A stretch of 43,682 nucleotides of DNA, taken from Gemmatimonadota bacterium. Lineage in GTDB: Bacteria; Gemmatimonadota; Gemmatimonadetes; Gemmatimonadales; Gemmatimonadaceae. The DNA lies in NCBI GenBank assembly GCA_026387895.1, contig JAPLKT010000146.1:1-43682 (forward strand), given 5' to 3'. The translations under genes and the position numbers were made by a program. Shown piece after piece: positions 1 through 43,682 of this stretch. Every line of letters begins with the position of its first letter. The stretch's first letter is position 1. The notes below the pieces were generated by a model, which was not told the DNA's origin, did no database searches, and worked only from the letters and a program-made list of their open reading frames with translations.

Positions 1-2082
1 ACCACGGGGTTCAATCGTGTGTCGCCAACCATGCAGATCAACGTTGGCGAATTTGATCCCGTGCTCGGACGCAGTTACGCGGAGATTGCGGCGGAGAGCA
101 GAGCGCAGCATCGGTCGCAGGGCTTTGGCGGCGTGCAGCAGCCCAAAGGGATAGTGATGGCCGGACTGCGTCGGGAAGCAACGCGCGTGAACGCGGCGAC
201 CCCGGCCGAACAGGAGCGCTCGATTTTCGACGGCGTGGACACCACGTTCGCGCGTTTCACAGCGCGGAGTGAGGGTGATCCCACAGCGGCCGCCCGAGGT
301 GTGATGCGTGCGGTGCAGCCCGCCCTCGATTCCGCGCGCCGTGCCCTCGATGTCCGGAAGCCAGGGGAGCTCGTGCCGTTGCTGGCCCGGGTGACGGAAG
401 CGGTGCAGGGCGCGCGGGAAAGTGTGCCGCGCTGCGGCTTCCCACGTCGGAGCACGATGTTGCAGGCGGGGCAGCAGCCCGCGCTTGGCTGCTCCAGTGC
501 GCAGCTTGACTTCGACGCGGCGCTGACGATCCTCGCGCGCCGCCTCAGTGAGGCCACGGTGAATGCGGCCGGTGTTGCGGTAGAGACGGTGGCGCCGAAA
601 GAGCTCCTCGCCTTTGGCGACTCCATGCCCGTGTCGCTCACCGTGTACAATCGCGGGAACGCACAGGTCTCGCTCAAGGATGTTCGCCTCACGGGGCGAC
701 GCCCGACGGCGATGGACGTGCGCGCCATTCTCCCCGACAGCACGGTCCGTATCACCGGCAGTGTCATCGGATTGGTGGACACACGACCCTGGTGGCTCGG
801 TGGGAAAGCCGACGACATGTTTGCGCCGCGGAGTTCGCCGGCGGACGGCATCGCGCGTGTGTCGACTGGACCGTCTACGGATATGGTGCCAGCTGTTGCG
901 CTCGCCGAAGATGTGCGCCGCGAATCGAACGTGGTGGTAACCTTGCAGGTCGCGGGCCACACGATCGCGCACAATGCGGGCACGATCATCTACAAGCTTG
1001 CGGATGCGGTACTTGGGCAGCAGGACCGCCCCGTAGGTGGCGTGCCGCCGGTGACGCTCTCCTTCGATCGCAATCTGCAGTATGTGGTGAGTGGAAAGCC
1101 GACTGAACAGACGCTCACGCTCACGTTACAATCGTACTCTGACTCTCCGAAGACATTCACCTTCCGGACGGTCGTCCCACCGGGGCTTCGCCTCGATTCT
1201 ATTCCCGCGTCGGTTACCCTCGCGCCGAACGAGCGCCGGCAACTCTTCCTGCGCCTTCGCGGTTCTATGAAGTCCGGACGCCAAGAACTTGGTGTTGTGG
1301 CCGAATCTGAAACGGGCCGCAACGACCTCGGCCTCACCAGCGTGGAGTACTCCCATATTCGTCCGGTGCGCTTGTACCGTGCGCCGGCGATGTGGGTGCA
1401 GGCGGTGGATATGACGATTCCGGCGACGCTGAGCGTGGCGTATGTGCAGGGGGTGGGTGACGCCGTCGCTCCCTTCCTGCAGATGTTCGATATTCCCGTC
1501 GCCGTGGTGAAGCCGTCCGAACTCGCCGTGCTCAATCTCTCGCGCTTTAGCACTTTAGTGATTGGTCCGCGTGCGTATCAGGCCAATAAGGAACTGATTG
1601 CGAACAACGCACGCGTGATCGACTTCGCGCGGAAGGGCGGTACGGTCGTTGTGCAGTACGGGCAAGCCGAAATGGCGACACCAGGCGTGCTGCCGTACCC
1701 GATCACGCTCGCGCCCTCTGGGCCAGCGGCGCGCGTCACAGAAGAAGACGCCAAGGTCACTGTCCTTGATGCGAAGCACAAACTGTTGAACTGGCCCAAC
1801 AAAATCAGCGACGCCGATTGGAGTGATTGGGTGCAGGAGCGCGCACTGTACATGCCGAGCACGATTGATGCGAAGTGGCAGTCCCCGCTCGAGATGCATG
1901 ACACGGGCGAAGGCAATCAACGAGGCGCGCTCTTGGTAGCGCCGGTTGGCAAGGGGATATTCGTGTACACCACGCTTTCGCTCTTTCGCCAGATTCCCGG
2001 CGGCGTTTCGGGTGGCCCGCGCCTGTTCGTAAACATGCTCTCGGTTGGCACCGAGCCCCCGCTGAAGAAGGTGCAGCCATGA
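1..2082 (+). CDS. PIG-L (LmbE-like) family deacetylase, 3' part
   Basis: The reading frame is open to the left edge, so the gene begins outside the window; the GTG at 19 is internal. The first ~50 residues (GEFDPVLGRSYAEIAAESR, then AQHRSQGFG) look like the end of a PIG-L/LmbE zinc N-deacetylase domain of the large multidomain type. A region around residues 350-450 (VVPPGLRLDSIPASVTLAPNE) resembles a NEW3-type beta-sandwich. The C-terminal ~220 residues (VAYVQGVGDAV, STLVIGPRAYQ, GGTVVVQYGQ) look like a glutamine-amidotransferase/ThuA-like fold. The catalytic N-terminus (the AHPDD-type motif) is not in the window, so activity cannot be judged. The stop overlaps the next small gene by 4 nt (ATGA), which suggests translational coupling to the transporter operon. 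Family members remove acetyl groups from amino sugars; the substrate here is unknown. Confidence 0.85.
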   Translation, partial: TTGFNRVSPTMQINVGEFDPVLGRSYAEIAAESRAQHRSQGFGGVQQPKGIVMAGLRREATRVNAATPAEQERSIFDGVDTTFARFTARSEGDPTAAARGVMRAVQPALDSARRALDVRKPGELVPLLARVTEAVQGARESVPRCGFPRRSTMLQAGQQPALGCSSAQLDFDAALTILARRLSEATVNAAGVAVETVAPKELLAFGDSMPVSLTVYNRGNAQVSLKDVRLTGRRPTAMDVRAILPDSTVRITGSVIGLVDTRPWWLGGKADDMFAPRSSPADGIARVSTGPSTDMVPAVALAEDVRRESNVVVTLQVAGHTIAHNAGTIIYKLADAVLGQQDRPVGGVPPVTLSFDRNLQYVVSGKPTEQTLTLTLQSYSDSPKTFTFRTVVPPGLRLDSIPASVTLAPNERRQLFLRLRGSMKSGRQELGVVAESETGRNDLGLTSVEYSHIRPVRLYRAPAMWVQAVDMTIPATLSVAYVQGVGDAVAPFLQMFDIPVAVVKPSELAVLNLSRFSTLVIGPRAYQANKELIANNARVIDFARKGGTVVVQYGQAEMATPGVLPYPITLAPSGPAARVTEEDAKVTVLDAKHKLLNWPNKISDADWSDWVQERALYMPSTIDAKWQSPLEMHDTGEGNQRGALLVAPVGKGIFVYTTLSLFRQIPGGVSGGPRLFVNMLSVGTEPPLKKVQP

Positions 2083-2210
2083 ATGACGCGAGCACGCCGA
2101 GCACGCCGAGCACGCACCCGCGCTTTCGCGTGTTGCTGCTACGCGTGCTTGGCGCGGAGCTAATGGTGTGGATCCTGCTCTGGTTGCTCCAGTCTCGCTA
2201 CGCCAGCTGA
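2079..2210 (+). CDS. 43-aa single-pass membrane peptide
   Basis: ATG overlaps the stop of the PIG-L gene (ATGA) and the stop TGA at 2208-2210 lies 7 nt before the SSS symporter start, so its end carries the symporter ribosome site. The peptide has a Ser/Thr/Pro-rich head (about residues 5-12), basic residues (RFR, LLLR), and one hydrophobic helix (LGAELMVWILLWLLQ, about residues 24-38). No family is recognised. Position and coupling suggest a small accessory subunit of the following symporter or a translational coupling leader; some SSS transporters do have a small partner protein. That role is inference. The strict 4-nt overlap and clean membrane segment make it more likely a real gene than chance. 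Confidence 0.6.
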   Translation: MNDASTPSTPSTHPRFRVLLLRVLGAELMVWILLWLLQSRYAS

Positions 2211-2217
2211 GGGCGCT

Positions 2218-3903
2218 ATGCATTGGATCAACTGGGCGATTGTCATAGCGTGGCTGTTGTATGTGTCGATCGACGGCATCCGTCGATCGCGCGGTACGAA
2301 CAAGCTCGAGGGCTACTTCCTCGGCGGGCGCTCGCTTCCGTGGTGGGTTGTTGGGCTCTCGGTGATGGCCACACAGCTATCCGCTGTGACGATGATTGGC
2401 ACGACCGGGCAGGGCGCCGTGGACGGCATGCGGTTCGTGCAGTTCTATTTTGGCCTGCCGATTGCGCTGGTGATTCTTGGAGTCACGATTGTCCCCTTTT
2501 TGCATCGCGCGAAGGTCTACACCGCGTATGAGTTCCTCGAGCGGCGATTTGACGCCAAGACGCGCTCGCTGACGAGCGTCCTATTCTTGGTGTCGCGCGG
2601 TCTGTCATGTGGGACGATCATCGCTGCGCCTGCGGTGGTGTTCTCGGCGATCTTTGGATGGCCCGTCGGATGGTCGGTGGCGTTGATCGGCGTGCCCACG
2701 GTGATCTACACGATGATTGGGGGCGTGCAGGCGGTGGCCTGGACAGACGTGAAGCAGATGGTGTTGGTGGTCAGTGCGTTGGTCGCGGTGGTGATTGTGC
2801 TCCTACTCCGGATTCCAGTGAGCCCAGATGCCGCGCTGCACATTGCCGGTGCTGCGGGACGTCTTCGCGTGTTCGACTTCAATTTCAAGTTGAGCGAGAC
2901 GTACACATTCTGGAGTGGCATCATTGGCGGCACCTTTTTGATGCTTTCGTACTTTGGCACCGACCAGAGTCAGGTGCAGCGGTATCTCACCGCAAAGTCC
3001 GTGGACGAAGCGCGCAGTTCGCATTTGATCAGCGCGTATTGGAAAATCCCTTTGCAGGCACTGATTCTTTTGGTCGGCGTGCTGGTGTTCGTGTTCTACA
3101 TCTTCGTGTCACCGCCGATGTACTACAATCCGGCGCAGGACCGCGCCGTGCGCGCGGCGGATCCGGCCGCGTATGCTGCGCTCGACACACGCTATCGCGC
3201 GGCGTTCAACGCGCGGCAGCAGGCTGCGCGTGCGGTAGCGGCACCGGAAGCGACTGCCGAGAACCGCAGCGCGTTTGCACTGAGCGAAAAGGCGATGGTC
3301 GCGGTGCGCACCGAGGCACTCAAGACGGCGGAAGCGGTCACCGGGCAGCCGTCGAAGGATGTGAACTACATCATCCCGCACTTTGTGCTCTCGGAGTTGC
3401 CGATTGGGCTCGCAGGGTTGTTCATCGCGGCGGTGATTGCCGCGGCGATGTCGGCCGTGTCGGGGGAACTTGCCTCACTCTCGAGCACAACGGTGATTGA
3501 CCTGTATCGGCGATGGGTCGCCCCAGACGCCGATGACACGCACTATTTAAAAGTCTCGCGAGCGGCGACCGGACTCTGGGGTGTGTTCGCCTGTATCGTG
3601 GCCACCTTTGCGGCTACGCTTGGCTCGTTGATCGAAGTGGTGAACCGGTATGGCTCGTTTTTCTACGGTTCAATCCTCGGCGTTTTCATTCTGGCGATGG
3701 TTCCGCGGGCCGGCGCGAACGGTGCGTTCGTGGGACTGATCCTCGGCATGAGTGCGGTGGCTGGCGTGAACCATTGGGCGCCCGAGGTGGCATTTCTCTG
3801 GTATAACGTGGTCGGGGCGGTGACCGTCGTGACGGTGGGTCTGCTCATTGGTGGCGGTCGTGCGCAGAACAGCGGCGCTCGCCCAGTGACTATTTCCGAG
3901 TGA
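2218..3903 (+). CDS. Sodium:solute symporter (SSS family)
   Basis: A 561-residue polytopic inner-membrane protein, usual in size for the SSS (SLC5-like) family, which imports sugars, amino acids, vitamins or organic acids with Na+. Features include the N-terminal GYFLGGRSLPWWVVGLSVMA segment, the YFGTDQSQVQRYL segment mid-protein, and MSAVSGELASLSSTTVIDLY near the end, all characteristic family blocks. A hydrophilic Ala/Arg-rich insertion of about 70 residues (about 305-375) separates two membrane segments and is longer than usual. The ATG at 2218 has a GAGGG ribosome site overlapping the preceding stop. It is flanked by a PIG-L deacetylase and an NDH-2 gene with 4-nt coupling, so it may import a compound that the deacetylase processes. 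Substrate not assignable. Confidence 0.9.
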   Translation: MHWINWAIVIAWLLYVSIDGIRRSRGTNKLEGYFLGGRSLPWWVVGLSVMATQLSAVTMIGTTGQGAVDGMRFVQFYFGLPIALVILGVTIVPFLHRAKVYTAYEFLERRFDAKTRSLTSVLFLVSRGLSCGTIIAAPAVVFSAIFGWPVGWSVALIGVPTVIYTMIGGVQAVAWTDVKQMVLVVSALVAVVIVLLLRIPVSPDAALHIAGAAGRLRVFDFNFKLSETYTFWSGIIGGTFLMLSYFGTDQSQVQRYLTAKSVDEARSSHLISAYWKIPLQALILLVGVLVFVFYIFVSPPMYYNPAQDRAVRAADPAAYAALDTRYRAAFNARQQAARAVAAPEATAENRSAFALSEKAMVAVRTEALKTAEAVTGQPSKDVNYIIPHFVLSELPIGLAGLFIAAVIAAAMSAVSGELASLSSTTVIDLYRRWVAPDADDTHYLKVSRAATGLWGVFACIVATFAATLGSLIEVVNRYGSFFYGSILGVFILAMVPRAGANGAFVGLILGMSAVAGVNHWAPEVAFLWYNVVGAVTVVTVGLLIGGGRAQNSGARPVTISE

Positions 3904-5201
3904 GCGAAATGCAGCGTCCCCACATCGTCATCCTAGGTGGCGGCTTCGCCGGCCTGACAGCGGCACGTCAATTTCGCAAGGCTGCCGTCGATGTCACGCT
4001 GATTGACCGCACCAACCATCACCTGTTCCAGCCGCTCCTGTATCAAGTCGCGACCGCATCGCTCGCGCCGAGCGATATCACGGTGCCAATCCGATGGGTG
4101 TTGCGTGAGCAACGCAACGTAACGGTTCTGCTTGGCAGCGTGATCTCTATTGACGTCGCGCGCAAAGAGATCAATCTCAGCGACGCGGTAGGTGCGATTC
4201 GCTACGATTACCTCGTGGTTGCCACCGGATCACGTCACGCGTACTTCGGGAACGATCAGTGGCAGCGCCACGCACCTGGTCTGAAGAGTCTTGAAGACGC
4301 GCTCGAAATTCGCCGCCGCTTTTTGATCGCGTTTGAACACGCGGAACGCGCGGTGAATCCGATTGAGCGCGACGCGCTCATGACGTTCGTGATTGTCGGT
4401 GGCGGCCCGACGGGCGTGGAACTCGCCGGAACGATTACGGAAATCGCCCACAAGGCTATGCAGCGTGATTTCCGGCGGATTGACACGCGCAAGACGCGGG
4501 TGATCCTCGTCGAGGGTGGGCCTCGCGTGCTCCCGGGATTTCCAGAATCCCTCTCGGCACGTGCGATGCGCGACCTCGAGGACCTCGACGTCGAGGTGCG
4601 CACCGACTCGATCGTCACCAAGATTGATGATCATGGGGTACACATTGGGACCGAGTTCATTGCCTCCAGCGGAGTGTTCTGGGCGGCAGGAAATCAGGCA
4701 TCACCCTTGGCTGCTGACTTGCGCTGCAAGTTGGATCGCGCCGGGCGCGTGCTTGTTGAGCCCGACTTGTCGGTCCCTGGGCATCCCGAAGTGTTCGTGG
4801 CCGGCGATCTGGCCGCGGTCCGTCGTGGCGACAACGACTGGGTCCCCGGGGTGGCGCCTGCCGCAAATCAGGAAGGGAGCCATGCGGGGAAACAGATCCT
4901 TAAGCTCATTCGCGGGCACAAGACGGAGGTATTCCGCTACTTCAACAAGGGCGAACTCGCGACCATTGGCCGGAATCGGGCGGTCGCCGTGTTCGGTGGG
5001 CTGAAGTTTGCGGGGTTCCCAGCATGGCTCCTGTGGGCCTTCGTCCACATCTTGTACTTGGTCGGGTTCCGCAATCGTATTACAGTTTTAGTGCAGTGGG
5101 CGTACGCATTCGCGACGTATCAACGCGGGGTGCGACTCATCACCGAGACTGAGAATCTGGCGAGTCCCGTGACTGGAGAGTGGGAAATTCCCCGTCTTTA
5201 A
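3900..5201 (+). CDS. ndh: Type II NADH:quinone oxidoreductase (NDH-2-like)
   Basis: A FAD-dependent pyridine nucleotide-disulfide oxidoreductase of 433 residues, the usual NDH-2 size. The FAD-binding site is IVILGGGFAGLTAAR near residue 10; NHHLFQPLLYQVATA follows, typical of the NDH-2 family; the NAD(P)-binding GGGPTGVELAG motif lies near 165; VFVAGDLAA near 300 is the second FAD motif. The hydrophobic C-terminus (GFPAWLLWAFVHILYLVGF) is the membrane-associating region of this family. It would oxidise NADH and reduce quinone without pumping protons. The GTG start overlaps the symporter stop (GTGA); ATG at 3909 is an alternative. The gene abuts the convergent MFS gene with no intergenic base. 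Confidence 0.88.
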   Translation: MSEMQRPHIVILGGGFAGLTAARQFRKAAVDVTLIDRTNHHLFQPLLYQVATASLAPSDITVPIRWVLREQRNVTVLLGSVISIDVARKEINLSDAVGAIRYDYLVVATGSRHAYFGNDQWQRHAPGLKSLEDALEIRRRFLIAFEHAERAVNPIERDALMTFVIVGGGPTGVELAGTITEIAHKAMQRDFRRIDTRKTRVILVEGGPRVLPGFPESLSARAMRDLEDLDVEVRTDSIVTKIDDHGVHIGTEFIASSGVFWAAGNQASPLAADLRCKLDRAGRVLVEPDLSVPGHPEVFVAGDLAAVRRGDNDWVPGVAPAANQEGSHAGKQILKLIRGHKTEVFRYFNKGELATIGRNRAVAVFGGLKFAGFPAWLLWAFVHILYLVGFRNRITVLVQWAYAFATYQRGVRLITETENLASPVTGEWEIPRL

Positions 5202-6428
5202 TCAGCCGACGCCCTTGGCCGGCACATGCTTCTCCATGTCAATGCCAAGACTGATCGTTGCAAGTACCACCCCGGCGGCGGTGAAGTACGGCACGCCGTG
5301 TCCTAGGTGGTCGAACGACCAGCCGGCGTAAATCGGCGCGATTGACCGTGCGGCTCCGCCAAAGGTTTGCTGGACCCCCATGTAGAGGCCACGCTCGTGC
5401 TGTGGCACCATGCGCGACAGCAGTCCCGTCACGCACGGGAAGGTAAAGGCGGTGCCCAATGGAATAAGGGCCACGCTCACCGCGAGCCACGGGATGCTCG
5501 GCGTCAACGGCATCGTGCCCAATCCAAGTGCGAGCATCACCATGCCGATTCGCGACAATCGGACCTCCCCGAGCCAATCCACCATGCGGCCAAGCACCAG
5601 CGCGCGGGCAAAAATCGAAATCACGCCGACGTAGGTGAAGAACCAGCCGATAGTGGTCTCGTTCACACCGAACTTCGCGCCGAGGAACAGTGCGAGGATC
5701 GTGTTCATCCCTTGGAAGGCACCCATCGTAATGGCGTAGATCCAGATCAACCGCGAGGCAGGCTCGCGCCAGTGCGATACCACGCGGCGCACGGCAACGC
5801 TCGGCTTCGTAATGACTTTTCCTGCGGCCCGCACCGCATTGGTATCGTGGGACTCGCGCAGGTATTTCCAGGCAAAGAACATGTTCACGCTGGCCAGCGC
5901 AGCAGCGGCCAACCCTGGCCCCCGATGACTGAAATGCGCAGCGGTTGAGCCAAGCACTGGGCCAAGTGCGACTCCAGCATTCGTGGCCGCGGAGAGCCAG
6001 CCCAGCGCCTTGCTGCGATCCTCAGGCTTGGTGGCGTCGGCGACGTACGCCTGGATGACGCCGACCGTGCCACCGCCCGCTCCTTGCACAATGCGCAGCA
6101 AGAAGAGCAGTTCAAGCGAGTTCGCGTAGGCGAACAGGACGTACGCGATGGCCGAAGAGCCCAGTCCAATCATGAGCGCCGGGCGGCGGCCGTACCGGTC
6201 CGAGAAGCGGCCCCACAGTGGCGCACTGGTGAGCTGCGCGACGGCGAACATCGCCACCAGCAACGAGACCACGACACCCGGGCCGCCAGCTCCGATGGCG
6301 TTTAGGGCATTCCAGAGCGGCCCGTGCCCCAAGAACCGTGTGGCCACGAACGGCAGCAGGGGCAGCACCATGAGGTTGCCGACCATGTCCACAAACGCGG
6401 TCACCATCAGGACGACGAGCTTGCCCAA
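5202..6428 (-). CDS. MFS transporter, TetA-like (TCR/Tet) group
   Basis: A 408-residue 12-helix major facilitator superfamily protein. The family motif A is present as LWGRFSDRYGRRP after the second helix, and the second half carries VLGRMVDWLGEVR at the pseudo-repeat position. Other typical segments are GAGGGTVGVIQAYVADAT (helix 5 region) and ALGPVLGS (antiporter motif C area), so proton-coupled export of a drug or metabolite is likely; the substrate is unknown. The TTG start at 6428 is chosen because a GAGG ribosome site lies about 4 nt upstream and no ATG in frame fits the first helix better. Its promoter must lie in the 165-bp gap up to 6593, in which I see no other feature. Confidence 0.88.
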   Translation of the reverse strand: MGKLVVLMVTAFVDMVGNLMVLPLLPFVATRFLGHGPLWNALNAIGAGGPGVVVSLLVAMFAVAQLTSAPLWGRFSDRYGRRPALMIGLGSSAIAYVLFAYANSLELLFLLRIVQGAGGGTVGVIQAYVADATKPEDRSKALGWLSAATNAGVALGPVLGSTAAHFSHRGPGLAAAALASVNMFFAWKYLRESHDTNAVRAAGKVITKPSVAVRRVVSHWREPASRLIWIYAITMGAFQGMNTILALFLGAKFGVNETTIGWFFTYVGVISIFARALVLGRMVDWLGEVRLSRIGMVMLALGLGTMPLTPSIPWLAVSVALIPLGTAFTFPCVTGLLSRMVPQHERGLYMGVQQTFGGAARSIAPIYAGWSFDHLGHGVPYFTAAGVVLATISLGIDMEKHVPAKGVG

Positions 6429-6593
6429 ACGACCTCAGAAAACTCGGGGGGAAGAGCAACCCGAAATGGGCTACCTCACGCAATGCACACGACAAGTAAA
6501 GATGCCGCTCGTGCCGAGTAACCGTAACCCGTGCGTAGCGCTGGGTTGAGGCGCTGGGCCGCGCAGACCGAACACGCCGGCTGGCAGTCCGGA

Positions 6594-7472
6594 CTAGTCT
6601 TCGGTACGTCCCAGCGCTGCAGGAGCGCGCGAACGCCCCACCACACCGGCGACGGCAATAATCGTCAGTACGTAGGGGATCATCGCCACAAACTGCGATG
6701 GAATCAGCTGCGCCGCTTGCAGTTGGATCTGCAGCGTCTCAGCTGCAGCGAAAAGTAGGCAGGCGAGCCCTGCGCGCAGCGGATCCCATCGTCCAAAAAT
6801 CACTGCCGCGAGCGCAATGAAGCCGCGTCCGGCGGTCATGGAATCAGTGAACTGATGCTGGTCGAGCGCGAGATACACGCCACCAAGCGCCGCGAGCGCC
6901 CCGGAGGCGAGCACCGCCACATACCGGACCCGATTTACCGGCACACCAACGCTCGCTGCAGCCATCGGATGTTCGCCAACCGCACGTACCCGAAGGCCGA
7001 ATGTGGTCTTCTGCACGACCCACCAAACGACGGGCATCACGAGCACGCCCATCCAGATCAGCGGGTTCGTGAGGAATCCCACGGCACCTGCAACCCCTTC
7101 GCCACCAAACCCAGCCACGCGCGGTGAGTTGGAGCTCGACCCAAAGGCGAGCTGCAGGAAGAAGCGCGTAATGCCTACCGTGAACAGGTTGATCGCCACA
7201 CCCACGACAATCTGGTCGGCCTTGAATCGAATCGCAGACACCGCGTGCACAGTGGCGAGCCCCAGCCCCCACGCCACACCAACCACGAGTCCGACCCATG
7301 CGCTGTGTGAATAGTAGGAACCAAGCACCGCGCCAAATGCACCGCCCAGCATGAAGCCTTCGAGCGTCAGGCTCACAACACCAGCCCGCTCAGCGAGCGC
7401 GCCACCGGCTGCCGCGAACAGGTACGGAATCGCGATGCGAATCGTCTGCGCAAAGAAGAGCAGGGCACCCAT
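6594..7472 (-). CDS. BMP-type ABC transporter, permease 2 (NupQ/YufQ-like)
   Basis: A 292-residue integral membrane permease of the BPD_transp_2 family. The segments GGALAERAGVVSLTLEGFMLGGAFGAV (N-terminal half) and VGEHPMAAASVGVPVNRVRY (cytoplasmic loop) are characteristic of nucleoside importer permeases. It would form a heterodimer with the upstream permease, to which it is coupled by a 1-nt TAATG overlap. It is the last gene of a four-gene operon (binding protein, ATPase, permease, permease). No transcription terminator is obvious after its stop. Confidence 0.92.
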   Translation of the reverse strand: MGALLFFAQTIRIAIPYLFAAAGGALAERAGVVSLTLEGFMLGGAFGAVLGSYYSHSAWVGLVVGVAWGLGLATVHAVSAIRFKADQIVVGVAINLFTVGITRFFLQLAFGSSSNSPRVAGFGGEGVAGAVGFLTNPLIWMGVLVMPVVWWVVQKTTFGLRVRAVGEHPMAAASVGVPVNRVRYVAVLASGALAALGGVYLALDQHQFTDSMTAGRGFIALAAVIFGRWDPLRAGLACLLFAAAETLQIQLQAAQLIPSQFVAMIPYVLTIIAVAGVVGRSRAPAALGRTED

Positions 7473-8542
7473 TAGTTCTGCCCTCCGGACTTGGAGACCG
7501 CGTTCCGCAGGATTCGCCGCACTTCGGGGACCGACGTCGCCACCGCGATGATCACGATTCCCTGTAGTGCCTCGACAATCTGCTTAGGCACCATCGCGTT
7601 GATCGCGAGCCCGCCTTGCGACAGCGTCGCGAAGAACAGGGCCGCGAGCACCACACCGAGCGGATGGTTCCGCCCGACGAGCGCCACCGCAATGCCGAGG
7701 AAACCCGCACCACCGGTGAACCCATCCTCATAGTAGCCCTTGTAGCCGAGCACAAAGTTGATGCCACCGAGTCCGGCGAGCGCACCGCTCACGATGAGCG
7801 CGTTCCGCCAGGTGATGCCGACTTTTACGCCCGCGTATTCGGCAGCGTCGGGTTGTAGCCCCACGGCTCGGAGTTCGTAGCCCGCACGCGTCTTGAAGAG
7901 GAACCACCAGGCTGCGACAGCCGCGAGTGCGACAATCACGATGGTCCAGTTCGCCGCGGACCCGTGGAACGCGCCGATGAGGTTCGACAGGCGCGGCATC
8001 GCGCCGGCGTGAACCTCGGGGGTATGCAAGGTCTCTGGGACGTGGAGCTTGGCTGAGACGAAATAGTTGAGCAGGGCGAGCACAATAAAGTTGAGCATGA
8101 TCGTCACGATCACTTCGTGCGCACCGAACTTTGCCCGGAGTGCTCCGGGGACTGCGCCGACCAGTCCGCCACAGAGCATCGCGGCCATCACGCAGATCGG
8201 AACCGCGAGGAACGCCGGTGTGCCGGCTGGCAGTGCCAGCCCCGCAACTCCGGCTCCGAAACCACCGGCGGCGAGCTGCCCTTCGGCGCCAATATTGAAC
8301 AGCCCGGCCCGCAGCGACATCGCCACCGCGAGTCCCGTGCAGGTGAGCGTCGTCGCTTTGTAGAGTACTTGGCCGAAGCCGTAAGCGTTCCCCCACGTGC
8401 CGTCGACCAACAAGCGCCACACCGCGCTGGGTGCTTGGCCATAGGCGAGAATCAGGAGATCGCCAACAATCAGCGCGACCACAAGCGCCACAAGCGGCGG
8501 CAGCACCGCCTCTTCGATGGTGCGTTTTACGTTGGCATTCAT
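7472..8542 (-). CDS. BMP-type ABC transporter, permease 1 (NupP/YufP-like)
   Basis: A 356-residue polytopic permease of the BPD_transp_2 family. Diagnostic segments are SLRAGLFNIGAEGQLAAGGFGAG and RAKFGAHEVIVTIMLNFIVLAL, followed by the coupling-loop region YELRAVGLQPDAAEYAGVKV. It pairs with the permease encoded next in the operon and with the double ATPase just upstream, whose stop overlaps its start by 4 nt (ATGA). The likely cargo is a purine or pyrimidine nucleoside, by analogy with NupOPQ/RnsBCD systems; the sequence alone does not fix the substrate. Confidence 0.92.
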   Translation of the reverse strand: MNANVKRTIEEAVLPPLVALVVALIVGDLLILAYGQAPSAVWRLLVDGTWGNAYGFGQVLYKATTLTCTGLAVAMSLRAGLFNIGAEGQLAAGGFGAGVAGLALPAGTPAFLAVPICVMAAMLCGGLVGAVPGALRAKFGAHEVIVTIMLNFIVLALLNYFVSAKLHVPETLHTPEVHAGAMPRLSNLIGAFHGSAANWTIVIVALAAVAAWWFLFKTRAGYELRAVGLQPDAAEYAGVKVGITWRNALIVSGALAGLGGINFVLGYKGYYEDGFTGGAGFLGIAVALVGRNHPLGVVLAALFFATLSQGGLAINAMVPKQIVEALQGIVIIAVATSVPEVRRILRNAVSKSGGQN

Positions 8543-10107
8543 GCGGTCACCTCGCGACGCGCGCCGGTCATGAAGGGGCCGAGGATTTCTTCGCTCGCAT
8601 CGGCGCGGTTGAGCACCGTCACAATCTTCCCGCCGTACATCACCGCAATGCGATCCGACAAGCTCAACACCTCGCGCAACTCGGCGCTCACCAAGAGGAT
8701 TGCTTTCCCGGCCTCACGCGCGTTGCGGAGCTCGCCGTGAATGAACTCGATCGCCCCAACATCGACGCCGCGCGTCGGTTGGGCCGCGAGCAGGGCGACA
8801 AACTGACGCGACATCTCTCGAGCAATGACAACCTTCTGTTGATTCCCGCCCGAGAGGGTCCGGGCTGCGAGCAGTGGTTCGGTCGGCCGGATATCATATT
8901 CTGTGATCTTAGCCTGCGCATGGGCCATCACCGCCGCGACGTCGATCGCCGCGCCGCTGGTGAAACGATGCTGTTGCCCAAGGATCAGATTGTCGGCAAT
9001 CGTGTAGTCGAGAATCAGTCCGCGCCGATGCCGGTCTTCAGGAATGTGCGAGAGTCCTACGTCGCCGCGATCGCGAACGCTCAACGCCGTGATGTCAAAC
9101 CCACCGAGCGACATCGCGCCACTCACGGCGGGACGCAACCCGGCGAGCGCCTCGAGGAGTTCAGTCTGTCCATTCCCTTCCACGCCCGCGATGCCGAGGA
9201 TCTCGCCCGGTTGAATCGCGAACGACACATCGTTCACCGCGCGTTCCACGCGAGCGCCGCGTACCACGAGATTTTTCACTTCGAGCGCCGGCGCACCCAT
9301 CGCGCGTGCGCCACCATGGGCGACCTTCACGCCGAGGTCGACGTTGCGCCCGACCATCGCTTTCGCGATCCCTTCGGGGCTTGTGTCGCGCGTAGCCATG
9401 CGGGCTACGGTCTCGCCTTGGCGCATCACCGTGACGTGCTCGGTAACGTGCATGACTTCGTCGAGCTTGTGCGTGATCAGGATGATCGTGGCGCCACCAT
9501 CGCGCACGCGCCGCAGGACCTTCCACAGCTCAGCGACTTCAGGGGGCGACAGCACCGCGGTGGGTTCATCGAGCAACAGGATGCGTGCGCCGCGGTAGAG
9601 CGTCTTGAGGATCTCCACGCGCTGCGCTTCGCCAACGGAGAGGTCGGCGACCAGGCGGTCCGCTGGCACGTGCAGGCCGCTTTGTTCGCAGAGTGACTCC
9701 ACTTCACGGATTGCGCGCGCTGCGTCGAAGGTCGCAACACCCACTGGTTCGCGACCTAGCACCACATTCTCCGCCACCGTCAGCGTCGGCACGAGCATGA
9801 AGTGCTGATGCACCATCCCCACGCCGGCGCTAATCGCCTGCGCCGTGCTCCAGCCAGTCACGTCGCGCCCGCCAACTTCGATCGTGCCACCATCGGGGGC
9901 GAACATCCCGGCGAGCATCTTCATCAGGGTCGACTTCCCAGCGCCGTTCTCTCCCACCAACGCGTGGATCTCGCCCTGGCGCACCTCGAGCGATGCGCCG
10001 CGGTTCGCCCGCACGGGTCCGAAGCGCTTGTCGATCCCAGTCATGCGGACCGCCGGGGCCTTCGTGTCGTGCGGGGCGCTTAACGGGGTGCTCAAAGGGG
10101 TGCTCAT
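8539..10107 (-). CDS. BMP-type ABC transporter, duplicated ATP-binding protein (NupO/YufO-like)
   Basis: A 522-residue protein with two fused nucleotide-binding domains. The first has Walker A GENGAGKST (about residues 53-60), a signature LSVGEAQRVEI and Walker B ILLLDEPTAVL. The second has a degenerate Walker A (GVEGNGQTE), signature LSGGNQQKVVIAREM, and no canonical LLLDEP Walker B (ALLAAQPTRGVDVGA); this asymmetry is normal for sugar/nucleoside ABC ATPases. The N-terminus has a short STPLSTPLSAP repeat before the first domain, so the exact start is a little uncertain. ATGA overlaps at both ends couple it to the binding-protein gene and to permease 1. Confidence 0.93.
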   Translation of the reverse strand: MSTPLSTPLSAPHDTKAPAVRMTGIDKRFGPVRANRGASLEVRQGEIHALVGENGAGKSTLMKMLAGMFAPDGGTIEVGGRDVTGWSTAQAISAGVGMVHQHFMLVPTLTVAENVVLGREPVGVATFDAARAIREVESLCEQSGLHVPADRLVADLSVGEAQRVEILKTLYRGARILLLDEPTAVLSPPEVAELWKVLRRVRDGGATIILITHKLDEVMHVTEHVTVMRQGETVARMATRDTSPEGIAKAMVGRNVDLGVKVAHGGARAMGAPALEVKNLVVRGARVERAVNDVSFAIQPGEILGIAGVEGNGQTELLEALAGLRPAVSGAMSLGGFDITALSVRDRGDVGLSHIPEDRHRRGLILDYTIADNLILGQQHRFTSGAAIDVAAVMAHAQAKITEYDIRPTEPLLAARTLSGGNQQKVVIAREMSRQFVALLAAQPTRGVDVGAIEFIHGELRNAREAGKAILLVSAELREVLSLSDRIAVMYGGKIVTVLNRADASEEILGPFMTGARREVTA

Positions 10108-11141
10108 CGGCTGCTCGGGACAGCGATACGGCCAGCGACAATATCCGCTTTCAGCGCTTCGATCCGTGCGCGCACCGCGTCGGAAATCAGCGCCTTGTTG
10201 TTCGCGTCGTACACGTAGCCCACGCCGTCCTCCGCGAGGCCGAAGTTGTAAATACCGCCCGTGAACGACTTGTCCTTTACGCGCGAGATCACGTCATAGA
10301 CCGCGTTGTCCACGCGCTTCACCATCGACGTGAGTACGCGTCCCGGAGCTTCCTTATACTGATCGGCGTCCACCCCGATGCCGTACTTATTGAGCGTACG
10401 AGCGGCTTCGAACACGCCCAGCCCGGTGGAGCCGGAGGCGTGGTAGATGACGTTCACACCCTGCTGATACTGGCTGAGCGCGAGTTCCTTGCCGCGTCCC
10501 GGATTGCGGAACGCCTCGGGGGTCACCCCCGCGTACTGCGCAATCACCGCGCAGTCGGCACACACGGCTTTCACACCCGCTCGGTAACCGGCCTCGAACT
10601 TATGAATCAGTGGCGAGTCCATGCCGCCTACAAATCCCATCTTCTTGGAGTTTCCAACGAGCGCTGCAATCGCCCCGACCAAGAACGACCCCTGCTCCTC
10701 GCGGAACTTGAGCGCGGCCATATTCTTGGGCGGCTGCACGACCTTGCCGTCCTTATCGATCGACACCGCGTAATCGACGCCAGCGAAAGCGACGTTGGGG
10801 TATTCCTTGGCCAGCTCGGTCAGGTCATCCGTAAAGATGAACCCGACGCCAATCACGAGGTCCATCCCCTCAGCGGCCAGCAACCGAAGCCCCGCCTCAC
10901 GGTCCGACCCTTCGCCAGGTTCAACAAACCGCACGTGCGCCCCGAGCTTCTCGGCGGCGCGCATGGCCCCCACGTAGGCGCCGTCATTGAACGACTTGTC
11001 GCCACGGCCGCCGAGGTCGAAGACGACCCCCACGTTGAGCCCTGCGCCCGTGGGAGGTACCGCCGCACCCGAGGGGCGGACGAATAACAGCGCGATATGG
11101 ACGGCGAGTAGCACGCCCACGACCGTAAGGATTCGACGCAT
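10104..11141 (-). CDS. BMP family ABC transporter substrate-binding protein
   Basis: 345 residues from the ATG at 11141. An N-terminal hydrophobic segment (ILTVVGVLLAVHIALLF) serves as signal peptide or anchor; there is no lipobox cysteine, unlike many Bmp lipoproteins. The mature part has the family hallmarks NVGVVFDLGGRGDKSFND near residue 40, then KEYPNVAFAGVDYA, and VIYHASGSTGLGVFEAA in the second lobe, followed by GVDADQYKEAPGRVLTSM. It captures nucleosides (or a related ligand) in the periplasm for the ABC importer encoded downstream, with ATGA coupling. The open frame extends further upstream to 11396, but that part is antisense to the SCO gene and is not coding. No good ribosome site precedes the ATG; CCTCC sits there instead. 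The 77-bp divergent gap to the SCO gene should contain promoters for both. Confidence 0.9.
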   Translation of the reverse strand: MRRILTVVGVLLAVHIALLFVRPSGAAVPPTGAGLNVGVVFDLGGRGDKSFNDGAYVGAMRAAEKLGAHVRFVEPGEGSDREAGLRLLAAEGMDLVIGVGFIFTDDLTELAKEYPNVAFAGVDYAVSIDKDGKVVQPPKNMAALKFREEQGSFLVGAIAALVGNSKKMGFVGGMDSPLIHKFEAGYRAGVKAVCADCAVIAQYAGVTPEAFRNPGRGKELALSQYQQGVNVIYHASGSTGLGVFEAARTLNKYGIGVDADQYKEAPGRVLTSMVKRVDNAVYDVISRVKDKSFTGGIYNFGLAEDGVGYVYDANNKALISDAVRARIEALKADIVAGRIAVPSSR

Positions 11142-11218
11142 AGGAGGGATACGTTCGCTGTTTTCGCAGGGGTGTGCAAGCAGTCCGGACCCGAAACTCT
11201 CGCTAGATTTCAGGGGCG

Positions 11219-12304
11219 ATGCCACTGATGCGTCCGACCGCCACCAACCGCCGCCCGCCTGCCCTCGCGGGGACCCCCCGCGCGACTCTCGCCGCTCGGG
11301 CGTTGGGGCCCGCGTTGGCCCTGTCGTGCCTGCTCGCGGCCTGTGGGCGGGCCGACACGCCGTTGCCGCACGCTGCCGACTCCACCGCGGTCGCAATCGC
11401 CCTGCCCCGGCCGTCGTTTACCCTGACCACCACCGACGGGCGCCCCTTCGATTTTCGGAAGGAGACGGCCGGCACGCTGACCTTTCTGCTGTTCGGCTAT
11501 ACCCATTGTCCCGACGTCTGCCCGGTGCACCTCGCCAACATGACGGCGGCGCTCGAGAAGCTGACTACGGCCGAACGGGCGCGTACGCGGGTCGTATTTG
11601 TAACGGTCGACCCCGACCGCGATTCTGCCACGGTGCTCCGAAAGTTCTTGAATGCCTTCAATCCGACCTACGTGGGGCTCACGGGCCGCCGTTCGGCGAT
11701 CGACAGCGCACAGAAGAGCGTCAACTTCGCCGCGGCCATCCTCTCCACGGACTCCGCGGGCGCTCCGGTGGTGACGCATTCGGCGCCGGTGGTAGTGTTC
11801 ACCGAGGACGACAGCGCGCACGTGATGTTCCCGTTCGGCGCCCGCCAAACCGAGTGGGCGCGTGAGATTCCTAAGCTGCTCGCGCGCGGTAGCGCCGCGC
11901 CCACGCTTTCGGTGGAGCGCGCGTACCTCGTGATTCCGATTGGTGACGCGCCCGCCGCGCTCTACTTTACCGCCCGCAACGGTGGTAGCACCGCCGATTC
12001 AGTGGTCGCGGTGGAAGTGCCGGGTGCGGGCGTGGCGTCGATGCACGAGCACCAGCACGACATGGCCACCGGCGCCATGCGGATGATTCCAGCTGCGGCC
12101 TACCCAGTGAACGCGGGCGCAACGATGCGCCTCGCCCCAGGGGGCGCGCATGTGATGATCGAGAAGCCGGCCCGCGCCTACACCCGTGGGGAACGCTTTC
12201 GGCTGCTGGTACGCTTCGCTCATGGCGGGGTGGTGACCACGGAGGTCTCGGTGATCACCTATGCCGACCTCGATACCGCCACGGCAGCGCCCGTGCGCCG
12301 ATGA
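11219..12304 (+). CDS. SCO1/SenC domain fused to PCu(A)C copper chaperone (lipoprotein)
   Basis: 361 residues. The signal peptide ends in a lipobox with Cys42 (LLAAC). Residues ~60-225 are a SCO (PrrC/Sco1) thioredoxin-fold domain with the copper-binding pair CPDVCP (Cys97, Cys101) and the distal His188 in THSAPVVVF. Residues ~230-350 are a PCu(A)C domain with the methionine/histidine cluster MHEHQHDM (276-283), Met288/Met290, and HVM (312-314). Both domains deliver copper to the CuA site of cytochrome c oxidase, usually as separate proteins; here they are fused. A CtaG-like assembly gene follows 31 nt downstream, consistent with oxidase assembly. An AGGGG ribosome site precedes the ATG at 11219; ATG 11228 is also possible. 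Confidence 0.9.
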   Translation: MPLMRPTATNRRPPALAGTPRATLAARALGPALALSCLLAACGRADTPLPHAADSTAVAIALPRPSFTLTTTDGRPFDFRKETAGTLTFLLFGYTHCPDVCPVHLANMTAALEKLTTAERARTRVVFVTVDPDRDSATVLRKFLNAFNPTYVGLTGRRSAIDSAQKSVNFAAAILSTDSAGAPVVTHSAPVVVFTEDDSAHVMFPFGARQTEWAREIPKLLARGSAAPTLSVERAYLVIPIGDAPAALYFTARNGGSTADSVVAVEVPGAGVASMHEHQHDMATGAMRMIPAAAYPVNAGATMRLAPGGAHVMIEKPARAYTRGERFRLLVRFAHGGVVTTEVSVITYADLDTATAAPVRR

Positions 12305-12335
12305 CTGTCCTTTCCCGCGACTGAGAACGACTCGC

Positions 12336-13145
12336 ATGCAATGGTGGTGTTCCGCACAAGGCACACAATGGAACTGGCGCTGGGTCGCGTACCCGGGCGT
12401 CTGGCTCTTTGTCGCGGCCGCAATCGCAATCGCGGTGTCGCTCGTGAAGGGCGAGCCCTGGCGCCGGATGTCCTTTGGGCACCGTGCAGCACTCATCGGC
12501 GGGTTGGCCGCACTCTGGATGGCGCTCGACTGGCCGCTCGGCCCACTGGCCGCTGGCTACTTGTCGTTCGCGCATGCGATTCAGTTCTTGATGACCGCGT
12601 TGCTCGCGGCGCCGTTGCTGCTCTACGGGCTCCGCATCGCCATCATCGAGAAAGCAGCGCGTGCGCCCTGGTCGGGACTTCCCGTAGCGCTCGGCCGCTT
12701 GCTCACGACACCGCTGATCGCTGCAATCCTGTTCAATGTGATTGTGGCGATCACGCACACGCCGAAGATTGTAGACGGCTACATGAAGTACCCACTCGGC
12801 GCGTTTGTCATCGATAGCGCCTGGCTGGTCGGCGGACTGCTGTTCTGGTGGTCGATTATCGTGCCAGTGCCGAATCACGGGAAGTTTCAGTTGCCGATGA
12901 AACTCCTGTATCTGCTCCTTGGCACGCTCTTTCACACACTGGTCGCGATGATTCTCGTATCCGCAGAGTTCCCGCTGTACGGGATCTACGAGATGGCGCC
13001 GCCTTTTCCGCTGATTGATGCCCTCTCCGACCAGAAGCTGGCCGGAAGTGTGATGGAGCTCGGCGGACTCGGCCTGATTTTCATTGCGGCTACTATCATT
13101 TTTTTCAAGTGGGCCAACGAAGACCGAAAGCAGGTGCCGCAGTGA
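12336..13145 (+). CDS. Cytochrome c oxidase assembly protein, CtaG (caa3-type) family
   Basis: 269 residues from ATG 12336, with about seven predicted membrane helices. Features typical of the CtaG_Caa3 family are the early VAYPGVWLFVAAA helix, LSFAHAIQFLMTALLAAPLLLYG, and conserved His residues in helices (AHAIQF, GTLFHTLVAMI). These proteins support maturation of the CuA centre or export of heme/copper for terminal oxidases; precise biochemistry is not settled. It sits right after the SCO-PCu(A)C fusion gene and overlaps nadB by 4 nt (GTGA). The upstream in-frame extension to 12261 overlaps the SCO gene and is discarded. Confidence 0.85.
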   Translation: MQWWCSAQGTQWNWRWVAYPGVWLFVAAAIAIAVSLVKGEPWRRMSFGHRAALIGGLAALWMALDWPLGPLAAGYLSFAHAIQFLMTALLAAPLLLYGLRIAIIEKAARAPWSGLPVALGRLLTTPLIAAILFNVIVAITHTPKIVDGYMKYPLGAFVIDSAWLVGGLLFWWSIIVPVPNHGKFQLPMKLLYLLLGTLFHTLVAMILVSAEFPLYGIYEMAPPFPLIDALSDQKLAGSVMELGGLGLIFIAATIIFFKWANEDRKQVPQ

Positions 13146-14653
13146 CCGAGCGCCTGCGCACGCGATTCGTGGTCATTGGAACCGGGGTCGCCGGGCTGCA
13201 TGCCGCGTGGCGTGCATCGGCCCACGGCGATGTCACGATTCTCACCAAAGCTTCCCTTTTCGATAGTGCGACGGCGTATGCCCAAGGTGGGATCGCCGCA
13301 GCGCTCGGGGCAGGGGACTCGCCGCAGTTGCATCGCCAAGACACGCTTGCGGCTGGAGCCGCGCTCTGCGATGCGGCCGCCGTGGAAGTGTTGGTCGCCG
13401 AGGGTCCGCAGCGTGTCCGCGAGTTGGCGAGTATTGGTGCTCGGTTTGACACCGATACGCGGGGCAAACTGTCGTTGGGGAAGGAAGCCGCGCATTCACG
13501 CCATCGGATTGTGCACGCACAGGGTGATCAAACGGGTGCCGAAGTGGCGCGCACATTGATCGAGCGTGTGAAGGCCACACCGAACATCACGATCATTGAG
13601 CGCGCGCGCGCGCTGGACCTGATTGTCTCAGGAACACGCTGCATTGGCGTGCGTGCGAGCGTCGCCGGACGCGCGGTGGAAATCATTGCTGACGCCACAG
13701 TGATCGCCACTGGCGGCTGCGGGCAGGTGTATCGCTACACCACGAATCCGGTGGTCGCGACTGGCGACGGCTTTGCGATCGCGCATCGTGCTGGCGTGCG
13801 ACTGGCCGACATGGAGTTCGTGCAATTCCATCCGACCGCGCTCAACACCCCGGAGACGCCGCTGGCGCTCATCTCCGAGGCCGTGCGTGGCGAAGGTGCG
13901 ATCCTCGTGAACGAACGGGGGCAGCGCTTCATGACGCGCCGGCATCGGCTCGCCGAACTCGCGCCACGCGATATCGTGTCGCGCGAGGTGTTCCGTGAAC
14001 AGATGGCAGGGTCGGCCGTGTATTTGGATGCGCGCAAGATTGCGCGCGTGTTCACGCGCCGGTTTCCTGGCATCTTCGCGCTCTGCCGCGCCCGCGGGAT
14101 TGATCCACGGAAGGACCGCATTCCGGTCACGCCGGCGGCGCACTACGTGATGGGCGGGATCATCACAGATCTCGCCGGACGTTCCTCCCTCGAACGGCTC
14201 TACGCCTGCGGCGAGGTGAGCTGCACGGGTGTGCACGGTGCGAATCGCCTCGCAAGCAACTCGCTACTCGAAGGGCTCGTCTTTGCTGAACGTGTAGCCA
14301 ACGACATGATTGCGATGCCGCGGCTCCCGCGCCTGCCACGTCTCCCGGCGTGGTCAGTGCCGTCGCTCGATGATCGCGGTGCCGCGCAAGTCGCTGCCGA
14401 TCGCATCCGCGAGGTGATGTGGATCGGGGCAGGGATCGCGCGCACGGCGAAGGGGCTGCGTCAGTGCATCGCCGAGCTCGACGACATTGGCTCCCGCATT
14501 GCCGCCGGTGCAACCGAGGAGCAAAATCTGCTCGACACCGCACGACTGATCGCGGAGGCTGCGCTCATGCGCAAGGAATCACGCGGCGGACACTTCCGGC
14601 AGGACTTCCCCCGCGAGAAGAAGAAATGGCGCGGGAAGCACATCGAGTGGTGA
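13142..14653 (+). CDS. nadB: L-aspartate oxidase
   Basis: 503 residues (E. coli NadB is about 540). It oxidises L-aspartate to iminoaspartate, the first step of de novo NAD synthesis. The FAD-binding GTGVAGLHAA is at residues 13-22, and SATAYAQGGIAAAL follows. Active-site and substrate blocks include GGCGQVYRYTTNP, VQFHPTALN, and HGANRLASNSLLEGLVFAERV near residue 375. The C-terminal helical domain is shorter than in the fumarate reductase relatives and ends in a basic tail. GTG 13142 overlaps the CtaG stop (GTGA). nadA and nadC follow after a convergent copD gene. Confidence 0.93.
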   Translation: MTERLRTRFVVIGTGVAGLHAAWRASAHGDVTILTKASLFDSATAYAQGGIAAALGAGDSPQLHRQDTLAAGAALCDAAAVEVLVAEGPQRVRELASIGARFDTDTRGKLSLGKEAAHSRHRIVHAQGDQTGAEVARTLIERVKATPNITIIERARALDLIVSGTRCIGVRASVAGRAVEIIADATVIATGGCGQVYRYTTNPVVATGDGFAIAHRAGVRLADMEFVQFHPTALNTPETPLALISEAVRGEGAILVNERGQRFMTRRHRLAELAPRDIVSREVFREQMAGSAVYLDARKIARVFTRRFPGIFALCRARGIDPRKDRIPVTPAAHYVMGGIITDLAGRSSLERLYACGEVSCTGVHGANRLASNSLLEGLVFAERVANDMIAMPRLPRLPRLPAWSVPSLDDRGAAQVAADRIREVMWIGAGIARTAKGLRQCIAELDDIGSRIAAGATEEQNLLDTARLIAEAALMRKESRGGHFRQDFPREKKKWRGKHIEW

Positions 14654-14660
14654 GCGCCGA

Positions 14661-15584
14661 CTAGCGCAGTCCAGGCGGTTCGGTCCCTACGAGTATCCCG
14701 GTCACGGTCAGCACAATCGCGGCGAAGATGCACTCCCAGAGGAGCGTTCCCGCGATTTGGCGCGCGCCCTTCGCCCGCGCGCGTTCCGGGCCCTTCCACC
14801 CGTGGAGCGCGCCGAACAGCAGCACCATCGCCACGGGCGCGATCTTCCAGAGCAATACGTCCGCGTAGACGCTTGGCCACAGATCACGGAACGGATGCGG
14901 CACGCGGAGCCACAGACTCAGCAGTCCCGTCGTGATCACCGCGCCAGCGCACACGATCGCCACGTGGTGGAACGCCTCAATCAGCGCCGCCGAACGTTCG
15001 CCGCCCCCCCGTGCGGCCGCATCACGTCGGACTTCGAGGGTCAGCACCAGCAGCGTGCCAATCCACCCGCCAGCGGCGAGCACGTGCACCCAATCGCTCG
15101 CCATCGACACCACCGTCCAATGCTTTTCGGCAATCGCATGGCCGGTCAGCGCGGGCATCAACGCCAAACCGACCGTGGCGACAGCGGCCATCGACCAGCC
15201 GCGCTCCCGTGCGTGCCCCGAACCGAAGCGCCCCACGAGAAACCCCGCGGCCGCGCCGGTGGCCGTGATCCCCTGTGCGATGACGGCCATCCCCCAGGCG
15301 GTCGAGGCCACGGCCCCGAGCATGGATTGTGAGCCATCGCCGAGGGCCTGCGCCTGAACCATGAGCCGAACCGGTGCAATGAGCGCGGCCAGCAGGGCGC
15401 CGATCAACCCGACCCACGCCACTGCGGGGAGTTCGCGGTGCGTTGCTCGCATCGTGGAGTCCGATAGCCGTTCAGCCACGAGGAACCGGAATGCCAGAGC
15501 GCCCACTGCCAGGGTGATCCCTGTCAGCGTGACGACGCGTGTGGCAACCGCCGCTGTTCCGCCGGCACTCTCGAGCAGATCCAT
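14661..15584 (-). CDS. CopD family copper-resistance membrane protein
   Basis: A 307-residue protein with about eight membrane helices. The segments [22 protein letters not shown] and [22 protein letters not shown] carry the conserved His residues seen in CopD/PcoD domains ([14 protein letters not shown]). CopD proteins take up copper across the inner membrane; in this setting, next to SCO/PCu(A)C and CtaG, the copper is plausibly for oxidase assembly (inference). The gene is on the opposite strand, placed exactly between nadB (7 bp away, convergent) and nadA (divergent), splitting the NAD genes. Confidence 0.8.
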
Positions 15585-15711
15585 GAATGCAATAATCGCG
15601 GACCGTGCCTTGGAAACGCTACCCCTTGAGAACGCTCACCGATGGGAACGCCACCCCTCAAACCGGGGTTCTCACCTGCCACGCCACCCCGTTGTGACGC
15701 TATCATACAGG
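15585..15711. promoter_or_regulatory. Divergent copD/nadA promoter region
   Basis: This 127-bp gap must hold promoters for copD (minus) and nadA-nadC (plus). TATCAT at 15701-15706 resembles a -10 element but sits so close to the nadA ATG (15712) that a transcript from it would be nearly leaderless. GAGAAC (about 15628) and GTTCTC (about 15668) form an interrupted inverted repeat that could be a regulator site or chance. No -35 box is convincing. Confidence 0.3.
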
Positions 15712-16728
15712 ATGCCTTTTCCCCCCGCCCCAGCGGCCCCGTTCGCCGAACTCCACGAGGAGATCCGCCGGGCCGCGCGCGAGCGCAACGCCGTCATTCT
15801 CGCCCACAACTACGAACGTCCAGAAATTCAGGACGTCGCGGACTTCGTCGGAGATTCCCTCGGCCTCTCCCGCGAGGCCGCGCGGACCACTGCGGACACG
15901 ATCGTGTTTTGTGGCGTGCACTTCATGGCCGAGACCGCGGCCATCTTGTCGCCCAGCAAAACAGTCTTGCTCCCCGACCTCGCCGCGGGGTGCTCACTCG
16001 CCGATACCATCAACGCCGAACAGCTCCGCGCCTGGAAGGCGGAGCATCCGGGTGCGGTGGTGGTCGCGTACGTGAATACCACGGCCGAAGTGAAGGCCGA
16101 GAGCGACTACTGCTGCACGTCGGGGAACGCGGTCGAGGTGATCGAGGCGATCCCCGCCGACCAAGAGATTCTCTTTCTCCCCGACATGTTCCTCGGCGCG
16201 CACGTGCGGCGCCTCACGGGACGCAAGAATATTCGGGTGTGGATGGGCGAGTGCCACGTACACGCCGGCATCGATCCCGAGAACATTCGGCTCCAGCGCT
16301 CGCTGCACCCCCAGGCCGAATTTCTGGTGCATCCGGAATGCGGCTGTGCAACGAGCGTCGTCGAAGCGATCTCAGCGGGGGATGTCGATCCCCAAGGGGC
16401 GCACATCCTCTCCACCGAGGGGATGATCAAGCGGCCTGCGGAGTCGCACGCGAGCGAATTTATTGTTGCCACCGAAGTGGGAATTCTGCACCGGCTACAG
16501 CGGGCGTATCCCGATAAGACGTTCTACCCCGCGAATGAACGCGCCTCGTGTGCCTATATGAAGCTCACGACGATGCCGAAGGTGCTTGACGCGATTGTGA
16601 AGAACCAACATCGGATCACGGTTGATCCCGCCGTAGCGTCGCGCGCCAAGCTGGCCATCGACCGGATGGTGTCCATTGGCGGCACGACGCCGACGCCAGC
16701 GGGCCCCGGCGTAGACCCCGGCGAATGA
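15712..16728 (+). CDS. nadA: Quinolinate synthase
   Basis: 338 residues. It condenses iminoaspartate with dihydroxyacetone phosphate to quinolinate using a [4Fe-4S] cluster. Likely cluster ligands are Cys94 (LAAGCSLAD), Cys210 (HPECGC) and Cys280 (ERASCAYMK). Further family signatures are [20 protein letters not shown] near residue 29, [21 protein letters not shown], and [10 protein letters not shown] 15712 is preceded by CAGG; the in-frame GTG at 15694 is an alternative that would add six residues. The stop overlaps nadC by 4 nt (ATGA). The oxygen-sensitive cluster enzyme is coupled directly to the next pathway step. Confidence 0.95.
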
Positions 16729-17591
16729 GCGACACGGCAAGCGGGCTCCGCTTTCCACTCACGAAAGCGGCGCTTCTCGCACTCGTGCAAGAGGCGTTGC
16801 GCGAGGATCACGCTGAGGATGACGTCACGACGTTGGCCACGGTGCTCTCGTCGCAGCGTGCTCGTGCGCGACTCGTGGCGCGCGATACCGGCGTGATCGC
16901 TGGAGTTCCACTCGCGCTCGCGGCATTCCGTATTGCGGATCCCTCCATCGAGATTCGTACCGATTGCGAAGACGGCTCCGCCGTACAGCGCGGAGACACG
17001 GTGCTGCACATCGTGGGCCACGCGCGCGGAATCCTCGCGGCCGAACGCACGGCACTCAACTTCATGCAACGCTTGAGTGGTGTGGCCTCGCTTACGCATC
17101 GGTACGTGGAACTGGTAAAGGGTACGCGCGCCGCCATCCTTGATACGCGCAAGACGACCCCGGGCTGGCGACTACTGGAGAAGTACGCCGTTCGCTGCGG
17201 CGGTGGCACCAACCACCGCATGGACCTCGCGAGCGCGGTATTGATCAAGGACAATCATCTCGCCGCGGTCGATGGTGATGTCGAGGCGGCGGTCCGGCGT
17301 GTGCGCGAGTTCGCCACCACCAAGATTCCGGTGCAAGTGGAGTGCGACACGCTCGATCAACTCCGCGCAGCGATCGCCGCTGGCGCTGACAGCGTCCTCC
17401 TCGACAACATGTCCGTCGAGCAGATGCGCGAGGCTGTCGCAATCGCGGCTGGTCAGGTCATCACCGAAGCGAGCGGTGGCGTGCGACTCGACACGGTCCG
17501 CGCAATCGCCGAGTCCGGCGTGGACCGGATCAGCGTTGGGGCCCTCACGCACTCGGCGCCTGCCCTGAATCTCGCACTCGATTTCGAGTGA
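16725..17591 (+). CDS. nadC: Nicotinate-nucleotide diphosphorylase (carboxylating)
   Basis: 288 residues, normal for NadC (quinolinate phosphoribosyltransferase). It converts quinolinate and PRPP to nicotinate mononucleotide. Recognisable blocks are [10 protein letters not shown] near the N-terminus, [30 protein letters not shown] (substrate-binding Arg/Lys), [21 protein letters not shown], and VLLDNMS, all in the expected order. The ATGA overlap with nadA gives stoichiometric coupling. A small zinc-ribbon gene follows 25 nt downstream in the same direction. Confidence 0.95.
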
Positions 17592-17616
17592 CGCGTTCCT
17601 CGTGCGTCCCGACGCG

Positions 17617-17781
17617 ATGAGCGAGAGCTCCAGTGAAGCGCGCGCGCAAGGCTCGCGAGACGATGGTCCCGAGCACGGCGTTCCCTGTGACTACTGCGGC
17701 GTGGACGCGCTGCGGTGGCGGAAGTGCAAACTCATCTGCGAGAACTGCCACAACATCAACAAGTCCTGCGCCGACCTCTAG
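17617..17781 (+). CDS. 54-aa zinc-ribbon-like peptide
   Basis: A short ORF with six cysteines: Cys24 and Cys27 (CDYC), Cys37, Cys41 and Cys44 (CKLICENC) and Cys51, spaced like a compact zinc ribbon, preceded by an acidic, disordered head. Codon use is GC-rich and like the neighbours. It begins 25 nt after nadC and stops 6 bp before the convergent DUF255 gene, so it exactly fills the space. GTG 17602 in frame is an alternative start. Family unknown to me. It could be a metal-binding or nucleic-acid-binding regulator; nothing more can be said from sequence. Confidence 0.65.
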   Translation: MSESSSEARAQGSRDDGPEHGVPCDYCGVDALRWRKCKLICENCHNINKSCADL

Positions 17782-17787
17782 CCGTCC

Positions 17788-19821
17788 CTAGGCTCTCGCT
17801 AGCGCACGGAGTTGAATCGCGAGTTGAGCCGCGTCAGGCGCTGGCGCAGCACACACGTGGTCACGACACACATACGCGAGGGTCGAGCCGTCCGCAGGAA
17901 TACGGCCAACGAAGAGCGGCCCGCAGTCACTATTGCCGCCTGCGAGTACCAGCCCGGGCACATAACAGCCCGCAACGGTCTCGCGCATCGCACGGCTCGC
18001 ATCACCCTCTGGTGCGCCGGCGATGACCACCTCGGTCGCGCCATGGACGGCAAGGTCGGCCGCGCACAGCAGCTGACCGAACATCGGTGCGTACTGCGTC
18101 ATTGCGGCGCTGAGCGAGTCGAGCGTGTCTGCCGCCTTCGCACGCAACCCCTCATCGCTGGAGTAGCTCCAAAGCCGCAGCAGCAGCTCTGCGGCAAGCG
18201 ACGTTCCCGATGGCACGGCATTGTCCATCACATCGCGCGGGCGTGCGATCAACTGCTCGTGGTCGTGTGCGGTATCGTAAAACGACTGGGCGTCCTCACT
18301 CCAGAAATCGCGCACGCAGGCCTCGCCCATCAGCTGCGCCCGCTCGAGCCAACGTGCGTCGAAGGTGAGCTCGTAGAGTGCGAGCATGCCGAGCGCGACG
18401 GCCGCGGTGTCCTCAAGGAACCCTGGAATCCGCGTTTCGCCGCGCATGTGCGTACGCCAGGCACGCCCCTGACGTACCATCTGCGTCCACAAAAACTCCC
18501 CGTTCGCGACGGCGGCCGCGCGGTAGCGCGCATCGCCGAACACGCGCGCCCCCTCGGCCATCCCACGCAACATCAGTCCGTTCCAGGCGGCGAGAATCTT
18601 CTCGTCGCGACCCGGCCACACGCGCTGGGCCCGTGCCGTATACAGCACTGCGCGGGCGCGGGTGACCGCATCGGGCTCGGGCACGATGGGCGCTGCCCCC
18701 ACCACGCTCAGAATGGTGTGGCCTTCAAAGTTGCCGGCCGCACTTACCCCCCAATACGCCGCGGCAATGTCGAAATCGGCGCCGAGCAGGGCGCGCAACT
18801 CAGGCTCGGACCACACATAGAACTTGCCTTCTTCGCCTTCGCTGTCGGCATCGAGCGAGGAGTACCATCCACCGTTCGCGTCAGTCATCTCGCGCAGCAC
18901 CCAGTCGAGCGTGTCTCGGGAGGCGTCGCGCGCCACAGTGTCGCCAGTAGCCTGCCACAGATGCACGCCAAGGCGTGACAGCAGCGCGTTGTCGTACAGC
19001 ATCTTCTCGAAGTGGGGCACCAACCAATGCGCGTCCACCGTGTACCGATGAAAGCCGCCCCCGACCTGATCGTGGATGCCGCCCCGCGCCATCTTCTGAT
19101 ACGAATGCTGCACCATCATCAAGGCATTTGGCTCGCCGGTCCGCGCCCAGTAACGGAGCACAAAGTCGAGCGTCATCGACGGTGGAAATTTTGGTGCCCC
19201 GCCAAATCCGCCCTCCAGTGGCTCGAACCGTCGCGCGGCATCACGATACGCGGTCGTGAGCGCGTCCACCGTAACGGCGGGGCCCGCGGCGCCCGCGGCC
19301 TTTCCCGAGCGCGCAGGGCCCGCCGCCGCCGTGTAGATCTCGCCGATCGACTTCACGGCGCGCGTCACATCATCGCGCCGTCCGTTCCAGGCCTCCGCCA
19401 CCGACTCCATGACCCGTCGAAAACTGGGCATCCCGTGGCGCTCAGTCGGGGGGTAATAGGTCCCACCGTAGAACGGCTCCCCGGCTGGCGTCAAGAACAT
19501 GGTCATCGGCCACCCGCCGTGCCCGGTCATCGCCTGCACGGCCTGCATATAAATCCCGTCCAGATCCGGACGCTCTTCGCGGTCCACCTTGATGTTCACG
19601 AACTGCGCATTCATCACCGCGGCAGTCTCGATGTTCTCGAACGACTCATGCGCCATCACGTGGCACCAATGGCAGGCCGCGTAGCCAATCGAGAGCAGAA
19701 TCGGGCAGTCCCGGCGCCGAGCCTCCGCCAAGGCCTCCGGCCCCCAGGGCCACCACTCCACGGGGTTCTCGGCATGCTGCACCAGATAGGGGCTGGTCTC
19801 CCCCGCAAGGCGATTCGGCAT
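17788..19821 (-). CDS. DUF255 thioredoxin-domain protein (YyaL/SSP411-like)
   Basis: 677 residues. The N-terminal ~160 residues form a thioredoxin-like domain with [19 protein letters not shown], the CHWCHVM motif (Cys50, Cys53) and VDREERPD, hallmarks of the DUF255/spermatogenesis-associated protein 20 family. The remainder is a six-hairpin glycosidase-like (alpha/alpha toroid) region with [25 protein letters not shown]. Function is not established; a redox role and N-acyl-glucosamine-epimerase-like fold are suggested for the family. ATG 19821 is preferred over TTG 19830. It is divergent from the GT-C gene with a 54-bp gap. Confidence 0.92.
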
Positions 19822-19875
19822 CGGGTCCAAACTCCAGAGTGGCGGGAGAGGGGTACTTCAGAGAACTTTAACATC

Positions 19876-21444
19876 GTGAACGATTCCCGCGCGTGGCGCC
19901 AAGCACTCACGATCCTCGGTCTCACGACCGTCCTGCGCCTTGTCATTGGCGCCGTCGTGCCGCTTTTCCCCGACGAGACCTATTACTGGGACTGGTCGCG
20001 CGCCCTGCAGCCGGGCTACTTCGATCATCCGGGAATGATCGCCCTGCTGGTGAAGGGTGGAACCCTCATCTTCGGTTCCACACCGCTCGGCGTTCGCTTC
20101 TTCTCCATCCTCGCCGGGAGCGCCGCAACACTCGCACTCGCCCTCACCGCTCGTACCATCGCGGGCGATGCCGCCGGACGGCTCGCGGTCATCCTCTTTG
20201 TTGTCATGCCGATCTCGGCCGCGGGATTTATTCTCGCGACCCCCGACGCTCCAATGCTCTGCGCGCTGGCGTGGACCATCTGGGCGGTGGTCCACGCGCT
20301 CCTGATCAGCGCCGAGTCGGACGATGAACCCGGACACTCCACCGAGCGCGAGCGGCCCAAGACGCTCCTCTGGTGGGCGTTGGCGGGGCTCTTCATCGGC
20401 TGCGCCATGGCATCCAAGTTCACGAGTGTCTTCGTGCCAGCCGCGATCGCGATCGCCTGCCTGCTCCACTCACGACTGCAAAATCGACTCGGCGAGCCGG
20501 GCCCGTATCTGGCCGTGATTCTCGCCTCGCTTGTGCTTGCTCCCGTTCTCTACTGGAACTGGCAACATGACTGGGTCGCCTTCGCCTTCCAGTTCAAGCA
20601 CGGGCTCGGTGACCCGAAGGGCGGGGCACTCGGCGCGCTCAATCGCGAGCTCGAGCTCATTGGCGGACAAATCGGCTTGGTATCACCGATTTTGTTCTAC
20701 TTCATCGTCCGCGCGATTCGTCGCGGGCTCGATCCCACGCCCGACGGCGTGCGGCTCGTGCTCAGCGTCATTCCGATTGTCTGCTTCTGCTTCTTCTTCT
20801 ACAGCGCCACGCGGAAATCAGTCGAAGCCAACTGGCCCGCGATTGCCTGGCTGCCAGCGGTGGTGCTACTCGCGAGTGATCCACCGGTGCGCGAACGCGC
20901 CAAGAAGTGGTTCAACGGCGGGCTCGTTTTCGCGGGGACACTGTCGGCGATTATTTACCTACATACGATTACGCCCATTCTCCCGCTCCGCGCCGATCGC
21001 GATCAGGTCGCCAAGGCGTGGGGCTGGGATCAGCTCGGTGCCGTGGTCGACCGGAATCGTGGGTATATCACCAATCGCGCCGCGTTCAATGTTGGCACCC
21101 TGTTTGTGGCGGCCGAACGCTATCAGGATGTGAGCGAGCTCGCCTTCCATCTGGCGGACAAGCCTCAGGTGCTTTCGCTCAACTTGATGGGACGTCCCAA
21201 TCACTACGACCTGCGTCCTTCCTTCACCGATCGCGCCAAGCCCGGCGACGCGATCCTGCTCGTGCTCGACGAAGAGCCCTCCGAGCCCAAGGAGATTCGA
21301 AAGCTCGCCTGTTGTTTCCGCCGCATTGATCAGCGCGAGATGGTCGCGCTCGTGCGCGGCGATGGTGTCGTAACACGCAAGCGTTTGTGGTTCCTGCGCG
21401 AGTGGACCGGCGACTGGCCGCTGCGCACCCAACCTTTCCCGTGA
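19876..21444 (+). CDS. GT-C membrane glycosyltransferase (ArnT/PMT-like)
   Basis: 522 residues from GTG 19876, with about ten to twelve membrane helices. After helix 1 comes FPDETYYWDWSR, whose acidic pair Asp33-Glu34 matches the catalytic DE of lipid-phosphate-sugar-dependent GT-C enzymes (GT39/GT83). GYFDHPGMIALLVK and ILATPDAPMLCALAW are further family segments. It would transfer a sugar from a polyprenyl-phosphate donor to lipid or protein in the periplasm; donor and acceptor are unknown. The frame is open for another 864 nt upstream, but that part is antisense to the DUF255 gene. It is followed 10 nt later by the dipeptidase gene. Confidence 0.85.
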   Translation: MNDSRAWRQALTILGLTTVLRLVIGAVVPLFPDETYYWDWSRALQPGYFDHPGMIALLVKGGTLIFGSTPLGVRFFSILAGSAATLALALTARTIAGDAAGRLAVILFVVMPISAAGFILATPDAPMLCALAWTIWAVVHALLISAESDDEPGHSTERERPKTLLWWALAGLFIGCAMASKFTSVFVPAAIAIACLLHSRLQNRLGEPGPYLAVILASLVLAPVLYWNWQHDWVAFAFQFKHGLGDPKGGALGALNRELELIGGQIGLVSPILFYFIVRAIRRGLDPTPDGVRLVLSVIPIVCFCFFFYSATRKSVEANWPAIAWLPAVVLLASDPPVRERAKKWFNGGLVFAGTLSAIIYLHTITPILPLRADRDQVAKAWGWDQLGAVVDRNRGYITNRAAFNVGTLFVAAERYQDVSELAFHLADKPQVLSLNLMGRPNHYDLRPSFTDRAKPGDAILLVLDEEPSEPKEIRKLACCFRRIDQREMVALVRGDGVVTRKRLWFLREWTGDWPLRTQPFP

Positions 21445-21454
21445 ACCAACTGAT

Positions 21455-22855
21455 ATGAGCACCGCTCGTCGCACCGCCAAGCCTGTCGTACCCGCCGATC
21501 TCGATCGCTGGCTCGCTGACAACGATCAGCGCATCCACGACGAGCTCTTCGACTTCCTCCGTATTCCGAGTATTAGCGCTCGCAGCGAGCACAACCCCGA
21601 CACGCGTCGCGCGGCGAAGTGGCTCAACGACAAACTCGCCAGCATCGGATTCACGAGTGCGGTGCACGAAACACCGGGGCATCCGGTGGTGCTCGCGGAA
21701 TGGCGGAAGGCGCCCGCTGGCGCGCCGACGTTGCTGATCTACGGCCACTACGACGTACAGCCCGCCGAACCGCTCGACCTCTGGACGAGCCCTGCATTCG
21801 AACCCACGATCCGCGACGGCAAGATCTTTGCCCGCGGCTCGGTGGACGACAAAGGTCAGCTCTGGGTGCACGTCAAGGCGCTCGAGGCGCATCTCGCCGT
21901 GCGCGGCACGCTACCGTGCAATGTGATCATGCTCGCCGAGGGCGAAGAAGAAGTGGGAAGTGAACATCTCGCGCCGTTTATTGAGCAACACAAGAAACGC
22001 CTTGCCTGCGACGGCGTGGTGATCTCCGATTCCGCGATGTTCGCTCCTGGAATTCCAAGCATCCTCAGCTCGCTCCGCGGACTCGCGTATTTCGAGATCA
22101 ACGTCGAAGGGCCGAACAGCGATCTCCACTCTGGTATGTATGGCGGCGCGGTCGTAAACCCTGGTATGGCGCTCGCGCGGATCCTCGCGACGTTCCACGA
22201 TGCCAAGGGCAAGATCGCGATCAAAGGCTTCTACGACGGTATCAAGCCCTTCACCGCCGCCGTGCGCAAAGGGATGAAGAAGTTGCCCTTCAAGGACGCC
22301 ACGTTCATGCGCGAGCTCGGCGTGAAAGCACTCGGCGGCGAGCCCGGCTACACGACGCTCGAGAAGTTGTGGACGCGCCCGACCTGCGAAGTGAACGGTC
22401 TGCTCAGCGGCTACACCGGCGAAGGTGCGAAGACCGTCCTCCCCGGCAAGTCCATGGCGAAAGTGAGTTGCCGATTGGTCCCCGGGCAGGATCCTAAGCA
22501 CATCGAGAAGCTCATGAAGGCGCACGTGAAGAAGGTCGCGCCCGCAGGAGTGAAGGTCACGGTCACGCACCTGCATGGTGGCAAGCCCTGGCGCGCCGAG
22601 CTCGACGGGCCGTTGTTCGATGCCGCACAGACCGCACTGAAGGCTGCCTTCAATCGTGACGCGGTGATTGTCGGCGAGGGAGGTTCGATCCCCGTAGTTG
22701 GTGACTTCGAGCGGATTCTGAAGGCGCCCGTGTTGCTCGTGGGCTTCGGATTGCCGGGGGAGAACGCCCACGCGCCTGACGAATGGATCAGCGTCGACAA
22801 TCTGCGCCGCGGACTGCGCGCGATGGCCGTGCTCTACGAGGAAGTCGCGAAGTAG
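21455..22855 (+). CDS. M20 family dipeptidase (CNDP-like)
   Basis: 466 residues. Zinc-site residues are visible in order: His98 and Asp100 (GHYDVQP), Asp131 (GSVDDKGQ), the catalytic/ligand glutamates 164-165 (AEGEEEVGSE), and a distal His in NAHAPDEW. DLHSGMYGGAVVNPG marks the dimerisation-domain side of the carnosinase/CNDP2-type subgroup. It should hydrolyse dipeptides in the cytoplasm; no signal peptide is present. Start ATG 21455. Transcription ends at or beyond the strong hairpin at 22879-22911 shared with rho. Confidence 0.9.
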   Translation: MSTARRTAKPVVPADLDRWLADNDQRIHDELFDFLRIPSISARSEHNPDTRRAAKWLNDKLASIGFTSAVHETPGHPVVLAEWRKAPAGAPTLLIYGHYDVQPAEPLDLWTSPAFEPTIRDGKIFARGSVDDKGQLWVHVKALEAHLAVRGTLPCNVIMLAEGEEEVGSEHLAPFIEQHKKRLACDGVVISDSAMFAPGIPSILSSLRGLAYFEINVEGPNSDLHSGMYGGAVVNPGMALARILATFHDAKGKIAIKGFYDGIKPFTAAVRKGMKKLPFKDATFMRELGVKALGGEPGYTTLEKLWTRPTCEVNGLLSGYTGEGAKTVLPGKSMAKVSCRLVPGQDPKHIEKLMKAHVKKVAPAGVKVTVTHLHGGKPWRAELDGPLFDAAQTALKAAFNRDAVIVGEGGSIPVVGDFERILKAPVLLVGFGLPGENAHAPDEWISVDNLRRGLRAMAVLYEEVAK

Positions 22856-22878
22856 CCCGCTGCCGAATGCCAAAAACA

Positions 22879-22911
22879 AAGCGGCCTCGCGCGATGTGCG
22901 CGAGGCCGCTT
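22879..22911. terminator. Bidirectional intrinsic terminator between dipeptidase and rho
   Basis: A perfect 14-bp stem (22879-22892 with 22898-22911) and a 5-nt GATGT loop. On the minus strand it is followed by a T-rich run (TTTGTTTTTG), so it is a textbook terminator for rho; on the plus strand the tail TGTCGTTCGT is weaker but usable for the dipeptidase operon. Confidence 0.88.
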
Positions 22912-22932
22912 GTCGTTCGTGAACGAAACGCC

Positions 22933-24753
22933 CTACAACCCAGCCAAGAGTGCTTCGTTGCTTGTCGTTCCGGCGATCCGCTTGATGAGCCACTCCATGC
23001 CGCTCGTCGGCGGCATCTGCTGAAGCCCGCGACGCAGGGTGTAGATCGCGTCGATCTGATCCTGCCGATACAGCTTCTCTTCGCGACGGGTCCCGCTCGT
23101 CGCAATATCGAACGCCGGGAAAATACGCTTCTCGGCCAATCCGCGATCGAGCTTAATCTCGCAGTTGCCGGTGCCCTTGAACTCTTCGAAGATCACGTCG
23201 TCCATGCGCGAGCCCGTCTCAACGAGTGCGGTTGCAATGATCGATAGCGATCCGCCGCCATGCTCTGGCGCAATCGAACGGGCCGATCCGAAGAACGCCT
23301 TGGGCCGTGCCATCGCCGAGCTGTCCAAGCCGCCCGACAGTGTGCGTCCCGTGCCACGTTCGGCGGTGTTGAATGCACGTGCCATCCGCGTCAGCGAATC
23401 GAGCACGATCACGACGTCCTTGCCGAGTTCTACTTCACGACGGGCGCGCTCGAGCACCATCTCGGTGACTTCCACGTGGCGCGACGCCGGCTGATCGAAG
23501 CTGCTCGCCACGACCTCGCCAACACCCCACGAGATCGCTTCGCTCACTTCCTCAGGACGCTCGTCCACGAGCAGGATCAGCAGCACCGCATTGGGATGAT
23601 TGATCGCCACGCCTTCGGTGATCGCTTGCAGCAACATCGTCTTGCCGGCACGGGCCGGCGCCACGATCAGCGCACGCTGTCCGTAGCCAATCGGCGCAAT
23701 CAAGTCGATCGCGCGGCGTGTGAGTTCCGGACCGCCCTTCGCTGACCGTCCGGTCTCGAGCGTCAGCTTCCGCTCGGGATAGCTCGCGGTGAGCGACCCG
23801 AAGTCAGGGCGCCGCACTTCGAGGTTCGGTTCCATGTCGTTGATCGCCGTGATATCGGTGACCATCAACCGGTTCCGGTGATCGCGGCCGGTCGTCGCGG
23901 CAAGCTTGTCGCCGCGCCGGAGTCCGAACTTCCGCACGAAGAACGGGTGCACGTAGGCATCGCCCTGGTCGGCGAGATAGCTATTGCCCGGCCGGCGGAT
24001 GAACCCGGCGTCACGCGCGGGATCGTACCACCCAACGGTCGGCTCGTCCGGTGAGACGGTCGGCGGTGGCCCTTCGAGCCTATGCTCACCAGAGGTGAAT
24101 CCACCGGTGGTCGCCATGTTGCCGTTCGGTCCCTGTCCGCCACCCTGCTGGATCCCACCGCTGGCGCCATTCCGCTGGCGTCCGCGACGATTCCGGCGCC
24201 CACGGCGCGCCCCACGCTGCTGGTCGCCGCCCTGGCCTGACTGCTGCCCCTGCTGCCCCTGCTGCCCCTGCTGCCCCTGCTGCCCCTGACGCGGATTATG
24301 CTGGCGCCGTCCACCCTGCGGTTGGCCGCCCTGCTGCTGGCCGCCCTGCGACTGTCCCTGACCCTGCGAGGGTTGGGAATAGCCCTGCCCATCCATCAGT
24401 TGGTCTTGCCGGTCGGTGCGCGGCGTCTGCGGTCCTTCGTGCGACGTCTCCGGTGCTGGCTCGCTACGCGATGCCTCGGCAGCCGGTGGTAACGAATCCG
24501 GAGCCGAGCCCGCGGATCCGTCGGCGTCTGACGCCTTGCCCGCACGCGGACCACGACGACGCGGCTGACGCGGCTTTACCGGCCCATCGGATGACGCGTC
24601 TGGAGTGGCCGGTGAGGGCGCACTTGGAGCAGGAGTCTCGCTAGCGTCGCGGTACGGATCGGCTTCCCCGGCCATGTCCTGCGCGGGAGAAGCATCGGTC
24701 GAGCGGGCACGCGGGGTGCGGCCGCGACGAGCGGGGCGTCGTGGTTCAGTCAT
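22933..24753 (-). CDS. rho: Transcription termination factor Rho with long disordered N-terminus
   Basis: 606 residues against about 420 in E. coli. Residues 1-235 are a low-complexity extension: an Arg/Pro/Ala/Ser-rich part, then a Gln/Gly-rich part (about 120-210) with a GQQ repeat and an Arg-rich patch (GARRGRRNRRGRQR, 181-194). I see no recognisable helical Rho_N domain. The cold-shock-like RNA-binding domain is about 236-320 (PRDAGFIRR-like segment, GDAYVHPFFVRKFGLRRGD). The ATPase core has Walker A APARAGKT (365-372), VDERPEEV (397-403), Walker B VVIVLDSLTR, and the Q-loop ARPKAFFGSAR. Catalytic motifs are intact, so it should be a functional hexameric helicase. A strong intrinsic terminator follows the gene. 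Confidence 0.95.
   Translation of the reverse strand: MTEPRRPARRGRTPRARSTDASPAQDMAGEADPYRDASETPAPSAPSPATPDASSDGPVKPRQPRRRGPRAGKASDADGSAGSAPDSLPPAAEASRSEPAPETSHEGPQTPRTDRQDQLMDGQGYSQPSQGQGQSQGGQQQGGQPQGGRRQHNPRQGQQGQQGQQGQQGQQSGQGGDQQRGARRGRRNRRGRQRNGASGGIQQGGGQGPNGNMATTGGFTSGEHRLEGPPPTVSPDEPTVGWYDPARDAGFIRRPGNSYLADQGDAYVHPFFVRKFGLRRGDKLAATTGRDHRNRLMVTDITAINDMEPNLEVRRPDFGSLTASYPERKLTLETGRSAKGGPELTRRAIDLIAPIGYGQRALIVAPARAGKTMLLQAITEGVAINHPNAVLLILLVDERPEEVSEAISWGVGEVVASSFDQPASRHVEVTEMVLERARREVELGKDVVIVLDSLTRMARAFNTAERGTGRTLSGGLDSSAMARPKAFFGSARSIAPEHGGGSLSIIATALVETGSRMDDVIFEEFKGTGNCEIKLDRGLAEKRIFPAFDIATSGTRREEKLYRQDQIDAIYTLRRGLQQMPPTSGMEWLIKRIAGTTSNEALLAGL
24241..24285. repeat. 9-bp tandem repeat (5 copies) inside rho
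   Basis: Five exact copies of CTGCTGCCC (plus strand) encode the GQQ repeat of the Rho extension. Length-variable by slippage or recombination in multiples of three codons without breaking the frame. Confidence 0.9.
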
Positions 24754-25148
24754 GCATTGTGTGTTGCGAGTGGTTCGGTTGGGTACACGATAGCCGCGGA
24801 GCGGCCGCTACGGCGCCAAGAAAAGCGCAAATCAAACAGGCGATCCACATGCCAATGACGTCCACGCGAATCTGGAAAACCTGGGGAAACGCAATCGTTG
24901 CTAAATCAGGAGAGACAACACAGAGGCACAGCCTCCACCACATCCTTGGGTCGCGGTATGCGTGGACAGTTCACACGCGGACCAGCGACAACTCTCAGCC
25001 CCCAAGTGCAACAGGGCGCTCACCATTGAGTATGGCGTCCGCTCACGAATCGCGCAACCCACCCCCCCCAAAGTAGTCGCCGCGGTCGCTGGTTGCACGC
25101 CCCATTCCGCGCGCTCACTCCGACAAGACCGTGTAGATTCCTCAATCT
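24754..25148. other. 395-bp intergenic region upstream of rho and of the TPR-like gene
   Basis: Both flanking genes diverge from here, so promoters for both are expected. A 65-codon minus-strand ORF (24746-24943, overlapping the rho start by 8 nt, with one hydrophobic stretch) exists, but its codons (TTA, many T-ending) are unlike the neighbours and I do not call it. There is a GCGGCCGC palindrome near 24800 and a C8 run near 25065. I see no tRNA and no convincing riboswitch. A long leader ahead of rho would fit autogenous control, but that is inference. Confidence 0.4.
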
Positions 25149-25742
25149 ATGCTCTCGCCTTTCACCGACATCCGCGCCGCACTCAGCGCCATCGTCCAAG
25201 AATATCATCAGCGCGGCGACGTGCCCCGACTCTTGGAGCAGGTCTCCACACTCGCCGAAGCGGCACCCTCCGATCAGCTCCTGATCGCGGTCGAGCCCTA
25301 CCGCGAAATGCACGAAGTCGCGGGCCCGATCTATGAAGTGATCGCTGGCCGCGAACCGAACAACGCGAAAGTGTTGGTTGCACTCGCCAACGCGTACTGG
25401 CTCACCGGACGGGGACCCGACGTGGTGGGTGGGCTCGCCTCACGCGCTCTGGCCGCCGATCCGGAAAATCGCGCCGCGTGGCATCTCTGGGCGCTCACGG
25501 AATCCTCGCCCCGCCAGCGCACACAGCGCTGGCAGCAGGTGGTGACGCGCTTTCCAGACGACCAACTCGCGCAAGCGAATCTCGCCGACAACGCCGCCGC
25601 ACTCGCCGGCGCCGAGAATGATCCTGTTGCGCTGAAGCTCGCGATTGCGACGTACGAAGGGCTCCTCGCCAACGCGACGCACGATGCACAACGCGCCGCG
25701 CTTGGCAGCGCACTCAAAACACTGCGCGACTGGAAGATCTAA
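25149..25742 (+). CDS. TPR-like helical protein
   Basis: 197 residues, cytoplasmic, all helical by composition. Two or three degenerate tetratricopeptide-like units are visible around LLIAVEPYREMHEVAGPIYEV, NNAKVLVALANAYWLTGRGP and PENRAAWHLWALTESSP, so a protein-protein interaction scaffold is likely. No specific family or enzyme motif is recognised. It stands alone, divergent from rho and followed immediately by a strong hairpin at 25743-25769. Confidence 0.7.
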   Translation: MLSPFTDIRAALSAIVQEYHQRGDVPRLLEQVSTLAEAAPSDQLLIAVEPYREMHEVAGPIYEVIAGREPNNAKVLVALANAYWLTGRGPDVVGGLASRALAADPENRAAWHLWALTESSPRQRTQRWQQVVTRFPDDQLAQANLADNAAALAGAENDPVALKLAIATYEGLLANATHDAQRAALGSALKTLRDWKI

Positions 25743-25769
25743 CCGACGCCGGTCACGGACCGGCGTCGG
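25743..25769. terminator. Strong hairpin between convergent genes
   Basis: A perfect 12-bp GC-rich stem (25743-25754 with 25758-25769) with a 3-nt ACG loop starts right after the TPR-like gene stop and lies 9 bp from the end of the convergent deacetylase gene. It lacks a T-run on either side, so it may act as a 3'-end stabiliser or a non-canonical terminator for both. Confidence 0.7.
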
Positions 25770-25778
25770 CAATGTGAC

Positions 25779-26755
25779 TCAGGGCTTGGCGCTTCCCACC
25801 ACGAAGCGCTCGTGCGTCGCCTCGAGCCGGTCCAGTGTCTTCTCGATCGCGTTCCCGATCACCTGCACACGCGGCATGCTGTGCGTGTCGAACGCCGCGG
25901 TGAACGGACTCGGTGCCGCCGACCCCGCCACTTTGAGCACCCCGTCGTGCGCGTAGCGGATGGTGCGGCCGCTCTTCTTGTCGGTCCAGCTCCCCTGCCA
26001 GGCGAGCGGACGGTTCTTCGGCCACAGCCCCTGCGGGAGTGCCATGGTGCGCACCTTGTAGCCCGGCACCGCCGAATCGATGGCCATCACACCGCGCGCA
26101 ATCTGCTCCAGCACAAAGGCGTCCGGATACTTGTTGAGCTGCGCATGCCAGAGCGTGTGGTTGCACAGCTCGAACCCCTGGTCCGCCAGGAACTTCACTT
26201 TCTTGAATCGCCACTCGGACTTCTGTCCTTCAATGCCCTTCTCGCCAAAGAACGCATGCCCCGCCTTCGCTGCAGGAAGTAGGCAAAACGTGGCGCGGTT
26301 CTTCCAGTCAGGGTGCTTCTTGTTGAAGTCGAGCCAAATACCAACCGCGCTGTTGGGGTCAATCTCCAACTGCCCATTCTTCTCGATGTAGCGGAACTGC
26401 CCCGGCGACGCGTCGTCAAAGGTGAAGACGACCGGTGAGGTGCCCGCGGGAATGTCGAACTTCTTGTCCATCAACTGCGCAACGGTGATCGGACGATACC
26501 CGCGATCATACAACAGCTGGATATCGCGCCGAAAGTGATTCACCTCGCGGCTGTAGGTGCCGTCTTTGTCGCCAATGAGGTGATACTCAAGAATCGGCAC
26601 ACGGCCGTTCTGATTCGGCGCGCGAGTCGCGGCGCTTGGAGTCGCGGCGCTTGGAGTCGCGGCGCTTGGAGTCGCGGCGCTGGGAGTCGCGGCGGGGGGA
26701 GCGTTGCCGCGGCAAACACACACGCGGCAACGAGCAGCAGTCGATGGTTGATCAC
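25779..26755 (-). CDS. Polysaccharide deacetylase family protein (apparent frameshift near N-terminus)
   Basis: The enzyme frame is open from TTG 26765 (328 aa) and contains the NodB-type motifs TFDD (115-118) and NHTLWH (His203, His207 in that numbering), after PILEYHLIG. The family removes acetyl groups from cell-wall or surface polysaccharides. In the enzyme frame the first 20 residues are Cys/Arg-rich and not a signal peptide, whereas the next frame from GTG 26755 reads a good one (MINHRLLLVAACVFAAATL). One extra C in the C6 run (plus strand G6, 26694-26699) would join signal peptide, the AATPS repeat linker and enzyme. This is a sequencing error, a phase-variable tract or a real mutation; the sequence cannot tell which. 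The coordinates given assume the joined gene. Confidence 0.8.
26626..26700. repeat. 15-bp tandem repeat (5 copies) in the deacetylase linker
   Basis: Copies start at 26626, 26641, 26656, 26671 and 26686; the first three are identical (GTCGCGGCGCTTGGA), the fourth has one change and the fifth degenerates into the G6 run. In the enzyme frame they encode an AATPS linker; in the signal-peptide frame they would read RLQAP. The repeat has no spacers and is not a CRISPR. Confidence 0.92.
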
Positions 26756-26773
26756 GCAGGAACAATAATCAGA

Positions 26774-28024
26774 TTAGCCCAGCAATCCGAGTGCGGTGCC
26801 GCCGCTGAACCCCGGAAAGAGTGCCTCGGGCTTTGTCGCACCCATGTGTCGCGTGGCAATCTCGCGGAACACCGTACGGAAGTCGGTCGTGAGCGCTAAG
26901 TCACGTCCTTCGTATAACTTCTCGGGCGCCAGTCCGGGCCACGAGCCGTATACCTTCTGTCCTTTCACCTGGCCGCCAATGACCATCATGGCGCCAGCAT
27001 GTCCGTGATCGGTGCCGCCATTGCCATTCTGACGCGCCATGCGGCCGAACTCACTCATGGTGAGAATCACCACATCGTCCATCTTGTCGCCGAGGTCGGT
27101 GACGAGCGCCGCAATCGACTTGGCGAAATCGTCGAGTCGTCCCGCGAGCGCGCCAGTCACATTGCCTTGGTTCACGTGCGTGTCCCAACCACCGATGTCG
27201 GCAAAGGCAATCTCGAGTCCGACATTCGACTTGATGAGCTGTGCAACCTGCCGCAAACGATTCCCGAACTGCGTAGTGGGGTAGCTCGCACCATTCCGCG
27301 GCTGATACTGTTGCGGGTTGGCGCTCTTCAGCATCTTCACGGCGTCAAACATCTCGGCGCCGGCGCCATGAATCGCATCAGGGGTGCCGTTGCGGTAGAG
27401 CGCCTCAAGACGCGTGACGGCGTCCCCCGTGCTGCGCACGGTGAACTGATCGAGCGAACCCATCGCAACGGCGGGTGCGTTCCCCTGCAGGATGCGCGGC
27501 GTCTGCTCCACCATCGCCACCGCGCGAAATGGTGTCACCTCACACTGCTGGCAGGTCCCGTTCGTCGCGAGATAGCGATTGAGCCAGCCGTCGCCCGTGC
27601 CTTTGTTGTCAGGGGTGCCGCTCTCCATGTAATCCTGCGCGTCGAAATGCGAGCGCGTGCTGCTCGGGCTCCCAACCGCGTGAATCGGTGCGAGCATCCC
27701 TCGAGCATACAGCGGCTGCAACGGCGCGAGCATCGGGTGAAACCCAAAGAAGCCGTCCAAGTCGATCGCCCCAGCGGCCCCGCGTCCGTTCAGCGGCGTC
27801 GGAATCGCGATGTTAGGACGGAGCTTGTAGTAGTTGGGGTCGCCAAAGGGGACCACCACATTCAAGGCATCGGCGGCGCCGCGCTGAAAGAGGCAGATAA
27901 GCACTTTACCCTTCTGCGCCGCGGGTAACTCCATGCCGAACGCGGTGCGCCTCAGAAACGAGGGGCTCAGCCCCATCGTGACGAGCGCGGCCGCCCCAGA
28001 CCGCAAAAAGAATCGACGTTGCAT
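26774..28024 (-). CDS. DUF1501 protein, Tat-exported
   Basis: 416 residues from ATG 28024. The N-terminus MQRRFFLRSGAAAL carries a twin-arginine signal (RRFFL), so export is probably folded and Tat-dependent. The body has DUF1501 segments: VLICLFQRGAADALNVVVPFGD, ADIGGWDTHVNQG, and VVILTMSEFGRMARQNGNGGTDHGHA, the last resembling an alkaline-phosphatase-superfamily metal site (TDHGHA). The function of the family is unknown; it is almost always paired with DUF1800, as here. The start lies 2 nt after the DUF1800 stop, so the two form an operon. Confidence 0.92.
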   Translation of the reverse strand: MQRRFFLRSGAAALVTMGLSPSFLRRTAFGMELPAAQKGKVLICLFQRGAADALNVVVPFGDPNYYKLRPNIAIPTPLNGRGAAGAIDLDGFFGFHPMLAPLQPLYARGMLAPIHAVGSPSSTRSHFDAQDYMESGTPDNKGTGDGWLNRYLATNGTCQQCEVTPFRAVAMVEQTPRILQGNAPAVAMGSLDQFTVRSTGDAVTRLEALYRNGTPDAIHGAGAEMFDAVKMLKSANPQQYQPRNGASYPTTQFGNRLRQVAQLIKSNVGLEIAFADIGGWDTHVNQGNVTGALAGRLDDFAKSIAALVTDLGDKMDDVVILTMSEFGRMARQNGNGGTDHGHAGAMMVIGGQVKGQKVYGSWPGLAPEKLYEGRDLALTTDFRTVFREIATRHMGATKPEALFPGFSGGTALGLLG

Positions 28025-28026
28025 GA

Positions 28027-29838
28027 TTACCGCCGCTGGAATTCGGGAGAGCCGAGCGCGAGACCAATGACTTGATTGATCCCCTTGATCGGCGGTAACG
28101 GGCGACCCGTCATGGCCCCGTCCGCCGGCGTTGCGGTAAGCAGCGGATTCGTGCCGCTCAACAGTACGGCGCGCGTGTCGGCGGAAATCGACCCCCCAAG
28201 TAGTGCTGCCGTCACACCATCCACCTGTTGCTCGAGCGGCGCGTTCTTGAGCGCGTCGGCGCCAGGGAATCCGAGCGGCGCAGCGCCCGGTACCCGCCCA
28301 GCCGCCGCCACAAAGCCAAAGTTGATCCGCTGCATAATCGCCCCGGTGTTCATCCACTTGTCGCCGGTGTCGGGCCACCCATCCGGCGTCTGATGCCCGA
28401 AAATCGGCTGCCCGAGCCCGGCCACGAGCTGCGCGGTGCGCGGCGTGGGATCCGGCTTGCCGTCGAGCGCGCGCACGGTGCTCACTACCACCTCGAAGGG
28501 TGTTTTCACCTTGCCGCGATACGTCGACGCCGCAAAAAACTCCTGACTCGTAATAATCGTCCGGAGCACCTCGCGTATGTCTCCATCGGTCGCCGTAAAA
28601 ACCGCCGCCGCGCGATCCACCAGCGCTGGGCTCGGCGTATCACTCACAAAATGGCGCGCCAGTTTGAAGGCGATGTAATGCGCGGTGTTCGGATGGCGCG
28701 CGACAATGTCGAGCACCTCCTCGCCATCCTCGACGCCGCGGCCGGCGGCGAGCGTATGCCCCAGCACGACTTTCTCGCCGGCGTCGTGCATCAGCGGCAC
28801 AAAGTTGAAGCCACTCTCTGCTTGGCGGGGGCCCTGCAGTGTCCAGCCGGTCAGCGCGCGCGCCACATTGATCACATCGGCCTGTGTGTAGCCGCCATCC
28901 ACGCCTAGAGTGTGCAGTTCGAGCAACTCACGCCCGTAGTTCTCATTGAGTCCGGCCCGTCCGCGGGGTGGGGTGGCAGCAATCGCCTGCTGCCCGCGTC
29001 CCCCAGCGGCTGCGCGCGTTTGCAGTGCACGAATCTGCGCGGGTGAGAGCGCGGTGAGTCGGCCACCGGCCATCACAAGTCGCGGACGGGTACTGTCGGC
29101 CTGGCTCTGCCAGTTGTCCAAATAGAAGAGCATCGCGGGGCTCTTGGCCACCGCGCCAAGGAGGTCGCGGAACTTCCCGAGCGTATGCGGGCGGATCGAC
29201 TTGGTCTCGTATTCCGCCAAATGGTACCGCGCCTGCGGCCCCTTGGCGGCGTACACCGTGAAGTGATTGAGCCAGAAATCGACCATCACTTCCTGCAGTT
29301 GGCGCTGGCTGGTGGCGGCGCGTGTCACCCGAGCGCTGTTCACTTCGCCCACGAGCTGGCGGGTGGCTTCGAGCGCCTTTTTATAGTCGGCGCTGTCGGC
29401 GGCGGTGGCCTCGCGCCCCTTGGTGCGGGCGGCCATTTCCTGCTGCAGCGCCGCCGGCGGGGGCACCATCCGTTGCAGCTCGGCGGCGTCGACCTCCAGC
29501 AGCTTGTAGTTCTCATGCATAAACTGCTCGGCGGCGGCGTCGTCGATCCGTTCCGGATGCAGTTGGAGGTCGATCCACCGGTCCACCCCCATTTCACGGA
29601 CGCGCGAGACGTCACCCGGGCGTGCCCCGAAAGCGAGCCGGCTCAGGACATGTGAGAGCTGTTGGTCGGCGGTCTGCTCCCGCGGGCCGGAGGGGGCCAC
29701 GGCCGGGGTGGCAGCGGTTCGCGCGCCACTCCCGGCAGCACTCCCGCCGCAGGCGGTCGCCAGTGCAGCCACCCCGCCGCAGAGTACGCGCGCGGCGGCG
29801 AGGCTCCACCTAGGGCTGAACACCCGACGATTCGACAT
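28027..29838 (-). CDS. DUF1800 lipoprotein
   Basis: 603 residues from ATG 29838, chosen because GGGAGAG lies 6 nt upstream. The signal peptide ends in a lipobox at Cys30 (ALATACGG), so it is a lipoprotein. DUF1800 features are SHVLSRLAFGARPGDVSRV near residue 60, VMVDFWLNHFTVY, LNENYGRELLELHTLGVDGGYTQ, and ALTGWTLQ. First gene of the DUF1800-DUF1501 pair; the two are usually thought to act together at the cell surface, but no activity is proven. The extra 73 codons upstream in frame run into the divergent promoter area and are not coding. Confidence 0.92.
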   Translation of the reverse strand: MSNRRVFSPRWSLAAARVLCGGVAALATACGGSAAGSGARTAATPAVAPSGPREQTADQQLSHVLSRLAFGARPGDVSRVREMGVDRWIDLQLHPERIDDAAAEQFMHENYKLLEVDAAELQRMVPPPAALQQEMAARTKGREATAADSADYKKALEATRQLVGEVNSARVTRAATSQRQLQEVMVDFWLNHFTVYAAKGPQARYHLAEYETKSIRPHTLGKFRDLLGAVAKSPAMLFYLDNWQSQADSTRPRLVMAGGRLTALSPAQIRALQTRAAAGGRGQQAIAATPPRGRAGLNENYGRELLELHTLGVDGGYTQADVINVARALTGWTLQGPRQAESGFNFVPLMHDAGEKVVLGHTLAAGRGVEDGEEVLDIVARHPNTAHYIAFKLARHFVSDTPSPALVDRAAAVFTATDGDIREVLRTIITSQEFFAASTYRGKVKTPFEVVVSTVRALDGKPDPTPRTAQLVAGLGQPIFGHQTPDGWPDTGDKWMNTGAIMQRINFGFVAAAGRVPGAAPLGFPGADALKNAPLEQQVDGVTAALLGGSISADTRAVLLSGTNPLLTATPADGAMTGRPLPPIKGINQVIGLALGSPEFQRR

Positions 29839-29899
29839 GTGACTCTCCCGTGATGCGTTCGTAGGGCAGACGTCGTCGTCCGCTGACTTGTTAAGAATC

Positions 29900-29919
29900 G
29901 ATGAAAGTTTCAATTCATC
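29900..29919. promoter_or_regulatory. AT-rich palindromes in the divergent DUF1800 / 75-aa gene spacer
   Basis: TGAAAGTTTCA (29902-29912) is a perfect 11-nt palindrome nested next to GATGAA/TTCATC (29900-29905 and 29914-29919). The surrounding 60 bp are much more AT-rich than the genome. A regulator-binding site or promoter for the divergent genes is plausible; no regulator is encoded nearby. Confidence 0.35.
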
Positions 29920-30013
29920 AATAACACATTGTGACCGATACTCAGTAGGGAAGGTATACCCCACAGAGGAAGGTCGTTCGGCCCCTCTCGTCCAGACACC
30001 GGAAACAGCGCTC

Positions 30014-30241
30014 ATGAACCCGCTCCACGCCCTCGACCTGCTTGCCTCGGAAGCCAATGCGCTCCTCGAGACGTATCTGGGTGCCGGTACCGCCGTCTCG
30101 CCGCAGGCCCTGATGTTGGCTCCTGGCGGTGGTTCGGTGGGGTTGCGGTCGATCTTGATCGACGCGCCCGCTCGCGAAGAGCAACTCGCGGTCTTCCGGG
30201 AAAGTGACGGGGCGGACTGGTCGGACTCCGACGAGGGCTGA
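30014..30241 (+). CDS. 75-aa hypothetical protein with acidic tail
   Basis: From ATG 30014 (upstream in-frame codons to 29888 cross the promoter area and are not used). The N-terminus NPLHALDLLASEANALLETYL is an amphipathic helix, the middle is Gly/Pro/Ala-rich, and the end is strongly acidic (ESDGADWSDSDEG). No known family. It lies alone between a divergent lipoprotein operon and a clear terminator (30277-30306), so it is a complete small transcription unit. Confidence 0.55.
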   Translation: MNPLHALDLLASEANALLETYLGAGTAVSPQALMLAPGGGSVGLRSILIDAPAREEQLAVFRESDGADWSDSDEG

Positions 30242-30276
30242 TCGCCAGTCGCCCCGACTCTTCATCGCTGAAATAG

Positions 30277-30306
30277 GCCCGGTCGCTCCCGCGACCGGGC
30301 TCTTTC
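30277..30306 (+). terminator. Intrinsic terminator after the 75-aa gene
   Basis: A perfect 10-bp stem (30277-30286 with 30291-30300), loop TCCC, followed by TCTTTCGTTC. Typical rho-independent terminator for the plus-strand gene ending at 30241. Confidence 0.85.
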
Positions 30307-30354
30307 GTTCCGTACCCCGGCCGGCATCGCTCGGCGGCAGCGATGTTGCAGGTG

Positions 30355-30567
30355 CTAGCGGTCGTCGCTGCGCTTGATGATCCGCACCGGCATCGTCGCC
30401 CGCGTATAGCTCGGGAACGGCCGTCCCGACCGTAGCCATGCCGCATGGCTCAGCTCGGCCACGGCATGAGCCAGGTCTTCACGGTCCGATTCGGCTCGCG
30501 GCTCCGTACTGTCCGCTCGTCGGTCAGAGCGGCTAGAGGCGCTGTTGTTGTTGTTGTCCGGGCGGAT
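30355..30567 (-). CDS. Candidate 70-aa protein with ribosome site but ATC at the start position
   Basis: A minus-strand frame ends in TAG (30355-30357) and is open up to an upstream stop at 30613-30615, but contains no ATG, GTG or TTG before its last third. A perfect GGAGG (plus CCTCC, 30573-30577) sits 5 nt before an ATC codon at 30565-30567; from there the product is basic/acidic with NNNN, an SDREDLAHAVAELSHAAWL helix and the end MPVRIIKRSDDR. The C-terminal half looks like real protein. Either a rare ATC start is used, the start codon has been lost by mutation, or this is chance. No family recognised. The next NTG start (GTG, AHAVAEL) would give only about 35 residues. Confidence 0.35.
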   Translation of the reverse strand: MRPDNNNNSASSRSDRRADSTEPRAESDREDLAHAVAELSHAAWLRSGRPFPSYTRATMPVRIIKRSDDR

Positions 30568-30718
30568 GGAAACCTCCGAAAAACGTTCAGCACGATTTTG
30601 ATGCGGTGCACCTCAATTTGGTGTCGTTCCTGCGCGCGCGCCACACCACAATTCGCGCATGATCAAGCCTGCAGAGCTGCCGTGGTGTCGCAACGAGAGT
30701 GCGACGGGTAGCGAAATA

Positions 30719-30742
30719 TACATCGATCAGGATATCGTTGTA
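30719..30742. promoter_or_regulatory. Imperfect palindrome upstream of vapB-like antitoxin (candidate operator)
   Basis: TACATCGAT (30719-30727) and ATCGTTGTA (30734-30742) are inverted repeats with 8 of 9 matches around a 6-nt centre. TATACA at 30717-30722 could be a -10 box inside it. AbrB/VapB-type antitoxins repress their own promoter through such sites, so autoregulation is likely; the position fits (19 nt before the ATG, just ahead of AGGAGG). Confidence 0.45.
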
Positions 30743-30760
30743 CGATCCCCAGGAGGCCCC

Positions 30761-30967
30761 ATGGCGATCGTCACGATCTCCCCGAAGTTCCAAGTCGTCA
30801 TCCCCCGCGAGATCCGCGAGTCGCTCAGGCTCGTCGCGGGGCAGAAGATGCAGGCCCTCGAGTACGAGGGGCGCGTGGAGTTCATCCCGCTTCGGAGCGC
30901 CCGGCAGCTCCGCGGCCTCATGAAGGGGGTCGCTGCCCCATTCGTTCGTGAGGATGACCGGCTGTGA
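30761..30967 (+). CDS. vapB: AbrB/MazE-type antitoxin (VapB-like)
   Basis: 68 residues with a strong AGGAGG site at 30751-30756 before ATG 30761, which makes this start certain over the upstream in-frame ATG. Residues 1-45 form a SpoVT-AbrB swapped-hairpin domain (ITISPKFQVVIPREIRESL, then GQKMQALEYEGRVEFIPL). The C-terminal ~20 residues (LRGLMKGVAAPFVREDDRL) are the flexible toxin-binding tail. The stop overlaps the toxin gene by 4 nt (GTGA). It should bind DNA upstream of itself and neutralise the PIN toxin. Confidence 0.88.
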   Translation: MAIVTISPKFQVVIPREIRESLRLVAGQKMQALEYEGRVEFIPLRSARQLRGLMKGVAAPFVREDDRL

Positions 30968-31332
30968 GAGTCGTGGACTCGTCCGGTTGGATCGAATACC
31001 TCACCGACGGCCCGCACGCGGCGTTCTTCGCGCCGGCAATCGAGCGGCCGTCCACGCTCATCATCCCGGCGCTGAGCCTCTTCGAGGTCTTCCGCTGGTC
31101 GCTGCGGAACAGTTCCGAGAATGCGGCACTCGAGGCGGTCGCGCTCATGCAGCAGAGCCGCGTGGTCGAACTCTCCGCGCCGCTCTCACTCTCAGCCGCG
31201 AGCCTGAGTCACAAACACAAGCTGCCCATGGCGGACAGCATCATCTACGCCACGGCACAGGCCTTTGACGCCGAACTCTGGACTCAGGACGCGGATTTCG
31301 CTGGACTGCCGAAAGTACGAATGCCGATCTAA
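30964..31332 (+). CDS. vapC: PIN-domain toxin (VapC-like)
   Basis: 122 residues. PIN-domain acidic residues are visible: Asp5 (VVDSSGWIEYL), Glu41 (LSLFEVFRW), Asp91 (MADSIIYA) and Asp109/Asp111 (TQDADF), so the Mg2+-dependent RNase site looks complete. VapC toxins cleave tRNA or rRNA when freed from VapB. GTG start overlapping the antitoxin stop. The pair is a self-contained module between a terminator and the convergent thyX gene (12 bp apart). Confidence 0.88.
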   Translation: MRVVDSSGWIEYLTDGPHAAFFAPAIERPSTLIIPALSLFEVFRWSLRNSSENAALEAVALMQQSRVVELSAPLSLSAASLSHKHKLPMADSIIYATAQAFDAELWTQDADFAGLPKVRMPI

Positions 31333-31344
31333 GGGGACGACCCC

Positions 31345-32100
31345 TCAGATCTTGTGATACCCGATCCGCGCCGCCTCCGCCCGATCGGGCGCGATGTACG
31401 TCTCGAAATCCGAGAACATCCCCGGCGCTTCGTTCTGCATAATCCGCAGCGTCGCCACCGCCATGCGACGGATCTCAAACTCCGCCCCCTCGCTCGAACG
31501 CAGCTCCAGCATCGTGCGCCAGCCGCGCACATTCGCGGTGACCACGATCTTCGTCTCCGTCGAGTTCGGCAGCACGCCGCGCGCGGCCTCGCGCGCCATC
31601 TTCCGACGGTGGACCTTGTCCTCCACCCACTTATACCGCTCCATCAACTCGGCGACCAACGCCACGTACGACGCCTGCGCCGACTCGATCTGCGTCTGCC
31701 AGGCCTTCATAAGGCTCGCATCGCCGATGATCGACGGCGGTACCACAAACGCCGCCTCGCTCTCGTCGACATAGCGCTGCGACAGCTGCGAATACGCAAA
31801 ACCCGCACGATGCCGCACCAACTCGTGCGTCAGCGAGCGGCTCACCCCCTCGAACAGCAGCGAGTAGGTCGCATGCTCGAGCACGCTCCCGTGCCCCTGC
31901 TTCTTGATGTTCTCCAGATACTCGCGCGTCGTCCGATTGGCCGGGTTTTTCTGGCTCATGTAGCAGAGACGCCCCGCGAACTCCGCGAGCCGCTCACCAT
32001 CGGTGCTCTCGCCCATCCAGTTCACAGGAAGATGCGCCGGCTCAATGAACTGCGGCCGAGCGAGAACAGTGATCGTGGGTTCGGTATAGAAATGCGGCAT
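31345..32100 (-). CDS. thyX: FAD-dependent thymidylate synthase (ThyX)
   Basis: 251 residues. It methylates dUMP to dTMP with methylene-tetrahydrofolate, FAD and NADPH. The ThyX signature appears as RHRAGFAYSQLSQRY (residues 96-110): the RHR and the serine before QRY are present, but with eight rather than seven residues between them, a variation on RHRx7S. GHGSVLEHATYSLLFEGVSRS precedes it, and RGWRTMLELRSSEGAEFEIRRMA closes the FAD/dUMP site. No ThyA is visible in this window. The gap to the terpenoid gene (130 bp) shows nothing else. Confidence 0.93.
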   Translation of the reverse strand: MPHFYTEPTITVLARPQFIEPAHLPVNWMGESTDGERLAEFAGRLCYMSQKNPANRTTREYLENIKKQGHGSVLEHATYSLLFEGVSRSLTHELVRHRAGFAYSQLSQRYVDESEAAFVVPPSIIGDASLMKAWQTQIESAQASYVALVAELMERYKWVEDKVHRRKMAREAARGVLPNSTETKIVVTANVRGWRTMLELRSSEGAEFEIRRMAVATLRIMQNEAPGMFSDFETYIAPDRAEAARIGYHKI

Positions 32101-32230
32101 CGGTACGGGGGTTGAGTTCCTCAGAAAAATAACGCCCCGACCGGCTCCTGCCCAGCGAGCGGCACTGGTACCCTCGGGTTCAGGCGTCCCGTGGGGTCAG
32201 AGGCCTATCGGCAACGACATCACCGACGAC

Positions 32231-33307
32231 TCAGGCCGGTGCCGCCGCAAACGGCGCGAACCGCCGATCCTTCACGCGTTCCACGAGCGCGCGGAGCGCG
32301 ACGTTGCTCACCAGTGCCATGAGTCCCGCGACCATCAAAGATTTCACTTCGGCGCGCGTGATTTTTACCGTGCCCCCCTCAATCAGCATCGCTTGCGTGC
32401 GTGTGAGATCGCGCAAGGTGGCGTAGGCGAAGAGCAGGGGGAGCACACAGAAGGCGCGGATAGCGATCGCGCGGCGCGGAATCATCAGGATGTACTCGAG
32501 CGCCTCGTCGAGGTCCTTCCAGGCCATCTCAATGAAATCCACCACCGCGGCGTGATTGCGATCCAGATGCTCGGGAGAGAGGAGGGTCGCGTGCCCACTT
32601 CCCTGTGCGACAAGCGAGTGCTCCGGGATGTAGATGGAGTTCTCGTGTCGCGCGTCCCACGCAATGTCTTTCAGGATGTTCACCGTCTGCAGCGCTTGGC
32701 CAAACTGCTGGCACTTGTCCCAGAGCTTGGTGAACTCTGGTTTCCCGATCCCTGGGCCATGGAGCTGCCAGAGCTCGGTGAGCATGCACCCCACCGTGCC
32801 CGCGACGTAGTAGCAATACTCGCGATACTCCGCGGTCGTTTGAATGCGAATTCCGTTCGGATAGAGCCCTACGAACTTTCGCATTCCGTGCACCATCACG
32901 CCCACCCAGTGCATCACGCGGTCACGCGTGCGTTCGGGGAGCGAGCGGAGCAACACACACACGAGATCGGTGTGGCGCAGCAGATCGACATGCGCCGGAT
33001 CGCCCTGAATGTCGGCGGCCGCTACTGGAAATCCGTCGGCGACGCTGGCGTCGCGCAAGCAGATCAGGAACTGGTCGAGGAGTTCGCGCTTCCGATCAGG
33101 GGAGGCGTGGCCGTCATCTTCGATCGTGTCAGCAATGCGGCAGAGCAGATACGCCGTGAGTACGGCACGCCCCAGGGTGCCCGGAAGAAAGCGGATCGAG
33201 ATCGCGAAGGTGCGCGACACCTCAGGGAGCACCACGCGCCCGAACTTCTCCGCGTAGCGGAGCCGCGCGGGCGTGTCGAGGGGGCTAGGAGCTGACGGCA
33301 TCGTCAT
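32231..33307 (-). CDS. Squalene/phytoene synthase family protein
   Basis: 358 residues. Head-to-head prenyl transferase with the first Asp-rich motif DTIEDD (60-65), YCYYVAGTVGCML (164-175) and the second Asp-rich motif DIAWD (214-218). VSRTFAISIRFLP and AYLLCRIADTIED are typical of farnesyl-diphosphate farnesyltransferase (squalene synthase)-like members. A hydrophobic C-terminal stretch (VAGLMALVSNVALRAL) could anchor it to the membrane. Products could be squalene for hopanoids or a carotenoid precursor; no other terpenoid gene is in the window, so I leave it open. ATG 33307 or 33301. Confidence 0.88.
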   Translation of the reverse strand: MTMPSAPSPLDTPARLRYAEKFGRVVLPEVSRTFAISIRFLPGTLGRAVLTAYLLCRIADTIEDDGHASPDRKRELLDQFLICLRDASVADGFPVAAADIQGDPAHVDLLRHTDLVCVLLRSLPERTRDRVMHWVGVMVHGMRKFVGLYPNGIRIQTTAEYREYCYYVAGTVGCMLTELWQLHGPGIGKPEFTKLWDKCQQFGQALQTVNILKDIAWDARHENSIYIPEHSLVAQGSGHATLLSPEHLDRNHAAVVDFIEMAWKDLDEALEYILMIPRRAIAIRAFCVLPLLFAYATLRDLTRTQAMLIEGGTVKITRAEVKSLMVAGLMALVSNVALRALVERVKDRRFAPFAAAPA

Positions 33308-33376
33308 GCACGAACGCTACGTGATTGACCGGCGTTGGGATAGTCGCGGGAAGGCCCGTGAGGTGACGACACGCGG

Positions 33377-34468
33377 TTAGATCCCACCAAAGGCAATCGC
33401 AATCTGCCGCTCGATCGACGCCAACATCTCGGCGGGGAGTGGGAAGGTCTTGGCGAAGGTCGCCATCACGTCGGTGCCCGGGGCTACGCCCGCAGCACGC
33501 AGATAGAACGCCGCGTACTTCGGCGCGAGCTCGGGTGAGATCTTGCCCACGAGCATCGCCCCGCCTCGCACACTGGCCGTGCTCTGCAGTTTCGCCGCCG
33601 CGCCACTGCGCTTCTCCGCGGGGGTCGTGTTGTCGTCCACCGAGGCCGTGGTCAGCGACGACACCGCTTCGTGCGCAAAGGCAAAGAGCACATCGGTGGC
33701 ATGTTCCCGCGATTCCGGAAAGCCAACGGCCACACGATTCATCTTTTTCCCTTCGTTCACCGTGCGCCCTTCGGCGTCGAGCGACGGCGAGAGAATCAAC
33801 TCGCCGTTACCGAGTTGCGTGTGGTTCAGGAACGACTGCAGCGCGGGACGTTGCACCTTTTGCCAGAGCGAATCCACCACCTCAAACAGCTGATCACGCT
33901 TCTTGGTTTCGGCGAGCCACCACGTGTGGAAGAGCAGATCACGCTCGCTGCGCAGGCCGGCCAAGAAGCGTCGAGCGAAATCGCGGTCTTCCGTGCTGCG
34001 AAAGGTGCTGGCCAAAAAGGCAATCAGTTCGGCTGATGCGTCGGTCTTGGCCGCGCGCGGATTCCCGTCGGACTTGACGAACAGATCGAGGGCCGACTCC
34101 ATCTCAGCCCAGCTCCCGAAGTAGAGCGGCAGGAACTGTGCGGCGAGTAGCGACGGGTTGTCGCGCAGGCGCTTGGCCAGCGATTCGTGGTTCGCATCGA
34201 GCTCGCTGAAGATGTTCGCCGAGTTCTTCGCGACCGTGAGCGCGGAGCGGTATGACGGGGCGAAGATCGGAATCTGCGAGCTATCGCTCGAGATCATGGC
34301 GAAGCCGTGGAGCCAGAGGTCCACATGCTCGCGGGAGCGCACCGGCCAGCGGGCGTCGGTGCGCTGCGCAAGCGCGGTGCGAGGCGCGCTCAGCGTGGGT
34401 ATGACGGTCAACGCGACCGCACATGCGGTCACGAGCACAGAACGGATTCGACGCACAGCGTATCGCAT
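33377..34468 (-). CDS. Secreted hypothetical protein
   Basis: 363 residues from ATG 34468. A clear signal peptide (VRRIRSVLVTACAVALTVIPTLSAPRTALA, shortened here to its hydrophobic core at residues 9-27) with a likely cleavage after ALA. The rest is mostly helical with recurring features such as LRSERDLLFHTWWLAETKK and FAHEAVSSLTTASVDD; no known catalytic motif. Function unknown; probably periplasmic or surface. It lies between the zinc-ribbon gene (38 bp upstream) and the terpenoid gene on the same strand. Confidence 0.65.
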   Translation of the reverse strand: MRYAVRRIRSVLVTACAVALTVIPTLSAPRTALAQRTDARWPVRSREHVDLWLHGFAMISSDSSQIPIFAPSYRSALTVAKNSANIFSELDANHESLAKRLRDNPSLLAAQFLPLYFGSWAEMESALDLFVKSDGNPRAAKTDASAELIAFLASTFRSTEDRDFARRFLAGLRSERDLLFHTWWLAETKKRDQLFEVVDSLWQKVQRPALQSFLNHTQLGNGELILSPSLDAEGRTVNEGKKMNRVAVGFPESREHATDVLFAFAHEAVSSLTTASVDDNTTPAEKRSGAAAKLQSTASVRGGAMLVGKISPELAPKYAAFYLRAAGVAPGTDVMATFAKTFPLPAEMLASIERQIAIAFGGI

Positions 34469-34506
34469 ATCTAACTGAAACCCCCAAATACCCGAGAGGA
34501 TCGCCG

Positions 34507-35166
34507 TCAGGTGGAGGAGCGCCCGCAAGTGATGCAGAACTTCCACCCCGCTTCGAGCTCGCGCCTGCAGCCGGCACACCGGTGCGCCGGCACGTGCTGT
34601 CCACAGTTGGGGCAGAAATGCGCGTCGCGTCCCTCAGGCAGGTTGTGACCGCACTGTTTGCAGCTGGGCCGCGGCTGGGTGTGAGCGCGCGGCGTGACTA
34701 CCGCCGTCGCGGCGCGCGCCGCGAGCGCCGCGCCCAACGCGATCAGCTCACTCTCCGCTTGGCTCGTGACCACCGGAGCCACGTCGGGCGTCGCAGGAAC
34801 CACGGCGCGTGCCGTGGGAGACGCCAGGCGCTCCAGCACTCGTCGCGCATGCTCCTGCGAGAGCGTGACGTGCGCGTTGAGGTACGAGCGGTACACCGCG
34901 AGATTTGGGTGCGGCGACGACAGTTCGTTGCGCATATCGTCCTGGAGCATCTCGTCCGCAACAAGGTAGCCCTCCTCACCAGAGAGCAGCCGCATCACGA
35001 CGTGCGCGTAGTCGTCGTTCGTCTCTGTGCCGATCGCGGAACGTACCGTGCGATACGGTACATAGCCAAGGAGTTCTGCGACCTCAAATGGCTGCGCGAG
35101 ATATTCCGGGCGCGAGTCGCGGAGCACCTGCACAAGGGCAGCGAAGAGCCGATCGAGTTCGGTCAT
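34507..35166 (-). CDS. Zinc-ribbon protein with N-terminal helical region
   Basis: 219 residues. Residues 1-120 are helical and acidic with no family I know (LDRLFAALVQVLRDSRPEYLAQ; LLGYVPYRTVRSAIGTET). An Ala/Thr/Pro-rich linker follows, then a double zinc ribbon with four CxxC pairs: Cys169/172, 185/188, 197/200, 211/214. Such domains bind zinc and often nucleic acid or protein partners. The gene starts 17 bp after the RNase HI-like gene, in the same operon. Confidence 0.75.
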   Translation of the reverse strand: MTELDRLFAALVQVLRDSRPEYLAQPFEVAELLGYVPYRTVRSAIGTETNDDYAHVVMRLLSGEEGYLVADEMLQDDMRNELSSPHPNLAVYRSYLNAHVTLSQEHARRVLERLASPTARAVVPATPDVAPVVTSQAESELIALGAALAARAATAVVTPRAHTQPRPSCKQCGHNLPEGRDAHFCPNCGQHVPAHRCAGCRRELEAGWKFCITCGRSST

Positions 35167-35183
35167 GGCAGTGAAGCCTCGGT

Positions 35184-35804
35184 TCAGGCTCGAGGGAGAG
35201 CGGGCGATGCTTTGAAGCTAGCGCTTTCTGGGAACGGACTCGGGTCCGCGTGTCGCGCTCCCTTGGCGCGTGCCACAGCGAGCCAACGGTCAAATTCTGA
35301 TTCCACCAAACCGCCAGAGCTCGACTGATCGGCGGCGGCCGTCGTCGCCAAGTGATTGGCGTACTCGTTCTGCGCGTGGCCGTTGTGTCCCTTCACCCAG
35401 CGCCACGACACGGCGTGTCCATCCACCGCGCGGATCGCGCCATGCCAGAGTTCGAGATTCTCAATCGCGCCGGTCTTGCGCTTCCATCCGTTGCGCGCCC
35501 ACCCAAACACCCACTGCGTCATTCCGTCGACGATATACCGCGAGTCCGTGGTGAAGACAACCTGGAACCGCGCGCCGCGCGCACCGATTGCCGCGAGTGT
35601 CTCCGATACCGAGCGCAGCGCCATCCGGTTGTTGGTCGTTCCGGGCTCGCTGAGCCAAATGTCACGACGCACCATGACGCCGGCCGTCGTTCGGTACTCC
35701 ACCAGCGCACCGGCGCCGCCAGGATTATCTCCTTCGCGACCATTGCCGAGACAGGATTCGTCCGCGTAGATCGCAACAAGCTCGCGGGACGTCACGTCGC
35801 TCAC
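35184..35804 (-). CDS. RNase HI-like protein lacking two catalytic carboxylates
   Basis: 206 residues. The fold matches RNase HI strongly: IYADESCLGN (Asp15), TTNNRMALR, FTTDSRYIVDGMTQWVFGWARNGWK, WRWVKGHNGHAQNEYANHLA. Two of the four E. coli catalytic acids are replaced: E48 is Ala62 (NNRMALR instead of NNRMELM) and D134 is Asn150 (NEYANHLA instead of NERCDELA). D10 (Asp15) and D70 (Asp87) are kept. The canonical DGS is DES. The GTG 35804 start overlaps the next gene's stop (GTGA). Activity on RNA/DNA hybrids is doubtful; it may bind them. A C-terminal extension of about 45 residues is unusual. Whether another RNase H exists elsewhere is unknown. Confidence 0.85.
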   Translation of the reverse strand: MSDVTSRELVAIYADESCLGNGREGDNPGGAGALVEYRTTAGVMVRRDIWLSEPGTTNNRMALRSVSETLAAIGARGARFQVVFTTDSRYIVDGMTQWVFGWARNGWKRKTGAIENLELWHGAIRAVDGHAVSWRWVKGHNGHAQNEYANHLATTAAADQSSSGGLVESEFDRWLAVARAKGARHADPSPFPESASFKASPALPRA

Positions 35805-36019
35805 TTCAGGACCTCGATCGTGTCGGCTTCGTCCACCCAGAGCGTGAGCGGTTGTCCCGTGGTCGGATGCCGCGCTTCGATCGCCTCGCGGCGCCCGCGC
35901 AGCACAAGCCGGTCCGGTACAACCATGTATTCTGTGCCGCGGCGGTACACCGCAATCCGCTTGCCGTCGCGAATCGCGTTCTCCAGCGCGTCGTACTGGG
36001 CGACCGTGAGTTGCGCCAT
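35801..36019 (-). CDS. 72-aa hypothetical protein in the M20-RNase H operon
   Basis: From ATG 36019, which overlaps the M20 stop by 1 nt (TGATG); the longer in-frame start at 36040 lies inside the M20 gene. Small beta-rich protein with AQYDALENAIRDGKRIAVYRRGTEYMVVPDRL and QPLTLWVDEADTIEVLK. It resembles small conserved proteins of unknown function that carry a compact beta-barrel. Codon use is like the neighbours and both ends are coupled, so I accept it as a gene. Function unknown. Confidence 0.65.
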   Translation of the reverse strand: MAQLTVAQYDALENAIRDGKRIAVYRRGTEYMVVPDRLVLRGRREAIEARHPTTGQPLTLWVDEADTIEVLK

Positions 36020-37200
36020 CAGCGCGCCACCCCACACCACTCAAGCGCGAGGCGCGTGAGCACGCGCGTCGCAATCGTAATCTCCTCGACCTCCACATAC
36101 TCCTCGGCGGCGTGCGCCAACGCGATGTCGCCCGGGCCAAAACAGATCGCGGGGATCCCAGCGGCGGAGAGCAACGCGGCATCCGTCCAGCAGGCGAGCC
36201 CCTCAATAGGCGTCGGGCGTTGCTCTGCCACCAACGCCGCATCCAGCGCACGCACAATCGGGTGCTCAACCGAAATGTCGTTTGGCCCCTGCGAGAAGCC
36301 GATCGCGATCTCCGTGCGCAGTTCCGGTCGCGCCGCCCGCACACGATCGCATGCGCCCTGCAACTCCGCGGCAAACGACTCCGCCGATTCTCCTGGCAGC
36401 GTGCGGCGCTCGTATCCGACGACACATTTGTCGGAGTACGTCGAGAGACCCAGCCCACCGCTGACTTTCGCCGCGTGCACCGATGGGCGCCCGAGGAGCG
36501 GATGGGTGCGCGTTGTCAGCACCGTTTGCTGATGCTGCTCCACCTCGGCCATCACGAGCGCCGCCAGCGTGTTGGCGTCTACCCCGATGTCGTAGCGACT
36601 CCCGTGGGCTGCGCGCCCGTGCACGGTGAGGTCCGCCCACGCAAAGCCGCGGTGTGCGGGGACGATGGCCAAGCGCGTCGGCTCAGTGACGATCGCGGCA
36701 TCCGCGCGGATTCCGGCGTCGATGATCGCGCGCGTGCCAATGCTCCCGTATTCCTCGTCGGCCACCGCGGTGATGATGATCTCGCCGGTGAGTCCCGCGT
36801 CGAGCGCGTGCACAGCGGCCGCGCACATGGCAGCGACTCCCGCTTTCATATCAGTCGCGCCGCGCCCGTACAGTCGGCCATCGCGAATAGCGGGATCCCA
36901 CGGCGCGTGAATCATTCCCTCGACGCCGACGGTATCGAGGTGGCCGTTGAAGAGCAGGGACCGGTTGGTCGCCGAGTGGGTGGAGGGGTTTTTGGCCCGG
37001 GCGACCACGTTCGGTCGTCCTGGGGCCGCGTCCATCACGGTGACCGCGAGCCCCCAGCTCGTGAGGATCTCAGCCAGTCGGAGCGCGACCGCGTGTTCTC
37101 CCGGCGCATCGACCACCAGGGCTGGATTGCGCGAATCCACGGCGACCAGCGCCCGCGTGAGTGCGAGCGCGTCGCCGCGCGGAACAGAAACGGGAGTCAT
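36019..37200 (-). CDS. M20 family metallo-deacylase (ArgE/DapE-like)
   Basis: 393 residues. Zinc ligands and catalytic residues are in family order: His87 and Asp89 (GHLDTVG), Asp117 (GRGATDMKAG), Glu149/150 (ADEEYGS), and AAHGSRYDIG in the dimerisation lid. It fits acetylornithine deacetylase or succinyl-diaminopimelate desuccinylase in length and motifs but no residue decides the substrate. It is the first of four coupled or closely spaced minus-strand genes (M20, 72-aa protein, RNase HI-like, zinc ribbon). Confidence 0.85.
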   Translation of the reverse strand: MTPVSVPRGDALALTRALVAVDSRNPALVVDAPGEHAVALRLAEILTSWGLAVTVMDAAPGRPNVVARAKNPSTHSATNRSLLFNGHLDTVGVEGMIHAPWDPAIRDGRLYGRGATDMKAGVAAMCAAAVHALDAGLTGEIIITAVADEEYGSIGTRAIIDAGIRADAAIVTEPTRLAIVPAHRGFAWADLTVHGRAAHGSRYDIGVDANTLAALVMAEVEQHQQTVLTTRTHPLLGRPSVHAAKVSGGLGLSTYSDKCVVGYERRTLPGESAESFAAELQGACDRVRAARPELRTEIAIGFSQGPNDISVEHPIVRALDAALVAEQRPTPIEGLACWTDAALLSAAGIPAICFGPGDIALAHAAEEYVEVEEITIATRVLTRLALEWCGVAR

Positions 37201-37222
37201 GTGATGTGCCGGGACAAGAAGC

Positions 37223-37249
37223 CCGGCGCCCTTACTTCTTGGGCGCCGG
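37223..37249 (-). terminator. Hairpin overlapping the stop codon of the phasin-like gene
   Basis: A perfect 9-bp stem (37223-37231 with 37241-37249) with the TAA stop inside its 9-nt loop, followed on the minus strand by GCTTCTTGTC. It may end transcription before the M20 gene or protect the 3' end; the weak T-run makes it a soft call. Confidence 0.45.
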
Positions 37250-37816
37250 TTTCTTCTTTGCGGCCGGTTTGGCCTTTGGCTTTGCGGCCGGCTTGGCCTT
37301 TGGCTTTGCGGCCGGCTTGGCCTTTGGCTTTGCGGCCGGCTTGGCCTTTGGCTTTGCGGCCGGCTTCGCCTTTGGCTTCGCGGCCGGTTTCGCAGCAGGT
37401 TTCGCAGCGGGCTTGGCGGCCGACTTTACGACTGCCTTGACCTCAGCGCGAGCCGGCGGCTTCATCCCCTTATGTTTCTTGGACCACGCTTCTTCTGCCT
37501 GACGAATCAGCCGGTCGGCCTCGCCCTGCGTCATCTGGCCGCGACGCACCATGAACTGCACCAAGTCACGGGCGCTCTCGACGGCGAACGTCGTAAGCCC
37601 CGCGGCGGCGTTGATCGTGTCTTTCACGGCGGCCGACATCTTGCTTCCGGCCTCCATGCTGATTTCATGCGCCTTGGCAGCCATCTCGGCTACCGTATCA
37701 CGTACATCGGCGCCTCGATGTCCCGGGTGACGACGTACGGGAACAGCGGGCGTTCCCGCCGCTGCAGGCATCTCGGCCGCGGCGCCCGTGGCGGCCGCAG
37801 GGGTTTTATCAGGCAT
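37232..37816 (-). CDS. Phasin-like protein with histone H1-like Lys/Ala/Pro tail (PhaF-like architecture)
   Basis: 194 residues from ATG 37816. Residues ~38-115 form an amphipathic helical block (DTVAEMAAKAHEISMEAGSK and LVQFMVRRGQMTQGEADRLI) resembling the phasin/PHA-synthesis-regulator family. Residues ~120-194 are a strongly basic KPAAKPKA tail encoded by a 24-bp repeat. PhaF of pseudomonads has the same layout: a granule-binding helix region plus an AAKP DNA-binding tail. A role in coating PHA granules and tethering them to DNA, or as a nucleoid protein, is inferred. No PHA synthase is in the window. The tail is made of repeats, so its length may vary among strains. Confidence 0.7.
   Translation of the reverse strand: MPDKTPAAATGAAAEMPAAAGTPAVPVRRHPGHRGADVRDTVAEMAAKAHEISMEAGSKMSAAVKDTINAAAGLTTFAVESARDLVQFMVRRGQMTQGEADRLIRQAEEAWSKKHKGMKPPARAEVKAVVKSAAKPAAKPAAKPAAKPKAKPAAKPKAKPAAKPKAKPAAKPKAKPAAKPKAKPAAKKKPAPKK
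37260..37391. repeat. 24-bp tandem repeat (about 5.5 copies) encoding the KPAAKPKA tail
   Basis: Units start at 37260, 37284, 37308, 37332 and 37356, nearly identical (GCGGCCGGCTTGGCCTTTGG plus four more bases); a sixth partial unit degenerates. In frame, so gains or losses keep the reading frame. Not a CRISPR (no spacers). Confidence 0.92.
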
Positions 37817-37934
37817 TCTGTTTTGTGCTCCGCGATAGAGCGGGTGTCGATCGTGACGTGACACCGAGGCTCGCGCGGATCGACCTTGAGGGTCGGTGGA
37901 CGAAAATCACGAGAATCCGCGCGAAGTGACTCCG

Positions 37935-38100
37935 CCAAGTATATGAATTTTCGACATCTACGCAAGTGACAGGCAGGTAATGAGATGCGAGCCTAAATTG
38001 GCTGTTTTCAGTGATATTTTGTACTAAATAGGGTGTTTTACGGCTTCAAATAATGCCATAATAAAGCCATAAATACGACACAATCAAATCACTATATCAT
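37935..38100. promoter_or_regulatory. AT-rich leader/promoter of the CoA-transferase gene
   Basis: By count, 37981-38100 has 40 G/C of 120 bases (33%), far below the surrounding genes. GCCATAA occurs twice (about 38055 and 38066), and GTGTTTTACGG plus CATAATAAA are promoter-like, but I cannot assign -35/-10 with confidence. It may be a promoter bound by a nucleoid protein, an upstream-activated promoter, or the scar of an insertion. The remaining bases between 37817 and 37935 show nothing special. Confidence 0.5.
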
Positions 38101-39216
38101 ATGCTTCCTCTCAAAGGAATACGCATTCTGGACCTCACCCGGGTGCTCGCGGGGCCACACTGCACCGTAACTCTCGGAGATTTGGGTGCCGATGTCATCA
38201 AAATCGAACGCCCAGGCACCGGCGATGACTCGCGCGGATGGGGCCCACCGTTCGACGAACGTGGCGAAAGTGCCTACTATCTCTCCAGCAACCGCAACAA
38301 GCTGAGCTGCACCGCCGACTTGGCAGACGCCACCGATCGCACCCTGCTCAACACCTTGATTGCCGGCGCCGACGCGGTCGTCGACAACTTCCTCCCGGGA
38401 ACCCTCGAACGGCGCGGTATCGACCCACGGCAGCTGCTTGAGGCCCATCCGACGCTCGTCTGGTGCACAATCACCGGATTCGGGCTCGACTCCACTCGCG
38501 CAGGCTACGATTTCGTCGTCCAAGCCGAATCGGGGTGGATGAGCATCAACGGCGACCCCGCTGGCGCCCCAATGCGTGCCGGCGTTGCATTCGTCGACGT
38601 CATTACCGGCAAGGACGCCGCGATCCAGCTGCTCGCCGCCCTCATCGGCACCCGCGCGCAGCTCACCTCTGGTGCCTCCGTCCCCGCCGCCGACCGCCGA
38701 GTCAGCGTAGCCCTGCATCACTCGGCCCTCGGCGCGTTGGTGAACATCGCCCAAAACACCCTCGTCACGGGCCAGGACGCCTCGCGGTGGGGGAACGCAC
38801 ACGCCAATCTCGTCCCGTACCAGCTCTTCGATGCCGCCGACCGGCCCCTGGTGATTGCGGTTGGCAACGACCCGCAGTTCGCCGCACTCGTCCGCGCGTT
38901 GGAACTCCCCGCACTCGGCGATCCGCGCTACGCGACCAATGCGGGGCGACTCTCGCATCGCGCGGATGTAGTCGACACAATCGCCGCACGCATCGCGACG
39001 GCGAGCGCCGCTACATGGATTGCCGCGCTCAACGCGGCAGGTGTGCCGTGCGGCATTGTGCGTGGCGTGCATGAAGCGCTCGCTGACGTGGCGACCTCGC
39101 CGCGCAGCGGGGTCGCGCCGCAGGCGCCGGGAACGGTGCGCCGCGACCCGCCTCGCCTGGGCGAACATTCCGACCTGGTGCGCGCACACGGATGGGAGGC
39201 ATTCCGTCACGCCTGA
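38101..39216 (+). CDS. CaiB/BaiF family CoA-transferase (family III)
   Basis: 371 residues, typical length. Family III transfers CoA between carboxylic acids. N-terminal LKGIRILDLTRVLAGPHCT and GADVIKIERPGTGDDSRGWGPP are classical; YYLSSNRNK follows; the catalytic Asp is probably Asp166 (FVDVITG). A cytoplasmic enzyme with no signal. Substrate unknown (acids such as carnitine, formyl/oxalyl or bile acid types are known for the family). ATG at 38101 is the first base after the AT-rich leader; a ribosome site is not obvious. Confidence 0.92.
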   Translation: MLPLKGIRILDLTRVLAGPHCTVTLGDLGADVIKIERPGTGDDSRGWGPPFDERGESAYYLSSNRNKLSCTADLADATDRTLLNTLIAGADAVVDNFLPGTLERRGIDPRQLLEAHPTLVWCTITGFGLDSTRAGYDFVVQAESGWMSINGDPAGAPMRAGVAFVDVITGKDAAIQLLAALIGTRAQLTSGASVPAADRRVSVALHHSALGALVNIAQNTLVTGQDASRWGNAHANLVPYQLFDAADRPLVIAVGNDPQFAALVRALELPALGDPRYATNAGRLSHRADVVDTIAARIATASAATWIAALNAAGVPCGIVRGVHEALADVATSPRSGVAPQAPGTVRRDPPRLGEHSDLVRAHGWEAFRHA

Positions 39217-39242
39217 GAGGTGCCCCGATTAGAATTCAGGCA

Positions 39243-40529
39243 ATGATCCGTTCCGTGTTTCGTCGTCTCGCGATCCTCACCCTCGTGCTCGTCGCGGGTG
39301 TTGTGTCGTGCGATAATGGCACCGCGCCGACCGCCGCCGTGCAGGGGGCGAGCGCGCTCAGTCGCTTTTATGCGATCGGTACGGGGCTGACGATGGGTGC
39401 CCAAGGGAGCGGCGTACTGTACGACTCGCAGCTGCAAGGGTGGGCGTCGCTCCTCGCGCACGGAGCCGGTGTGCGATTCGTCGCGCCGCAGTTCGCCACC
39501 CCAGGATGCCCCGCGCCTCGCGTAGCACCGCTTCGCACCGGGCTCCGCCTCGACGGACGCGCCATCACCGTGAGCGATACCGTGTGCGCGGGCGCTCGCG
39601 GCGTTGACACACTGCCGCTCAACAACCTGGCCTTGCTCAACGCCACGGCCTACGACGCGCTGCACACCACCCCAAAGTCAATCACCGGCGCTGGGCTCGC
39701 ATCGTTCCTCGACCGTGCGCGCTACCCGGCGGTGCTCGCCAGCACGCAGTCGCAGGTCACCGCGATGGTTGTGCAACTGCCCACCTTCGTCTCGCTCGAA
39801 CTCGGCTGGGGCGAGGTGCTGCCCGCCATTCTGCGCGGGCGACTCGTCGCTGCCACGAGCTACACGCAGAGCGCCCTCTGGACCTATGTGCCAGCGGCCA
39901 AGTTCGACACCGTCTTCCGCGCGATCGCCGATAGCGTGTCCACCACCGGCGCGCGCGCGGTGGTGCTCAGCGTCCCGATGCCATCGCGCACGGTGGGACT
40001 CCGCAGTGGCGACGAACTCTGGAGCGATCGCGTGGCGCTCGCCGCCGCCGGAATCACGGTGAACGCCGACTGCAGCGGGAGCACGAACCTTATCTACACA
40101 CCGGCGGTTGTGCCGGTGCTCGCCTACAGCGCTGCGGGGACAGGAACATCGCGCCCCTTCTCGTGCACCGATGTGGCAGGGGCCGACGATTTTATTCTGA
40201 CCGCCGCCGACGTGGCGACGCTCGACGCCCAGGCCACAGCCATGAACAGCACGCTGCGGTCAGTGGCGCAGAGCAAAGGGTGGGCGTTCGCCGATATCAG
40301 CGCGCTGTTCGATTCCGCGATGGCGGCGCGTGGCGTGTATCGGTCCGCCGCGGAACTCGGCTGCACCTCTCCCTACGGCCAGTATATCTCGCTCGATGGG
40401 GTGCATCCGAATGTCGTCGGACATCAGATGATCGCGAGTGTGGTCGCTGAGGCGGTGAACGCGAAGTATGGGTTTGCGTTGCCGACGGCAAAGCCCGCCA
40501 GTGTGGCCGCCGCGCAGTTGTGTCCGTGA
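39243..40529 (+). CDS. SGNH-hydrolase-like lipoprotein without nucleophile serine
   Basis: 428 residues. Signal peptide with lipobox at Cys23 (VAGVVSCDN). The layout follows GDSL/SGNH esterases: block I near residue 44 (YAIGTGLTMG), block III LGWGEVLP, and block V SLDGVHPNVVGHQMI. In active relatives block I is GDS or GNS and block III is GxND; here the serine is Gly and the Asn-Asp are Gly-Glu, while the Asp-His of block V are intact. So it looks like a catalytically dead surface protein, perhaps carbohydrate-binding. Many Cys residues could form disulfides. Start ATG 39243; the in-frame codons from 39192 overlap the CoA-transferase gene. Confidence 0.75.
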   Translation: MIRSVFRRLAILTLVLVAGVVSCDNGTAPTAAVQGASALSRFYAIGTGLTMGAQGSGVLYDSQLQGWASLLAHGAGVRFVAPQFATPGCPAPRVAPLRTGLRLDGRAITVSDTVCAGARGVDTLPLNNLALLNATAYDALHTTPKSITGAGLASFLDRARYPAVLASTQSQVTAMVVQLPTFVSLELGWGEVLPAILRGRLVAATSYTQSALWTYVPAAKFDTVFRAIADSVSTTGARAVVLSVPMPSRTVGLRSGDELWSDRVALAAAGITVNADCSGSTNLIYTPAVVPVLAYSAAGTGTSRPFSCTDVAGADDFILTAADVATLDAQATAMNSTLRSVAQSKGWAFADISALFDSAMAARGVYRSAAELGCTSPYGQYISLDGVHPNVVGHQMIASVVAEAVNAKYGFALPTAKPASVAAAQLCP

Positions 40530-40710
40530 TCCGTGTCGCGCACCATGCACCCCCGAAGAAATCCCGTCCCGGCGCAACCGACGGTACGCGTTGTTACCCG
40601 ACGGCCCCGGATTCGTCCTTAGGTTGTAACGAGGCTGTAGCCCTTTGGGGCTGCGGCTCCGGCAAGGTCTGTCGTCGAGGCGCGTGGGAGGTTACACTAG
40701 CGTCGTGACC

Positions 40711-41274
40711 ATGACCGCGGCTGTTCCCTCTACGGAGCTTCCGGAAGACGCCGATCAGGCTATTATCGATCGCGTCCTCGCCGGCGACCAGCAGGCATTT
40801 TCGCTGCTGATTGTTCGTTATAGCGATCCGTTGTACCGGCATGCCGTCGGCATGACGGGGAGTCCGGATGATGCGGCTGACATCCTGCAGAACTCGTTTA
40901 TCAAGGCGTTCCACCACCTCGGTGAGGTGCGCGGCCGCTTCGATGCCTGGGTCTTTCGGATTGTGGCCAATGGGTGCAAGGACTGGCTCAAAAACATCCG
41001 CCGGACCCATCTCAGTTACGAAGAAGACGATCAACCGTCTGGATACGAGTCCCCTGAAGAAGAGCTGGATCGGGGGGAGCTTCGTGGTCACCTCGACCGT
41101 GCGCTGGCGACGTTGCCAGCCTCATTGCGAGAAGCCTTCGTGATGAAGCACGTAGAAGGGCGATCCTACGAGGAGATGGCAGAGCTGCTGAACACGTCAG
41201 TCGGCGCACTCAAAATGCGCGTTCACCGCGCCCGTGAGGCGCTGCAAAAGCTATTGGAGGAGCGAGCACCATGA
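40711..41274 (+). CDS. ECF-type RNA polymerase sigma factor
   Basis: 187 residues from ATG 40711 (GTG 40705 is also possible; a GGAGG lies 13 nt before it, rather far). Region 2 spans about 30-100 (DQQAFSLLIVRYSDPLYRHA, DDAADILQNSFIKAFHHL, RFDAWVFRIVANGCKDWLK). Region 4 spans about 128-180 (LPASLREAFVMKHVEGRSYEEMAELL, GALKMRVHRAREALQKLL), ending in the helix-turn-helix. No region 3. It would direct a regulon in response to a signal sensed by its partner; the next gene overlaps by 4 nt (ATGA), as ECF/anti-sigma pairs often do. Confidence 0.92.
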   Translation: MTAAVPSTELPEDADQAIIDRVLAGDQQAFSLLIVRYSDPLYRHAVGMTGSPDDAADILQNSFIKAFHHLGEVRGRFDAWVFRIVANGCKDWLKNIRRTHLSYEEDDQPSGYESPEEELDRGELRGHLDRALATLPASLREAFVMKHVEGRSYEEMAELLNTSVGALKMRVHRAREALQKLLEERAP

Positions 41275-41564
41275 TGATGGAACACTTGGACCCACGTGAG
41301 TCGGGTCGCGAAGAACTGGCCGCGCCGCGCGCGCAGTCGCAGGATCCCATGATCGACCGTGAAATTCTGCTCGAGTCCGCGACCATGTCGTCTGCGCTGC
41401 ATGCGTGGCTCGACGGTGAGCCGGTCAATGAGCAGGAGCTCAAGGCTGATGGCAAGTCGTTCGAGTTGTGGAGTGACGTGCAGGCCGAGGTGGGCCGCCG
41501 TCGCAGCATGACCACGCCGGCGAGCATGTCGACGCAGATCATGGACGCGATCGCGCGCAGCTGA
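41271..41564 (+). CDS. Candidate short cytosolic anti-sigma factor
   Basis: 97 residues with no membrane segment. SALHAWLDGEPVNEQEL (about 40-56) resembles the first helix of RseA-type anti-sigma domains (LSAWLDGE), followed by FELWSDVQAEVGRRR and a Met-rich C-terminal helix. Classical anti-sigma factors are twice as long and span the membrane. ATGA overlap with the ECF gene and the terminator right behind it (41584-41616) indicate a two-gene operon. That it binds this sigma factor is inference. Confidence 0.6.
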   Translation: MMMEHLDPRESGREELAAPRAQSQDPMIDREILLESATMSSALHAWLDGEPVNEQELKADGKSFELWSDVQAEVGRRRSMTTPASMSTQIMDAIARS

Positions 41565-41583
41565 TTTTTCTTTGTGCGACGAA

Positions 41584-41616
41584 CGGGCCGGCTCCCAAGG
41601 GAAGCCGGCCCGTTGT
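41584..41616 (+). terminator. Intrinsic terminator after the sigma/anti-sigma operon
   Basis: 10-bp stem (41584-41593 with 41603-41612), loop CCCAAGGGA that can add 3 bp, followed by TTGTCGTTCC. Clear rho-independent terminator. Confidence 0.85.
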
Positions 41617-41694
41617 CGTTCCTGGCGCCCCGACATCCGTGACCGAACACTGACACAAAAATTGCGAGACACTGACCGGAGGAGGTGAGCGTTA

Positions 41695-42603
41695 TTGGGT
41701 ACCTCATCCCAAGGTCGTGTGTCCATGCCGTCACAACAACGATTAGCGCCTCTGCGACTCGTGCGCGGCTCAATGGGCCACGCCGGTGCGCTGATGCAGT
41801 GGGCGATGGCCGATGCATTTCGCACCCAAGGCCAACTCGCGCTGAAGCCGGTGAGCGTCGACGCGGCAAGCGCACGATATGAATGCCGAGTGATCAGCGA
41901 CCGGCGCGAACTCCGAAAGGTCTTCCAGCTTCGATACGATGTGTTTCGTGCCGAATACGGATCTCCTCCCTCGATCTTCCGCATCGACGTTGACGGATTC
42001 GACCGCCACTCCATTCATCTGGCGGTGGTCGATCGTACCACAGGCCTGCCCGTTGGTGTCTATCGACTGGTGTCGGAAACGAACCGACTGGGCTTCTACG
42101 CTGCGCGCGAATTTGCGCTCGGGCCGTTCCTTGCGCGACCGGGAGTTCGACTCGAACTGGGGCGTGCCTGCGTGCATCCGGAGCATCGCAACGGTTCCGT
42201 CCTTCGCATGCTCTGGAAGGGGCTCGTCGGCGTGGCACGTTCGCAGGGCGCCGAGCATATGTTTGGCTGTTCGAGCGTCATCTGTCCGCCCGCGTTCGAG
42301 CGTGGTGCTGCGAGCGTGACCCTGCTTGGCGGGTTGCGTCAGGAGCTGGATTCGCTCAACGCGTTGCGCCCTCTCCAGGGTGTGGTCCCGCAGAAGCGCT
42401 ACGAGATGACGCGCGAGATGCGCCATGTCTGGGACATGGCAAAATCAGGGGAATCGCCGGTGGCAGATGGGTCAGCCATTTTGCCACCGCTGCTCCGGTC
42501 GTACATTCGTGCGGGGGCATACGTTATCGCCCCACCCGCCTACGACCGAGAGTTCCGGTGTCTCGACCTGCTGACCGTCTTTCCACTTCCACCTCGCGCG
42601 TGA
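41695..42603 (+). CDS. GNAT-like acyltransferase, OlsB-type (ornithine lipid synthesis)
   Basis: 302 residues from TTG 41695, chosen for the strong GGAGGAGG site about 9 nt upstream; ATG 41725 is an alternative. It belongs to the OlsB/PEP-CTERM-exosortase-type N-acyltransferase group: KVFQLRYDVFRAEYG, GFYAAREFALGPFL, ELGRACVHPEHRNG (acyl-carrier binding), and LLRSYIRAGAYVIAPPAYD near the end. OlsB attaches a 3-hydroxy fatty acid to the alpha-amine of ornithine. The next gene encodes a PlsC-like acyltransferase with a GTGA overlap, giving the olsBA layout. Another amino acid head group cannot be excluded. Confidence 0.83.
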   Translation: MGTSSQGRVSMPSQQRLAPLRLVRGSMGHAGALMQWAMADAFRTQGQLALKPVSVDAASARYECRVISDRRELRKVFQLRYDVFRAEYGSPPSIFRIDVDGFDRHSIHLAVVDRTTGLPVGVYRLVSETNRLGFYAAREFALGPFLARPGVRLELGRACVHPEHRNGSVLRMLWKGLVGVARSQGAEHMFGCSSVICPPAFERGAASVTLLGGLRQELDSLNALRPLQGVVPQKRYEMTREMRHVWDMAKSGESPVADGSAILPPLLRSYIRAGAYVIAPPAYDREFRCLDLLTVFPLPPRA

Positions 42604-43361
42604 GGGGCTGGCGATCACTGTATCGCCTCCCCGCGGTCTGCGTCGTTCTCGCCACAGGGGCGGTCGGCGCGTGGATTATCGGGCTGGTACACCGCAATCC
42701 ACTCGACCAGCGGTGCGCGCGCGCGCGCTGGGTGCATCGTGTCACCCCCTGGATTTCGCGCGCCGTAGGGGCGTCGGTGACCTCGCGGACAGCAATCGGC
42801 GCGGTGCCCACCGGCGCCGGCATGACGGTGGCGAATCACATCTCCTATGTGGATGTGTTCTTGATCGCGGCGCAGTTGCCCGTGGTCTTTGTGACGTCCA
42901 CGGAAGTACGGGACACGCCCGTGCTCGGCCTACTCTGTCGTTTGGCAGGATGTGTGTTCGTCGACCGTCGGTCGGCGAGGGCGCTGCGCACCCAAATCCA
43001 TGAGTTGGCTGCGTTGATGCGCGACGGCGTGCACATTGTGGTGTTTCCCGAAACCACGACCTCGCATGGAAACACGGTGTTGCCGTTTAAGGCGGCGCTG
43101 TTCGAAGCCGTACGTCTCTCGGGACGCCCGCTCTGGGTGGCCTGCATCGAGTACCCAGCAACTGAACGCCGCACCGCCGCGTACGTCGATGACGATACAT
43201 TCGCAGCGCACCTAAGCCTGCTGGTCAGTCATCCTGGGATCGCATCCAGCGTAACCTGGATTGCCCATGAGCCGGAGCCTGCGCGTCTCGATGCGCGCGC
43301 GCTCGCCCAGTGGTCGCGCGAAGCCGTGGTGAGCGCCATGGCTGGAGCGCCGTCGGAGTAA
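42600..43361 (+). CDS. PlsC-like 1-acyl-glycerol/lyso-ornithine lipid acyltransferase (OlsA-type)
   Basis: 253 residues from GTG 42600, which overlaps the OlsB stop (GTGA); the longer start at 42558 would overlap by 46 nt. N-terminal hydrophobic helix (10-30), then the H(X)4D catalytic motif NHISYVD (His80, Asp85), VFVDRRSA, and FPETTTS (149-155; the usual FPEGTRS with G-R replaced by T-T). It transfers a second acyl chain, probably completing ornithine lipid. Ends before a strong hairpin. Confidence 0.85.
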   Translation: MRGWRSLYRLPAVCVVLATGAVGAWIIGLVHRNPLDQRCARARWVHRVTPWISRAVGASVTSRTAIGAVPTGAGMTVANHISYVDVFLIAAQLPVVFVTSTEVRDTPVLGLLCRLAGCVFVDRRSARALRTQIHELAALMRDGVHIVVFPETTTSHGNTVLPFKAALFEAVRLSGRPLWVACIEYPATERRTAAYVDDDTFAAHLSLLVSHPGIASSVTWIAHEPEPARLDARALAQWSREAVVSAMAGAPSE

Positions 43362-43363
43362 CG

Positions 43364-43398
43364 CAAGAGGCCGACTCGAATACCGAGTCGGCCTCTTG
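43364..43398. terminator. Bidirectional hairpin between the acyltransferase and TldD genes
   Basis: A perfect 15-bp stem (43364-43378 with 43384-43398), loop AATAC. It starts 2 nt after the plus-strand stop and lies 33 bp beyond the minus-strand stop. Little T-run, but the stem is very strong. Confidence 0.82.
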
Positions 43399-43413
43399 TG
43401 CCTACGAATCCCG

Positions 43414-43437
43414 GCGCCCTACACGGCGCCCTACACG
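43414..43437. repeat. 12-bp tandem duplication across the tldD stop codon
   Basis: GCGCCCTACACG occurs at 43414-43425 and 43426-43437. On the minus strand it gives the end ..A-V-stop twice in the same frame, so the gene has two tandem in-frame TAG stops. Confidence 0.8.
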
Positions 43438-43682
43438 GCGTCTGACAGTGAACTGAAGGTGAACTCGCGTACCTTGAGCGTCGGCATCCAGGTCGCGCCG
43501 CCGGCTCCAAGGTTCTCTGACGCATTCACCCGCACCGCGGGACCGACCGCTTCCAAGTTGTTCAAGAAGAAGATCGGCGATTCGTTGTAACGGAAATTCT
43601 TCACCGGCTTCGTCACCTGTCCGTTCTCAATCAAGAACGTCCCATCACGCGTGAGTCCGGTATACACAATCGTGCGTGGGTC
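43431..43682 (-). CDS. TldD/PmbA family protein, 3' part
   Basis: The frame runs off the right edge, so only the last ~83 residues are seen. IVYTGLTRDGTFLIENGQVTK, then PVKNFRYNESPIFFLNNLEAVG, match the conserved C-terminus of TldD/PmbA metallopeptidases (maturation of modified peptides, antitoxin or microcin cleavage). The protease motif HExxxH lies outside. TldD and PmbA usually pair; the partner is not in the window. Stop TAG 43431-43433. Confidence 0.85.
   Translation of the reverse strand, partial: DPRTIVYTGLTRDGTFLIENGQVTKPVKNFRYNESPIFFLNNLEAVGPAVRVNASENLGAGGATWMPTLKVREFTFSSLSDAV

Follow-up and report, generated by a model that had tools for sequence, protein, structure and literature searches.

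In E. coli RNase HI, Asp10 binds both metals, sharing metal B with Glu48 and metal A with Asp134 and Gly11 (PMC8900815); since Gly11 is among the metal-A ligands, residue 11 already lies beside the metals. In RNase H2, D18 and E19 end strand 1, and E19 fills the place taken in RNase H1 by the second carboxylate (PMC3025331). The described protein closest to the one analysed here is LC9-RNase H1, deposited as PDB 4IBN under the title 'Crystal structure of LC9-RNase H1, a type 1 RNase H with the type 2 active-site motif' (Nguyen et al. 2013, FEBS Lett 587:1418-1423). Its D-E-D-N site, with Ala replacing Glu48, is already known, having been published for this metagenomic protein. The study reportedly included a mutational analysis and described the Glu as moved to strand 1, and the enzyme is said to be RNase H1-like in behaviour. 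As for the fourth acid, the general view, taken up by the earlier note on this DNA, is that the D134N mutant of E. coli RNase HI retains part of the activity. Our literature search found no text on E. coli RNase HI D134N and no paper on any Gemmatimonadota RNase HI.

The window, i.e. the whole analysed stretch of 43,682 nucleotides, belongs to a 2.85 Mb draft Gemmatimonadota genome of 154 contigs (96% complete, 3.9% estimated contamination). It carries an RNase HI gene on the minus strand, a strand that the earlier note had not given, with a GTG start at 35804 and its stop at 35184-35186; the start shares 4 nt with the stop of the ORF upstream. The gene and its neighbours are:

35184..35804, minus strand: RNase HI gene (rnhA) of the LC9-RNase H1 type, 206 aa (translation; Pfam PF00075, E 6.1e-29; PDB 4ibn, E 4.7e-88)
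35801..36019, minus strand: 72-aa ORF, directly upstream, a conserved neighbour (translation; sub-threshold WYL match only)
36019..37200, minus strand: M20 family peptidase/deacylase, upstream neighbour (Pfam PF01546, E 1.8e-32; same strand upstream in 66/69 loci)
34507..35166, minus strand: double zinc-ribbon protein, downstream neighbour (Pfam PF12773, E 9.1e-10; same-strand downstream match in 65/69 loci)

The protein scores 101.4 bits against PF00075 (RNase_H), whose gathering cut-off is 25.8; this is its sole Pfam match at E 0.001, with none to PF01351 (RNase HII). Against the NCBIfam ribonuclease HI equivalog NF001236 it reaches 127 bits, below the 160-bit cut-off. Its AlphaFold model (mean pLDDT 92.9) has the RNase H1 fold, with RNases H1 as the best structural matches; the top Foldseek match is 4ibn (E 1.7e-29, Z 31.0, rmsd 1.7 over 199 residues), and E. 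coli RNase HI lies far below at a Z of about 20. The phmmer alignment to 4ibn covers window protein residues 4-200, of which 133 of the 196 aligned are identical (68%). The YADES, NNRMA, TTDSR and NEYAN motifs are common to the two proteins, which share every active-site residue and are equal in length and C-terminal extension. They differ in source, LC9 being metagenomic and the window protein coming from a draft Gemmatimonadota genome; we found no mechanistic difference. With canonical E. coli RnhA (DEDD) the window protein shares the RNase H1 fold, the PF00075 match, the equivalents of Asp10, Asp70 and His124, and the TNNRM and VKGH motifs, but it differs by Gly11 to Glu, Glu48 to Ala and Asp134 to Asn, and by a C-terminal extension of about 45 residues. 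Its likeness to RNase HII / RNase H2 is confined to the neighbouring Asp-Glu pair that ends strand 1, whereas its topology and catalytic His are those of RNase H1 and it lacks an RNase HII family match.

The codons of the active site are:

35760..35762, minus strand: Asp15 (E. coli Asp10), first catalytic acid (translation; invariant in relatives of this type)
35757..35759, minus strand: Glu16, codon GAA (E. coli Gly11), putative relocated second catalytic acid (alignment; same residue in PDB 4ibn; the RNase H2 equivalent is the Asp18-Glu19 pair)
35619..35621, minus strand: Ala62 (E. coli Glu48 position) (translation; Ala invariant in all relatives of this type)
35544..35546, minus strand: Asp87 (E. 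coli Asp70), third catalytic acid (translation and alignment)
35355..35357, minus strand: Asn150 (E. coli Asp134) (translation; Asn, Asp or His in relatives)

Translation of the minus-strand ORF agrees with the earlier note on Asp15, Ala62, Asp87 and Asn150. At E. coli positions 10, 48, 70 and 134 the protein thus reads D, A, D and N rather than the canonical DEDD, but there is a Glu at position 11: the strand-1 motif is ADESCLGN, compared with TDGSCLGN in E. coli RNase HI. Glu16 directly after Asp15, Ala62 at the Glu48 position and Asn150 at the Asp134 position make up the LC9-type (DEDN) sequence pattern, and the site reads D15-E16-D87-N150, with the catalytic His140 also present. The earlier note had counted two of four catalytic acids as replaced; both positions do differ from those of E. 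coli, yet the active site is short of just one acid, since Glu16, which had been overlooked, stands in for Glu48. The predicted second catalytic acid is not lost: it has left the first helix and now sits where strand 1 ends. We also observed a Glu in strand 2, Glu36 (35697-35699; E32 of P0001), that is invariant in 30 aligned sequences of the DE type and is no known catalytic residue.

Relatives were drawn from GTDB genomes, and from searches that covered 60 near relatives and 395 genomes of the phylum. The alignment of 131 distinct RNase HI sequences holds 124 with the D-E..A..D site, from eight of the class's sampled family groups (f1-f7 and f9), and 7 with the canonical D-G..E..D..D site, from E. 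coli, two Clostridia, one Truepera and three f5 genomes (L105-L107). Position 11 is Glu and position 48 Ala in 124/124 distinct relatives of this type, while 101 have Asn at position 134, 22 have Asp and 1 has His; the conservation that the earlier note had proposed to check therefore holds for Ala62 and only in part for Asn150, and relatives keeping both Glu and Asp, which it had weighed against its own reading, are found halfway, none of this type having Glu at 48 and some having Asp at 134. One relative, L139 (G065), has ADESCLGV; in all the others, the catalytic Asp-Glu-Ser-Cys-Leu is followed by GN or GND/GNQ. On a quick tree of 160 columns, with the four catalytic columns (10, 11, 48 and 134) excluded, under a long-branch warning and with change counts that are approximate, the Glu11/Ala48 state arises by one change and position 134 undergoes at least 12, with well-supported branches forcing at least six for the Asn group.

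The three f5 genomes (L105, L106 and L107, in G279, G246 and G189) have an enzyme with canonical VFTDGSSHPN and WMRAHAG as their sole RNase HI match, and from these sequences a canonical enzyme has apparently taken the place of the class-typical DE-type there. Because canonical RNase HI stands alone in these genomes, the two forms are suggested to be interchangeable and to do the same job. The classifiable members of f8 and f11 carry a different canonical RNase H (L152-L156). L157-L160 and L163, with no profile match, fall outside the site classification (weak PF00075, f10/f11; second copy in G038).

The earlier note had raised a second rnhA in the genome, and our search of the source genome (96% complete) found none; most relatives likewise carry exactly one RNase HI. 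RNase HII is present, with two matches on contigs other than the window's, one of them at a contig end, and in 57/61 relatives. The match at the contig end (L003, G000:C4:2-529) is a second RNase HII-like ORF, cut there, besides the complete one on C79; it may be an extra copy or a contaminant. Around rnhA, nearly all of 69 relatives preserve the same-strand order M20 peptidase, 72-aa ORF, RNase HI and zinc-ribbon protein, and the 72-aa ORF, which matches no family above cut-off, lies beside RNase HI on the same strand in 69/69 relatives checked. A mobile origin was rejected: the viral_contigs search gave no relative, and phage and plasmid matches were all below 60% identity. The rnhA locus is in a stable chromosomal setting and is not mobile.

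From the observed sequence, conservation, model fold and single copy, we infer metal binding and activity: the window protein is very probably an enzyme active in catalysis, a type 1 RNase H of the LC9-RNase H1 kind, and most likely, judging from its sequence, an ordinary housekeeping RNase HI in the form normal for Gemmatimonadota. The second catalytic carboxylate would be supplied by Glu16, beside Asp15 where strand 1 ends, the first helix now having Ala62. Glu16 would take the metal-B and 2'-OH contacts of the canonical Glu48, like Glu19 in RNase H2, with the roles of Asp15 and Asp87 presumably unchanged. Asn150, in place of the fourth acid, would probably be a weaker metal-A or water ligand, and Asn at this position could mean lower activity.

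The earlier note had proposed a hybrid-binding pseudo-nuclease, i.e. a protein with a decayed active site that only binds RNA/DNA hybrids, and Ala at the E48 position with Asn at the D134 position would fit that. It is nevertheless very improbable: a carboxylate is restored at residue 16, one residue past Asp15 as in 4IBN and RNase H2, and is invariant in relatives of this type; Asp15, Asp87 and His140 are retained, LC9-RNase H1 has the identical site, and the genome has no other RNase HI to supply catalysis. Nor would decay fix one new acid throughout a class. Only a vanishingly small chance attaches to a private mutation or assembly error, which a draft of 154 contigs might harbour; the same residues recur in 92.5%-identical relatives and across the families sampled in the class, which rules it out. 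Because Glu11/Ala48 is invariant in relatives and the genome has no other RNase HI, the protein is neither a private mutant nor likely to be a pseudo-nuclease.

The altered metal mechanism that the earlier note had offered alongside survives in a mild sense, in that the ligand set is rearranged, but the arrangement was already published. Its stronger form, an active RNase H whose type 2-like site brings a changed metal preference or specificity (e.g. Mn2+ dependence, or RNase H2-like cutting at single ribonucleotides), we consider unlikely. The adjoining Asp-Glu pair is indeed the RNase H2 arrangement, crystals of E. coli E48A/D134N were solved with Mn2+ (1wsg), and the title of Tsunaka 2005 names Mn2+ activation of Glu48/Asp134 mutants. 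Single-ribonucleotide specificity of RNase H2, however, needs a GRG motif and a tyrosine (PMC3025331), and the window protein is without GRG; the genome already has RNase HII. A 2015 paper, which cites the LC9 paper among RNases H1, states that type 1 enzymes lack junction activity, with the LC9 paper among its sources.

Within the reading of the protein as a working LC9-type enzyme, the tree allows a scenario for the site, to which we give somewhat less than an even chance. The Glu may have moved just once, out of the first helix and into strand 1, at or close to the base of the class Gemmatimonadetes, and this may have made the fourth acid dispensable, hence at least 12 Asp/Asn switches (once to His) at position 134. 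An RNase H2-like arrangement would thereby have a second evolutionary origin, this time on an RNase H1 scaffold, where the need for a fourth carboxylate would be relaxed. That the acid became dispensable after the move would fit the partial activity of E. coli D134N.

The call of a dead RNase H, tempting but wrong, is removed here, and the case carries a caution: where catalytic residues are checked position by position, a relocated residue can be missed. As far as we have checked, the class-wide fixation of the moved Glu together with the switching of position 134 between Asp and Asn adds a little to what was published. The analysis also places the LC9 type, of which a single metagenomic protein was known, as the standard RNase HI of the class Gemmatimonadetes.
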